A stretch of DNA of 64,000 nt from Globisporangium splendens (taxonomy: Eukaryota; Oomycota; Peronosporomycetes; Pythiales; Pythiaceae). The translations under genes and the position numbers were made by a program. The notes beneath the pieces are model-generated. The model was not told where the DNA came from. It saw only the letters and a program-made list of their open reading frames with translations, and did not search any database. Within the stretch, counting starts at the first letter, position 1; every line of letters starts with the position of its first letter. Of the stretch, positions 1-64,000 are shown piece by piece. The DNA is taken from the NCBI GenBank assembly GCA_006386115.1, contig VFIW01000004.1, positions 1 to 64,000 on the forward strand, read 5' to 3'.

Positions 1-239
1 AAAGCCGATTGCTGAGCGTGGTCGGTCGGCCTGTCAGTCGGTGCACCCGCGCTCCGCCAGACCCGACCCAACGCACACACGCGACCTCCCCTCCCAAGCG
101 AAGAAAAAAGAGAGCGACACCGAGGCGTCGTGACTGGCGCCTCCAGCTGCCGCGGACGAAGATAGGCGCAACGCGAGCACGCACAAGCGAGGCAAAAGAA
201 AGAAGGGCGGGAGGGAAGCAAGCAAGGTCGAAAGCAAAA

Positions 240-276
240 GAAGAAGAAGAAGAAGAAAGAAAGAAAGAAAGAAGAA
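240..276. repeat. GAA/GAAA purine tract
   Basis: Short simple-sequence stretch of AAG and AAAG units directly beside the tRNA gene. No coding meaning is visible. Confidence 0.8.
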
Positions 277-282
277 AAGGTA

Positions 283-355
283 TTCCCAAACCGGGACTCG
301 AACCCGGGTCTGCTGGGTGAGAGCCAGCCATCCTAACCACCTAGACTATCTGGTA
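283..355 (-). tRNA. tRNA-Glu (CTC)
   Basis: Read on the minus strand, this 73-nt segment folds as a cloverleaf. It has the tRNA-Glu D-arm signature (GATAGTCTAG..GGTTAGGA), an anticodon stem GCTGG/CCAGC around a loop with anticodon CTC, and a T arm CCGGG-TTCGAGT-CCCGG. The acceptor stem has one A-G mismatch at its second pair and one G-T wobble. There is no intron and no encoded CCA. It is the only clear tRNA seen and sits about 140 nt outside the retrotransposon cluster. A decayed copy is possible because of the mismatch. Confidence 0.75.
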
Positions 356-498
356 ACTACAAACTACAACACATAACATAACACACACACTGCAACACAA
401 ACACACACACAAACGCACGCCACAATACGCCAACAACTACACCAACAACTGCACACAACACCACACCAGCGCAGCGCTCCGCACACACTACTACCTCC

Positions 499-1145
499 TG
501 TAGATTGCGCTATCCAAACAGTCCCTCAAACACGGCACACACGCTTGTGCCAGAGGAAGCGATCTCCCTACTTGGAGGGAGGAAGAAGACTTGAGGGCTT
601 GGAGGAAAATTTGCAACTGAATTGAAAATGGTTATGGTTCCTGTCGCTACTTACAAATGAACCCCAAGGGATCCTACACGTTTTATAACTAAAACCTAAA
701 CATACACAATAAAACCTATGAATCTGATATATATAACCTTGGGTACACTGAGGTTGAACCTACGGGATCTTCTAGAAGCTTGAACTTCAAGTCTTATTTA
801 AAATCCCTGCAAAGTGATTGGCTCGCGCCACTCACTTCAGGTGGCAGAGACACGTCGGTCTCGTCGCCAGTCCAGTTTCCCAAGCAGGAACCATCACTCA
901 GTACTTGATTAGTACATGGATGTTATCACTCTGTACTGATTAGTACATGAGAACAACATTCTGCACTGATCAGCACAGAGAACATTCGTGACGTCATCGA
1001 ATGACGTCACACGTGCATGTGGGGACTGTATTACCGTAATCCCTTTGTTATTTGTGTCTCCACAATGCACGCTGAAGGTGGTGTGTGCCACACTAGATCT
1101 GGGACAGATCCACCTTCATGTAATGGCTGGTTATGGCCCATTACA
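499..1145 (-). repeat. 3' LTR of element C
   Basis: About 650 bp. It matches the split 5' LTR: roughly 505-892 against 7505-7884, and 893-1145 against 23839-24099. On the minus strand it begins TGTAATGGGCC, where TGTAATGG is followed 11 nt later by its reverse complement CCATTACA. By eye there are about 8 differences in the last 255 bp. A TATA-rich stretch (about 727-740) lies near the middle. The first ~17 bp (499-515) align poorly with the other LTR. Confidence 0.85.
989..1009. promoter_or_regulatory. Paired TGACGTCA palindromes in LTR C
   Basis: Two perfect copies of TGACGTCA start at 989 and 1002, 13 nt apart, about 140 bp into the U3 side of the minus-strand LTR. This octamer is the classic CRE/ATF site of bZIP transcription factors. 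The same pair is kept in the other LTR copy. Its role as an enhancer is inferred. Confidence 0.55.
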
Positions 1146-1221
1146 TCATCCCCTCCTTAAAGTCACAAGTACCTTGCGTACCATTGCAGACCTTTCGGAG
1201 CAGTTCACTTTGCAATTGGCA

Positions 1222-2288
1222 ATGAAGCGACCAAGTGACCAAGTGAACCGTGAAGAACGTCCGTCGTCCAAGCGACAGCAGACAGCTCCAGAACTCTTTG
1301 ACATTTCTCCCATTCTGAAGAAGAAGGGGGAGCTCGAGTTCTACAAGGAGCGGTTCTTCAGTTGGTGTCGGATCAACGATCGCGATGATCCGAACCAACA
1401 CATCGCAGCCCAGAGAGACTCATGGCGAACATTTGTTCGTCTTGAGAACGAGAACAAAATGGAGCGTCTTCTTCGTCGTGGCAATGCTCGTGCCGAAAGA
1501 AGAACTCCCGCTGACGACAGAGCGAACCCTAGCTCTGGTCGTCGTAGTGTCGCCCCTGGCGACGCTACAAGCAGTTCTCATAGCTGCGGACCACGTCGGG
1601 AACATCAGACTCCAATGTCTGACGAGGCTCCCACGTGTCCGAGCTCAGTGGATATCCACGCCACCGAACTCTGTAGAAGCGTTGATGGTTCAACTGCTTC
1701 TTTCCTCGACGATGAGTCGGTCGATCTTCATGATCAACAATCGACTGAATCACCCAGCGATGCTCTCCCTGAGAGTCTAATAACGGGGGTGGGGCTGAAC
1801 GAGAAAACGATTGAGCGACTCTGGAAGTGGAAGAGTGCTCATCGTGGGCAAATCGAGGCGCTGCAGCAGCGTTGTTCGACGCTTGAGGAACGCTGCGAGA
1901 GTCTCGAGAACCTTGTCGCCGATCACGAGTCGAAGATCGACGTCCTGACAGAAGGTTCTGCCCAGTGTTCGGCTTTGGAGTCCCGTTACGAGGAACGGTT
2001 CCAACAGGTTCAGGATGAACTTGTTCGACTCCGAAGAACGAGAAGTCTCGTGAGTTGGCTCACGATCGCCTGTTGCGCTCTGTGGAAGAGGCAGGTTCGG
2101 CTCTCGAGGTACTTCGTGGTGAGTACCATTCTCGTCTTCAAGCGTTGGAGGCAGTGAAGGACCAATCCTTCGACGTCCTGCAACTCCTGTACGCCGAGAA
2201 GAATCTCCAGAGCGATGAGCTGTTTGCTCTTCGCAATCAAGTGGAGAAGCTTCACGATCAGCTCGATCGTTTGCGGAAGATCTCGTAG
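1222..2288 (+). pseudogene. Antisense ORF of element C (aORF-C), one frameshift
   Basis: Opposite to gag-pol of element C. It starts with ATG at 1222, 76 nt inside the 3' LTR, and stays open to about 2040. It then continues in the next frame from 2019 or later to the stop at 2286-2288, giving about 355 codons. The N-terminus is basic (KRPSDQ..SSKRQQ, a possible bipartite nuclear localisation signal). The middle has an EFYKERFFSW block and a SWRTFV..ENE block that resemble aORF-A. The last ~150 residues are heptad-rich and coiled-coil-like. It overlaps pol by about 720 nt. One missing base at 2019-2059 restores both this frame and pol. No known domain is recognised. The function is unknown. 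Confidence 0.6.
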
Positions 2289-5200
2289 GATCCGCAGATC
2301 CACTTGGAAGGTAAGGCTTTAGTCTACCCACATAAAATGTCGGGTGTAGACGCATGCGTGTAGGTATGTCTAGCGTGTAGGCATCACCATTGCATTTCAC
2401 TACCTTGAACGGTCCAATGAACCTTGGCAGAAGCTTGGAGCTTCCCAAGTTGGACACTGCATGTTCAGGCAGGTTCGCCGTGCTAAGTAATACAAGATCA
2501 TTGATCTTATAAACTTGCTTGTTCTTCCTTCCGCTCTTGTCTGCTTGTTCCTTTTGCAGATCCTGAGCCTTCGCGATTGCGTCTCGAACAAACCTCACAA
2601 CGGCTTGTCTCCTCACGATAAAGTCATCGACTTGCTGCCCTTCACGACTTGTTAGGTCGTCGAGGGGTTTCATCGAGTCAAAATTGGCTTTCAACTCGGA
2701 AGCAGCATTCAGGTCGTAAGACGACTTCGGCTTGTTTCTGTGAGCCGGAGTCCCTCCCCCACTTAAGGTAGAGACCTCACCCATTATGGAAGCAGGCACT
2801 CGGGGTGAATGCCATAGTTCACATAAAATGGAGAGTGACCTGTCGAGACATGCGTGGAGTTGTTCACGCAAACTCGGCAAGAGGGAGAAACTCACTCCAC
2901 TCTTTGAAAGACGTTGCGTAGCTGCGCAACACGTCTTCGAGGACACGATTCACTCGCTCTGTTTGACCGTCCGTTTCAGGGTGTGCCGCTGTTGACATGG
3001 ACAACTTGGTGTCCAGAAGTCCGAACAGTGCACGCCAGAACTTGGACGTGAAACGGGTGTCACGGTCAGACACGATCTCGACTGGTAGTCCGTGCAGACG
3101 GAATACGACGTCTACAAAGACCTTGGCAGTCTTCTCAGCAGAGATCTTGTCCGAAACAGGCGCAAGATGAACCATCTTGCTGAATCGGTCCACAAACACA
3201 AGGATGCCATTGCGTCCATGTGTGTCTCTTGGAAGTCCGAATATGAAATCCATACTCACAGACTTCCAACTGTCCGATGGGACAGCCAATGAACGAAGTG
3301 GTGCCTGCGTGGAACCAGAGGGTTTCACTCGTTGGCAGATCTCGCAAGTCCTCACATACTTGCGTACCCACTTGTACATGTGTGGCCAGTAGTAATCCCG
3401 GGAAAGACTGAGAAACGTTTTCTCACGTCCGAGATGGCCACCCGAAGGACTGTCATGGTACTCATACAAGAGTCGATGACGCAGACCTTCGTCGTTGGGA
3501 ACAACAACCCTTGCTGTATCCCCTTGTTCGACCGCATAGTACAACAACCCATTGTGTACTCGGAAGCGGTGGACTCGCGATCTTGTGCGCGACGGAAGAC
3601 CTTGCAGCGCTTTGTCCGAAGGGTCCTTGAAGTACTTCAACAAATCCTGACATGTTTCGTCAGACTTGTACCCTTCGACGATCTCTTCTCGCACTGTAGT
3701 CGCAGCTCGCACCGCGATCGCTCGAACATCTTCACAGAGTCGACACGCTCCGTCCGTGCCTTCACTCTTGGTCTTCGGATCGTAATCCGGACGTCTTGAC
3801 AGCGCATCGGCTAAGATGTTCGTCTTGCCTGGCTTGTAGTGTATAACAAAGTTGTACTCTGCAAAGAAGGAGAACCATCTCGCCATTCTTTGCGACAAAT
3901 GAGGAGTCTTCACTGCCGTACGCAGAGATGCGTGATCAGTGTAGATAGCGAAGCGCTCCTCGCCAAGCAGATACACACGGAGCTTGACCAAAGAATACTT
4001 CATCGCCAGAAGTTCCTTGTCATGAACTGGGTAGTTCCGTTCTGCGGGTCGGAGTTGTCGTGACTGATACGACACAACTCGCTCATGACCCTCATCATCA
4101 TGTTGCATTAATGCGCAACCGATGGCATAGTCGCTCGCATCACAGACGACGTGGAACGGCTTGTCGTGGTTTGGCAGAGCCAACACAGGAGCTTCTCGAA
4201 GACTCCTCTTGACTTCTTCGAACGCCGTCTGATGGTCTCTCGACCACTTCCACTCAACGTCTTTCTTCAAGAGCTGTGTGAGGGATTGCACCAACGCTGC
4301 ATAATTGCGCGTGTACTTGTGCAAGTAGTTGGCTAGACCCAACCATTGTCGTAGCTGATTGACGTTCTGAGGCACAGGCCAATCGTCAATAGCTTTGACC
4401 TTCTCCGGATCGACTCGAACACCGCTCTTGCCCACAAAACAACCGAGAACAGGGATCTCTGGTGCAAAGAACATGCACTTCTTCAAGTTTGCGTATAGTT
4501 TGTTCTCACGCATGACCTGGAAGACTTGACGAAGATGATCGAGATGAACATCGACATCAGATTTCCCATTCGTGGCCTTACTATGAACGAAAATATCGTC
4601 AAAGTAACTTGGTGCAAATGTTCGCAGAGGACGAAGAACGTTCGTGACCATTCGATTAAAGGTCGCAGGAGCATTCTTCAGTCCCTGTGGCATCACTAAC
4701 CATTCCCACAGCATACCACTCGGGGCACTCACTGCGGTTAGTGGGACATCGTCTTCGCGCATTCGAATCTGATAGAACCCATCTTTCAGATCGATGGCAC
4801 TAAAGACGGTGCTGCCGACCATTCCATCAAGGATCATGTCCTTGCGTGGAACCGGAGTCTGGGCTGGAATTGTCGCGTCGTTCAGCTTGTTGAAAGCGTG
4901 AACAATGCGCCAACCTCTAGTTGCCTTCTTCACACAGAAAGTGGGGCTACAATGCGGAGACTTGCTCTCTCGCACATGACCAGCCTTAGCACGTTGTGCA
5001 AAGAACTCGTCGATCGCCTCGACTTGTTCCTTTGGCACTGTCTTGTGATGCAGTATTTCGTGCCAGGAAGTACATCAATCTCGTGACGAATGCCTCTGTC
5101 GAATGGCAATTCGTCCGGCACCTTGTCAGGGAAAATGTCTTCGTATTCCCTGGCAAGCGCATACACGGGGTTCTTCTTGAGGGCGTCTCACAACTGCTCC

Positions 5201-6299
5201 TCGAACCTTTCCTTCCGTGTCTTTTCGTCCAACACATCTGCATCCGCACTCGATGCTGTGTTGACGAAGCCTTCGTCGACCATTTCGACGATCACACACA
5301 CTTGCGCAATATCGCCTCTCGCTAGGCTGCGCTCCAGTGTCTTCTTGCTCATCGACGGCAAGGAAATCAACTCTTGGACTGAACTTGGAGGATTTTCAAT
5401 CTTCATGTGACGGATTACATCCACGTCACCTTCTTCATTGTAGACCGCGATATTCACAAACTCGCTTGGAATGTCTTGTGCTTGGACACTCCGTCATCAC
5501 CACTTGTACCTTGATCAGGGGTACTCAAAACTCTTGACGAAACACTCTCCTTGCTGGTCTTCTTCTTCTTGGGAAGGGTGTTTGTTCCTCTTCCATTCAC
5601 TCTTGTCAACGCCATCGCGAACCTTCTCGTCGTCGATGGCAAAGGAGACAGTCTTTTTCTGGCGCCTGACTGCTCCACCTCCGTTCGTCGTCTTCAAAAT
5701 GGGTACCACTTGTGAACATGGGGGCCATCGCACACCGCAATATCACAAGGGCCATCTGGGATCTCTTCCACAGATGTGTACACCCATACCACTTCATCCG
5801 TTGTTGTGCAGCACAAGTCAACATCGCGTGACTTGTCAACGGAGATCTTCATATTCATCCAGTCAATGCTAGGTTGATAACGCTTCAACCATGGCATTCC
5901 CAGGATGATGTCAAACTTGTCATCGAGGTCGAGTAAAATGAACTCGTCTTCACCTCGGAAATCTTCACACTTGATTGCCAAGCGCACCACGCGCTTCGGC
6001 ATCTTCACAGTTGACCCATTTGCCAACCGGACAATCATCGTCTTCTCTTCATTCGCATCAGGCACGAAGACACCATGCCTGACGATCACTTCATTTCGAA
6101 CAAAGTTGTTCGACGCACCAGTGTCAACCAAAGCTCGTAGAGGCGTTGCAATACCGTCTACACGAACTTTGTGAACGATCAAACTTGAGGTTTGACTGAC
6201 ACTCTTCTCACTCATAGTGGAAACTGCATGTGCTTGATGCACATGGGGGCCAGAGTCCTGTGTCTCCACAACGTCCACAGTCCTCTTTTCCGGGCCAGT
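1565..6299 (-). pseudogene. pol of element C (PR-RT-RNaseH-IN-chromodomain), frameshifted
   Basis: Retroviral-type aspartic protease (DTGASNN) around 6150-6130. RT has catalytic SYFDDIF near 4600. RNase H has CDAS and YTDHASL. Integrase has an HHCC zinc finger and a D,D,E core ending in HPETDGQTERVNR near 2960. A chromodomain (FYRVRWRGY..DTWEP) ends at 1565. The frame changes at least near 5700, 5500, 5200, 5050, 2900 and 2040, so it is not translatable as one product. The last break is a 1-nt deletion shared with the overlapping antisense ORF. The frame from about 2059 to 1565 encodes the proline-rich linker and chromodomain. Gag lies upstream in a different frame; pol is in the -1 frame relative to it. 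Confidence 0.85.
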
Positions 6300-6313
6300 A
6301 GGAGGCCCCTCCC

Positions 6314-7363
6314 CTACTGTCCATTCCCGTTTTTTGGCCCAGGTGACCGCTCGAACCGACGACCGTAAGAACGATCGTGGTTGTTCGAACGAGCACCCTG
6401 TGTCGTTTGCCGACCCGGCAAAGACACCTTGCAGTTCCTAGCGATGTGACCCGTCTTCCCGCAACGGAAACACTTCCCATCGTTGCGAGGACGCTCATTT
6501 CCAGGCGTGGAAATGTACGAGATGTCCATGGGCTCGGGACCATCATGCACGACATTTGATTGCCGCATTGGTCTCGACGCAAACCCATGGAACTTCGCTT
6601 GCTTGATGCTGAACTCTTCTTGCATCGCGCGCTCAATGGCTTCGTCCAGCGTCTTGGGGTACTCGCGGAACAGTTGGTTCCGAATCGGACCATCGTTCAG
6701 ACCCGTCATGAACGTCACGACTTGCGTCGGAACGTCAATTGGCTCGTCAACGATGCTCGACACCAAGTAGCGAGCACGTTGTGCATACGAGCGAAGGTCG
6801 AAACGGCCTTGACGAAGCTTGAGGAACTCGGCGCGCGCACGGAACTCACTCTGTGGAGGTTCAAACGCCTTCTTGAGTTCGGTCTTGAAGTGGTCGTAGC
6901 TGGGGAAGCAGTTTAGATCGACTAAACGCTTGCCATATGCCCAGCTCTTCGCACGACCCGCAAGGTTGGACATCGCGAACAACACTTGCTGCGAAGGGTC
7001 TCGCAGTTGTCTTGCAGCGATGGCTGCATCCAACTCGACGAACCATCGTGAGAGGGGTTCGTTCTCTCCGCCGCGATACGGAGAGACGTCAAGCTTCGGT
7101 GGCACCGTCCTGAGTGAGGAAACAGGGGTTGCGACCTGCTTCCGGGAGGACATGATCTCGTGGTGCATGAAGCTGACCACCGCGCTCTTCTGGTCCTCTG
7201 GAGACGCCGATCGAAGCAGACTGACCACGGCAGCCTCTCCGATGACATCTCGCATGCGCTCAAGCGCCATCCACTCATGAAAAGACAAATGAGGGAAACC
7301 CTCAATAGTCAACTCGACAGTTTCCGGTACTGCTGGACCGAGTGGGGTTCCTGTAGCATCCAT
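6314..7363 (-). CDS. gag of element C
   Basis: Intact 349-residue Gag. It has a retrotrans_gag-type capsid region (LAGRAKSWAYG..FEPPQSEFRAR..LKLRQG) and a CCHC zinc knuckle (CFRCGKTGHIARNC) near residue 310. ATG at 7363 is chosen over an in-frame GTG two codons upstream. The PBS lies 116 nt upstream. About 40% of residues in the capsid region match Gag of element A by eye, so A and C are sister families. Confidence 0.85.
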   Translation of the reverse strand: MDATGTPLGPAVPETVELTIEGFPHLSFHEWMALERMRDVIGEAAVVSLLRSASPEDQKSAVVSFMHHEIMSSRKQVATPVSSLRTVPPKLDVSPYRGGENEPLSRWFVELDAAIAARQLRDPSQQVLFAMSNLAGRAKSWAYGKRLVDLNCFPSYDHFKTELKKAFEPPQSEFRARAEFLKLRQGRFDLRSYAQRARYLVSSIVDEPIDVPTQVVTFMTGLNDGPIRNQLFREYPKTLDEAIERAMQEEFSIKQAKFHGFASRPMRQSNVVHDGPEPMDISYISTPGNERPRNDGKCFRCGKTGHIARNCKVSLPGRQTTQGARSNNHDRSYGRRFERSPGPKNGNGQ

Positions 7364-7478
7364 GTCCACGACAAGGATGCTCGCAGGGTCTTCGGTCTTG
7401 GACAGGAATGCGCGACGTGCTCAAAGCCGCGTCGTCAAACCTTTTCGCTTCACTGGGTCGCTGGAAGGACCGCTCGAA

Positions 7479-7487
7479 GTGCTACCA
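7479..7487 (-). other. Primer-binding site of element C
   Basis: On the minus strand TGGTAGCAC lies two bases after the 5' LTR end. It is complementary to a tRNA 3' end GTGCTACCA, most likely initiator tRNA-Met as in many Ty elements. The identity of the tRNA is inferred. Elements A and B have the same site at the same spacing. Confidence 0.7.
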
Positions 7488-7489
7488 GG

Positions 7490-7884
7490 TGTAAGAGGGC
7501 GCTGTTCACAACAGTCCCTCAAACACGGCACACACGCTTGTGCCAGAGGAAGCGATCTCCCGACTTGGAGGGAGGAAGAAGACTTGAGGGCTTGGAGGAA
7601 AAATTGCAACTGAATTAAAAATGGTTATGGTTCCTGTCGCTACTTACAAATGAACCCCAAGGGATCCTAGAGGTTATATAACTAAAACCTAAATATACAC
7701 AATAAAACCTATGAATATGATATATAAAACCTTGGGTACACTGAGGTTGAACCTACGGGATCTTCTAGAAGCTTGAACTTCAAGTCTTGTATAAAATCCC
7801 TGCAAAGTGATTGGCTCGCACCACTCACTCCAGGTGGCAGAGACACGTCGGTCTCGTCGCCAGGCCAGTTTCCCAAGCAGGAAC
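7490..7884 (-). repeat. 5' LTR of element C, PBS-proximal part
   Basis: This part ends abruptly at GGAAC (7880-7884), which is repeated at 23839-23843 on the far side of element A. The rest of this LTR resumes there. Differences from the left LTR are about 15 in 390 bp by eye, outside the variable last 17 bp. Confidence 0.9.
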
Positions 7885-8271
7885 TGTAATGGGGCCTCCC
7901 ATTACATGGATTCCCGGGTCAGGAGAGTGTGGGTTTTCTCCCACATGGGTTTTACCACCTCTTCCGAACCCACCCACGTCGTACAGTTGGAGACACATTA
8001 ATATGTGTCACTCATGAACACTGTACGTAGCCATTTGCATATTAGCCAATCAGACTAAGCCGTTAAGATTTAATCCCATTGGATGAGAGTCGGACTGGAC
8101 ATCCGATTATCTACCAATGAGAGACACCGTAGGTTTCAGTCACTACGATTGCATGTTAGCACTTTGACGTTTTAATTCACTTCTCAATTTGCACGGTAAC
8201 GCGTAAAGCTCCCTTCCTTTCACCTGCGCTTCCTCAACGCACGTGTACGCCGTGTAACGAGTCCCGTTACA
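7885..8271 (+). repeat. 5' LTR of element A
   Basis: Begins TGTAATGGGG and ends CCCGTTACA. Each end forms a small hairpin: TGTAATGGG pairs with CCCATTACA at the start, and TGTAACG pairs with CGTTACA at the end. A near-identical copy is the 3' LTR at 23452-23838. Confidence 0.95.
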
Positions 8272-8273
8272 CC

Positions 8274-8282
8274 TGGTAGCAC
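8274..8282 (+). other. Primer-binding site of element A
   Basis: TGGTAGCAC two bases after the 5' LTR, the same sequence and spacing as in elements B and C. It is a likely match to the initiator tRNA-Met 3' end. Confidence 0.7.
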
Positions 8283-8321
8283 TTCGTGGTCCGTCTAACC
8301 ACAGAGCGGGAGCCGTCAGTA

Positions 8322-9392
8322 ATGAGTACTGACGAAGAACCGATGATGAATCTCGAACCCGCGGAAACCGCGAGTGCGACGATCAGCCGGGAGGATTGCC
8401 TCCACTTGAGTGATCTCGAGTGGAGTGCCTTCCAACGGATGAGGACGATCATCGGCGAAAAGGCCGTGCTCGCCATCCTTGCCACCCTGTCGCAGGATCA
8501 ACATCGCCTCACGGCGATCGGGTTCCTGCAGAAGGAGGCAGAAGACCGTGGAAGAGAAGCAACCCACGCAGCTCCTGCGCAGGTACAGTTCCCACGACAA
8601 AAGCCTGTGAGGCTTGAAGTCGCGAAGTATGGCGGAGGAGACAATGAGCCTCTCCTCCGATGGTTCGTCGAAATCGATGTCGCCATTCGCTCCGGACAAA
8701 TCTACGATCCGGAGCAACAGGTCGATTTCGCGATGTCCAAGCTCGCTGGGAGAGCCAAGAGCTGGGCGTTTGGTCGCCGAATGGCCGACCATGGTTGTTT
8801 CTCCACACTTTCGGAGTTTAAAGGCAACATCCGTGCCACCTTTGAGCCACCAAAGTCGGAATTCCGTACTCGCACGGAATTTCTCGAAATCCGACAGGAT
8901 AAACGCGATCTCCACGCGTATATCCAGCATGCTCGATACTTGGTATCAAGTATCGTGTCTGAGCCAATCGACATGGCGACGCAAGTCGCCACATTCATGA
9001 AAGGTTTGGTGGATGGTCCCGCCAAGACCTACCTGTTCCGGGAATACCCGGAAATGCTAGAGCAAGCAATCGCTCTGGCGCTTCAGGAAGACTTTAGCGC
9101 GAAGCAAGCACGGCTTCACGCGTTCCCTTACCGCGCCGCGCAGTTCCGGCCCGCGAGACCTCCTCCACGTTACAGTGGATCCGAACCAATGGATCTCTCG
9201 TTGGTTCAAGCTTCGGCGGCTCCGAAGAGACCCGTCGACAAGCGCAAGCTGCGGTGCCACCGCTGCCAGAAACTGGGGCACTTTCAATGCGAGTGCCGAG
9301 CGGCGCAGCCCGCTCCCCGCGTCCGAGACACACATCGGACGACTTCTTCGCGTCCAACGCGCGAAGAATCAAAAAGCGTCAACCACCAGTAG
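8322..9392 (+). CDS. gag of element A
   Basis: Intact Gag of 356 residues from ATG 8322, the first ATG after the PBS. The capsid-like core (MSKLAGRAKSWAFG..FEPPKSEFRTR) lies around residues 150-210. A CCHC-type zinc knuckle (CHRCQKLGHFQCEC) is near residue 310. It overlaps the pol frame by up to 139 nt. Pol is in the -1 frame, so pol is probably made by -1 frameshifting. No canonical slippery heptamer was found in the overlap. Confidence 0.88.
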   Translation: MSTDEEPMMNLEPAETASATISREDCLHLSDLEWSAFQRMRTIIGEKAVLAILATLSQDQHRLTAIGFLQKEAEDRGREATHAAPAQVQFPRQKPVRLEVAKYGGGDNEPLLRWFVEIDVAIRSGQIYDPEQQVDFAMSKLAGRAKSWAFGRRMADHGCFSTLSEFKGNIRATFEPPKSEFRTRTEFLEIRQDKRDLHAYIQHARYLVSSIVSEPIDMATQVATFMKGLVDGPAKTYLFREYPEMLEQAIALALQEDFSAKQARLHAFPYRAAQFRPARPPPRYSGSEPMDLSLVQASAAPKRPVDKRKLRCHRCQKLGHFQCECRAAQPAPRVRDTHRTTSSRPTREESKSVNHQ

Positions 9393-12300
9393 ACGCGGGG
9401 CGCTCTACTGGCGAATATGCGTCTGGTGTGATCGTGGTGCACGAGACGCAAGCCCCCAGCGTGCATGACGCGCGCTGCTGGACTACCACGACTGCGGAGG
9501 AGCCGAGAGATCGGCTCATCCAACTTGAGATAACCGTAGAGGGATTTACGACCCCTTTGCGGGGACTGCTAGACACGGGTGCGTCGAGCAACTTAGTTCC
9601 ATCGCATGTCGCTCGTGCACTAGCGAGAGTAATTTCGGAGGAATCACGTTCCTCCGAGTCGAAGATCACCGTGCGGTTGGCAACAGGTGCCACCGTCACG
9701 ACGAAGAAACACATGACACGGCTTCGTGTCACGCATGATGGACGCCAAATGGAAGGAGACTTCATTTGGCTGGATTTAGATGACAAGTTCGATGTCATCC
9801 TTGGAATGCCATGGCTGAAGAAGTATCAGCCGATCATCGATTGGAATCGACAATCGATCAGTTACCCCGCTATGAAGCAGAACAAGGCTAACCGCCCGTC
9901 GGCGCGCAACGCGCTGTCGGTTAACGAACATGATGCAAGGGTGTGCGATGGCCCCCTTAGCACGATGCTCGATGGAGAAGCCGCCCGAAAGCCTAAAGGA
10001 CAGACTTCGGTTGCTCATCGCTCTGTACTGAAGAGCGATGACGAAGGAAAGGTACCACCAATGGAGACCTCTGATCAAGGCTCCTCGTGCGAAGTCATCA
10101 GTGTCATGGTCACTGATGAGGATGGATCTCATATTCATGAGATGGCGTTAGAAGACCCTCCGAGGGACGCTTCGGAAGTGGTAACGCTACCAGTCATGAG
10201 CCAGAAACGGTTCATGAAAGAACTGCATCGAGGCACCCTCGAGCAGATATGTTACATTGCTCCTCAGGAATCGAGCAATGCCGAGTCGGCAGTGCAGAGA
10301 CACCCACTCAATGAATGTTTCCTTGCGTCGTCATCAGTGATGGACACTGATGTGCTCGACGAGCCAACGAAGAAGGAACGATTTCAGGCTCAGGGATGGG
10401 AATCCCTGAAGAACAGTCCATTCTACGGACTATTGAAGGAGTACGAAGACGTATTCCCAGAACAAGTTCCCAGTCGTCTTCCGACAGACAAAGGAGTTCG
10501 GCATGAGATTGATCTCAAGCCGGGAACAAAGTACTGCGTCACGAGGCAATGGCCACTGCCTCGAGAGCAAGTCAAGGTGATCGACGAGTTCTTTGAAGCT
10601 CGTCGTAAAGCGTGCCAAGTGCGCGAGTCGAATTCTCCGCACTGCAGCCCCACCTTCTGTGTGAAAAAGGCCACAGGAGGTTGGAGGATCGTGCATGCGT
10701 TCAACAAGTTGAATGCTGCAACAATCCCGGCGCAAACGCCGATACCTCGCAAAGATGTCATCATTGACAGCATGCAAGGTAGTACTATCTTTAGTACGAT
10801 CGATTTGAGAGATGGGTTCTATCAAATCTTGATGCGTGAGAAGGATATCCCTTTCACAGCAGTCAGCACCCCGAGCGGGATGCTGTGGGAGTGGCTCGTA
10901 ATGCCACAGGGGCTAACAAATGCTCCCGCCACGTTCAATAGATGTGTCACGCAACTATTACGTCCAGTGCGAGACTTCGCACCAAGCTATTTTGACGACG
11001 TGTTCATACACAGTCGTGCATCGGATGCTGCATCGGATGTGGAAGTGCACAAAGAGCACCTCCGACAGCTATTGGACTTGATGCGGAAGTACAAGCTGTG
11101 CGCCAACATACAAAAGTGTATGTTTGGTGTTCATGAGATCCCCGTTCTCGGCTGCTTTGTCGGCAAGAACGGAGTGCGTCCTGATCCCGAAAAGATCAAG
11201 GCGATCAACGACTGGCCCGTCCCAACAAGCCAAAAGGATCTTCGCAAGTTCCTCGGTCTTGCGACGTATCTCCATAAGTACTCGCAGAACTATGCGGATA
11301 TCATCCGACCTCTTTCATCATTACTGAAGAAAGACGTCGACTGGAAGTGGTCCGACGAATGCCAAGATGCATTCGTCAAGGTGAAAAGCAGTCTCATGGA
11401 GGCTCCGGTTCTCGCGATCGCCGATCACGAGCGACCATTCTATGTGGTCTGTGATGCATCCGACTTTGCAACCGGATGCGCGCTCATGCAGCGCGACGAT
11501 GCAGATCGAGAACGCGTGATCTGCTAGCAGTCGCGTCAGCTGAAGCCAGCTGAGCGCAATTACCCAGTACATGACAAGGAGTTGCTTGCCATGAAGTACG
11601 CTCTTACGAAGTTCAGAGTGTATTTGCTCGGAAGTAAACGGTTCACCGTTTACACTGACCACGCTTCGCTGCTCACTGCAGTGAAGTCGCCACATCTGTC
11701 GCAAAGAATGGCCCGATGGCTTTCTTTCTTTGCGGAGTACGAGTTTGACGTCGAGTACAAACCCGGACGGTTCAACGTGATCACGGATGCATTATCACGT
11801 CGCCCAGACTTTGAGTCGAAAGCAAACGACTCAAAGGAAGACCGCGTGATGGCAATCACACGGGAAAGCACGCCGACATCGTCGCTCCTCGACGATATCA
11901 AAAGAGCGTATGCGACAGATAGCGACATCAGTCGACTTGTTGTCCACTTGTCAGACCCGTCTGATAAGTCGCTCAAGGCGTTGGATCCGGCTCAATGTGC
12001 TCGTCTACATCGTTACGAGATGCGCAACGATGTTCTCTACTACCGTATAGATGACAGCGACGAGCCACGCGCTGTCGTTCCAAACGATAGTGACCTTTGC
12101 AATCGTGTGCTCTTCGAGTACCACGATGCGCCTTTCCGCGGCCATCCAGGACGCGAGAAAACGTATCTCGCGCTTTCCCGCGACTTCTATTGGTTACACC
12201 AATACAAGTGGGTCCGCAAATACGTACGCGCATGCGAGGTTTGCCAGCGCGTCAAGCCAGCACCGGTGACCAATGCACCGCTGCGATCACTACCAGTCCC

Positions 12301-13723
12301 GACGGACTGTTGGAAGTCAGTCTCGATGGACTTCATCTTCGGTCTTCCTGCTGACTCCAGCAAGAAGACTGGCATCCTCGTCATCGTGGATCGCTTCAGT
12401 AAGATGGTCCATCTCAGCGCTGTCCCTGCTAGCGTCACCGCAAAGCAGACAGCGCAGATATTCCTGGATTCTGTGTTTAGGTTACACGGAATGCCCACTG
12501 AAATCGTGTCGGACCGAGATCCACGATTCACAGCTGCCTTCTGGCAAGAGTTGTTCCGACTCTTGGGCACTCAGCTCAAGATGTCGACAGCTGATCATCC
12601 GCAGACAGATGGTCAGACCGAGCGTGTAAATCGCACGCTCGAGGGTATTCTGCGCAGCTATGCGCATTCATTCACTCACTGGAATGAATGTCTCCCTCTC
12701 GCAGAGTTTGCAATCAACAACTCTGTGCATGTCTCAACCGGGCACACGCCATTCTACGCGAACGCCCTCAGGCACCCACGTGTTCCGTCCATCCTCGGTG
12801 GGATGTCCCCTCCGTCGGTGACATCTCTCTTGAGTGGGGGAGGAGTCCGCGAAGCAGCTGCTTCGGAACAAGCGAAGAGCGCGGAGATCTCGCACCATCA
12901 TGGGCAGGCAACTGCTCATGCGACGATCGTCGACAAAGACATCGTTACAACAGTGTTGCAGCGGCAAGCTGTCATCCGCTTCGTCCGCGATTCAATCGCC
13001 GACGCAGTGGATGGTCAGAAAGAACAAGCGGACAAGTGTGGCCGCAAAAACACGAACGAGTTTCAACGAAATTCGTTTGTTTTATTATCGACTGCTAACC
13101 TACCTAACAGAGTGGTGAGCAGTGACAGCAACAAGTTGCTACCAAGATACATTGGCCCTTTCAAGGTCCTTGAAAGGATTGGGGACGCATACACGTTGGA
13201 GCTTCCTCCGACCATGCGTCTACACCCGACGTTCTACGTCGAGCGTCTCAAAGCGTATCATCGCCACGATGACTCGTTGGTCTCTTCCTCTTCAGGAGAC
13301 CATGGTCGCGAAGGATCCCAAGCACAAGCTTGTGATCAGCCTCGAGCCTCGAAAGCCGTCCCTCGAGCCGCTCGTGCTTCGCGATCATCTTGCTTAGCTC
13401 GGCCCGAAGTCGGAGAACCTCGTTCTCCCGCTCAGCGTACTTCAGCCGATCAAGAAGACGCTGATCACTCTGAGGATGCGCCTCAGAGTCACGAGCAGAT
13501 CTTCCCTCCTCCAGCTCCTCCGTTGCAAGACTCCGAGGGGAACCAACGCTGGATCGTGGAGAAGATACTTGCTCATCGCGATCGATCGTCGCGAGGGAAG
13601 AAGGAGCGCGTCTATCGCGTTCGTTGGCTTGGTTACCCACCAGATCGAGATACCTGGGAACCGGCCGCGATGCTCCAAGCCGATGTTCCTGGCTTGGTGC
13701 AGCAGTACGAGAGTCGACGCTAA
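9254..13723 (+). pseudogene. pol of element A, one in-frame stop in RNase H
   Basis: Single frame of 1490 codons apart from TAG at 11525-11527. Homology with pol of B and C shows the stop replaces a conserved Tyr (TAC to TAG) within the RNase H RVSYQSR-like segment. Domains in order: aspartic protease (DTGASSN, about 9570), RT with SYFDDVF (about 10990), RNase H (CDASDFATG, YTDHASL), integrase zinc finger and D,D,E core (11980-12700), and chromodomain (RVRWLGY..DTWEP, about 13615-13660). Its last 476 nt are overlapped by the antisense ORF. The stop makes it inactive unless suppressed. Confidence 0.9.
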
Positions 13724-13799
13724 TCGACTCTCGCTTCCACAACTCGCGGATTCGATCTTGCAATCCGCGAGGAAGCATCACGCCGTTGAAACCACGAAG
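13248..13799 (-). pseudogene. Antisense ORF of element A, C-terminal part (aORF-A')
   Basis: Minus-strand frame ending at 13248, opposite the pol linker and chromodomain. The visible part contains LLDRLKYAERENEVLRLRAE followed by further heptads, a clear coiled-coil. It is followed by a basic tail (LLKRKRPTSHRG). The 5' side is cut by element B at 13804. When B (13805-22193) and one GTGCT copy are left out (8394 nt, a multiple of 3), this frame continues in phase from the fragment at 22194-23252. No known domain is recognised. Confidence 0.6.
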
Positions 13800-13804
13800 G
13801 TGCT

Positions 13805-14283
13805 TGTAACGGGGTTACACTGTAACACGGTTACGCACTTGTGTTGTGCCACACAAACAAAACGAACCTTGCGATACGTAGAGTACGCGCAACAAGTTTA
13901 AGACCGAACCATGAGGTTCGTCGTACTTGCTCGAACCTTCACGGTGGAGCCGGCAGCCAGTCTGAGTGACGGCGCCTCCGATTGGATATAATTGAACATG
14001 CATTTCATCAAATCGCATAAGACTACTAGTGTTAGTCTTTCATAGCCACTCATTACCCCATGGGCAGTAATTACACTTGAGATTGCTATTGTTCATAGTT
14101 CCATTTTTACCGTTAACTAAAGTCTTTGGTTATCGACGGTTACTCTATAGAGACCTATAGGTAACCGATTGTTGCACTGCAGGAAGCAGGCAACCGCTCT
14201 CGGAACAGAGTCCTTGAGAGAAGCGTTGCATACGCTTCCTCACACACGTGCCGTGCTGCGTAACTCGGAAGTGTCCGGTTACA
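13805..14283 (+). repeat. 5' LTR of element B (internal deletion)
   Basis: 479 bp, against 535 bp in the 3' LTR and the solo LTR at 24910. The missing ~56 bp lies between two AGTT repeats near 14100, a typical short-repeat deletion. Outside the gap there are about 25 differences from the 3' LTR in 477 bp by hand count. Starts TGTAACGGGGTTACA, a 6-bp-arm palindrome. Confidence 0.95.
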
Positions 14284-14285
14284 AC

Positions 14286-14294
14286 TGGTAGCAC
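14286..14294 (+). other. Primer-binding site of element B
   Basis: TGGTAGCAC two bases downstream of the LTR, as in elements A and C. Confidence 0.7.
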
Positions 14295-14355
14295 TCGTAG
14301 TCAATCTACGACCCGGCAGAGGTTACTGCCTGAATCGCTTCCTCAAGGATTCATC

Positions 14356-15402
14356 ATGGCGTCAATTGACCCTGCGCAGTTCCCGCACCTCTCGGCTGAA
14401 CACCGGAGTGTGCTGACCCGAATGGCACAAGCGCTAGGCGACCAAGTCGCTCTAGACGTGCTCTCGGCGTCGCCGGAACAGCAAATCTTTCGACTCGAGC
14501 AGTTCGAGAACTTCTCGAACGCTCAGCGCCTCGAAGGAGAACGAAGTGCGCAAGCACAAATGCAAGCCACCGCAAGCTTGACCGCAGAGATGCTGCGCTC
14601 AGCTGCTGAGTCGCGCGAAGCGCTCGAGCGAGTGGTATCTGTGGTTACTGGCGCAGCCACGTCTTTGTCGAGTGCGGCTTCTGCGCCTCAGACACCCACG
14701 TCCCAAACTCCCTGCCCGAGAGCTGTCAAGATCGACGCTCCGAAATTCGATGGTGCGGATGGCGACAAGCTCATCCACTGGCTACTCGCCGTGGAGCGTT
14801 GCGCCAAGGCTCAGCTCATCGACAGCAACGAGCAGATGGTGTCTTACGCCATCTCGAACCTGCGCGGTCGAGCGTCGGAATGGGCATTCTCGACGTTGCT
14901 CACCGATGAGTGTGCATTCGACACGTGGGATATTTTCCGTGCGAGAATCACCGCCATGTATCAGCCTCCGAACAACGAAGTGCTGTTGCAAGGTCGTTTC
15001 TTCTCCTTGAGACAAGGGAAGCTCTCACTGGAACGATACATCCAGGAGATGAGAAGCCTGTGCGCGGCGATCACGACCAGCCCTTTGCCTGAGTCTGTGA
15101 AAGTGCCTGCGTTTCTCAACGGCCTCAACAGTGGACCAGCGCGTCAGGAGTTGTACCGACGCTTGCCGCCCACGATGGAAGATGCGATCCGCATTGCGCT
15201 CGTTGAGCAGCAATCGTTCAGAGTCAGCCGACCTGATTGGAACGCTGGCCGCCACAACGGTGCGCATCACAGCCACCGAGCAGTCACGGATGAGCGGCGC
15301 TTCCATGGTCCGACACCAATGGATCTCAGCAGCGCCGAAGTGACCTGCTTTAATTGTGGCAAGCGGGGACACTATCAGTCGAAGTGTCCCGCTCCAAGGT
15401 AG
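14356..15402 (+). CDS. gag of element B
   Basis: 348 residues from ATG 14356 (the first ATG in a good context after the PBS) to TAG 15400-15402. It has a capsid-like region (ISNLRGRASEWAFS..MYQPPNNEVLLQ) and a zinc knuckle CFNCGKRGHYQSKC five residues before the stop. It is more diverged than the Gags of A and C are from each other. The pol frame is -1 relative to gag and overlaps by 49 nt. Confidence 0.88.
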   Translation: MASIDPAQFPHLSAEHRSVLTRMAQALGDQVALDVLSASPEQQIFRLEQFENFSNAQRLEGERSAQAQMQATASLTAEMLRSAAESREALERVVSVVTGAATSLSSAASAPQTPTSQTPCPRAVKIDAPKFDGADGDKLIHWLLAVERCAKAQLIDSNEQMVSYAISNLRGRASEWAFSTLLTDECAFDTWDIFRARITAMYQPPNNEVLLQGRFFSLRQGKLSLERYIQEMRSLCAAITTSPLPESVKVPAFLNGLNSGPARQELYRRLPPTMEDAIRIALVEQQSFRVSRPDWNAGRHNGAHHSHRAVTDERRFHGPTPMDLSSAEVTCFNCGKRGHYQSKCPAPR

Positions 15403-18400
15403 CCCGCTCCTCGCACTGGAAATCAGGCGAGAGACTACCAAACGCCGCGCAGCAACCACGCTCATCGAGGTGGCAGATCTGCTGCGGCAAGAAAAGGAAA
15501 CGGAATGTCTCAGTAGAAGCGGGACGCTCTACTGAGACAGACTCTATAGCTTCGGCGTCGCCGACTACTAGAGTCGTGCAGATGGGAAGCTTAGTCCCAG
15601 GAGCTCTTGGCAACAAGGCTCCGAGTGAGATGTTGGTATATAGCGCCGATGTGAAGGGCTATGAGAAGAAAATGACGGTTCTTGTTGACTGCGGTGCGTC
15701 ACAGAACTTTGTCTCGAAGGCAGCTCTGGAACAGAGTCTGCAAGCGTATGAGCGACTTGTCCACAGTGGCAAGCGCGAGAAGATGATCGTACGTCTGGCC
15801 GATGGGTCGACAGTACACACTGAAGGGGTTCAAGTCGAACTCTCTTTCGGTTTTTGCGACTTTGTCTGCAAAGAAACGTTCGTGGTACTAGCGATGGGGT
15901 CGAAGTACGACCTCATCCTAGGGATGCCTTGGCTGGCGAAACATCAGCCTTGGATCGATTGGCGAGCACGCACAATCGGAAGCTCCATCCCTTCCTCTGG
16001 TGAAGAGCGAAGGTTGCGGGAAAATTTCCACGCAACGGATGCGAGCTTTGAACACGCTGTGGCAGGGAGCCCAGCAGGAAGACATGCGGCGGCAGCGAGC
16101 CCCGCTTCAAACACTCACGCTGTGGCAGGGAGCCCAGCTGGAAGATGCGCTGAGGCAGGGAGCCCAGCAAAGAGATCAACTGCGGCAGGTAGCCCAGTTT
16201 GTGCGGAAGCGCCAGAAAGTCCAGACGTGGACGCTGGTGCGCAAGTGTGCGGCTCCAGAGCACCCGAGCCAGCCCCCGCAAGTGACAGCGACAGTACAGG
16301 TGTACACGCGTCAGCCAGCTCGTACCACCCCGACGGTGCAGTACTGGAGCTCAGAACCGCGAGGTCGCGCGTTCGCATCAACCGACGAGGGCGACGCAAG
16401 TTGTCAGCTCGCGAGAGAGACAGTGCATTGGCATCTGTTGCTGAGGAAACGGCCGCCTCGCATATGATTGCCCCATCTCTCAATGCAGCTGCAACTTCGC
16501 TGCGCGCCTTCGACAGGATCTCGGATCCGTCGATAGATCGCGCTCACGTTGACGTGGCGCTCAGACGCGCGACGCGCAGTCCGGAAGCAAACGCATCAGA
16601 CGAAGTGTTCTTCGCTGAATTTGCGGCGCTCCATGAGCTGCCGAGTACCGTTGAGGCGATTGTATCCCTCGAAGAAATGAGCTATGAGCTCTTTCTTACG
16701 GATCTAGAGCGTGATCAGATCCGCGAGATCGTCGTTCCGACTGCGTTCACGCGTAGCGAACTATGCACCTCGCCCACTGCGGATGAGAGTGTTTTGGAGC
16801 CAGACAAACAGAAACGGTTTGCTGCTCAGGATTGGGACGCCGTGAAAGGCAGTCCATATTTTGACTTGTTGTGGGAGTTCAAAGATGTGTTTCCCGACAA
16901 AGTGCCAAGTGCCCTGCCCGTTGACCGTGGCGTACGGCACGAGATCGATCTCGAGCCCGGGAGCAAATATTGCGTGACCAGACAATGGCCGCTGCCCCGC
17001 GAGCAGGTTGAGGCTATCGACGAGTTCTTCGCGAAACGAGCCCTCGCCAGTCATGTGAGAGAAAGCAAGTCTCCACATAGCTCACCCACGTTTTGTGTGC
17101 GGAAAGCGACTGGTGGCTGGCGCATTGTTCACGCTTTCAACAAGCCGAACGCCGCCACCATTCCGGCACAAACGCCGATCCCAAGGAAGGATGTCTTGAT
17201 CGACTCCATGGGCGGCTCGACAGTGTTCTCCGCACTGGATCTGATGGACGGGTTCTATCAGATCCTCATGCGAGAGAGCGACGTTCCCTTGACGGCAGTA
17301 AGCACACCCAGCGGGATGCTGTGGGAGTGGCTCGTTATGCCGCAAGGTTTGAAGAATGCACCAGCGACGTTCAACCGTCTGGTAACGCATCTTCTGCGTC
17401 CTCATCGTGCGTATGCACCGAGCTATTTCGATAACATCTTCGTGCACAAGAGACATTTGCGCTCAGTGTTGCAGTGCTTACGAGACAACAGTCTGTATTG
17501 CAACCTGAAGAAATGCATCTTTGGCGCCTCAGAGATTCCGATCCTGGGCTGCTATGTTGGCAAAGCTGGCGTCCGCGCGGACCCAGAGAAGATCAAGGCG
17601 ATCGCCGACTGGCCGATCCCAAAGAACGTCAAGGACTTGCGCAAGTGGCTTGGCTTGGCAAATTACTTGCACAAGTACAGTCACAACTATGCGGCAAGAG
17701 TCCGTCCACTCACGCATCTCTTGAAAAAGGATGTCGAGTGGGACTGGACGAATGATGTCATGAATGCATTCATTGACGTGAAGGAGTCGCTTGTTCGCGC
17801 TCCTGTCCTGGCGTTGCCGGACCACACGAAAGCCTTCAGTGTCGTGTGCGATGCCAGCGATTTTGCAATCGGCTGTGCGCTGATGCAGAAGGATGATGAC
17901 GGCCATGAGCGCGCCGTGTCATACCAAAGCAGACTGCTTAAGGCAGCTGAAAAGAATTATCCTGTGCACGACAAGGAGCTGCTTGCGATCAAGTACGCCC
18001 TCTTGAAGTTCAGGGTCCACCTTTTGGGTGCGACACCGTTCGTTGTGTACACGGATCACGCGTCCTTGCGGACCGCGATCAATTCCCCCCATTTATCGCA
18101 GCGAATGGCGCGATGGCTTGCATTCTTCTCCGAGTTCAACTTTCGGGTCGAATACAAGCCGGGAAAGGAAAATGTTCTGGCGGACGCGCTCTCGCGCCGT
18201 CCAGATCACGAGTCGAGCGCTGGCAGCAGCTCTGACGCCCTGTGTTTGGAGCGCACTCCTGATCTCATGCATCTGAGCATCAGTCGAGTGCAAACAAAGC
18301 TCAAGGACAATATTCAGTCGCTTTATGCAAAGGACGATGAGTGTCGCTTGTTGATTGCTCACTTTGACGGCTCGTCCAAAGAGTCATTGCCTGCCAAACT

Positions 18401-20504
18401 CGAGTCAAAGCTTGCTCGGTTTAGTTACCACGATGGGTTGTTGTGGCATCGACTGTCCAACTTTGATTACCCGCGTGTGTATGTACCGCATGACCAGGAT
18501 CTGAAACTTTCGATCCTGCATGAGTTTCACGATACACCAGCGAGTGGGCATCTCGGACGTGAAAAGACCTTCTCGCAAGTGTCTAATGTGTTTTGGTGGC
18601 CACACCAATACAAATGGGTGGCCAATTATGTACGCTCATGCGAGCAGTGCCAGCGCGTGAAGCCTGCGGGCAAGAACAAAGCGCCGCTGCCGATTCCGCA
18701 AGACTGCTGGAAGTCGGTCAGCATGGATTTCGTCTTCGGTTTCCCGGAAGACAAGGCGCGCAACACAGGCGTCGTCGTGTTCGTCGACCGACTGAGCAAA
18801 ATGGTGCATGTTGCACCCGTGCGCAAGCATGTCACTGCGCAAGAGACGGCGTGCCTATTTTTAGAGCACGTGTTCCGCTATCACGGCTTGCCCGAGTCTA
18901 TTGTATCAGACCGGGACCCGCGTTTCACCGCTGCCTTTTGGCGCGAACTCTTTCGCCTGCTCGGCACAGATCTGGCGTTGTCCACTGCCGATCACCCCGA
19001 GACAGACGGGCAAACCGAGCGCGTGAACCGTGTCGTCGAGGATATTCTTCGCAGCACCGCTGTCGATCATCCCCGCGACTGGAGCCGCTGGCTGCCGTAC
19101 GCCGAGTTTGCTATAAATAGCAGCGAGCACGCCTCTACGGCCGCGACTCCGTTCTATTTTAACTCGCTGCGGCACCCGCGCGTACCTGCCACTCTGTTTG
19201 AGGGCGTCGACCGTTCTGCGGTAGGAGGGCAACTCGCCGCGCTCGATGCGCCGCCTGTGCGATCGCGTTCCGAATCTGTCACGGTCTTACCGGACAGCAC
19301 GCAGAGTATTGACATGTCGGGCACGGTACTGAGTTACGGTACTCGTGTCCCTATAGATGGATCACCCACGGTACCAAGTTACGGTACTCGTGTCCCTATA
19401 GATGAATCTTCCACGGTACCGAATTACGGTACTCGTGCTAAAAATAGCCAGTCTCAGACGGAATCAGGCGACTGCTCGTGTGAGCGTCAGCCACGAAAGG
19501 AAGGACGCGCGGTGTCACACACCGGCGCAGAAATAGATCTCTCTGCAGCACGCGCTGCGAGAGCAACGAAAAAGCAAGACAAAGCCGTCGCGGCAGCGCG
19601 GCAATTTGTTGATGAGCGCGCAGCATTGTTGCGTCGCGTACGCGACCAACTAGCTGCTGCGCAAGACAAGCAAAAGCTCTACGCCGATAAATCGGGTAGA
19701 AAGAACAAACAAACGTTTTGTGTGGGTGATAAAGTGCTTTTAAGCATTAAAAACCTACCAAACGATGCAGTCACAACGCTCCCCAGCGGGAGTAAGTTGT
19801 TGCCACGATTCATCGGGCCATACACTGTTGTGGAGAAGATTGGATACTTGAATTACAAGCTCGATCTCCCAACGAGAATGGCAACGCACCCCGTGTTCTA
19901 CGTGGGTTTGCTCAAGCGCTACCATGACGCTACTGTGGATTTTTATCCCAGTCCGGGAGAACGTCGGTCTCATCAGGGGGCTCAGACGCCGCCCATCGAG
20001 ACACGAGCGCGTTGTGCCTCTCCCAAAGCGTCTTCACCCGCGGAGCGTACCTCGCGTGGAAGTTCTTCCCGCGGACATGGTACTCCTCCAGCATCTGACG
20101 AGCTTCCTTCAGCTCCGTCTCAAGCGCTGTCACCCTCTGCTTCAACAGCGAGGTTTCGTCCAGATATTGCTGGCGGAGGATACGGACGGCTTGCTGTAGC
20201 GCCCCCAAAGATGATGCGTTCGCGTGAACCATCTGAACCATCGCATCTGGTGCAACCACCGATGCTGAAGCGAAGTAAGGCGCCACCTGTCCCGCTGATT
20301 GACAAGCAGGGACAGCGCCACTACCATGTTGAGCGCCTGCTGCGTGTGCAGCGGCGTAAGGGGAACACCCACTATCTTGTGAAGTGGCGTGGGTACGATG
20401 TGTCGCAGAGCTCGTGGGAGCCTGCTGAGCGTCTTCGCGAAGACGTCCCGGATCTTGTTGACGCCTTTGAGGCGCAACTGAGGGACTGTCATTCGCGCGA
20501 GTAA
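15354..20504 (+). CDS. pol of element B, complete frame but damaged RT
   Basis: Open for about 1716 codons. Domains: aspartic protease with DCGASQN (Cys in place of the usual Thr) near 15690; a GSPAGR-type repetitive spacer (16060-16210); RT; RNase H (CDASDFAIG, YTDHASL); integrase (zinc finger and D,D,E core with HPETDGQTERVNR); a spacer with 15-residue repeats; and a chromodomain (LVKWRGYDVSQSSWEP) near the end. The RT active site reads SYFDNIF instead of SYFDD (Asn codon 17433-17435). About 15 residues after it are missing, with GTGCAC at the deletion joint. The last 575 nt are overlapped by the antisense ORF. Expression probably needs -1 frameshifting from gag. Confidence 0.9.
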   Translation: MWQAGTLSVEVSRSKVARSSHWKSGERLPNAAQQPRSSRWQICCGKKRKRNVSVEAGRSTETDSIASASPTTRVVQMGSLVPGALGNKAPSEMLVYSADVKGYEKKMTVLVDCGASQNFVSKAALEQSLQAYERLVHSGKREKMIVRLADGSTVHTEGVQVELSFGFCDFVCKETFVVLAMGSKYDLILGMPWLAKHQPWIDWRARTIGSSIPSSGEERRLRENFHATDASFEHAVAGSPAGRHAAAASPASNTHAVAGSPAGRCAEAGSPAKRSTAAGSPVCAEAPESPDVDAGAQVCGSRAPEPAPASDSDSTGVHASASSYHPDGAVLELRTARSRVRINRRGRRKLSARERDSALASVAEETAASHMIAPSLNAAATSLRAFDRISDPSIDRAHVDVALRRATRSPEANASDEVFFAEFAALHELPSTVEAIVSLEEMSYELFLTDLERDQIREIVVPTAFTRSELCTSPTADESVLEPDKQKRFAAQDWDAVKGSPYFDLLWEFKDVFPDKVPSALPVDRGVRHEIDLEPGSKYCVTRQWPLPREQVEAIDEFFAKRALASHVRESKSPHSSPTFCVRKATGGWRIVHAFNKPNAATIPAQTPIPRKDVLIDSMGGSTVFSALDLMDGFYQILMRESDVPLTAVSTPSGMLWEWLVMPQGLKNAPATFNRLVTHLLRPHRAYAPSYFDNIFVHKRHLRSVLQCLRDNSLYCNLKKCIFGASEIPILGCYVGKAGVRADPEKIKAIADWPIPKNVKDLRKWLGLANYLHKYSHNYAARVRPLTHLLKKDVEWDWTNDVMNAFIDVKESLVRAPVLALPDHTKAFSVVCDASDFAIGCALMQKDDDGHERAVSYQSRLLKAAEKNYPVHDKELLAIKYALLKFRVHLLGATPFVVYTDHASLRTAINSPHLSQRMARWLAFFSEFNFRVEYKPGKENVLADALSRRPDHESSAGSSSDALCLERTPDLMHLSISRVQTKLKDNIQSLYAKDDECRLLIAHFDGSSKESLPAKLESKLARFSYHDGLLWHRLSNFDYPRVYVPHDQDLKLSILHEFHDTPASGHLGREKTFSQVSNVFWWPHQYKWVANYVRSCEQCQRVKPAGKNKAPLPIPQDCWKSVSMDFVFGFPEDKARNTGVVVFVDRLSKMVHVAPVRKHVTAQETACLFLEHVFRYHGLPESIVSDRDPRFTAAFWRELFRLLGTDLALSTADHPETDGQTERVNRVVEDILRSTAVDHPRDWSRWLPYAEFAINSSEHASTAATPFYFNSLRHPRVPATLFEGVDRSAVGGQLAALDAPPVRSRSESVTVLPDSTQSIDMSGTVLSYGTRVPIDGSPTVPSYGTRVPIDESSTVPNYGTRAKNSQSQTESGDCSCERQPRKEGRAVSHTGAEIDLSAARAARATKKQDKAVAAARQFVDERAALLRRVRDQLAAAQDKQKLYADKSGRKNKQTFCVGDKVLLSIKNLPNDAVTTLPSGSKLLPRFIGPYTVVEKIGYLNYKLDLPTRMATHPVFYVGLLKRYHDATVDFYPSPGERRSHQGAQTPPIETRARCASPKASSPAERTSRGSSSRGHGTPPASDELPSAPSQALSPSASTARFRPDIAGGGYGRLAVAPPKMMRSREPSEPSHLVQPPMLKRSKAPPVPLIDKQGQRHYHVERLLRVQRRKGNTHYLVKWRGYDVSQSSWEPAERLREDVPDLVDAFEAQLRDCHSRE
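19323..19437 (+). repeat. 45-bp tandem repeat in pol of element B
   Basis: Two full copies and a partial third of a 45-nt unit encode the 15-residue motif TV(L/P)SYGTRVPID(G/E)S. It lies between integrase and the GPY/chromodomain part, in a region expected to be a flexible linker. A and C lack it. Confidence 0.85.
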
Positions 20505-21474
20505 TTTGTCGTCTGTTATCAGCGCGACCACCCGCTCGCAGAGGCGTGCCACCGCCCTGCTTGGAGCGAAACAGACGAACACGGTCAACTGCAAATTGCA
20601 TGCGTTGACTGCGCTGCGCTGTCGGATCGGTAGACACTGTGCGAGTGCTACCTCCCTTAATTTTATTGATGCACGACATGAAGTCGGCATCGCACTCTTC
20701 TTCCGTCTCTCCAACAAAGAGGACGACTGGGATCGGGTGAATACGCAATTCCCCATTTTCATCCCGCAATCGCTTTTCACGCCAATTTTTAAATTGAGCG
20801 TCGTAGTCCCGCGCACAAAGTCTGGCTCTCGCGAGCAGATTCGATGCGGTCTTGCCAGCCGGCCATAGTTCTGGCGGCGGCATTTCGGGCAGTGAGTACT
20901 TGAGCTCATCGTGAATGATGGCTCGCACTCCTGCCTCTTCGTTTGTAATGAGGACTTCGTGCTTCCTCTTACGATTGTTGACAGCCTCAACGGCGTCATT
21001 TTCCTCCTTCATCCGATACATCGAGACGTCAGCGGATGGATCTCGCTCGAGCTCGTGGAGATAAGCGGCGTGTCGCTCGCTTTGCAACTCCTCGTACTCG
21101 ACCCACTCGTCGACGGAGCCGAGCTTCACGGTGAGCGCTCCCTCGTCTTCAAGCGAGCTCCCGTCATTGTCAACGACGAGGAATTCCTCAGTCGCTTCCT
21201 CCTCTTCCAAAGCACGCGCGAACAACGGCTTCACGGAAGGGAGATCTCCGAACCGTAGCTCACTGCTTATAGCAGGAGCGCTATCAGATGTGAGAGCAGA
21301 CCTGCCGTCGCTCTCCGCAGGCACGTCGACCGCATCCGCGGTGACCGTCGTTCGTCTTGCGCTCGACGCGACCTCTCTGTCTTCCTCGCGCTTGCGCAAA
21401 GTTTCGACGAGAGTGCCGACGCCTTCCCCTTTTTGTCGCGCGAGCTTCTCGCGGACAGCTTTGTTGGTGGCCAT
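19930..21474 (-). CDS. Antisense ORF of element B (aORF-B), intact
   Basis: 515 codons from ATG 21474, about 185 nt inside the 3' LTR, on the strand opposite gag-pol. The N-terminal half is acidic (EDEGALTVK, DEWVEYEELQ), with a basic cluster RKRKHE. A GETEEECDAD segment lies in the middle. A Gln/Ala-rich low-complexity region follows. The C-terminal ~100 residues (SSLGALQQAVRILRQQ, LLKQRVTALETELKEARQM) look coiled-coil. About 970 nt lie where no sense ORF exists and the last 575 nt lie under pol. First codon positions of the two genes face each other, as in A and C. No family is recognised. Transcription from the antisense side of the 3' LTR is only inferred. Confidence 0.6.
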   Translation of the reverse strand: MATNKAVREKLARQKGEGVGTLVETLRKREEDREVASSARRTTVTADAVDVPAESDGRSALTSDSAPAISSELRFGDLPSVKPLFARALEEEEATEEFLVVDNDGSSLEDEGALTVKLGSVDEWVEYEELQSERHAAYLHELERDPSADVSMYRMKEENDAVEAVNNRKRKHEVLITNEEAGVRAIIHDELKYSLPEMPPPELWPAGKTASNLLARARLCARDYDAQFKNWREKRLRDENGELRIHPIPVVLFVGETEEECDADFMSCINKIKGGSTRTVSTDPTAQRSQRMQFAVDRVRLFRSKQGGGTPLRAGGRADNRRQITRANDSPSVAPQRRQQDPGRLREDAQQAPTSSATHRTHATSQDSGCSPYAAAHAAGAQHGSGAVPACQSAGQVAPYFASASVVAPDAMVQMVHANASSLGALQQAVRILRQQYLDETSLLKQRVTALETELKEARQMLEEYHVRGKNFHARYAPRVKTLWERHNALVSRWAASEPPDETDVLPDWDKNPQ

Positions 21475-21658
21475 GATACTCACGTGCGCGAGCACAGTGA
21501 CTATATGTGCCAACACTCGGTGAAATTAACGCACGCGTCGCCGCTGTGCTCTTTCCCGAGGAATACACGAATGCTCCCCTTTCTCGGCGCACACGCGCGA
21601 GATCCACACGTTTCTCACACCGACCCTTCGAGTGTTTCGCACTTTAAGTGGGGGGTGG

Positions 21659-22193
21659 TGTAACGGGGTTACACTGTAACATGGTTACGCACGTGTGTTG
21701 TGCCACACAACCAAACCGAACCTTGCGGTACGTAGAGTACGCGCAACAAGTTTAAGACCGAACCATGAGGTTCGTCGTACTTGATCGAACCTTCACGGTG
21801 GAGTCGGCACCCAGTCTGAGTGACGGCGCCTCCGATTGAATATAATTGAACATGCATTTCGTCCAATCACATAAGACAATTAGCGTTAGTCTTTCATAGC
21901 CACTCATTGCCCCATGGGGAGTAATTACACTTGAGATTGCTATTGTTCATAGTTACATAAAGATAATCCAGGTTGCTCTACAGAGGGCAACCTCCAACAA
22001 ATAAACAGTTCCATTTTTTACCGTTAACTGAGTCTTTGGTTATCGACGGTTACTCTATAGAGATCTATAGGTAACCGATTGTTGCACTGCAGGAAGCAGG
22101 CAACCGCTCTCGGAAGAGAGTCCTTGAGAGAAGCGTTGCATACGCTTCCACACACACGTACCGTGCTGCGTAACTCGGAAGTGTCCGGTTGCA
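21659..22193 (+). repeat. 3' LTR of element B
   Basis: 535 bp, preceded by the purine tract AAGTGGGGGGTGG at 21646-21658 and followed by the target duplication GTGCT (22194-22198). It keeps the ~56 bp that the 5' LTR has lost. Confidence 0.95.
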
Positions 22194-23252
22194 GTGCTCC
22201 TCAGTCAACTGAGGATCATCGCTGGTGCAGATGCGGCAACCCCTCGGTGTGGTCTTGACTCCACACGGAACCCCAAGATCCACGCATTCCTCGTGGATCG
22301 CCAACAACTTTCCAACGGCATTGTGCCGGAGGAACTTATCCCGATTATCTCGCAATCGAGAGATACACTTCGCAGCGTCTTCGTTGAAATTCACAACGAA
22401 GGCACCCCACGCTTGCGAAAGGAACAGCGCTTGTTTCTCAGCGCTGTGAGACTTCTTTGACTTCGATCGACCATCGAAGTACCGCATCGAATGGAAAAGG
22501 TCGATGTAAAACTCCTCGCGCGCCTTGGGATGGAAGTTCTGTCGAAGGACGAAGTCATCATCCTTGATGGTACTAACATCGTACAGCGCGTGAGTGCCCG
22601 CACGCTGGGTGCCACGATGCGCACGAACCCAATTGGGTTTGGGCGCCCATAAGTGACTCCAGCTAGAAGGGACGAAATCCATCCCTTCAGAAGGACCCGT
22701 CACCGGATCCTTCTCCTCCGCCGGAAAGGCAAGATGGCGTGGCAACTCGCTATTTCCCGATGACGCAGTAACCTGCGCATCAGATTCGGATTCCACATCG
22801 AAGAGCAAGTCCTCGAGTGGATCGACAGCTTCCAGTTCACAATTGGACGCGTCCAGCGAGAGAAGGATATTTCTCGCTGCATTCACCAGGTCGGGATCAG
22901 CTGACGCTAATCCTTCCCGACCGAGATTTTCCATCGTGTTGGCAGATGCCGCGCTTTCCGACGCTCCGACGTCGGAAATGGCAACCGCCACGGTGGATCC
23001 GCTCGTTTCTCCGTGAGGAGATCCCTCCTCACGACGCTTCTTCCGCGTAGGCTCATTCAAGAGGGCCGCGGACGACGAACGTTCGCTTCGTTTCGTTTGA
23101 GATTCGAACGGTCAACGGAAGAAGACTCGGCTTCTTCCTCCCGATCGTCACGCACGACATTCGTCGTGGTGCTACTCATTGGAGTGTTGCAAGGAGTCAC
23201 CTCCTCGCTACTCGACTCGTAGTCAACAGCATCACTGTCGATCGAAGACATT
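22194..23252 (-). pseudogene. Antisense ORF of element A, N-terminal part
   Basis: Minus strand. ATG 23252 opens a Ser/Asp/Glu-rich segment (MSSIDSDAVDYESSSEE) that runs to a stop at 23057. The adjacent frame (open from about 23118) carries on through a basic NLS-like PTRKKRREEG and stays open to the B insertion, so one frameshift near 23060-23115 is likely. Residues encoded around 22517-22344 (EEFYIDLFHS, AWGAFVVNFNEDAAKCISRL) resemble aORF-C. The frame ends at DPQLTEEH where element B begins, and joins in phase with the fragment ending at 13248. The unbroken gene would have had about 535 codons. Confidence 0.55.
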
Positions 23253-23451
23253 TGTACGAGGTTCACCTCGCACAGCTTGCGGTGTCTGGAAAGCTCTCTG
23301 TTGGGCACGGCGCACACTGAGAACTGAGCCCGCAAGACTCAGTGCTCTGCCTTCTGTGACCAGTTCCTCCGAACACGGAAGAACACCAAAGAACACAAGA
23401 TGGATTGGTCGCGCGCGTTTCTACGTGACCAATCGCTTTACGGGGGGATGA

Positions 23452-23838
23452 TGTAATGGGGCCACCCATTACATGGGTTCCCGGGTCAGGAGAGTGTGGG
23501 TTTTCTCCCACATGGGTTTTACCACCTCTTCCGAACCCACCCACGACGTACAGTTGGAGACACATTAATATGTGTCACTCATGAACACTGTACGTAGCCA
23601 TTTGCATATTAGCCAATAAGACTAAGCCGTTAAGATTTAATCCCATTGGATGATAGTCGGACTGGACATCCGATTATCTACCAATGAGAGACACCGTAGG
23701 TTTCAGTCACTACGATTGCATGTTAGCACTTTAACGTTTTAATTCACTTCTCAATTTGCACGGTAACGCGCAAAGCTCCCTTCCTTTCACCTGCGCTTCC
23801 TCAACGCACGTGCACGCCGTGTAACGAGTCCCGTTACA
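23452..23838 (+). repeat. 3' LTR of element A
   Basis: 387 bp, preceded by the polypurine tract CGGGGGGATGA (23441-23451) and followed by the target duplication GGAAC at 23839-23843. About 8 substitutions separate it from the 5' LTR. Confidence 0.95.
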
Positions 23839-23843
23839 GGAAC

Positions 23844-24099
23844 CATCATTCAGTACTTGATTAGTACATGGATGTTATCACTCTATACTGATTAGTACAT
23901 GAGAACAACATTCTGCACTGATCAGCACAGAGAACACTCGTGACGTCATCGAATGACGTCACACGTGCATGTGGGGACTGTCTTACCGTAATCCCTTTTG
24001 TTATTTGTGTCTCCACAATGCACGCTGAAGGTGGTGTGTGCCACACTAGATCTGGGGACAGATCCACCTTCATGTGATGGCTGGTTATGGCCAATTACA
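23844..24099 (-). repeat. 5' LTR of element C, outer part
   Basis: Continuation of the LTR fragment that stops at 7884. It matches 898-1145 with about 8 differences including two 1-nt indels. On the minus strand it starts TGTAATTGGCC at 24099. It contains three tandem imperfect palindromes of the GTACTGATTAGTAC type (23850-23935). Confidence 0.9.
23941..23961. promoter_or_regulatory. Paired TGACGTCA palindromes, second LTR copy
   Basis: TGACGTCA at 23941 and 23954, unchanged from the pair at 989-1009, while neighbouring bases differ. Likely bZIP binding sites in the U3 part. Confidence 0.55.
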
Positions 24100-24909
24100 G
24101 GTGGAGGTTGTTGTTCTTTATATTTACTGAGTGACCAAGTTCACAGTCGCCTGTCTTCGACAGTTGTTTGTTGTTATACCCGAACTCCGGGACCCTCGGT
24201 TTGGCACAAAGTGCGCTCTCGGGAATATCCATGTAAGTCCTGCCGCATGGAGCGCGATTCGTCCTATGAAGACTTCAGTACTGGCCGACTGGATCAGTGG
24301 CGTTTTATAGCGGGTGCACATGGGCGGTAGGCGGCGACTGCGACTCCCGAGTAACGACGAAGTGCGAGGGATCGCTGGAGGTCGCGGCGGGCGGAGCAGT
24401 AGATCGTCTATAACGCTTCTGAAGGGGTGACAGCATTCCACAGCCCGGAAGACGTTCCGGGTATCGACAAGCCTGCCGTGAAAATATTAACGTGGGGGAC
24501 GACCGACAATTCATGGGTTCAAGACGTTCGACAAACACAGAGGAGCGCGGGGTGCTCTGGCCATATGGTTTGATATGGGTGTTTCCTTCTGTCTGGCAGT
24601 TATGTGATACCACCGCCAAGCAGCTGTCTGTGCTGCTACGGGGGTGGTCGAACCTTATCCGAACACAAACTCGGGTACGCAATGTGGAGTAATTTTTCTT
24701 TTGTTAAGAGCCCGCTGGTCTTACCGTTTGGCTGTTGACTTTTTCTCTGAAAATGAAGATTGTGTTCTACAACTGCTATTCTGGGAAAGTCACTTTATTG
24801 CAATTTGAACACATACGACATAACAAAACCGGCGCCTCGATAGTGCCTTCAACTGTAGCTGATGTCCTTGCGCTTTGTATTTCTTCGCCCACAAGTCGAT
24901 CATGTCCAA
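24100..24909. other. Intergenic DNA between element C and a solo LTR
   Basis: 810 bp. No convincing coding frame, RNA gene or repeat unit was recognised. Short open frames here lack known motifs. Confidence 0.6.
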
Positions 24910-25444
24910 TGTAACCGGACACTTCCGAGTTGCGCAGCACGGTACGTGTGTGAGGAAGCGTATGCAACGCTTCTCTCAAGGACTCTCTTCCGAGAGCGGT
25001 TGCCTGCTTCCTGCAGTGCAACAATCGGTTACCTATAGGTCTCTATAGAGTAACCGTCGATAACCAAAGGCTTTAGTTAACGGTAAAAATGGAACTGTTT
25101 ATTTGTTGGAGGTTGCCCTCTGTAGGACAACCTGGATTATCTTTATGTAACTATGAACAATAGCAATCTCAAGTGTAATTACTCCCCATGGGACAATGAG
25201 TGGCTATGAAAGACTAACGCTAGTTGTCTTATGTGATTGAGTGAAATGCATGTTCAATTATATCCAATCGGAGGCGCCGTCACTCAGACTGGCTGCCGGC
25301 TCCACCGTGAAGGTTCGAGCAAGTACGACGAACCTCGTGGTTCGGTCTTAAACTTGTTGCGCGTACTCTACGTACCGCAAGGTTCGTTTTGTTTGTGTGG
25401 CACAACACAAGTGCGTAACCATGTTACAGTGTAACCCCGTTACA
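24910..25444 (-). repeat. Solo LTR of family B
   Basis: 535 bp, full-length and collinear with the 3' LTR of element B, in reverse orientation. No internal region is present on either side. The flanking 5-mers differ (TCCAA on the left, GATGG on the right), so it is not a simple LTR-LTR recombination product with a preserved target duplication. Confidence 0.95.
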
Positions 25445-26005
25445 GATGGCCATAGGGACCTACCGCTTACCTTATTTAAAAAAATACATAGTCGAGAATA
25501 TAGGACAACTGGTCGATACCATGGTGATGTCCGCTTCATTTTCAATTCCATCGTTTTGAACATTTTTTGTCATTTTATCGAATGGATTGCTGATCTCATT
25601 AATTATAAGGTCGTCTCTCCATATTCACTGTAAGGTCCATGACGGTGTGTTTTGTAACCGTCGTGCGGTCTGTCACAGCCACATTATCGAACCTGATTGG
25701 CAGATTCGCGCGTGAATGTTGTTGACGCAGCGTCTTCCCATTGGCTATTAATGAAAGCTCAACTCGCGATGACTCAGAAGGGGGAAGGGTTGAAGCCTGC
25801 GAGTCGCGTGTGTGGGTTGGTGGAAGGGATCCGTTCGCGTCGTTTTTGTGCCCCCCCCCCTCCCCCTCTCTGCCTCACGCAGCGCATCCCGTTTGACGTG
25901 CGCGCGTCGCAGCGGACGGATCTGGTGCATCGAGTGGGGAGGAGACGGCCGCGTCGTCATCATCGTTCGGATTCACCCACCCCCCGCAGTCAGTCAGGAG
26001 CGCCA
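25445..26005. other. Intergenic and 5' leader of the SLC25 gene
   Basis: 561 bp between the solo LTR and the carrier gene. It contains a C10 run with a following C-rich stretch (25851-25866) that could act in the promoter or simply be slippage-prone. The carrier frame is open upstream to 25697, but the first ATG giving a family-like N-terminus is at 26006. Confidence 0.5.
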
Positions 26006-26851
26006 ATGGAGTGGATCGACGTCCTCAAGGACCTCAACGCAGGCACGGTCGGCGGCGTCGCGGGCATCATCGCGGGCCACCCACTCGACACGGTGAAAGT
26101 GCGGCTGCAGACGGCTGACACGGCGCGCACGCCCTCGGTGCTGCACACGCTGCGCCACATCGTCGCCGCCGAGGGTCCGCAGGGGCTCTTCAAGGGACTG
26201 CTCTCGCCGATCCTGTCGAATGCGCCCATCAACGCCGTCGTGTTCGGTGTCCAGGGCGTCGTGGCGCGTGCGATCAAGGACGCCACCAACGTCGACAAGC
26301 TCTCGCCCACGCAGAGTCTGCTCGCGGGTGCCGCCGCGGGGCTCGTACAGACCGGGGTCGCCGCGCCGTCCGAGCACGTCAAGATCCAGCTGCAGGTGAA
26401 CCAGGGCACAACCAAGCAACTGAGCACGATCGAGTGCGGCAGGCAGTTGCTGCGGCAGCATGGGATGAAGGGGCTCTTCCGCGGCTGGGAGGTGTGTCTG
26501 CTGCGCGATATGCCTGCGTTCGGACTCTACTTTTTCACGTACGAGGTGACTAAGGAATGGCTCACGAAGGGCGACCCGGAGAACGAGACAGACATGAAGC
26601 TGCTGCTCTCGGGCGGCATCGCGGGCTCGGCGTCGTGGCTCGTGACGCAGCCTGTGGACGTCGTCAAATCGTGCGTGCAGAGCCAAACGTTCGTGAACGA
26701 GCGCTCGGCGTGGCAGCTCACCAAGGCGCACTACGCGTCCGAGGGCGCGCACTACTTTCTCAAGGGCTTCGGCGCGACGATGCTGCGCGCGTTCCCCGTG
26801 AGCGCCGTCACGTTCCTCGTCTACGAGAAGACGATGCAGTTCATGTCGTAG
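26006..26851 (+). CDS. Mitochondrial carrier family (SLC25) protein
   Basis: 281 residues, intronless. It shows the threefold mitochondrial carrier repeat, with signature motifs PLDTVKVRLQ (residue about 28), PSEHVKIQLQ (about 121) and PVDVVKSCVQ (about 222). Each is followed by a GLFKG/GLFRG/YFLKG-type segment, and six transmembrane helices are expected in the inner mitochondrial membrane. The sequence is closest in feel to the carnitine/acylcarnitine and basic amino acid carriers (SLC25A20/29/45-48 group). The substrate cannot be fixed from sequence alone. A longer in-frame start upstream would add a low-complexity leader and is less likely. Confidence 0.9.
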   Translation: MEWIDVLKDLNAGTVGGVAGIIAGHPLDTVKVRLQTADTARTPSVLHTLRHIVAAEGPQGLFKGLLSPILSNAPINAVVFGVQGVVARAIKDATNVDKLSPTQSLLAGAAAGLVQTGVAAPSEHVKIQLQVNQGTTKQLSTIECGRQLLRQHGMKGLFRGWEVCLLRDMPAFGLYFFTYEVTKEWLTKGDPENETDMKLLLSGGIAGSASWLVTQPVDVVKSCVQSQTFVNERSAWQLTKAHYASEGAHYFLKGFGATMLRAFPVSAVTFLVYEKTMQFMS

Positions 26852-27079
26852 CCCCGCGGCAGAAACTGCATCCACCACCACCAACAGGATTACCAAACTT
26901 ACCAATTACTACCACCAAACGACACTGAGAGGCTGTCGGGCCGATCGTGTAGACAGCAGAAGAGGAATTGTGATTTATAGACGATATGCGGCGGATTAAA
27001 TGCCGCAAAATATACACTAGTATTTCTTTTTTGTACCATGAAAAGACAGACCAACTCCTCCATTCTTATCGCTTTTGCC

Positions 27080-30000
27080 TTACGGCTCTGGGGTCCCAGC
27101 ACCAGCAGCCACTTGCTCGCTGAGCTTCACGTCGCTCTCGGGTGTCCGCGTCACGTCCTGGGCTGCGAGGGGCTGCTCACACATGGGGCACGTCGAGTCC
27201 GTCGCCAGATGCGCCGTCAGGTGCGAGAACAGCGCCGGGAGCGCACACTTCGGACACTGCGTCCAGTCGTCCTTGACCATGTGGTGACCCTACAAATTCA
27301 CAACACAAGTCAGCAACTTTGGTTCCAATCCTTGCATGCGCCAAAGTCAAAAGTAGAAAGCTGCTTACGGTGACGATGCAGTATGGGATCCAGTTCTTGC
27401 AATGCGGACAGTCGAGGTCGGCCTCGGCGAGTTCGTTGGCGCAGCACGGACACGGCGTGGTCGGGTCCGGAGCCTGCTCCTTGTTCGGACGCCGTACGAT
27501 CGCCTCGATCTTGCGCTTGATCTCCTTGTCGATCGTGTTGCGGTGCTCGGGCTTCATGAGCGTCGTGGCGTAGTCGTAGCTGTACGCGCGTAACCCCGCG
27601 CGCTGGCACTCGATCACGGCCGAGATGAGAATGTTGGACACGTGGGTTGGGAACTTGGAAATGTGCTTGGCCACCCGCACGAGCATGCGCGCCGCGGCCG
27701 TGTGGTCCTCGCGCTTCACGAGCTTCTTGACGAGAATGTAGCTGTGCAGCAGCATGAGCGCATTGCGCAGATCCTGTGAGACGTGGATCTTGTGCGCCAT
27801 CTTGTAGTTGCCGAGCTCCTGCTCCTGTCTCGAGATGATCACGGCGGTCTTGGTGGCCTGCGCGTAGTTCCCGAGCGCCATATACAGTCGGAAGACGAAG
27901 TTCGGGTCCTTGGGGATCCCGTCGCTCTCGCCCATGAGGTAGTCGATCATCGTGTGCGTGAGCATATCGTTGCGCGCCTTGCCGACCACGTCGATCGCCT
28001 TGCTGAGCTCCGAGTCTCCGCATTGCAGGAACAGCTGCAGCGCCTTGTTGTAGTTGCCACAGATCTAGTAGAACTCTGCGGCGTGTGCTGGCGCGTGACT
28101 TTGCTCGTGGTATTGCGCGACTTTCGCGGCGCGCTCGATGGAAATGGTCCCACCCAAAAGGTGCGTGAACGAGTCCACTTCGTTGTGCGCGAGTGCGAGT
28201 TGGAACGCGTCTTCCTCCTTGTTGGCCATGAGCAGAAACTCGATCGCGCACTTGTAGTTGCCCGACTCCGTGCAGTACTTGGCGACCGCGAGCGCGCCTT
28301 CGGATGATTTTGTGTCGCGCACGATCGAAAACGCTTTCTCCGGGTTGTGCAGGTTCTCCAACTGGATGCGCACGACGTTGTCCATGTCCCATGTGGCTTC
28401 GTACGCGTCCCACGCGGCGCTGAACTCGCCCGCGGCTTCCTTTGCGCGTCCGAACTGCGCGTGGATCTTGGGCGTCTTCACCTTGGGCATGAGCGGAGCA
28501 GCCTTGGCCAGGTTCTTCATCTGGATGTAGATCTGCGCGGCCTTCTCGTACAATCCCGCTTTCTCGCACAGCACAGCGGTATCCCCGGACTGCTTCATAG
28601 CTTCCAGGATTATGGCGCACTCGCGGCACAGAGCGACGTCACCGACCTCTGAGACAAGCTTCATGCCGCGTCTCAAGTCGCTCAGACGGAACGTGCACCG
28701 CGCGATGCCCACGACGCTCTGCTTGCGCAGCTTCTCGCTGCATGGCACGGGCTTTCCGAGCTCGTCGGTGACGTTCGTCGCGTGCTCGTACATCTTGAGT
28801 GCGCCTTCAAACTCCTCGCGGAACTCGAGCTGCGTCGCGTACGACACGCTGAGCTCGGGCACCAACTCGATCGCGAGCGAATCGGCGAGCTTCAGCGCTT
28901 GGTCCCACTGCAGCAGGTTGCGTTGCATCTGCAGTGCAGCCATTGGGTCGCTCGAGCTCAAGAACAACCGCCTCGCCTCGCTATACTCTCCAAACAGCAG
29001 TAACACGTGGCCTGCCAGCAGGTTCTTCTCCTCGATGCTCTCGATGTGGTTGAGGCCGAGCACCATGCCCGAGTCACCGATCTGGCGATACGCGCGCTTG
29101 GCCATGGCGACGTCCAGGATCTGCATCGCGCGGCACGCGAGCGCGAGCCAATAGTCCCGCGAGTCGATCGAGAGCGCGAGCTTCCACGCCGCCTCCATGC
29201 GCAATAAGCTCAGATTTTGGCGGAAAATGGACTTCTCGGTTTCCGCCGACGTCACCGTGGCGCGCGCCGATGCCTTCTGGAGCTGGTCGTGGGTGCTGGA
29301 CGTGAGGCTCGTGAGTTTGCCCGACACGTGGTGGCAGGTCACGATGCCGTCGCAGATCAGGATCGGCACGAGGTCCGGCGGCACGCGCGTGTTCTGTGGC
29401 GACGTGATGAAGCTGCCATCGCTGTGGATCTCTATGAACCCCAGCTGCGCCACCTCAGGTCCGTTCACCGTGATGTCTGTGTACTGGAAGAGACTGAACT
29501 CGCCGTCCTGCAGCACGATGAATACGATCGGGTCTGTCGTGTCCCAGAGCATCCGCGTCGCCGTGCTCGGGATGCTTGGGACGAAAATTGCCTCGCGCGT
29601 CGGAGCAATCAGGAGGTATCCGCGGTGATGGGAGTCCATAAACAGCACGCGAGTGCCTGTCATTTGCATAGTCAAGAGCGTTAATGTGGCTGCATTCATA
29701 TACAGTAATAAGGGACTTTACGAATGGCACACACCGTCTCGATTCGGCACGACCTGGAGGATTCCGACACCGTCGTCGTGGCGGTACGAGCAGCCTTCGA
29801 GGAACTTCCACTCGGCCAAGTAGAAGAAATGGATTGCGCCCGTGCCGTTCGACGTCCCGTAGATGAAGAAATCCTTGGTGATCGCGATCGAACTGATCTC
29901 GTTGGTGCGCTCGTCACGCCCGCCGCTCGAGCTCGAAAAGATCTTGCCTTGCTCCTCTTGCAGGTCCACGTTCGTGCTGGCGCCAGGTTCGATCAGGTGG

Positions 30001-31590
30001 AGACTCGCCTTTCCATCGCAGAGCACGCCCGCGTAGTCGCCATTGAGCTTCACGGCTGTGACTCGACCGAGGTACTGCTGCTCGTTCACCAGCGAGTCGT
30101 TGGCCGTGCCGTCGCAACGGTAGTACCACACGCGGTTGTTCATGCCGACGGCAACATGCCGCGGTCCGATCGTTACGAACAACGGCTCGATGGACACGGC
30201 GATATGGATCGGGGGATCTCGACCGAGCACGTCGACGACACTGAGCTCTTGCAGCGAGCTCAGGTACGCAACGTAGTTGTTGTAGTGGTCGTAGATCATG
30301 GGCATGCGCGCGAGGAAGTTCTGGATCGTGCCACCCTGCGTCGCGACCGTCAGGATCTGGCCGTCCGCCGTGAAACTCATGAGACTCGCTTCATTTTCCT
30401 AATAACCAAACAAGCAATGGGTCGAGTCTTAGCTTCTCCACTGAAGTTGACCGCGATATATAAAGCGTGTGTACCTCTGCGTCGGTGAGTTTGATCGCAT
30501 CGCCCACGACTTCCTTGTGCTCGTCGTCCTTGCTCATACTCACGATTTTGATCCAGCTGTCGCCGCTGAGGGCTGCGCGGTTGAGCGCCGGCGAGTACGC
30601 GGCCGAGTAAATGCGCTCGGCAAAGAATCTACTCGGAAACACTTCTTCGCCGACTTCCTACAGCGCATGCATGAGAAATTAATAGAGATAAACGAAATGA
30701 AGCATGGTTGTATGTATGCGCACATTGATTTCGGTGGAGATGCCGATGAAGTAGCCCTCGGAGAACGCGATCATGGCCATGCCCTCCGAGTGCCACTCAA
30801 GGAACACGATCGTGCCGTAATGCGTCTGGAAGGTGAGCTCAATCGGGTTCGCTGGATCGTCCAGGTCCAGTAGAATGATTGATCGCACGATACTGATCGC
30901 AATGAGCTGCTCAGAGTTCTGCGAACGGGTCGAGCGCTTCCGGCCGAATTTGGTATCCACGGGCTACGCTCCCATCCACACACTCAATGGTTACAGACGA
31001 GACCAATCAGCCATAGGTACATGCTTGCATGCTTTGTGCAAGATTGTTACCGTCAAACTGAGCTCGCGCTGCTCGATCGTGTCGCCTTTCGACGTGCTCA
31101 CAGTCACCATGCGGTCCTCGGAGCCGAGCACGAGCTTGCCGTCCTGGTTCCACGCGCCGTACAGGATCCGCTTCGAGTGCTTCCCGAGCACGGACACCAA
31201 CTTGCGCGTCGCCTTGCTGTAGAGCACGAGGTTGCCTTTCTGAGTGCCGATCGCGGGCTGCTCGCCCGTGGCCGACCACTTGATGAACGTCGAGTTGTTC
31301 AGGTTCGCGTCCAGGTTGTGCGTCGCGCGGGTGGCCAAGTCCCAGAGTGTCACGATGCTGCTGCCCTGCTGCAAGATCGCGAGCGTCGAGCCCTCGGGGT
31401 CCCACTCGAGCGCCAACACAGGCGCCGTCATGTCGAGTCCGATTTCGTCGTACTCCTCGCCTTGGTGGTTGAAGATGTGCACGAGTCCGTTCTTGCCCGC
31501 CGTGGCGAGGAAGTGGCCATGCGACTGCCATTGGAACACCACGGCACCCTGGCCGTGGCACTTGGACGCGAGCTTGAACAGCTTCTTCAT
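27080..31590 (-). CDS. IFT144: Intraflagellar transport protein IFT144 (WDR19), with one in-frame TAG
   Basis: IFT-A complex subunit for retrograde transport in flagella. Six exons: 31590-31051, 30963-30724, 30657-30475, 30398-29735, 29656-27369, 27289-27080. All joins keep phase and give 1374 codons, close to the usual ~1340. N-terminal WD repeats (VFQWQSHGHFLATAG, GKHSKRILYG), a second beta-propeller (HVAVGMNNRVWYY), TPR-like helices, and a C-terminal pair of zinc ribbons (CPCC..CPHC; CPKC..CPMC) match WDR19 throughout. TAG at 28065-28067 interrupts the TPR region where homologues have Leu (a TTG to TAG change would explain it). Downstream coding is well preserved. About 12 residues are also missing near 27785. 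This may be a very recent null allele or a sequence error. Confidence 0.88.
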
Positions 31591-31832
31591 CCTGGTGATA
31601 TTTGCTGCAGCTTCGTTGCTGGTGATGAAAACCAAGTGGCCGAATGTGTCGCTCTGGGCGAAGAGAATGTAACCGCGAAGCGTCACGTCTCTTCATTGCA
31701 TCCAGCGTCAAGCCCAAAGAGACTTGGAAAGATACGAAGCCGCTCCACAAGATCCGCAAAGGTACACCTGGCGACTCAGTCGCAGAGATGTTAGCATGCG
31801 CTGTTATTTCACATTCTATATGACATCTTTTC

Positions 31833-34098
31833 TTAGTCGTTCCTGGCCATGGCTACCTCCAGAAGTTGGCAATCGATCACCACCTCTGGGTCCAATGCGG
31901 CACCGTGGCGACCGAGCTCGGTGTCCACAAAGCCACCAGAGGCAAACGAGCCTAAAGGAAAAGGAAAGCACAACATCGATGTGTCAAATCAGTGAACTTG
32001 GGCAGCATGTGCGTTTCCAGAGACGGCCGCCACGTACCTGGCCAAAAATTGCTCGAGAGGATTCGAGGGTCGATGAGACCCAGGGACTTGTACGCCTCCG
32101 CGACCTGCAAGAAGAGAGCGAGCAACCAGTGTGAGGCGCAGATTAAGTGGTAGCACGTGGACACAAGTACGCACCAGTTCCGAGCAAAAGAAATCCGTAG
32201 TAGAAGGTGCATGTGTGCCTGCTGCGCGGAGCAGTTTGCTAACAGTGAGACCGTACGGCTTGCCTTCGACCTGGTTTGTTTATGTTGTTGGGTGAGACTT
32301 CGTTGAGTGGAGAGCGCAAGTACAAAGAACGATGCAAAAATGACTACACTTACCTCGGTCGCGAATCGATGCAGCAGTTCCCAGCGCGCGGTCGCCGTGA
32401 GAAGCGGTGTGCGGAGCTTCCGCAGAGCGACGTACTTGATGTGAAACGCCGAGTACGCCATCAAACGTGGCGTCTACAGCGAGAGAATAGCGCATGCATG
32501 GTGAGAATAGTCAAGGAAGAAAAGTCGCGTTTAAAGACATGAGGTTTTCTCACAAGTGGAAACGCAGACACGCCCTCGCCCGTGGCTTCCAATAGGTGGA
32601 ACGAAGTCGGATTGGCACCTGGAACGACGATCCCGACGTGGTCCCATTCAGATCCAGTCATCTAAGATAAAAAGTGAGTGCACACGGTTTGTTAGTCTCG
32701 AAATCTCAAAAACAGGATTCAACAAAGTGGAAAAGTCACACCGAGCGCTGGATTCCGCTCACGGGACCGCAACAACGAAAGAGGACGAGGTCTCCTGGCG
32801 CCACGTAGTAGTTGAGAACGCGCAGATGCATCACGTCGCGACGCAGAAACGTCCGCGCTTCGTGATCCACAGACGTTGTCGACAATGCTACAGCAACAGC
32901 AAACAGCACACAAGCATCACTTTAGACTGTGAGCAGCGGAAGTGGACGACCATAAGGTGGTAATTACCGCCGAGAAATGAGAGCAACGGCACCGAAGTGT
33001 GAATGGCGTCGATCATCAAGAGACTCTTGAGGTAGTCGTGCAGCAAGAGCACGCGCTCAAGAAGGAAATCTTCATCAAGTGCACCCAGCCTGTCGATATT
33101 GAAAAAGAAGACGTCAACTATCGAGAGAGCGCAGCATTTGAGAATAGACAACCAGCACGTACCACTTCTTTGGAGGCAGCTCTGGTAACAACACGCTCTC
33201 CGAGACGAGCGCTGCCATGCGGAGATGCAGACGTGCAAACTCTTGGTACCGTCGTGTCACGAGCCATTTCAACTGACCGTGGCGGACCTCGATGGTGTAG
33301 ATCTGAGAGCCAAGGGAAAGACAAAGGCAGTTAGTATCATTTGCGCAACACAGCCAAGGTCACAAAGCTAGCTTATCCTCAATAAAAGTTGTGTTGTACC
33401 ACGTAGGAGCGCTCGATCATTGGGTGCACGAGCTTCTTTTTGAAAATGGTGGCTTCAAACACGGAAGGTGCTGGTCTGGATGCTAGTCGAATGTAGAGAG
33501 ATCGCGCCATCGTCATTGCGTGAGCAGCTGCGATCGACGGCTACAGACAGCAACAAAAGGGAGCACAAGTCATGGGTTTTACACGTCAGCCATTGCTGTG
33601 AGTAGCCAATGAATCAGCGCAAGTCCGCACCAATTTGGCATCTATAGCCTCCAGCAAGCTTTGATCTTCTTCCGCGGCAGAAAGTTCGTGCAGCTTCCTC
33701 CAGCCGCAGCAAGCGCAGCCACCGCTTGGAAGTCCACACTTGCTGCAGAAATGCAATTGAATCGTGTACAACCGCGCGTCTCTGTTGGCTTCGTCTTTCA
33801 GCATCGCGCTGCTGTACTTGGTAGTCTCGTCTTCAACAAACTGCACGAGCAGCTTTACCCGTTGCGTATTGTTTTCAGCGTTTCTCGATGTGCTGGAAAT
33901 GTGAATGCTGAATGCGTTGAAGCCCTTTGGCGCAGTGACGGTGAGGATCGGAAACGGCGATTCAGATCCGCTGCTGCTGTCGTGACTGCGAGTCTCGTCG
34001 TGCTGCAGTCGCATGCAACCCAGCAGAACCCGCTTCAACGTGCGTAGGGGCAGTTGGACGAGCAAGTGGAAGTTCACAGCGTAGACCTTGAGCTGCAT
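31833..34098 (-). CDS. PX-domain protein with permuted papain-like (C92/YiiX) domain
   Basis: Ten exons of about 508 codons, start ATG 34098, stop 31833-31835. Approximate exons: 34098-33631, 33540-33403, 33302-33163, 33089-32968, 32887-32742, 32661-32555, 32473-32354, 32270-32175, 32104-32037, 31951-31833. The middle exons encode a phosphoinositide-binding PX domain (YTIEVRHGQLKWLVTRRYQEF, then LPPKKWLGALDEDFLLER). The C-terminal part has GDLVLFRCCG, WDHVGIVVPG and FFCSELVAEAYKSLGL. The His-then-Cys order is typical of permuted papain-like hydrolases of the YiiX/C92 and LRAT group. It probably acts on lipids or acyl groups at endosomal membranes. The N-terminal exon (with CSKCGLPSGGCACC, possibly zinc-binding) is not recognised. 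Confidence 0.75.
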
Positions 34099-34730
34099 GC
34101 TGCAATTACAAAACCAGTTCAGACCAAAGGGCAACTTTGCAACACTTCTCAAACCATCGCAGTGGGTCCACGCAGTGCGTACCCGCTCGTGGAGAGTGCT
34201 GGCGCATCGATATCGACTACAAGAGCACGCTCATGGACGCCCTGCCATGGATAACACAAACACATTAAGCACATGGCACAAAGCTGATCAGGGTCTGATG
34301 CGCATGACCGCCATCGTGGCAAACGCACAATGCGCACCCACACACATTCACCTCTGGCACTATGCTGCTGTCCGTTGCGCCAAGGCACGCGGATGCGAGC
34401 GCCACGTTGCCCATCGCGCCTTCTGCTTCTGACTGGTGAGTTGGGATGGAGTGTGGCGGCTATTCCTGCTCCAATATCGCCAGATGCCCGTCAAAACAAA
34501 AGGCAACACATCGTATCCGATTAAGTACGATCTCATCACACCCAACCAGCCAATCAGCGCCGCGCAGTTGAGATCTTTTAGGGCTGAGGTTTTGGAACAT
34601 TCGTGGTGATTGGGAGCTGAATACAAACAAGCAAGTGTGAAGGGCTATGGAACGAATTCACGATTCATTTCGGTGCTGTTTTGCTTTCTGCTGTCAGTGT
34701 GATTGAACGTAGGCTTGCTGTAGTTCTCCT
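34099..34730. other. Intergenic, 632 bp
   Basis: Upstream of the PX gene and downstream of the decayed phosphatase gene. No supported gene is seen. An unrecognised 5' exon of the PX gene cannot be excluded. Confidence 0.5.
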
Positions 34731-36872
34731 TCACTTCCACTGGGCGCGCGTGGGCGCCTTGGAGCGCGAGAAAGAAGCCGAGGGATTGCTGGACGACGAG
34801 GCGCCGACGGTGCTTCTCCGTGCTGACGACGATCGTCCGGCGGCAGCACTCGCAGACGAACCTGAGCTCGTGCAGTCCAGAGACGAGTGCGCGCGTCGAG
34901 AAGACTGAGAGTCATCGTTTGGAGGCTGCATTCGGGCACTCGTCTCCATCTTCTTGCTATACAGCAGATCGCTCGTCTCGACCTCTTTCTTACGGAGTCA
35001 CGACGGAGCTGTACGCGGACGACCACCTCCTGACGTCATCGATGCGATCGATGCTGCACTGGATAAGTCCGCAATCTCTGTGATGCTGTGACGAAGAGAG
35101 CTTCCTAAACTCTGAGGGATTATCCCTCCTCCTCCCGACGATCCCGCTCCACCTGCAGATGGAGGAGGAAAGTCTGCGTTAAACAGAATGCGTGGTGTGG
35201 CATGACTCGAAACTATTGACGGCGTCTTCCCAGTCCGTCCTACGGGAACCTTGAGAGCGGGATTCATGCTGTCGATACCTTTCCTAGCATTTGGTCTGCC
35301 TCCACCTTTGGACCCTTTCGCATCGCCTCGGCTCATAGCAGCTGCAGCTGCAGTCCTCGTGAACACAGGATTCACGTTTGCACTCGCTGGCAGCGACGTT
35401 CGTCCCACTGGAGCAGAATACAAAGACGTGCGATACGCTGCAGGACGAGTGGCCGTCTTGCGTTGTCACGAATTGATGGATGCGAGCGTCTCTTGCAGGT
35501 GCCGAGGCTTTGGGTGCTTCGACGACCCTGGATACTCGTACGTGACTTCGAGATCGCCACGATCACTGGATGATGTCGGTGATTGTTGAGGAATCGGCGT
35601 CTCCAGCTCAGCATCTTTCTTTTTTGGCAACGAAAAGGATTGTAGACGAGGGTGCGTGTTTCGCACCAACTACACGGTCTCCAGTTCACTATCAGGAAAC
35701 GCATTTTCTTGTTGTCGAAAAGCAGACTGGCGACTTTTAGAGCTGAAGTCAGGTGGCGTAGAAAATGCGTCGCTTACAGCAGAGGCATGCTCTCGATCAG
35801 AGCCCCCAGTAGCATCTCTCACGGTCTGCACGATATCATTCGTCGATTTAGCTGACATTTACTCAATTGACGACAGCCGAGCACTATTGGGTCACTTACA
35901 TGAGCATGAGGGTGTCCTTGGTCGATGTGAGCACCAGGATGATTGTTGGGATTTAAGACATCGACCCATCCATTATCCTGCCACAGTATACGAAGTAACA
36001 ACAAGCGAGTGAGAAAAACTCTTCGTAAGAAATGGACAGTGGAATAGATCAATGGACTTACTGGGTACATGGAACTGTAGGAATTGTTTGGTGGTCGTTC
36101 TGGCTTTGCTAGCAGTGATGGATGAAGCTTTTTCTTCAGGATTGGTTCCAAAATTCAAAATTGTCAGGAAAACATTGCGCAAAATGCCACACAGCAAATA
36201 AGTATCCATCCCACAGTACCATTTCAGTCGACTGGTCGATCCATGTGATCCGTCGAGTAGCACGTGCCGACAGCTTCTTTTTTGGATTGCCGATAGTGGT
36301 GTGGCCGTTTGGCTTTGACGTCGCATTCAAAAGCGTGTGAACCAGCACCAGCTCATCTGTCTTTGGATCCACAATCGCTGGGTTCCACTCAAATATTTGC
36401 TGCTCCGTCGCTCGATTTGGATATGTCTTTTGCAGCTGAGATTCCAATGAGCAGAGCTGTTCAGCGTAAGACTCGTCCAGCTTGATATCAGCTCGCTTGG
36501 TGACCATAAAGTCGTAAGCCTTGTCGACACCCCAGCAATACTTGACCATCAGGTAGCCTATCATCAGGCTTGGACTACGGTTGTGGCCGTGCAACGAGTG
36601 CACTAGTACGCTCTCCGTTTTCTCCAGTGATCGGTCAATCAGCTGCACTAGCCCCATGAACTCGCGGTTCTTCAAATCAAAAAACGGTCGTCACAGCACT
36701 TCATCGAGGTCGCATGGCGTGTACGATAGACCGAGCGATTGCTGGAAAGATTGGGTACTTGGCGCGGTACGCAGTTGATGATGTGCACGATGCCGTTCAG
36801 TTGAAGAAACTCGGAGTCTTGCGCTGCATCAACATCGCCCATGAAGAGTCCATCCTTGATCTTTGACGACAT
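34731..36872 (-). pseudogene. Decayed dual-specificity-phosphatase-like gene
   Basis: ATG 36872 opens a DSP-like N-terminus (IKDGLFMGDVDAAQD, VHIINCVP). The P-loop follows in another frame as VLVHSLHGHNRSP, with Ser where the catalytic Cys should be. Later exons (DNGWVDVLNP near 35960, flanked by GT/AG) lead to a long Ser-rich tail in one frame from 35858 to 34731. Lesions: frame change near 36740, TGA 36691-36693, frame change near 36140, and in-frame stops at 35670 (TAG), 35466 (TGA) and 34998 (TGA). The first two could be hidden by a ~90-nt intron, but the skipped part looks coding (LSYTPCDLDEV, FFDLKNREF). The three tail stops are hard to explain away. A pseudophosphatase ancestor is likely. 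Confidence 0.6.
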
Positions 36873-37110
36873 GGCAGACCTGGAAGAAGATGCCCGAACG
36901 CGACCTAAGTTTCCAGGTTTCCGAGTCTGTGCTTCATGGATTGCCGAGAAGTGAGGGTGAACAGGAATGCCACGACCAGAATACAATACGCTTGCCAATC
37001 AAGCACACGTCTACAGCTCACCCGCAGGATGTAAATACGCCTGCGTACCTCCCGCGGCTCTACCAGCTTTGCTGCTTGAATTGAAAACAAAGCTTCGTTA
37101 TTTATAGCCT

Positions 37111-39221
37111 TTAGAGAAACGAGCACAAGAGCTTATGCTTCTCAGGGAAAAGCTGTCCTTGCTGGATCTGGAAGCGCACTTTGACGATTTCGGCGAATCC
37201 TTCCGTGATCTGACAAGGCAAACGTGGCAAAGCAGACCGATTTCCACATAAACAACATTAGAGTAGTGCATAGAGGTACATAAATCTGCACGCGGTACGT
37301 ACTTGTGGGGAAACAAAGTTCTTGTAAAAAGTGTGAATCGCGATGTCAGGGATCTTTTTGTCTTCAGTCGCGGACCGGTAAGTATTTAGATGCATTGAGA
37401 GCGGCTTTGGAACATCCATCTCGAAGCAACGAATGGGAAGGTTCTGACAAAATGCAAATGCAAGCACAACGCAACGCCTCATTAATCTTCAAAGGCACAA
37501 CAAGCAGAGGAGTGCGAACAAATACTCACTTGTTGCTTCGCAATGGAGATCCACTCGCTTCTCGCGCGCTGGTCACGATTCGTGCTGTCCACAATGACGC
37601 TTTTCTTTTGAGCCAGAGCCTCCATGCATTTCTTCTTGCAGTTCGCGACTGTGCCCAGTTCATCTTGATTGACGATCATGTAGGAGGAAAAATGCGTCTT
37701 TGAGAAGAACGATTTCCCAGAAGCAGGTGGACCGACCAACACAATAATTTCTTGATCCGCTTTCGTTAATTCGGCGGTCGGTGGATCTAACAGTCCAACT
37801 TTGGGGTCAATCGGTTAACTCATAATGCAAGTTCAATACAACAGAATATCACAGAGGCAGACTTACGGTTCGAGTCGCACAACGGTCGTGGATCAAACCC
37901 GATCTCCCACATATCTGTGTGCGTGTGAATACGCTGCTTAGATTTCAGGAAAAGGTCTTCTGGAGTGTGGAACTTCACTCCGATGTTCAGTGCAAATTTG
38001 TAGTCGGTGGCTGCGAAATCCTTGTTACGCCCCGCGATCTTGGGCCGTCCAGCTGCATCTCCACAATAAAAGCTCTCGGTCATATCGACTTGCTGATCTG
38101 GGTTCTCGACTCCCAGTATCTTGAGCATTTCCTGCCACCCACCGAGTCGAGGCTTGCGCATCAAATCGTTTTGTGTTGCCAGCAAAGCGAGCACCGGCAA
38201 GTTGAGCTTTGTTATGATCGTCTCCACTTTTTTCTGCAAAAGATACATCAATTCAGTTAGAACAGCATGTACACTTCACTGCACCAACTCCAAATGCACG
38301 TACCTTCACTTCATTTGCAGTGACGTTGCCCTTTGCAATCCCATTCTGGTTGGAGAACAGCACGATCTCGAAACCTGCTTTCATGAGCTCCTCCAGTTTG
38401 GCTTTGACGAGCGTGGGGTGGAGCCATTTCCAATCGTTCACGTCCTTCGCGAACCGCTTCCCGCTCTTCGTCTCAATCCACGTTCCATCCATATCGAACC
38501 CTGCAATCTTGAGCGTCCTATCCCCAGCAACCGCTTCTTGTTTTTCTTTTGACCGCGCGTCTAGAATCAACAGCGAGCCGCCATTCGACTCTCGCCAAGG
38601 CGTGAAATTTGGTTGTGGAATGTCATCTATTGACGGCGCAAGTGCAGACGATGGAGACGGCTCCTCAGACTCGATCTTTTGCTTTTTATTCGGCTGCTCT
38701 TTCGTGTCTTGCACACCAACTGCCTGCGTATGCGTAGCTTGGATGTTGTCTCCACCAGCGCTCTGCTCTTTTCTTGCGAGCGCTAATATGGACTTTGACT
38801 GGTCGTACGAATGATACGCGAGTCGCTTCTGCTGCGTCACGCAGTCGCGGATCCACTGCGCGCGCAGAACAAGCGCGGCGACATCTCGGCTCGCACTCGC
38901 CAGCATCCGCGCGATCATCGCGACGTCTTCCGCTGCAAGCTGCTCGACGACCAGCGGCTGATTCACAAGTGCGACAATCACTCTTTCCCTGCCACTGCTG
39001 GCTGTGGCAGTGCTCTCCATCTCTGTGGCCACGACGCGTCCGCCATTCGCCACGATCAGCTCCTTCAGCTCCGCCGCCGCGTCCGAAGGCGTGCCAACGC
39101 CGCTGTCCTTACTGGCACTGGTACTAGAGCCTGGCGCAGACGAGGACACGAGCAGGAACGCATCGCCTGCAAAGAGTTGTCCGCGCGGCGCGCGATGTGT
39201 CCGCTCCAGAAAAGCGTCCAT
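37111..39221 (-). CDS. PNKP: Polynucleotide kinase 3'-phosphatase with N-terminal BRCT
   Basis: DNA-end repair enzyme that removes 3' phosphate and phosphorylates 5' OH ends. Exons: 39221-38304, 38233-37867, 37798-37530, 37443-37303, 37209-37111, giving 597 residues. Residues about 12-140 look like a BRCT domain (LFAGDAFLLVSS, ANGGRVV, WIRDCVTQQKRLAYHSYD) rather than the FHA domain of animal PNKP. A charged linker follows. The HAD phosphatase has FDMDGTWIETKSG and DWKWLHP. The kinase has P-loop GPPASGKS and VDSTNRD. The C-terminus ITEGFAEIVKVRF fits the family. It is head-to-head with the FYVE gene across a 667-bp spacer. Confidence 0.92.
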
Positions 39222-39888
39222 TTTGTCTTTTTGTGTGCGCACCTTTCTTCGCCAAATGTGCACATTCGTACTTAGCGGGAGCGTTGCACTTTGAAGATGC
39301 TACTGGCAGTGTTTGCATCTTATGAGTGTGTGTGTCATGTTTTCCAACCCGCCAGCTGGTTTTCCTAACGCTTCCCTGTGACGTGGTCCGCCAGTGAGCG
39401 TTCGCCGTGATGGCGCGCGCTTCTACGGCGCAGCGCTGACTCCCGTCTCTCTCTCTCTCTCTGTGGGATCGCGGCAGAGGAGGAAGCAAATGATTCCATT
39501 GTCATAGGCGATGATGCAGCTGGATGATGTGCCGTTCACAGAGACGGCGTGTCTGCTTCATTGACACACACAATAGATCAGACCGAGCACAGCGTTTATA
39601 CCGGCACGTGTAATATTCACAGCGTCTGCAGCGAGGCGCGAGGTAAGACAGAAGCCAGTCGATTAGCGCTGTGTCACGCCGCCGAAGCGCTTCTACACGT
39701 CAAGCATACGAGGCGCTACTGTCAGTTCAAAGACACATTCTCTATATACACTGCCGCGCGCCTGACCTTTGCGAGCGTGCGTGTGCAACAAGTATACGTT
39801 AAACGCGCGCGCGCCGTCGTAGAGGTGATTATTCCGCAACCAGCAGGCTGCTGCATTGGCGTCGACCGCCATCTCGAGCGCGAGGAGC
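39222..39888. promoter_or_regulatory. Divergent promoter region, PNKP and FYVE-TPR gene
   Basis: 667 bp between two opposite start codons. It contains a CT repeat (about 39448-39463). Short open frames here have no protein support. A 5' exon of the FYVE gene could be hidden here. Confidence 0.45.
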
Positions 39889-42150
39889 ATGCCGCTGCCG
39901 CGGTCGCAGAGCGTGGAGTCGTCAACGTCGTCCTCGCGGCAGCAGCAGCGCGCACGAAGCGCGCACGATGTATTTATCCCCGCGGGCAGGTGGCAGATCG
40001 ACTCGATATGCGGCATCTGCAGCAAATCGTTCAACGTCATGCGCGGCCGCCACCATTGCCGCCATTGCGGCATGTCCGTGTGCGGCAAGCACTCCAAGAA
40101 CAGAGCGGTGGTGCCGACGTCGCTGTCCTCAAAGTTGCAGCGCGTGTGCGACACATGCTTCCCCCAATGCCAGCGCGGCATTACCCGAAAACGGCGCAAC
40201 ACCGTACGGCCGCGAACCATCAGTCTACGATATGATACCGACAGCACCACCGAGTCGAGTACGACGGCGTCGCAGCACACGGACATCGAGAGCACGACGA
40301 GCAGCGCGAGGTCGACTCCCGCTGGGCGACCGAAATCCGCCTCCACCCCAGACCGACGCCGAGAGCCAAAGCCATCACCGTCCGCGCGTTTGGCCAAGCC
40401 TGCCGCAATTCCAGAAGGTGAGCAGAAAACCATATCCATACAAGACTTGATCAGAATGCGAAAGGAGCAAGGACAGACAGCCCAGCAAGAGCCGCAATCG
40501 TCCATGAACACTGCAGCAATTCCAGCAAGCAATCAGCAAATCTTACAATACCCAAGCAGAATGCGAAGAGCGTACACTTCCGCCGTGACTCCACAGGAAC
40601 CCGACGCGAATAGACTGCGAAGACATCAGGAACAGAGCCCACGACGAGAACCGCCGCCATCTGCGACCGTGAATGCAGAGAAGACGTCGGCTGCGATTCC
40701 AAGCAGAATGCGGAGGGCGAACACCACCGCTGCGACTCCAAGAGACAGACCGCAACCTGGCACGAGTAGAATGCGAAGGCATCAAGAACAGACCCCTCAA
40801 CGAGATTCTGCGGCCGAGAAGGTAGAGAGAGCCATGGCTGCGATCGCAGCAAGTAAACAGCAGTTGTCACCCGCCTCGAAGGCTTTGCAGTCCGAGCGGC
40901 GGCCGCTTCCATTCCGACGACGCGCAGCGACAGCAGCAGACGCCAAATCGAGACGCTCTCGCATCTCGTTCTCGAGTTCCGACTCGGAGTCAATTTCGAG
41001 TCTAAACGACAGCAGCGCGAGTGAGCTCAGCAGCAGCAGCAGTAGCGATGACGACAGCGACGACGAAGAGCTGATTGCAAAATATCTGCGACGCGGCGTG
41101 CCGCACAAATCGACGAGTCCGACGAAACCGGTGGAGCTCAAGCGCATGGACTCCTCACTGGTGGCTATCAAAGAGCAGCAGGCGCTGTCGACTTCCCCCG
41201 AGCTCGACGACTTCGATTCCAACCCCATCCACAAGACGCTGCTGCGCTCGAGTCGCTCTTCGTATCTCGTGCACAAGCCTCAAAATAGAAAAATGAGCTC
41301 GATCTCGATCGGCACAATCTCAGTCACCGATAGCGAAGGTTATGAAGGAGAAGAAGAGGAAGAAGACGATGACGAGAAAAGTAACAGTGGCATGGGAACC
41401 AGCGATGTGGCGACGGTCAGTGACTGCGACGAGGAGGAAGAGCAGCCTGAGCCAGAAGCAGAAGCGCAGTCTTTGTCACCAAGACTGAGCGTCAAGGCCG
41501 TGCCGCCGCTGGTCCACGTTGCTCCAGTCAAGTCAACAGCGAAGCAAGATCCTGGATCTGGTTCACCGAAGGAAGTGAGCAAGATCCTAGCCAGTGAACG
41601 CGCGCATACTCCAGTGAAAGTGATCAATCGAGTGCCACCTGCCGAGTACCAGATCACCAACGCGGATCGTCGTCTGATGCGACAAATCGTGGAGCTCGAA
41701 TTGGAGATTCAGAAATGCCAGAGCGAGCTGCCCGTCCTCTTAGACAAGCTGAAGAAAAGCAAACGCACGGCGGCGCGGCTACAGAGAGAGGTGGAGGAGT
41801 CCCGCGCGCGCGTGCAGCAGTACCGCAAGGCGCATCTCGTGGTGAACCGCTCGCTGCGCGCGGCCAAGACGCTCATGCAGGAGCAGGAGTACCAGGCCGC
41901 CGTCCTGGAGCTGCTGCGTGCCTCGGGCATCGACCGATCGAGCGTGCTCGCGTGGTACCTACTGGCGGAGTGCCGCTTGAAGCTCGGGCAGCTGCAAGAC
42001 GCGGAAGTCGCGTGTCGGAAATGCATCCATTTAGTGCAGGGCAACAGCAGTGCAACAGGCGCGGAAGTTGCGCTTTTGGGGAAGATATTGCAAGATCAGG
42101 GTCGCCACGACGAGGCGATCGAGTGTTATTTAACCGCGCTGCAGCGCTGA
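39889..42150 (+). CDS. FYVE zinc-finger protein with C-terminal TPR repeats
   Basis: 753 residues from ATG 39889. An N-terminal FYVE-type finger (residues about 33-92) has the MRGRHHCRHCG basic motif and CxxC pairs at 41/44, 57/60 and 87/90. One ligand of the third pair is His (VCGKHS) instead of Cys. This domain normally binds PI3P on endosomes. Residues 200-330 hold an imperfect repeat (AIPSRMRRA..RRHQEQ..PR). A Ser/Asp/Glu-rich disordered centre follows. Residues about 585-650 are a coiled coil (LVELELEIQKCQ-like). The last ~100 residues form two or three TPRs (AWYLLAECRLKLGQLQDAE). The domain mix suggests a membrane-trafficking adaptor. No orthologue name can be given. Confidence 0.85.
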   Translation: MPLPRSQSVESSTSSSRQQQRARSAHDVFIPAGRWQIDSICGICSKSFNVMRGRHHCRHCGMSVCGKHSKNRAVVPTSLSSKLQRVCDTCFPQCQRGITRKRRNTVRPRTISLRYDTDSTTESSTTASQHTDIESTTSSARSTPAGRPKSASTPDRRREPKPSPSARLAKPAAIPEGEQKTISIQDLIRMRKEQGQTAQQEPQSSMNTAAIPASNQQILQYPSRMRRAYTSAVTPQEPDANRLRRHQEQSPRREPPPSATVNAEKTSAAIPSRMRRANTTAATPRDRPQPGTSRMRRHQEQTPQRDSAAEKVERAMAAIAASKQQLSPASKALQSERRPLPFRRRAATAADAKSRRSRISFSSSDSESISSLNDSSASELSSSSSSDDDSDDEELIAKYLRRGVPHKSTSPTKPVELKRMDSSLVAIKEQQALSTSPELDDFDSNPIHKTLLRSSRSSYLVHKPQNRKMSSISIGTISVTDSEGYEGEEEEEDDDEKSNSGMGTSDVATVSDCDEEEEQPEPEAEAQSLSPRLSVKAVPPLVHVAPVKSTAKQDPGSGSPKEVSKILASERAHTPVKVINRVPPAEYQITNADRRLMRQIVELELEIQKCQSELPVLLDKLKKSKRTAARLQREVEESRARVQQYRKAHLVVNRSLRAAKTLMQEQEYQAAVLELLRASGIDRSSVLAWYLLAECRLKLGQLQDAEVACRKCIHLVQGNSSATGAEVALLGKILQDQGRHDEAIECYLTALQR

Positions 42151-42642
42151 GAGTATTTATTAGAGGTTGATGAATAAGGGGAGGTTTTTTGTATTGAAAA
42201 GATTAGACAGGCATGGGTAGCAAGAACCCAAGGGTTATTAATTAGTTACTGTAGAAATCCTAACTTTTGGCAACTATATTACACAGGTGATATTGTGTTG
42301 AATTTGGAGCTCATACCTGCATAATCACGTACTCCCATCGTATGATATATTGCATCCTCATATATTCATACAGGTTTACTTTAGTGGTTGTTTCTTCTGA
42401 CAAGGTCTGCTGAGTCTCGATTGCCTTTTCCTGGTTGCTTGTTTGAGGTGCTGATGGAATGAAGGGGGGCAAGGTTCCGCGCGCATTTTGCATTTTTGAA
42501 CCGCGGGCGGGTCCGTGGGTTTGTTTCGTTTTCCGCCTGTGGCGTCCGTCATTCAAGCGCGGGTCTCGTCCAAGTCACCCGCATTCACGACGCGACGCGC
42601 GCACCGAGTTCGAGAGGTTTTTTTTTTGTTGTATATATCAAC
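42151..42642. other. Intergenic, 492 bp
   Basis: Contains the 3' end of the FYVE gene transcript and the promoter of the Csm1-like gene, including a T-rich run at 42619-42627 and TATATAT just before the start codon. No further gene is seen. Confidence 0.5.
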
Positions 42643-44372
42643 ATGCGGGAGCTGCGCAAGGGACAGCAGATCGACTACTCGGACTTCTACACGCCCGAGG
42701 ACGCCAAGAAGGCGGCGCACAAGCCGCGCAAGGACGACAAGTACAAGGATGACGATGATGACAGTGAGGACGACCTGGTGCCGGTGAAGAAGCTCGCGAA
42801 GCCGTCGAGCAAGGCGCAGCCGAAGGAGAAGGAGCCTACAAAGAAGAAGAGCGCCGCCAAGGTTACTGTGAAGGCAGGGTCCAGTAGTCCTCCACGCGAA
42901 AACAACAAGAAGAAGCGCAAGCTGAACGATGCTGCGGCTGGGGAAACAGACGCAAAAGCGGAAACCAAGAAGAAAAAGCGCGATGACGACCGTGATGAGA
43001 AGAAGAAAATGCAGAACGGAGAGCCAGACGCGAAGAAGAAGAAAGCGGTAGAACCAACTGCAGCAGGAACGAAAGAGAAAAGCGCAAAGGAAAAGGAGCG
43101 CAAGCGAGAGAAAGAGAGTGCCAACGCAACGTCAAAACCCGAGAAAAAAGTTGTGAAGCCCGTCACTTCTTCCATCGTGCCGAAAAGCTCAAAACCGTTG
43201 AACAGTTCTTCCTCAGACTCCAGTGAAGTCACGGCGTTACGGAAGAAATATGACGAGCTCAAACATGTACGTTTACTGGTTGTGCGGGATCACTCTGTCT
43301 GAATTGCGGTCACAGTGACTAATCTGTTGTTGTGTGTCAACTCTTTGCATTCGCTCAGTTGCGTGAAACTGAGAGCGAGCGGTTACTCCAAGAAGCCAAA
43401 GCATTAGCGCAAGAAGAGAAGAAAACCTATGAACGAATGATCTCCAAGCTGAAACAAGAGGTCTCGACGCTTTCTTCGCGAGTTCAAGACGACCAGATTA
43501 AGCGCGAGAAGGAGATTGAGAAGCTTCAAACAGAGAATAGACTGAGGTAAGCTAACCCAATTTTTGTTCAGTAGCCCAGCGATGTGTTGATACTCACGAT
43601 TGCGGTGCTTTAGGCTAGAAAAACTTGAGCGACAATACGCAGATAGCAACGAAGACAGCCATGCCCAGCGAAAGCGAATTAAAGAACTGGAAGCGCAGCT
43701 GAATGAGTCAAAACGGCGCAACAAATCGAACGACAAGGCGCTGTCCGCTGCTGCACGTTCTGCTTCTTCAGGTAAGACTCTTCGTACTGGTATATCCTCC
43801 ATGACGCCGTCCAATCATAACATTGTTACGTCTTGGTCACTATATAGCATCAAGAGCTGTCGAAGACAACCTGCAATTAGCCCAAGCCAACAAGGTATGG
43901 AAACTGCGCGCTGTGCTTGGAATACTGGAAACAGAGCAATAACTTATTGATGTGACGGCGATTTGGTGTTGTGTAGCTCTTGGAAATCTACCGCCTCGTC
44001 ACGTCAACAGAGATCCAGCTGATCGAGACACTGGAAGACGACGACGATCCATCGTGCACCGACGTGTCCTGCACGACTATTGATTCCGCAACAGGAAAAC
44101 ACTTTCAGTTTGAACTCGGCGTCCCAGAAGATGAACATGAGGAAATCGAGTACCTTCCGGGTGACGCCCCAAGCAAAGATATCAAGATCCCCTCCTATTT
44201 ACGAGTACGTCAATTTCTTGCCGCATGATATGACGCGACCCATTTTCTCATCGATTTTTTTTTGCTTTCGTGCCCATAGGATGAATTGAGCTTCAAGCGT
44301 CCCGAGATGACAAAGTTCATGCGAACCATTCTGGACGTGGTCATTAGAAAGAACGCAAAGTCAAGTCGATGA
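42643..44372 (+). CDS. CSM1: Csm1/Pcs1-like chromosome segregation protein
   Basis: Six exons: 42643-43266, 43359-43546, 43614-43771, 43848-43894, 43977-44204, 44280-44372; 445 residues. Exon 1 encodes a very Lys/Asp/Glu-rich disordered tail with KKKRK-type nuclear signals. Exons 2-4 encode a long coiled coil (ERLLQEAKALAQEEKKTYER, LERQYADSNEDSHAQRKR). The C-terminus fits the Csm1/Pcs1 globular domain: EIYRLVTSTEIQLIE, then FQFELGV, then YLPGD and IPSYLRDELSFKRPEMTKFM. In yeasts Csm1 is a monopolin and rDNA-cohesion subunit that binds kinetochores through this domain. It converges with the Abitram gene 104 bp away. Confidence 0.75.
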
Positions 44373-44476
44373 GCTTCTTCGTCGCCTTTGAAACGTTAGC
44401 TAGCTAGAGATTTTTGAGTGACTGACAGTTGCTGCGAACAGCGCCGTGTTTTTTATTATCATCATATATGGGAGTA

Positions 44477-45696
44477 TTATTGATCTAATGGTGTGCTACT
44501 AGCTGGCTCTGGGTCCTGCTCCATCGGCGTCGCTTCGGTCTCTCCGCTGGCGTCGGCATCTGGACCCTCCTCTTGCTTCACTGATGCATCATCAGCTGCA
44601 GCGACGATCGAACGGTACTGGAAGTACTCATCTTTGCTCAAGAGCGACTCCTGAATTTCCGCAACCTCGACCTGCTTGGGCTGAATGATCACAAAGTATC
44701 CATCCGAATCGTTCTAGCATGAAGCGAATGCAGAGCGCCGTCAGTTCCTCGATATTCAAAGACCTAAAAGCCAGCATCGCAAGTCGCGGCTTATGCATGA
44801 AGAAAGAAAGAAAAAACTCACTTTCTCTTGCAGCAATTGAGGACGCTCCAGCAACTTCTCGTTCACCTCGAGCAAAGCGCCGCGAATGCAACTGCGGATC
44901 GCGTACGACGCGCCGCTTTTGCACTTGATCTGACACAAAATCGTCGTGGGCACCATGAACTGGCCGCCTTTCTTCTTCTTGCCGCTCACTTTGTTGTCCA
45001 GCACGTTGGGCGAGAACTCAACAGCCTCGATCTCTTCCTTCATGACCGGGTGGCTGGACGCGACGCCCACGACGCACAGGCGGTTCGAGTGCATGTGCAC
45101 GTACTGGTCTTCCATCTTCTTGTCCATCATGTCGCACGAGAAGAGCTCCGTGTAGTAGCGCTCAATCTGCAGCAAGTCACGTCAACATATACGTGAGAAC
45201 ATGCGCCATTGGCAGCGACCGATAAGCCAGTGAGGACTCACCATGGTGCCTCGCAGAGACGCTGGGCTTGCGGTCTTGCTGCCCAGGAACTTGCCCTCGT
45301 TGCGCGCGATCGTTTGCTCGCGGATGAGCTTCCGCTGCGCAACAATCGTCAGCATGCCGCCATCCTTCACCTCCGACCTTAATATGCATGAGTGCATATA
45401 GTAAGCACACAATCTAGTGGCTGCTAGCTACCACCTGCCATGGATATCAATAAGGCACACATAACGTACTTGCCGTGCGCGAACCTGCAATCTGGGAACG
45501 GACATCCGCCGGGCTTGTCGAAGTGCTTGCAGAGAGCCGTCTTGCGCAGCTTTTCGCGGCGCTCCACGCGGCGCTTCTTGTGCACCACGCCGCCTTCTTC
45601 GCTCGTAGCCTCGGTGGTGGTGATCGTCGTCGTTGTCTCCGCAATCGTCTCACTGCTCACAGTCGGCGCATCCGCTGCTGCCATTGCGTTCGTCAT
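44477..45696 (-). CDS. ABITRAM: CCCH zinc finger fused to Abitram (Simiate/FAM206A) domain
   Basis: Four exons: 45696-45470, 45377-45242, 45166-44822, 44713-44477; 314 residues from ATG 45696. Residues about 45-75 hold a CCCH finger (CKHFDKPGGCPFPDCRFAH) after a basic patch (HKKRRVERREK). The rest matches the Abitram family: ERYYTELFS, MHSNRLCVVGVASSHPV, KVSGKKKKGGQF, SCIRGALLEVNEKLL, LLQEK and DGYFVIIQPK. Abitram binds actin-regulatory and transcription-linked partners in animals and has a biotinyl/glycine-cleavage-H-like fold. The finger suggests an RNA-linked role here. The fusion is supported by in-phase splice sites at all three introns. The tail is acidic. Confidence 0.8.
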
Positions 45697-45948
45697 TTTT
45701 CTGGTTGTCGACTGCCCTTGGTTGAGCTGCTTTTGGACAAAATTTGGAGACTGGAGGTCACTACACGCCACTAATGTGGATTAACCAGCCAATGATTGGA
45801 CGAAACGAACGAGCGTTGTGCATCGCGGTCAAATGGGAACATCACTGCACGGCATTAGTGCGCACGTGCATCCACGTGGATCTCAATTGTGTCTATTAGC
45901 ATTACGTGGAGACGAAATGAATGCGTTGGAGGTCACCAGTATGCTCGT

Positions 45949-46893
45949 CTAAGGGATCTCGCGGTATGGCGACACGTCGCGGTAGCACGTGTCAAACACT
46001 TTGTCAAGGCATTCGTCCTCCTGCTCATAAATACACACAAAAACCAGGTTCATTAGCACACCAGAGAGATGAATATCATTGCGTATATGCAGATAGAACT
46101 AGTGCGAAATGGTCAAAACGTACTTTGCCCTTGCATGCTTCGTTGTGCTGGATCGAGAGCTTGGCTCGTCGGCGCGTGCAGATCTGCGCAATATTCCCAC
46201 ATATGCGCAAGTCAACACCCTCAAACAGTGCCTATCAAGTCCGCCTTCTCCGTCTCACCTGATGCTGCTTCGCGATATTGAAATTCTTGCGGAAAAACTC
46301 GTACTTCCAGTTGCAGTCACCACTGAGCGCCGCCGCGCGGATCTATATACACTCAAAGTGGTCATTTGTTTAGAGCCAATGTCTTTATGGCACTCACTAC
46401 GCATACACACATAAGCAAAACAATAGACTCGCCTCACTGCACGCGTGCTGCTCGCAGTTGTTCCAGTCCATCTTGGCGCGGCAGTGGTCGTACGCGTGGA
46501 TGAGCTCGTGCGCGAGCGTTCGGTCCATCCATTCCTGGTCCTGGATGTGGTTCTGGCAGAGCACCACGCCCGGCTTGCCCGCCTCGTCCAGGTGGAAGCC
46601 GCCGTTGATCTGGCCCACGCACTCGACGCTCGAGTAGAACCCCGCGTCCATCTTGCAGCCCATCTTCTCCATAATGTTCACCAGGAAGGACACGCGCGGA
46701 CCTGTTGCCACATCAACCCCAATCATGCCAATAACGATGAGCCTTTGGCGCCATGCATACAAAAATAGAGTATACAGCGACGACACGTACACTTGGTGAT
46801 GGCCTCCTCGCGCATCTCCTCGCAGCGCTGGTGGCGCGCGTCGACCTCATTGCCGCTCTTGCTCGTGTTGATCAGCGACTTGAGCGACTCCAT
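45949..46893 (-). CDS. ATP23: Mitochondrial inner-membrane protease ATP23
   Basis: Metalloprotease and F0-assembly chaperone of the intermembrane space. Five exons: 46893-46791, 46701-46438, about 46342-46259, 46183-46124, 46020-45949; 193 residues. The zinc-protease motif HELIHAYDHCR is followed by WNNCEQHACS, RAAALSGDC and a Cys-rich C-terminus (EACKGK..ECLDKVF..CYRDVSP). These fit the twin-Cys pattern of the family. Length is slightly short for ATP23 (about 200-230). All introns are GT..AG and 65-110 nt, apart from one of about 90 nt between exons 1 and 2. Confidence 0.9.
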
Positions 46894-47337
46894 CCTGGCA
46901 GCTTCTGATTGTGCTTGCTTGCTGGTGGAGTGGAGTGGAGTGGACAAACAAAGTACTTTTCTCAACAGAGAGGCTACTGTTGAGGTGGTATTTGTATGGG
47001 AGTTTGTATGTAGCTCCCGAATGGCCACCATACATGCATGACTGGGAAGCAGCGCAGATGGACATGCAGCGCACGCCTGCACATCTTCAGGAATAAAGAA
47101 TAGATGACAGTAGATACGCGTATGCAATACACAGAGAAGGTGATGAAATGCAGCAGCTCCCCATTGAACGCATGCACAACAAGAAAATGAAGCACAACCC
47201 ATCACTCCAATTGCCACCAGCAAAACGTGAACTACCTCCACATGCATTTGTGTTTTTTCTGTCTGTTTCTTTATTGGCGTCTCTGTGTATCTCTGGTTCT
47301 GTACGGTGCTGCAGCTGTGGTTGCTGTTGCTGCTGAT
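46894..47337. other. Intergenic, 444 bp
   Basis: Lies between the start of ATP23 and the stop of the bL12m gene, both on the minus strand. No supported gene is seen. The promoter of ATP23 must be here. Confidence 0.5.
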
Positions 47338-47931
47338 CTATTCCAATTCGACGACGGCGCCGACTTCCTTCAGTTGCGCGATCAACGCCTCGGCTTCGTC
47401 CTTCTTCACATCCTTCTTTAATACACTCGGCGCGCCTTCGACCAGTTCCTTCGCCTCCTTCAAGCCCAGACCTGTGATTGCTCGCACCTCCTTGATAACC
47501 TTAATCTTGCTCTTGGCATCGAAGCTCGCGAGCTTGACGTCGAACTGGGTCTTCTCCTCCTTTGGCTCCTCGGCAGCAGGCGCAGCGCCGCCGCCACCGC
47601 CAAAGCCACCCGAGAACGCAGAGTCAGGGATGTTGAATTTCTCCTACACAAGCATACACACGATTAGTTATCTGGCAATCATAACACAAATCCGCATTGC
47701 GCGTCTTACCTGAATGGCGGACGACAGCTCGACGATCTCCATCATGTTGAGCTCCAGGATCTGGTCCAAGACGGACTGCACCTTTGGCGACGTGGCCAGT
47801 TCGTTCTTCACGGCCGTCTGCGCATCGCTGGCGTCCGCGGAGAAGAACGCCACCTGCGCAAAGCGCGGGGCGGTGGCATTCGCGTTGCGGCGCGCGATGC
47901 TCAGGGCGCTTCGGGTCACACGGCTCAACAT
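47338..47931 (-). CDS. MRPL12: Mitochondrial ribosomal protein bL12m
   Basis: Two exons, 47931-47710 and 47643-47338; 175 residues. A basic N-terminal presequence ([18 protein letters not shown]) fits mitochondrial import. The N-terminal dimer region ([19 protein letters not shown]) is followed by a Gly/Ala hinge ([14 protein letters not shown]). The C-terminal factor-binding domain has [20 protein letters not shown] and ends [13 protein letters not shown]. It is the stalk protein of the mitochondrial large subunit. It is head-to-head with OST1. Confidence 0.93.
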
Positions 47932-48249
47932 GGTTCTTTCCTGCGGCAGTTCTTGCGTTTAGCGCTCGTGACAATGGGCAGAAGGAGAGATTGAATGGCT
48001 CGCAGTCCGAAAACGCTGCCTCCGCCACAAGCCGCGAGTCCAATTTCCACCAATCGTAATCAATAAAATCATTTTTCACCAATCCCTGGTCAAAGAAATA
48101 CACATTTCCGGATATCGAGTCTTTGCACATGTTTATCCGGAGGGAGATCGATACTGTATACATCCTGAATAGAGCGCTGTCCTCCCTCCTCTCATTTTGG
48201 ATCGGCGAGTGCCGCGTGGATCTCTCGCTATTAGGCAGAAGGAGGGAAG
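47932..48249. promoter_or_regulatory. Divergent promoter, bL12m and OST1
   Basis: 318 bp shared by two opposite start codons. On the OST1 side TCATTTTG (48192-48199) lies about 50 nt before the ATG and resembles the oomycete initiator. On the bL12m side the minus strand has CCATTGTC. Confidence 0.5.
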
Positions 48250-49870
48250 ATGGCGATAGGACGCAAGACGCTCGCGCTTTTGGCGCTCTTGTGCGCAGCC
48301 AACGTGGACGCCGCGGTCATCAATACGTCGGTGAGTACGTAGTGCAGCGAAAGGGGGTTATCTCCGTAGTTCCCGCTTCTTCTACGGGTCTCTCGAAGTG
48401 GAGAAAAGCGCGATTGAAAGGAAGACATGGAAGAGCTGCTTGCTGTTTCTTTCGGGTGGAAGCGCTCGTTATGCTGTTATGTGCGCATAGATATATTGAC
48501 GCTGTGTTGCTGTTTCTGTGGATGTTGTGTTATATTTACAGGTGAAGCGCGTGTTGGACTTGACGAAGCACGTCGTGCGCGTGCATACCGACATCCAGTT
48601 TGTCGACGCCGAGCAGGACACGAACGAGTACGTGTTTGGTCTCCCGAAGGACAAGGCGGAGCATGTGTCGCAATTGGTCGCCAAATGCGGCAAGATCCCG
48701 TGCGAAGTCGTGCCGGCGACCCACGTCGACGCGAATGCGCACCCAGACGTTGCGCAGTACACGGTCGTGTTGAAGAACAAGGTCGCCAAGGGCGAGACTG
48801 GCCACGTCAAGCTCACGTCCTACTTTACGCGCGTGTTGACGCCGTTCCCGGAAGAGATCACGCAAAAGGAGGAGCAGCTGGTGGTCTACGAAGACTCGCA
48901 CTTGCTACTCTCGCCGTACACGACGGAAACGCAGACGACGAAGGTCAAGCTGCCGTCGGGACGCGTGGAGAGCTTCTCGCAGATCCAGCCCGTGTCGCGC
49001 AAGGGAGCGACGATCTCGTACGGTCCATACACGAACGTGGAGCCATTCTCGGGTGACGCCAAGTCGCTGCGTGTGCATTTCAAGAACCACTCGCCGTTTA
49101 TGACGGTCACGAACTTGGTGCGTGAAATCGAAGTGTCCATGTGGGGCCGTGTGTCCGTGGAAGAAGTGTATGATTTGCTGCACACGGGCGCGAAGCTCAA
49201 GGGCGGATTCTCGCGCTACGAGTACACGGTGCAGAACGAGCGCGGCGCGTCGTTCCACGACATGCAGGCGCACTTGCCCAAGGACGCCGTGAGCGTGTAC
49301 TACCGCGACCAGATTGGCAACGTGTCGACGTCTCGCCTTCGCGTCACGAGCACGCGTCAGGAGTTGGCATTCAAGTCGCGATTCCCGATCTTTGGTGGCT
49401 GGAAGACGCAGTGGTACCTGGGCTACTCGGTGCCGACGCACTCGGTCCTGTCCCGTGATGGCGACAAGTTCAAGCTCGAGATTGACTTTTCGACGTCCAT
49501 CGAAGGCGCTGCCGTCGACGACCTCACGGTCAAGGTCATCTTGCCTGAGGGCAGCACGAACCTGCAGGCGAACTTGCCGTTCGCCGTCGACTCGATCACG
49601 GACAACACGCGCCGCCAGACGTACTTGGACACGCCGCTCGTCGGTCGCCCCGTGCTGATCATCTCCAAGAAGAACGTGATCGCGGCGCACAACGTGCCGT
49701 TCGAGGTCACTTTTGAGTTCCCGCAGGCGTTCATGCTGCACGAGCCGCTGCTGCTCGTGTCGGCATTTTTGGCGTTTTTCCTGTTCTGCATGGTGATCTT
49801 CCGTCTCGACGTGAGTCTGCTCTCGAAGAGCGGCGCGGCGGCAAAGGCGAAGAAGAGCAAGACCGAGTAA
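48250..49870 (+). CDS. OST1: Ribophorin I, oligosaccharyltransferase subunit OST1
   Basis: Subunit of the ER N-glycosylation complex. Two exons, 48250-48330 and 48542-49870, with a 211-nt intron directly after the signal-peptide exon; 469 residues. Residues 1-21 form a signal peptide (RKTLALLALLCAANVDA). The luminal part shows ribophorin I features (YSVPTHSVLSRDG, SRFPIFGGWKTQWYLGY). One C-terminal membrane span (LLLVSAFLAFFLFCMVIF) precedes a short Lys-rich cytosolic tail. It is shorter than the human protein (607), mainly at the C-terminus. Confidence 0.92.
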
Positions 49871-50273
49871 GCACACGTAGAGAATGGACGAAGACGAAGA
49901 AAGAGAGTGGAGAGAGAGAACGTGTTGTAGGCGTTGTTGTTTGTCCAGTGGGTCCAGGACTTTTCCCAATGATGACTGAACAAATCCATTTTGACGAACG
50001 TGAGAGTGAGCCGTTTCTGCTGTTTTCTAGTGTTGTTTATTTTGACAGCGTCTGTGTGCTGATCGTAAGCTTGTGCGTGCAAATGGCAGGTTAACAATCA
50101 AAGCACACATGATAAGACAAAAGAAAGAATGGTGTTTAGTTGAAAGCGCAGTACATTTTGCTTTAGTTCCGTTGTTGGACGATCACATGGTGATCAGAAG
50201 GCAGCCAGACACGACACAAGGCAATGCATGACGAGACCAGTCCAGTAGCTCAAGTTGCTTCCGGGAAAACAAC
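49871..50273. other. Convergent 3' flanks of OST1 and RPL3
   Basis: 403 bp between two stop codons. It holds the 3' untranslated regions and no gene. Confidence 0.5.
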
Positions 50274-51443
50274 CTAAGCACGGTTCTGGCGAGCGAGAGG
50301 ACCCAAGAACTTGGCCTTCTCTTCGGCGGTCTGGAAGCGACCGTGACCGAACTTGGACGACGTATCGATGAACTTGAGCTTGATCTCCTCGAGGGCCGAA
50401 CGCTTGGTGTGCACCAAGAGCGACTTACGGAGGGTAAGCACGCGCTTCTTGGTACCGACGATGGCACCCTTGATCATCAACCAGTCCTCGTTGACGACAC
50501 CGTAGTGAGGGAAGCCACCGAGAGGAGTGATCGACTTCTCGGTCAAGTCCTGCTCGGTCATGGCCGACTTGGCGTCACCAGCAGCACCGATGCGGTAAAT
50601 CTTCTTGTTGATTTCGGTACGGTGGTGGTAACCGTGCTGACCGGCACGCGCGACCGTGAAACGAACGCGCGATGGGTGCCACGCACCAATACAAGCGACC
50701 TTGCGGAGACCACGGTGAGTCTTACGTGGAAGACGCGACACGCCCCAACGGGTGATCACACCTTCGTAACCGTGACCCTTGGTCACACCGCAAATGTCGA
50801 TCAACTCGTCCTTGGCGAAGACAGCCGACACTGGCACCTGCTTCTCGAAAAGCGACTTGGCAAAGTCCACCTTGTCGGCAGCCGAACCACCGTTCACCTG
50901 CACTTCCAAAAGGTGCGCCTTCTTTTGGCGAAGGTTCACCTTGCGGATCTGGGTGTGCGCGAGCACACGCACCACCTGGCAGTACTTCTTGATACGGTTG
51001 ATCTCGTTCTCGATGTCCGCTGGGTTGGTCTGGTACTTCTTGGCGTACTTGGTGAACGCCTTGCGCTTGGCGTGGTACCAGTTCTTGTAGAAGCGACGCT
51101 TCACTTCTTCGCTCAAGTGCTCAGCCCAGACGGTGGTCAACGAGCGGAGACCGCGAGGAGTCTCGATGTAGCCCACGACACCGACGACCACCATTGGTGG
51201 GGTCTCGACGATCGACACGGCCTCGACGACTTCCTTCTTGTGCACCTTCGAGCCAGGTCGGTCGACTTCACGCACGATGTGCGTCATGCCGGCCTTGTAG
51301 CCCATGAAGGCCGTAAGGTGCGGCGCCTTGGACGCATCATCGCGAGGGAACTTGCGAACGCGACCGCGGTGGTGCTTGGTGCGCTTCTTTGGCAAGAAAC
51401 CGATGTGGCCGTGACGTGGGGCTTCGAACTTACGATGACCCAT
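50274..51443 (-). CDS. RPL3: 60S ribosomal protein L3 (uL3)
   Basis: Intronless, 389 residues, the normal eukaryotic length. Starts [20 protein letters not shown] and keeps the uL3 core: [19 protein letters not shown], the W-finger [20 protein letters not shown], and a peptidyl-transferase-proximal [16 protein letters not shown]. Part of the large subunit. Codon use is strongly biased (GGT, CGT, AAG), as expected for a highly expressed gene. Start at 51443 is chosen because residue 2 onward matches the family. An upstream open stretch is leader. Confidence 0.97.
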
Positions 51444-51717
51444 GATGGAACTGGATGCGAGAGCTACTGCAAAACTCAAACTATGCTCGTCAGCGCGAAC
51501 GCAGCAGCACACAGTCCAGCAACCATTCCCCCCTCCTCCACATGACCGACCCCACACCAACCAGTCATCCGCCATCGGAAATAAGCGGAGAATACCCAAA
51601 ATAGAACCCACATATTTATATCCGGACACTTGCGGACGTACTTTATCGAGTAGAACCGGTAGAACCAGAGCTTCTTATCGATCGGATGCTGGGAAGCGAC
51701 ATCAGAACGCGAGCAGC

Positions 51718-53216
51718 ATGGACCCACTGGAAGCGATCCTCGCGTCGATGGCCAGAGCCACGGGCAATGCGCCGGTGCCAACGACCGCATCGACCGCGAG
51801 TAGCAAGACGTCGAGCACAGCGTCCCAGCCGAAAAAGCGCGGACGCGACGCCAGCAGTGGTGAGAAAGATGTCGACGACGACGATGCGCTGATGTTTCCG
51901 GATCATGCAGGCGAAGCGTCCATTTGGAACCCGCGCGTGATGCAGAAACTCAGCGACGCGACCGCGCAGCGCAGCCAGAAGGCAGCGAGCAAGCACGTGG
52001 TCACGCCGCCCATGGAGATCGCGCGGCAGCAGACGGTGCGCATGCTCTGCAACCGGATCAAGCGCGCGAGCGAGGAAATGGGGATCCCCAAGCTGCCGAA
52101 CTCCACGTATGAGACCTGGCAGTTCACGTCCAGACTAACCGTTGCAGAGGTGTGAGACAGCGCTTCTGTCAATTTAAAAAATCTGTTGCTGGTCATCACT
52201 TACATGTTTTGTGTGTATTTGCACAGAACGATCCGTTGATCCCGCATGCTGGAAGCGATTACACCGGACTGCTGGAAGAGCTACTCAAAGCCGGTGCCTC
52301 GCGCTCCGTCGCCATCCGCAAGTGCAAGGAGCTCACGAAAGAATCCGAACGCTTGCTGCGCAAGTTCGTGCAGCAGGACTTCAGCATCGGAAAGAAGCAC
52401 GTGAAAACGAGCGTTGGTGAGGAGATGGTCCAGCTCACGTACGGGAACTCGACCGTCAAGTTGAGCAGCGCGCATTACAAGAAGCTTCAGGATCTCTACG
52501 AACGACATCGAAACGTATCGGTGACATCGCGTCCTCAGGAGAAGCGAGCGTTCGAGAACGCACTCTTCAGTCTGCTGCTGCGCTACGACTCGCTGGACGG
52601 AGGCGGCTTTCAGGCCGCGCTGAACGAGGAGTGCTTTGATGCGCTGCTGAAGCATTTCGACTGCAAGATGGAGTGCTTCGCTTCGCCGTTGAACTGTCGA
52701 TACGGTCGATTTTGCAGCGCGTTCTTGGATACCGACCACCCGTTTGGGAGTGTTGGCAGTTTCTTCGAGTTCTCCCCGCGCTCTGGTTGCTACGAAGCGA
52801 ACCCTCCGTTTATTCCGAAGTTGATCAAACGCATGGCGGATCACATGACGGCACTTCTCGATGCTGCGGACGGTCCGTTGGCGTTTATTATCATCATCCC
52901 AGCTTGGAACGAGACGCAAGGGTGGCAGCAGCTCAACAAGAGTCGCTACAACCAGAAGCATGTGCTGATTTCTCAAAAGGACCACGGATACTGTGAGGGC
53001 AAACAGCACATCCGCAAGACGAGATGGCGCATTGCATCGTTTGATACTAGCGTATTCTTCTGGCAAAACTCGAAGGCGATGAGCAAGTGGAAGATCACGC
53101 AAGAAGCCATAGGTGACCTGAAGGCAGGATTCCTCTCCAAGCAAGCTGATGAGAGAGATACGCTTGGCCTGCGCAAAAGTGGAAAGCGTGTGAAGACTGC
53201 CAAAACCAACGCATAG
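51718..53216 (+). CDS. PCIF1: PCIF1-type cap N6-adenosine methyltransferase
   Basis: Two exons, 51718-52149 and 52227-53216; 473 residues. The C-terminal two thirds match the PCIF1 methyltransferase region: FCSAFLDTDHPFGSVGSFFEF, the catalytic NPPF in GCYEANPPFIPKL, and an IIIIPAW strand. PCIF1 writes m6Am at the first transcribed nucleotide of capped mRNAs. The N-terminus is low-complexity with a PKKRGRD nuclear signal. It has no WW domain, which in animals binds the RNA polymerase II tail. The C-terminus is basic (RKSGKRVKTAK). Confidence 0.88.
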
Positions 53217-53323
53217 TCAGGATAGAGTATAGAATCAAATTATGTACGCGAGAACATCCGAGGCTGAATGCTTTCTTGTTGCAGACGCTCAGACCTGCTA
53301 ACGCATGGTAAAACTCGCACTGC

Positions 53324-56300
53324 TTACTTGTTGGTGCGCTCTACTTCCTCTTCTTCAGCCATAATGTTACCAATAAAATCAAGAGACTCCTGCTTCGTCA
53401 TGGGGTAGACATTGCTGATCTTGTTCTGGTATCCAATTCCGTAGAACTTGTCAGCGACACTGACCAATTCTGGTCGGAAGGTTGATGTGATAAACTACAA
53501 AACCAGAACAGCAGCAGTTGGTTAGAGCAAATGATACCGTTAGAAAGGACAACAAACTCAATATGCATACCTGGGCAGAATTGTCACCAGAGTGTGCTTG
53601 GCGGTGGATTAAGGCAGCCACAGAAGCACGGTGAGTCGAGTCCAACGCTTGGTCAATTTCATCGAACAGGTAGAACGGAGCTGGGTCACATCGCTGGATG
53701 GCAAAGATAAACGCCAACGCAACCAGTGCCTTTTGACCACCAGAGAGTTGCTGCATCAGATACGAATCTCCTTCGCCACGAAAGCTGACTTTGATTTGTA
53801 CTCCTGAAAAGGTGTCGACATTAGTGGATTCTTGAAATCCACCATCGCTGGTAGACGATCGTTCAGATTGGTTGGAGTCGGCCCGAATAATCAGCATTTT
53901 TCCTTCTCCGGTTGGGACTAACTCGCGGAACACCTCAGAAAAATGATGAGACACGCCTTTAAACGTTCGCAAAATGGCTTCGTCTTTCCGCTTGTCCAAA
54001 ACATCAATCAAGTCTTTGATCGAATTGTAGCCCTCATCGAGCTCTCTCTTCCGCTCAAGCAAGGTCGTTCGCTGCTCGTTGAAGCTCACATACTGGTCCA
54101 AGGCTTTCTTGTTCACATGACTGTAGTCCTTCAGCTTCTCATTGCGCTTGTTGAATTCCTTGATCACATCTCGAAACTGGAGGGCTTTAAACTTTTCAAG
54201 CTCAGTGATCGGTAAGGTCCCAAGTTCACGAATGTCTCGCATCGCATCTTCTCTCTTCTGCAGAAGTCGACGTCGGCGATTCAGCACTTTTTCAGATCGA
54301 CGAGCTTCTTGCTGGAGCTGATCGTTGAGTGATCCGTTCTCAGTGTGAAGAGACTCGACTAGAGCTTTCTCGTTGGCCATATCCTCCTGCAACTTGGCGA
54401 TTTTCTGCTCAACATCCTTAAGTGACGCTGAATTCTCGTCGACAATTCGAGATGCATTGTCCAAGTCGAGCATTTTAGCTTTCAGGTTCTCATCTCGCTC
54501 ACTCACGGCAAGCTCTTCGACGCCTTCTTCTCCTAACTGCCGAGAAAGCTCACGTTGTCGTTTCACGAGGTTCTGATTCAGTACTGTCTCAATGCCTTCT
54601 TTCTTGGAAAGCAGCTCATCCAAGGCGATCTTGTGCGCACGCTCTTCAGTCTGCAACTTCGAGATCTTTGTCGACAAGGAGTGCAGAGAGTCCATTTCTG
54701 CGTCACTGAGAGTATCCCGCATAGGCGTGCTCAACTCGGATCGAAGTGACTTGACTTTGGCAACAAGGTCTTGAACTTCTCTCTCTTGACTCTCTAGGCT
54801 GCGTTGTTTATCCCGGTAATTTGCTTTCTCGACTTCCACTTGAGCCTTCAGTCGCGAAATTTCCTCAAAAAGACGTTCGTACACTGAAATGGCATGCTGT
54901 TTCTCCGCCTCCTGCTTTTGGATTTCACCGACAACACTGGCAACGCGTTGGTCAGCCTGTTGAGCCTCAAACTTGATCTTCTTAGCTTGGCCACGAACGC
55001 CGTCCAACTCTCTTTGAGCACGTCTGACATCCATCATCGCTTTCATACGAGAGCGTTGAGGATCCTTGAAGCCACCGTTGAGGGCACCACGCCGATGCAC
55101 CATATCTCCATCCAGAGTCAAGCAGTCCATATTGGTTTGCTCAGCATATCGGACGCAAGTATCCAAATCTCTGCAAAGCAACTTTTTGCCAAATGCTGTC
55201 AAAACACCTTTGCGAACTTCCGAGGGAAAGCGTAGCTTGTCGATCAGTGGTATCACATCATCATTCTTCGGATACTCGATGTTGTCCTTGATTTTAAGAC
55301 GGTTGAGAGGCAAGAAAGTGATCCGCCCCATATTCTTTTTCTCCAACTCTCGCATGATTTTAGCTGCAGTGTCATCGGTGTCGACAACAACGTGGAAGAG
55401 TGATCCGCCGGCCGCTTCATCTGTAGCAGTGCAAAAGCGTTCGTCAACTGGTTCAACGAGCTCAATGAGAGGACCATAGATTCCAGAGAATCGACCTCTC
55501 TCGCTCATTTCACGAACTGCTTGCAACCCGCGACGCACATCGTATGGCATTGTACTTTGCAGCACACTTTCTCCGCGATTCAGTTGCTCCGTTAGCTTCC
55601 GGACATCGTAAGCCATCTGATTCTCCAAACGCCACTTCTCCTTTCGTTCTTCAGACAATGCATTTCGAGTTTCCTTCAAACGCAGCAACTGGGAGCCACA
55701 TGCGTCCACTACTTGACGATGGTCTGCTAAACCGTCGCTTTGTTGCTGAATTTGCCGCTCGCCATCAATGATCGAGCGTGACAATGAATCAATAGATTGC
55801 ATCAGCGCAGCTGCATCATCTTCTTTTCGACGAATGACATTGTCGATCTCGCGGATCTCTTTTTGCAGGTACGCATCTCTCTCTTGCTGAGTCTTGAACT
55901 GACTTTTTCGGCTCTGCTTCGCGATCAATTCATCAGATTGCCTAATGCAATCATGCAGCGTTCTGGAAACTCGCTCATGCTCTTTTTCAGCTGCGTTAAA
56001 CGCTGGGAGAACTTCGTCTTCAAGTTGTCTCTGCTTCACTTCGATCTCACGGCTCACCACCTTCAATTCCCTCGACAGCACTTGGTGTTTCACGCCATCA
56101 GCTCGAACTTGCTCTTCGAGTTCTTTCACTTCCAGCTCGAGCTGGTAACGAGCTTCCATCAAACCCTTACGCTCGCTCTCGATACTCTTCTTTTCTTCTA
56201 GAAGAAGGACAAACTCCTCCTCCTTCGCAGCTTTGTTTGATTCAATTCTCGAAATTTCTCGGTGGATTCGAATTTGCTTTTCGTGGAGTTCGGTTGAAGT

Positions 56301-57056
56301 CGCAGCTTCTTCCATTCGCGTGCGCTCGATTGCTTCTAGATCCGCACGAACACTCTGGAGTTCCTTTTCGTGCATGGTGTACTCAAGAGCACGTTGGTCG
56401 CGATCAAGTTGCTGATATTCTCGGAGTTCCTCCTTTTCTTCTTCTAGCTCCGCCAAACGCTCCTCGATGTACTTGATCACCTCTTGAATCTTTTCGCGTC
56501 GGCTTTGCGTTTCTTGCACAATCTTCAGAGATTCCAATCGCCGCTCTTCATACACTTTCGTACCCGCAACTTCCTTCAGCAGCTCCAAGCGCTCTTTCTC
56601 TTTCATCAAGGCAAGCGCGTTCACCTTTCCCTGTTGCACGATGTAATACGGATTCGAGCGAGAAAAGCCCGCGCTCTCCAGCAGATGAATCACATCACTC
56701 TTCGTGATGTGCTTGCGATTGAGGAAAAACTCGTCCTTCTTGACTCCGATCGTGCGACGCAGCACGACTTCCTCAGTATCCACGGGCAATCGTCCATCTC
56801 GATTGTCAAAGACGATTTCAACATACGCCGACATCATATGCTTGCCCGATCCTTCGTGCAGAAGCGCCTGTCGTTCCTCTGGACGTAGGTTCGCGAACCG
56901 TGCCGTGAGCAGCCCAAAGCGGATCGCGTCGAAGAAGTTGGACTTGCCCGTGCCATTCCGACCGATGACCACGTTGTGCTCCTTGCTGAAGGGTTCGATC
57001 GCGACCTGGTCCTTGTAACTGCGGAAGCCGCACACGATCACCTGCTTGATGTGCAT
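53324..57056 (-). CDS. SMC3: Cohesin subunit SMC3
   Basis: Two exons, 57056-53571 and 53494-53324; 1218 residues, the standard SMC3 length. N-terminal Walker A GRNGTGKSN (residue 32). The acetylated lysine pair of cohesin (GVKKDEFF) is at residues 106-107. Long coiled coils flank the hinge (about 510-680, GRFSGIYGPLIELV). The C-terminal signature LSGGQKALVALAF and Walker B FYLFDEIDQALD follow. The small last exon supplies the end of the ATPase head (FITSTFRPELVSVADKFYG). The intron just after the D-loop is 76 nt. Confidence 0.97.
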
Positions 57057-58403
57057 GCTCGCACACTCTGATATCGGTCAATGCGCGCACAGACACACTT
57101 CGATCCGCGGAAATGGCGCTGCCGCACGCGGATGGATGCAGGTTTCGTTTGCTCGGTTTCCGTTGGCAGGAAACGCGATGGGGGTTGATGACCATCACTC
57201 GCCAAGTCAAGCCCCTCTCAAACTCGTTGCAAATTTCCTTTCCATAATACAGGTCGGCCTTGTAATTATGTGCGCTGTGCAAAACATTTGGATGGAAGTG
57301 TTTCATACAGTGTGTCGAAGAGAGGGTGTATGAAACATCGCTTTGTTGCGTTGCACGATATGACTCCCTTTCTTTGACCCTTCCCCTCAGAAAATGAAAT
57401 CAGGGGTAGGGCCTTACCCCATATATAGCCAATCAAAGCGCGAATAGATTGCATCCAGCTCAAGGTTGTCCAATCACACCATCGCGTGCATTCAAGCGCT
57501 CGCGGTGACTCCTTCGCATAGGCAGCGAGGGATTGAGCTGATGCATCAACTGAAACGCACAACCCACACCACCAGTATTCACCCCGTCCCCTCCATCCTC
57601 GCTATTTAACTTCCGAGCCAAAAAGTATCCCTCATTTCGCCCGCCACACCCACCTTCATCCACCACAGGTTCCTCGTTTGCTCGGTGCATGCGTGCTCCA
57701 CTACCGAGATAGTTGGACCCTGGTACATACCGGGATCAACGCATTGCTCGCTTCCCTGCTCTCTGCCTGTTGCTTTGTTGGCTCAATTGCCTGATATTCA
57801 ATGGCGGAGCTGAAGAGAGACCACCAGAACTGCCGCGCACGCAGCCGCACCTAAATACAGCATGGCGCTTCCAGCCTTTCATTTCATTCGCTGGAAGCCA
57901 CGCGGTCCCTCCAATGCGACGGTGAATACGCTGAGCACGGGGAAAGCTGCGTGTATAATTGATGATCGCCATCGCTCGCATTCTTATCGCACGCTGCATC
58001 GCTCATCCGAATGCGGCAAAGGCGCCATTTACAGCTCACCCACCGGGATTGGTTTTCTTTTGTTTCTGAAGCTGCAAAAGCATCTGGTTGTTTACGTGAA
58101 TATCTTTCGGTTGAAGCCTCGCTCCATTTTGTAAAACCAGTTCTCCACCGCACAAACTAAATGGGGGGAGGGAGGGGGTGGAGAGTGGGGAGGGAAGACC
58201 CGCCATATCCCTGCTATCATGTGGTCACGAACCGATTGCAGTGGGCGAGGCGACGTGTCTCGTCATTTATGATAAATTACTTCGTTGTCATCTGCGGGCG
58301 GTTCGGGGATTTTGGCGTGTGCGGTGGTGGTTCGAGCGAGAACGAGTGGTCATTTTGATATCTCCCTCGCTCCGCGCGCCGCAACTGAAGGAAGAGAAGC
58401 AAA
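57057..58403. other. Divergent intergenic region, SMC3 and aconitase
   Basis: 1347 bp, the longest gene-free stretch among the host genes. TCATTTTG at 58350-58357, 47 nt before the aconitase ATG, is a likely initiator. Short open frames lack motifs. No RNA gene or repeat was recognised. Confidence 0.55.
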
Positions 58404-60868
58404 ATGTACGCTCTGTCGTCGAGTACCCGCGCTGCTGCGCGTCAGCACCTCCGCACCACCGCCGCCAAGGTATGTGTCTCTTCTTCCCTCTTCTTGTGTA
58501 TCTGCGCATGCGGTCAGCTGACTGACTGCCAATGTATCTTTCCGTTTAACAAAAAAATGTGCAGGCGTCGATGTCGTCGAGCTGCGGTGTCCCTGTGCCG
58601 CTCTCGGTGTTGGACCCAAAGGGAAGCCCAACCATTGACCAGACCTACGAGAAGATGGAGAAGAACTTGCACCACGTGCGCAAGACGTGGGGCAACAAGC
58701 CATTGACGCTCGCTGAGAAGATCATCTACGGTCACTTGGACGACGCCAACCAGGTCGCTGTCCGCGGTGAGACGTACTTGAAGTTGCGCCCAGATCGCGT
58801 GGCGATGCAAGATGCGACGGCCCAGATGGCTGTGCTGCAGTTCATCTCGTCGGGCTTGCCAAAGACTGCCGTACCAACCACCATTCACTGTGATCACTTG
58901 ATTACCGCGGAGAAGGGGTCGACCAAGGATTTGAACAACGCCAACATTGTGAACAAGGAAGTGTACGACTTTTTGTCGTCTGCCGGTGCCAAGTTCGGCA
59001 TGGGTTTCTGGAAGCCAGGCAGTGGTATTATCCACCAGATCGTCTTGGAGAACTACGCGTTCCCAGGTGGTTTGATGATTGGTACGGACTCGCACACGCC
59101 AAATGCCGGTGGTCTTGGTATGTGCGCCATCGGTGTCGGTGGTGCTGATGCTGTCGATGTCATGGCTGGCATGGCTTGGGAGTTGAAAGCTCCTAAGGTC
59201 ATTGGTGTGAAGTTGACTGGTAAGCTGTCCGGCTGGACCTCGCCAAAGGATGTGATCCTCAAGGTCGCGGACATCTTGACGGTGAAGGGTGGTACCGGTG
59301 CTATTGTGGAATACTTTGGACCTGGTGTGGAATCGATCTCGTGCACGGGTATGGGCACGATCTGTAACATGGGTGCTGAGATCGGTGCCACGTGCTCGAC
59401 GTTCCCATACACGGACCGCATGGCGGACTACTTGAAGGCCACCAGCCGTAGCGGCATTGCCTCGGCTGCTGAATCGTTCAAGGCCAACTTGCGTGCCGAT
59501 GAAGGTGCTCAGTACGACCAGATCATTGAGATCAACTTGGACGAGCTGAAGCCATTGGTGAACGGTCCATTCACCCCTGACCTTGCCAACGAAGCCGGTG
59601 AACAACTGAAGGCGGCGAGTGAAAAGAACGGCTGGCCAACGGAGTTGAGCGCTGGTCTCATTGGTTCGTGCACGAACTCGAGTTACGAAGACATGACGCG
59701 TTGCGCTGAGTTGATCAAGCAAGCCGACAAGGTTGGCTTGAAGTTCAAGGTGCCATACTACGTGACCCCAGGTTCGGAGCAGGTGCGCGCCACGATCGAA
59801 CGCGATGGTGTGTTGGACACTTTCCTCAAGGCTGGCGGTACCGCTCTTGCGAACGCGTGTGGTCCTTGCATTGGTCAGTGGAACCGTGAAGACGTGCAGA
59901 TGGGCGTGAAGAACTCGATCTTCACCTCGTACAACCGTAACTTTGCCAAGCGTAACGACGGTAACCCAGCCACGCACGCGTTCGTGACGTCGCCAGAAAT
60001 GGTGACGGTGTGCGCGATTGCCGGTACGACCACGTTCAACCCAGCGACCGACTCGATTACCACCCCAAGCGGTGAGCAATTCAAGTTTGAGGCTCCATTC
60101 GGCAAGGAACTCCCACCACGTGGCTTTGACCCAGGTGAGGAAACCTTCCAGGCGCCACCAGCTGATGGCTCGAACTTGAAGGTGAACGTTGACCCTGTCA
60201 GTGACCGTCTTGCGCTCCTCAGCCCATTCGACGAATGGCACGGAAAGGACTTCGAGTCGTTGCCAGTGTTGATCAAGGCGAAGGGCAAGTGCACGACCGA
60301 CCACATTTCGATGGCTGGTCCATGGTTGAAGTACCGTGGTCACTTGGACAACATCTCGAACAACTTGTTGATTGGTGCCGAAAACGCCGAAACCGGTGAG
60401 ACCAACAGCGTGAAGAACCAGTTCACGGGTGTGTTCGACAAGGTGCCAGCCGTCGCGCGTCAGTACAAGGCGCAAGGCGTGTCGTGGGTGGTCGTCGGTG
60501 ACGAGAACTACGGTGAGGGCAGTTCGCGTGAGCACGCTGCGTTGGAGCCACGCCACCTCGGTGGTCGTGCCGTGATCGTCAAGTCGTTCGCTCGTATCCA
60601 CGAGACCAACTTGAAGAAGCAGGGTATGCTCCCACTGACGTTCGCGAACCCAGCGGACTACGACAAGATCTCGGGCAATGACAAGATCTCGATCCTCGGC
60701 TTGAACGAGTTCCAGCCAGGCAAGCAATTGACGCTCCGTATCGAGCCTGCTTCGGGCTCGCCTTTCGAGATCAAGGTCAACCACACGTTCAACGACGAGC
60801 AGATCGAATGGTTCAAGAACGGAAGTGCGCTCAACTTGATGAAGAAGGTGAACGCGGCCAAGCAGTAA
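58404..60868 (+). CDS. ACO2: Mitochondrial aconitase
   Basis: Citrate-isocitrate isomerase of the TCA cycle in the mitochondrial matrix. Two exons, 58404-58469 and 58565-60868; 789 residues. Exon 1 encodes only a presequence ([20 protein letters not shown]). The Fe-S cluster cysteines are in GSCTNSS and ACGPCIGQW. Other conserved parts: [27 protein letters not shown], and [17 protein letters not shown] in the swivelling domain. Length and order fit ACO2. Codon use is very biased (TTG, CCA, GGT), pointing to high expression. Confidence 0.97.
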
Positions 60869-61240
60869 GGAAAGCGGTGTTTTACATAGTTACAGAGATC
60901 ATGGACGTGGATGAACACGAGCCGCATCGCATACACAGAACGACATACTACTAGGCTTCTTTCTTTATTTTTTAAACATATAAAAAAATATCCCAAACAA
61001 CAACCAATGCACACACACGCACACGAAAGCCTCCTCCAGAACAAAAAGCGTTGCATTACAGTCAATAGCGGTGCGGCGACACGCGCATGATGAAGAGATG
61101 GTAGAGCGCGTCGAGTGTGCATATTGACGGCGACACGTGCGCGACGAGCACGACGTTCCTACATGCGATTTCAAAGCGAGAGAACGGCATGGTGGACGCG
61201 TATGCGTGCATGCGTACGATGAAAAATACACGAGCATGCT
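60869..61240. other. Convergent 3' flanks of aconitase and TMEM107
   Basis: 372 bp with an A/T-rich stretch at 60961-60990 that probably holds polyadenylation signals. No gene is seen. Confidence 0.5.
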
Positions 61241-61700
61241 CTACAGCATAACGTACCAGAGATACTCGCTGCTGAGCTTGTAGAGCAGCATCCGCGAGAG
61301 CATGACGCCGCCGAGGAAGTGACACGCAATGTGCACAGCCGACTTCCATAGAATGGGGATAAGGAGGCGATATCCATCAGTGCACTACACATGCATGACG
61401 CTACGACAGCAAAGCAAGGCTGGCGCATGCGTACCGATGCGGAAAAGAGGTCGATCCCCATCACGAGCCCTACCGCCACGAGGCAGAACGAAAGATACGA
61501 CAGCGCCGTCGCCGCCTGCGGAATGAGAGAGAAGCATGCGCTAAGCGACCAGCACAAGCAGCATGCGTAGCACACACAAAAAGTAACTTCAACAGCACCT
61601 CGATGCCGCTCTGCGACACCTCGTGGGTCACGAGGCCGAGCGCCACGAAATGGCCCCACGTCAGCAGCACCCGCAATGGGACCATCGCATACGCCACCAT
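61241..61700 (-). CDS. TMEM107: TMEM107-like ciliary transition-zone membrane protein
   Basis: Three exons, 61700-61599, 61515-61435 and 61342-61241, all in phase 0; only 94 residues. Four hydrophobic segments are visible (LLTWGHFVALGLVTH; LSYLSFCLVAVGLVMGI; HIACHFLGGVMLSRMLL; YLWYVML). The pattern LxxxxH..L near the start and the HxxxHF segment fit TMEM107, a MKS-complex protein at the base of cilia. The third loop is shorter than in animals (140 aa). It supports a flagellate organism. Because the protein is short, the assignment is moderate. Confidence 0.65.
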
Positions 61701-61885
61701 GGCGCCTTTTTGAAAATGAGGAGTGAATGTCTGATGGCTAAACTAGGAATTAGAAATCGTACTTAATGGAAGACAGCAGATCTGGTCTGCGCGCGCATTG
61801 GACAATTCTCCAATTGAACTTGGCGGAAACGTACGAAAGCAGTTGGAGGAAACGCACGAAGAAGAAGAAGAAGGACGAAAGCAGA
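61701..61885. promoter_or_regulatory. Divergent promoter, TMEM107 and TMEM104-like
   Basis: 185 bp between opposite start codons. On the minus strand CTCATTTTCAAAAA (about 61707-61720) ends a few bases before the TMEM107 ATG and strongly resembles the oomycete initiator plus flanking element. Confidence 0.5.
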
Positions 61886-64000
61886 ATGGCAGGCGGGGGA
61901 CCGGACATCGGCAGCTACTCGCCGCTCACGGGCTTCGTGTTCATCTTCAACCTTATCGTCGGCGCAGGCGCGCTCACCATTCCGCACGCGTTCGCACAGG
62001 TACGTTCATGCCACGAGAGGTTTGACGTAGCTCTTCATGACAAATTTTGTGTGCATTGTATGACGCGTAGGTGGGGCTGATCTATGGCTCAATTGCGCTG
62101 GCGGTGCTCGCGGCGACGAGTTACGTGACGGCGACGTTCATGATCGAAGCGATTGCGGGCGTGAACGCGCTCAAGAAGCGCTCCCGCGAACTTGGTGATC
62201 GTGCTGTTACAACTGCAAATACGAGTGCGGAAGATGACGATGATGCCGAGGACAACGATGATGACGACGACCGCATGCAGACAGAGTTCATGCCGCTAAT
62301 GGTGCCCACTCAAGTACACTTGCGTTTCCACTGCGCTTGTTGCTTTTTGTTTGATTTGTGAAGAGATGTGGTTTGGTTCGGTATCACTGACACGTTGCGC
62401 TTTTGACACATTTGCAGGCTAACGACAAATTAGAAAAGCGATTGCGCGTGAAAAGTCCAGGGATGCTGTTCAAGTTTGACTTGTCGAAAAAGGTAAGTTG
62501 CAGTTGCGTTGCTCAAACGGACACATGGATATTTCGTGCATGTTGGACTTCAATGCGATTGATATTTGTTTATTTTGTAGATGGAGTTGGCGCAAATGGC
62601 TCAGACGCTTTTCAGCCGCAATGGCAACATCGCGTTTTACGCATGCGTGATCGTGTATCTCTACGGCGACCTCGCCATTTACGCTGTCGGTACGACCTCC
62701 ATCAATTGTTTGTTTATTTGGATTCAATCGTGTTATGTGCTTACATATCACATGCATCGTTTGTGCTGCAGCGGTGCCAAAGTCGATGCGGGAGATCGTG
62801 TGTCCTCGTCCAGCACCTGGGGTAGCGCGATGGCAGTGCTCAGACCAGTTTGACAGCTCGCAGCTGTACAAGCTCTTTGTGGTCGTGTTTGGGCTGCTGC
62901 TGGGACCATTTGCATTTGGCCACGTGAGCAAGACGCGCACGTTGCAATTCATCACGACCGTTGTGCGTCACGTGTCGTTTGGGCTGATGATCCTACTCGC
63001 GCTCATCGGGATCGCGCGTGGCCAAGGACGCAGCGTCGAGGACGTCCTGAGTTACGAACGCCCCGAGAACATCACGACGTTCTTTGGCGTCTGCATCTAC
63101 TCGTTCATGTGCCATCACAGGTATGCTTGTGGTATTTCCATCTCTTGTTCTGACTGTTGCTCACTTATTGCTTGCTTACGTGTGTTGCTCTTGGATAGCA
63201 TTCCTGGCTTTATTGCGCCGATCACCGACAAGTCCAAAGTGGGGTTCGTCATGGCATGCGCGTTTTTGGCTGTGCTTTGCGTGTACTTTGTGTTGAGTTA
63301 CTCCGCGACCTTCCGCTTCCAACCCGACGAGATCGATGTGAGTGGCAGCGTATTGCGAAACTTACCTGCTTTGCTGTGTTGCGCAAGTCTCACACAAACC
63401 AATCTCTCTTCCTCGTTGCTGTTTGTGTCTTGTTTGTGTGTGCGTTTACAGGATGTGTACACGCTCAATTTCAAAAATTACTCCATCCGTGCCGTCGCGT
63501 ACTTTTTGAGTCTGTTCCCCGTGTGCACATTGAGGTACGCTGCGCAGACTGTGCTTGTTTGCTTTACAGGCAAACAAAGCAAACCAAGACGCGCGCTGAT
63601 CAATCCCACTCACGCATCATAACTCTCCCATGGCATTTTTCTCTTTCTAGCGCCAATTTCCCAGTCATCACGATCACCTTGCGTGAGAACCTGCGCACGC
63701 TGGCCCACAGTCTTGCTGGTTCAAGCGACGAAGACCCTCTCTATCCCCGCGAACACGACGAGGAGCAATCGGGAGGTATTCTGGCGTTTGTGGTGCGCCA
63801 CATGTACGCACTGATCGCGATTGTGCCGCCGCTCGTGGTCGCGTTCTTCACCGAGGACGTGTCGATGCTCGTCGGGTTCACAGGCGCATACGCCGGCCTA
63901 GGCATCCAGGTACGATGGCTCACACATACAAAACAGCTCTTCAGCAACACATCGCACTTATTGATTGCTTGTGTGCCTTCTTGCTTGGCAGTGGATCGTC
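61886..64000 (+). CDS. TMEM104: TMEM104-like AAAP-family transporter, 3' end beyond the window
   Basis: Nine visible exons: 61886-61999, 62071-62313, 62418-62492, 62581-62689, 62772-63120, 63199-63337, 63452-63534, 63651-63909, 63992-64000 onward. Membrane helices and motifs fit TMEM104: FIFNLIVGAGALTIPHAFAQ, TATFMIEAI, VIVYLYGDLAIYAVAVP, LGPFAFGHVSKTRTLQ, GVCIYSFMCHHSIPG, YTLNFKNYS, NFPVITITLRENL and LVGFTGAYAGLGIQ. An acidic loop (EDDDDAEDNDDDDD) lies in exon 2. An in-frame ATG at 61766 would add a Lys-rich 40-residue leader. 61886 is preferred because the membrane domain starts soon after. Likely an amino-acid or related transporter; substrate unknown. Confidence 0.85.

What the first reader, a model, noticed from the sequence alone, without database searches (positions are those of the whole stretch)
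19930..21474. A conserved antisense gene overlapping the chromodomain end of pol in three Ty3/gypsy families
All three elements (A, B, C) carry a long ORF on the strand opposite gag-pol. It begins 76-200 nt inside the 3' LTR and ends under the pol linker/chromodomain (overlaps of about 476, 575 and 720 nt). In each case first codon positions of pol and the aORF face each other. Each C-terminus is coiled-coil and each protein has basic NLS-like clusters. aORF-B is intact at 515 codons, of which about 970 nt lie where no sense ORF exists. Extra antisense ORFs are known in some plant Ty3/gypsy (Tat) elements. I know of no description in oomycete chromodomain elements. The function could be regulatory, capsid-related or targeting.
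Basis: partly seen in the sequence, partly recalled or inferred. Interest (0 to 1): 0.9.

Follow-up and report, generated by a model that had tools for sequence, protein, structure and literature searches.

The report
Antisense gene interlocked with retrotransposon polymerase
Several families of jumping elements (Ty3/gypsy retrotransposons) in the oomycete Globisporangium splendens carry an extra conserved gene on the opposite DNA strand, woven through the end of their polymerase gene so that selection appears to act mainly on one strand at a time; its protein is predicted to form a coiled coil and likely regulates the element.

Summary
Window 19930-21474 (-) is an intact 515-codon antisense ORF running from 184 nt inside the 3' LTR of element B to the end of the integrase SH3 domain under pol. 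Elements A and C have equivalents in the same antisense phase. It is a real gene: relatives from other sources keep it at 38-65% amino-acid identity; between families the part outside pol evolves with dN/dS 0.26-0.36; 62 of 84 listed genome matches to aORF-B have no stop. New here is a relay of constraint inside the overlap. Under the chromodomain, pol is constrained and the aORF shows no constraint. Under the linker between SH3 and chromodomain the balance reverses towards the antisense coiled coil. The direction is the same in four of four family pairs, significant in three; strength differs between tests. A and C appear to share an N-terminal domain; B's does not match. No fold or Pfam hit gives a function. 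[quoted passage not shown] my literature searches listed none in oomycetes and none with this interlocked overlap. Most likely a trans-acting, probably nuclear accessory protein; transcription and function are untested.

The parts
19930..21474 (-). aORF-B, antisense protein gene, 514 aa + stop; intact
20505..21474 (-). non-overlap part of aORF-B (N-terminal 323 codons); aORF frame dN/dS 0.26-0.27 (B/D, B/B2); predicted alpha/beta domain at residues ~190-305
20322..20504 (.). overlap under the chromodomain and pol tail: pol frame constrained, aORF frame not detectably
19930..20321 (.). overlap under the pol linker: encodes the aORF coiled coil; balance of constraint towards the aORF
15354..20504 (+). 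pol of element B: protease-like, RT, RNase H, integrase, SH3_Tf2-1 (to ~19926), chromodomain (20322-20474)
14248..15402 (+). gag of element B (Retrotrans_gag, zinc knuckle); coordinates of the mechanical ORF
13805..14283 (+). 5' LTR of element B (target duplication GTGCT at 13800-13804 and 22194-22198)
   Evidence: read from sequence
21659..22193 (+). 3' LTR of element B; purine tract just before it
   Evidence: read from sequence
1222..2288 (+). aORF-A (antisense to pol A, which is on the minus strand); this copy has a frameshift near 2037
507..1145 (-). 3' LTR of element A
22194..23251 (-). aORF-C, N-terminal piece; frameshift near 23060; cut by the insertion of element B
13248..13804 (-). 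aORF-C, C-terminal piece on the other side of element B
23452..23838 (+). 3' LTR of element C (target duplication GGAAC at 7880-7884 and 23839-23843)

Best explanation
The antisense ORF is a protein-coding gene under purifying selection, carried between pol and the 3' LTR of at least three Ty3/gypsy chromodomain families, and it is likely translated from an antisense transcript that would start in or beside the 3' LTR, giving a predicted coiled-coil, probably nuclear accessory protein that would act in trans on the element's own expression or integration. Shown: an N-terminal part with amino-acid level constraint outside pol; a middle part under the chromodomain, where the pol frame carries the constraint; a C-terminal part under the pol linker, where the balance shifts to the antisense frame; and, in A, B and C, a stop beside the end of the conserved integrase SH3 domain. 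The overlap is thus divided between the strands: each gene tends to put its loosely constrained part over the other's constrained part. Predicted: the coiled coil. Inferred: sense and antisense transcription through the same 3' region would tend to exclude each other, so a copy would make either gag-pol or the antisense protein; the coiled coil would multimerise the protein and the N-terminal domain would bind the target (element DNA, RNA, or the integration complex). Action in trans is inferred from aORF damage in some copies whose pol is complete.
For: Homologs: 34 proteins for B (6 from sources other than NCBI, down to 38%), 13 for C (each G. splendens), 80 for A (18 from sources other than NCBI, down to 43%). 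In the B alignment (window protein plus 8 of the 34) the antisense C-terminus keeps invariant residues (the YAPRVK.LW block, the final P-Q). No stop in 62 of 84 (aORF-B), 95 of 117 (A), 98 of 116 (A2) and 54 of 58 (C piece) listed matches; my counts of printed rows, partial matches included. Non-overlap dN/dS: A/A2 0.27, B/D 0.26, B/B2 0.27, C/C2 0.36. Linker: aORF 0.29, 0.40, 0.20, 0.28 against pol 1.95, 1.25, 1.13, 0.72; chromodomain: aORF 1.99, 1.77, 1.24, 1.80 against pol 0.29, 0.19, 0.25, 0.16, in the order A/A2, B/D, B/B2, C/C2. The switch between segments has Fisher p 1.5e-4, 1.3e-3, 0.06 and 0.011. Counting both frames together, pol constraint under the chromodomain holds in four of four pairs (0.57, 0.55, 0.51, 0.23, intervals below 1). 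Predicted structures: A, a three-helix domain (57-126) and a 166-residue helix; B, an alpha/beta domain (190-305) and an 88-residue helix. A and C probably share the N-terminal domain: profile score 28.7 against a maximum of 21.8 in 100 shuffles.
Against: No transcript or protein evidence was available; the NCBI gene models come from AUGUSTUS with transcriptome hints (PMC7163027), which does not prove an antisense mRNA. No Pfam, PDB-sequence or fold match gives a function; the best Pfam values (TMF_TATA_bd 2e-5 and TPR_MLP1_2 1.5e-4, each in 2 of 21 A members) are coiled-coil families. Recent pairs show weaker constraint outside pol: L045/L026 0.89 at dS 0.08, L046 (mosaic) against B1 0.63-0.64; within B1 and B2 pN/pS is 0.43-0.57, and 1.07-1.23 in the overlap taken whole. 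In the both-frames count the aORF's linker constraint (NN/SN) is clear for B/B2 (0.21) and C/C2 (0.26), marginal for A/A2 (0.74, interval 0.53-1.00) and absent for B/D (1.01, near saturation); the pol linker ratio (NN/NS) is above 1 for A/A2 and B/D but 0.50 and 0.43 for B/B2 and C/C2, with intervals reaching above 1, so a free pol linker is not shown for those two. Third-position excess under the linker alone is not significant for B/B2 and C/C2 (p 0.14, 0.36). Of 29 B-type copies with a pol frame of 1,687 codons or more (one further with a stop dropped), 26 could be paired with an aORF match: 19 without stops (3 partial), 7 with stops. B's basic cluster is not conserved. The oomycete initiator motif (recalled) is not found upstream except once, in D. 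The A-C domain match has an hhalign probability of only 20% (E 0.001).
Confidence: 0.5

Rival explanations
1. The antisense protein is an integration-targeting or tethering partner that works with the chromodomain integrase, for instance by multimerising integration complexes at chosen chromatin.
For: It occurs in chromodomain elements in the four families checked, lies opposite that exon, and has a predicted long coiled coil.
Against: No domain with a known chromatin function found; neighbourhood on opposite strands is no evidence of a complex; insertion sites were not compared.
Confidence: 0.15
2. It is a structural particle or RNA-chaperone protein, comparable to the coiled-coil ORF1p of LINE-1, that helps package the element RNA.
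For: Architecture of a small domain plus a long coiled coil; weak PDB sequence matches of A to LINE-1 ORF1p.
Against: Element B has its own gag with capsid and zinc knuckle; the ORF1p matches are E 0.05-0.1, on the coiled coil only, among unrelated coiled coils that score better; no RNA-binding domain found.
Confidence: 0.1
3. It is a self-limiting copy-number control protein made from the antisense strand, comparable in effect to the Ty1 p22 restriction protein (recalled).
For: Antisense expression would interfere with pol twice, by RNA and by protein; aORF-intact copies are common even where pol is broken (18 of 38 copies, chosen among the best aORF matches).
Against: The families are amplified; a pure inhibitor should be lost by the winning copies, yet it is kept over dS near 2.
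Confidence: 0.1
4. The antisense RNA, not the protein, is functional, for instance as a source of small RNAs; the frame is a by-product.
For: Antisense non-coding RNAs of retroelements are known (PMC7264820).
Against: Between families, changes concentrate at the third position of the aORF codons and dN/dS is far below 1 in the part with no sense gene.
Confidence: 0.04
5. A chance open frame produced by pol constraint and GC-rich sequence.
For: The phase leaves some antisense frames open: synonymous shuffles keep C's overlap open in 25%; another frame holds a 255-286 codon sense ORF in several B copies.
Against: The five other frames hold stops in the non-overlap of each of the 14 sequences checked; conserved homologs and dN/dS as above.
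Confidence: 0.01

Closest known systems
Antisense additional ORFs between pol and 3' LTR (aORF-3R) of plant LTR retrotransposons: Grande gene23, RIRE2, Retand ORF4/TRP28, PvRetro13; and fungal Boty (PMC7264820, parts 1-2 of 3 read; PMC11963269, abstract and passages seen)
   Same: Position, opposite strand, conservation in most copies, function unknown, nuclear role suspected; Smc-type domains in some.
   Different: Retand has a 2.9-6.6 kb region between pol and LTR with room for the gene; here about a third to two thirds of the gene lies under pol itself. No Retand-type domain seen. Host is an oomycete. Constraint alternates between strands.
HTLV-1 HBZ and HIV-1 ASP (HBZ from PMC11963269 passages, HTLV 3' LTR antisense promoter from PMC7264820; ASP from search listings)
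   Same: Antisense genes at the 3' end of an LTR element (HTLV); antisense promoter in the 3' LTR; HBZ is nuclear.
   Different: No bZIP match was seen here (HBZ as a bZIP protein is recalled); start of transcription unknown here; sequences were not compared directly.
Segregated overlapping genes of HIV-1 (Env/Rev overlap, PMC9119678, abstract seen)
   Same: Each nucleotide stretch is mostly owned by one of two overlapping genes; such division is described where one protein is structured and the other disordered.
   Different: There both genes lie on the same strand (recalled) and were tested by mutational scanning; here they are on opposite strands and the evidence is evolutionary.
Oomycete Ty3/gypsy elements with chromodomain, Chronos (PMC5348765, passages seen)
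   Same: Oomycete Ty3/gypsy with a chromodomain.
   Different: Chronos carries an extra plant-type RNase H, not seen in pol B; the word antisense does not occur in the main text of that paper.

Membership tests
aORF-3R (antisense additional ORF between pol and 3' LTR) | Opposite strand to gag-pol, at the end of pol, upstream of the 3' LTR | tested here: met
aORF-3R (antisense additional ORF between pol and 3' LTR) | Present and conserved in most copies of the family | tested here: met
   (listed matches only, lower bounds); dN/dS
aORF-3R (antisense additional ORF between pol and 3' LTR) | Antisense transcription from its own or an LTR promoter (known for Grande) | not testable with these tools
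   no RNA data; only a sequence scan of upstream regions
Retand-type antisense gene | TRP28 / Transposase_28 domain (PF04195) | tested here: inconclusive
   not among the families printed; one search prints 25 of 93 weak families
HBZ-like retroviral antisense gene | bZIP domain | tested here: inconclusive
   not among the families printed, which are mostly generic coiled coils
HBZ-like retroviral antisense gene | Transcription starts in the 3' LTR | not testable with these tools
   shared start codons lie 76-200 nt outside the LTR; start of transcription unknown
Ty3/gypsy element with chromodomain | RT, RNase H, integrase and C-terminal chromodomain in pol | tested here: met
   for B (C's pol is split over several ORFs, of which the last one was scanned); A's chromodomain by tblastn at 35-56% identity
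Chronos | Additional plant/archaeal-type RNase H in pol | tested here: not met
   no second RNase H family among Pfam matches of pol B at E 0.1; A and C not tested over whole pol
Chromovirus clade (by RT phylogeny) | RT groups with chromoviruses | not tested
   no RT tree was built

The most novel reading that the evidence does not exclude
An ancient two-strand gene pair in oomycete retrotransposons in which the antisense gene owns part of the polymerase polyprotein: the pol linker between integrase and chromodomain is not selected as protein but is written by the antisense coiled coil, while the chromodomain writes the antisense protein's disordered middle. The arrangement predates the divergence of the families and would be a strand-switched regulator comparable to HBZ, arisen independently outside retroviruses.
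Probability: 0.3. Interest if true: 0.88.

Novelty: new variant of a known kind. Interest (0 to 1): 0.72.

Why it matters
Antisense genes of retroelements are hard to prove, because the sense gene confounds the test. Here three family groups with well over two hundred listed copies give separate comparisons and a stretch without any sense gene, so the coding nature is settled by sequence. The alternation of constraint shows how two genes can share both strands with little conflict, and warns that pol linker sequence in such elements should not be read as polymerase function alone. It also points to a set of unknown, highly amplified proteins that the gene catalogue of this plant pathogen lists as ordinary hypothetical proteins.

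Tried and rejected

Limits: homologs from sources other than NCBI (labelled ena, jgi, lgn; probably metagenomes) were seen as proteins only, so their antisense position is unchecked. Alignments were given part of what was found: A1 8 of 34 plus the window protein, A2 20 of 80 plus the query, A3 7 of 13 plus the query. NG86 dN/dS is biased in overlaps, hence; several pairs are near saturation. B2/D repeats the B/D pattern but is not independent. D is one damaged copy, C2 (L071) has two stops. In neutral simulations of 500 runs the observed third-position share exceeded the 99.9% point for the A and B/D linkers and the B non-overlap, and only about reached it for the A and C non-overlaps. Singletons were not less constrained than shared changes, contrary to my expectation for dead copies. 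The species name rests on database names and genome size. On rechecking I lowered the probability of the novel case from 0.35 to 0.3, because a free pol linker is not shown for B/B2 and C/C2.
Full report
What is in the window. The window lies in a 53.3-Mb, 195-contig assembly. The nearest database proteins, 98% identical, are named Globisporangium splendens, and the published draft genome is 53.3 Mb (PMC7163027 read whole). Three Ty3/gypsy elements are nested. Element A, on the minus strand, has its 3' LTR at 507-1145. Its 5' LTR (7499-7884 plus 23839-24099) is split by element C, which carries target duplication GGAAC. C in turn is split by element B (13805-22193, target duplication GTGCT), which landed inside C's antisense gene (duplications read from sequence). 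Pol B has RT, RNase H, integrase, SH3_Tf2-1 and chromodomain.

The antisense ORF. On the minus strand ATG 21474 to stop 19930 gives 514 residues. The stop lies next to the end of the SH3 domain of pol (about 19926), so the ORF runs under the linker, the chromodomain and the tail of pol, then over 970 nt with no pol. In complete copies of A and C the layout is the same, with the aORF stop within about 25 nt of the SH3 end (by Pfam or tblastn boundaries) and the same phase, first codon position facing first codon position. A fourth family, D (one copy, L023, 43-46% identical to B over residues 50-438 of the aORF), has its aORF opposite a chromodomain in the same phase.

Conservation. The protein search found 34 relatives of aORF-B, 13 of C and 80 of A. 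Those from sources other than NCBI number 6, 0 and 18, down to 38% (B) and 43% (A). In the genome, 84, 58, 117 and 116 matches were listed for B, C (a 177-residue piece), A and A2; of these 62, 54, 95 and 98 have no stop (my row counts; partial matches included; the A and A2 lists share places; lists are lower bounds). 18 of the 58 C matches sit in a full 565-codon open frame.

Selection where there is no sense gene. Between families, dN/dS outside pol is 0.26-0.36 with dS from 0.36 to 1.96, and differences concentrate at the third aORF codon position (for example 178 against 119 and 96 in B/B2). In the pol frame of the same stretch the ratio is 1.1-1.7 and there are stops. Closer pairs are less clear: L045 against B1 gives 0.89 at dS 0.08, and the mosaic L046 0.63-0.64. 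In 14 sequences checked, the aORF frame has no stop in 13 while each other frame has at least one in each.

Selection in the overlap. Cutting the overlap at the chromodomain boundary gives opposite answers on its two sides. Under the chromodomain the pol frame is constrained (0.29, 0.19, 0.25, 0.16 for A/A2, B/D, B/B2, C/C2) and the aORF frame is not (1.99, 1.77, 1.24, 1.80). Under the linker the aORF frame is constrained (0.29, 0.40, 0.20, 0.28) and the pol frame is not, or less (1.95, 1.25, 1.13, 0.72). Since this phase has no sites that are silent in both frames, one-frame ratios depress each other. I therefore also counted changes by their effect in both frames. Rates of changes silent in the aORF only, against silent in pol only, are 2.5, 1.4, 2.5 and 1.7 to one under the linker and 0.3, 0.4, 0.5 and 0.3 to one under the chromodomain (my division of the printed counts by the printed opportunities). 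The interaction is significant for A, B/D and C and suggestive for B/B2. In the stricter ratios, pol constraint under the chromodomain is significant in four of four pairs; aORF constraint under the linker is clear in two, marginal in one and absent in one (B/D, near saturation); and the pol linker is above 1 in A/A2 and B/D but undecided in the other two.

Within-family polymorphism. Within B1 (24 copies) and B2 (12 copies), 36 of the 40 fetched (L045, L046, L047 and L050 left out as divergent, mosaic or broken), pN/pS is 0.43-0.57 outside pol and 1.07-1.23 in the overlap taken whole, with no stops; the copies were chosen among the best aORF matches, so the absence of stops there is by selection. 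In 38 of the 40 with enough pol sequence, the pol frame upstream of the overlap is interrupted in 18. Conversely, of 29 copies with pol frames of at least 1,687 codons (one more with a stop in the query range dropped), 19 paired aORFs have no stop, 7 have stops and 3 could not be paired. So aORF and pol decay independently in single copies, as expected for products that can be supplied in trans (inferred).

Protein anatomy. AlphaFold2 with 21 sequences gives A a fairly confident small three-helix domain (57-126) and one 166-residue helix; with 9 sequences it gives B an alpha/beta domain at about 190-305 and an 88-residue helix, with long low-confidence stretches between, which is where the chromodomain lies on the other strand. 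Mean pLDDT is 70.6 and 58.4, so these are rough. The non-overlap domains of A and C are probably related (score 28.7, highest of 100 shuffles 21.8; hhalign probability 20%, E 0.001); B's is not detectably so. No known functional domain or fold was identified.

Mechanism. The best reading is an accessory protein made from an antisense transcript of the 3' end of the element. Shown: coding, conservation, layout, division of constraint between segments. Predicted: coiled coil. Inferred: antisense promoter in or near the 3' LTR, nuclear location, action in trans, exclusion between sense and antisense expression. A review of plant antisense ORFs proposes a similar regulatory role and cites nuclear Grande GENE23 with its own promoter (PMC7264820, parts 1 and 2 of 3 read).

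Novelty. Antisense genes in this position are a known kind in plants and in fungal Boty. Searches for oomycete cases and for antisense ORFs of LTR elements in general listed none in oomycetes; the library holds open-licence papers only. The oomycete retrotransposon paper PMC5348765 has no occurrence of 'antisense' in its main text. I therefore call it a new variant: a new host group, and an interlocked overlap with alternating constraint, which I did not see described for a retrotransposon in those listings.

Noticed in passing
window 989-996 and 1002-1009: Two perfect TGACGTCA palindromes 13 nt apart in the LTR of element A, 213-233 nt upstream of the antisense ATG; the pair is in 6 of 6 A loci and 4 of 5 A2 loci. 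The count in the window alone is not significant (5 matches; 6 of 100 shuffles reach it). It would suit a bidirectional bZIP-bound promoter.
   Followed up: partly
window 507-24099: Three nested elements: C (duplication GGAAC) in the 5' LTR of A, and B (duplication GTGCT) in the antisense gene of C.
   Followed up: partly
L046 (G000:C119:12700-16700): A mosaic aORF: N-terminus like B2, the rest like B1, a sign of recombination; B1 and B2 aORFs are 95% identical under the pol linker but 49% outside pol.
   Followed up: partly
proteins P0004, P0008, P0093, P0097: Database gene models that fuse an aORF to Gag, Copia or pol pieces; probably annotation artefacts across neighbouring element sequence.
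   Followed up: no
window about 19230-19440: Pol B has a length-variable stretch with a short tandem repeat (19322-19437) before the SH3 domain, where copies split.
   Followed up: no
window 24907-25444: A further LTR of type B in inverted orientation, about 95% identical, without a second LTR to make an element of its own in the self-comparison.
   Followed up: no
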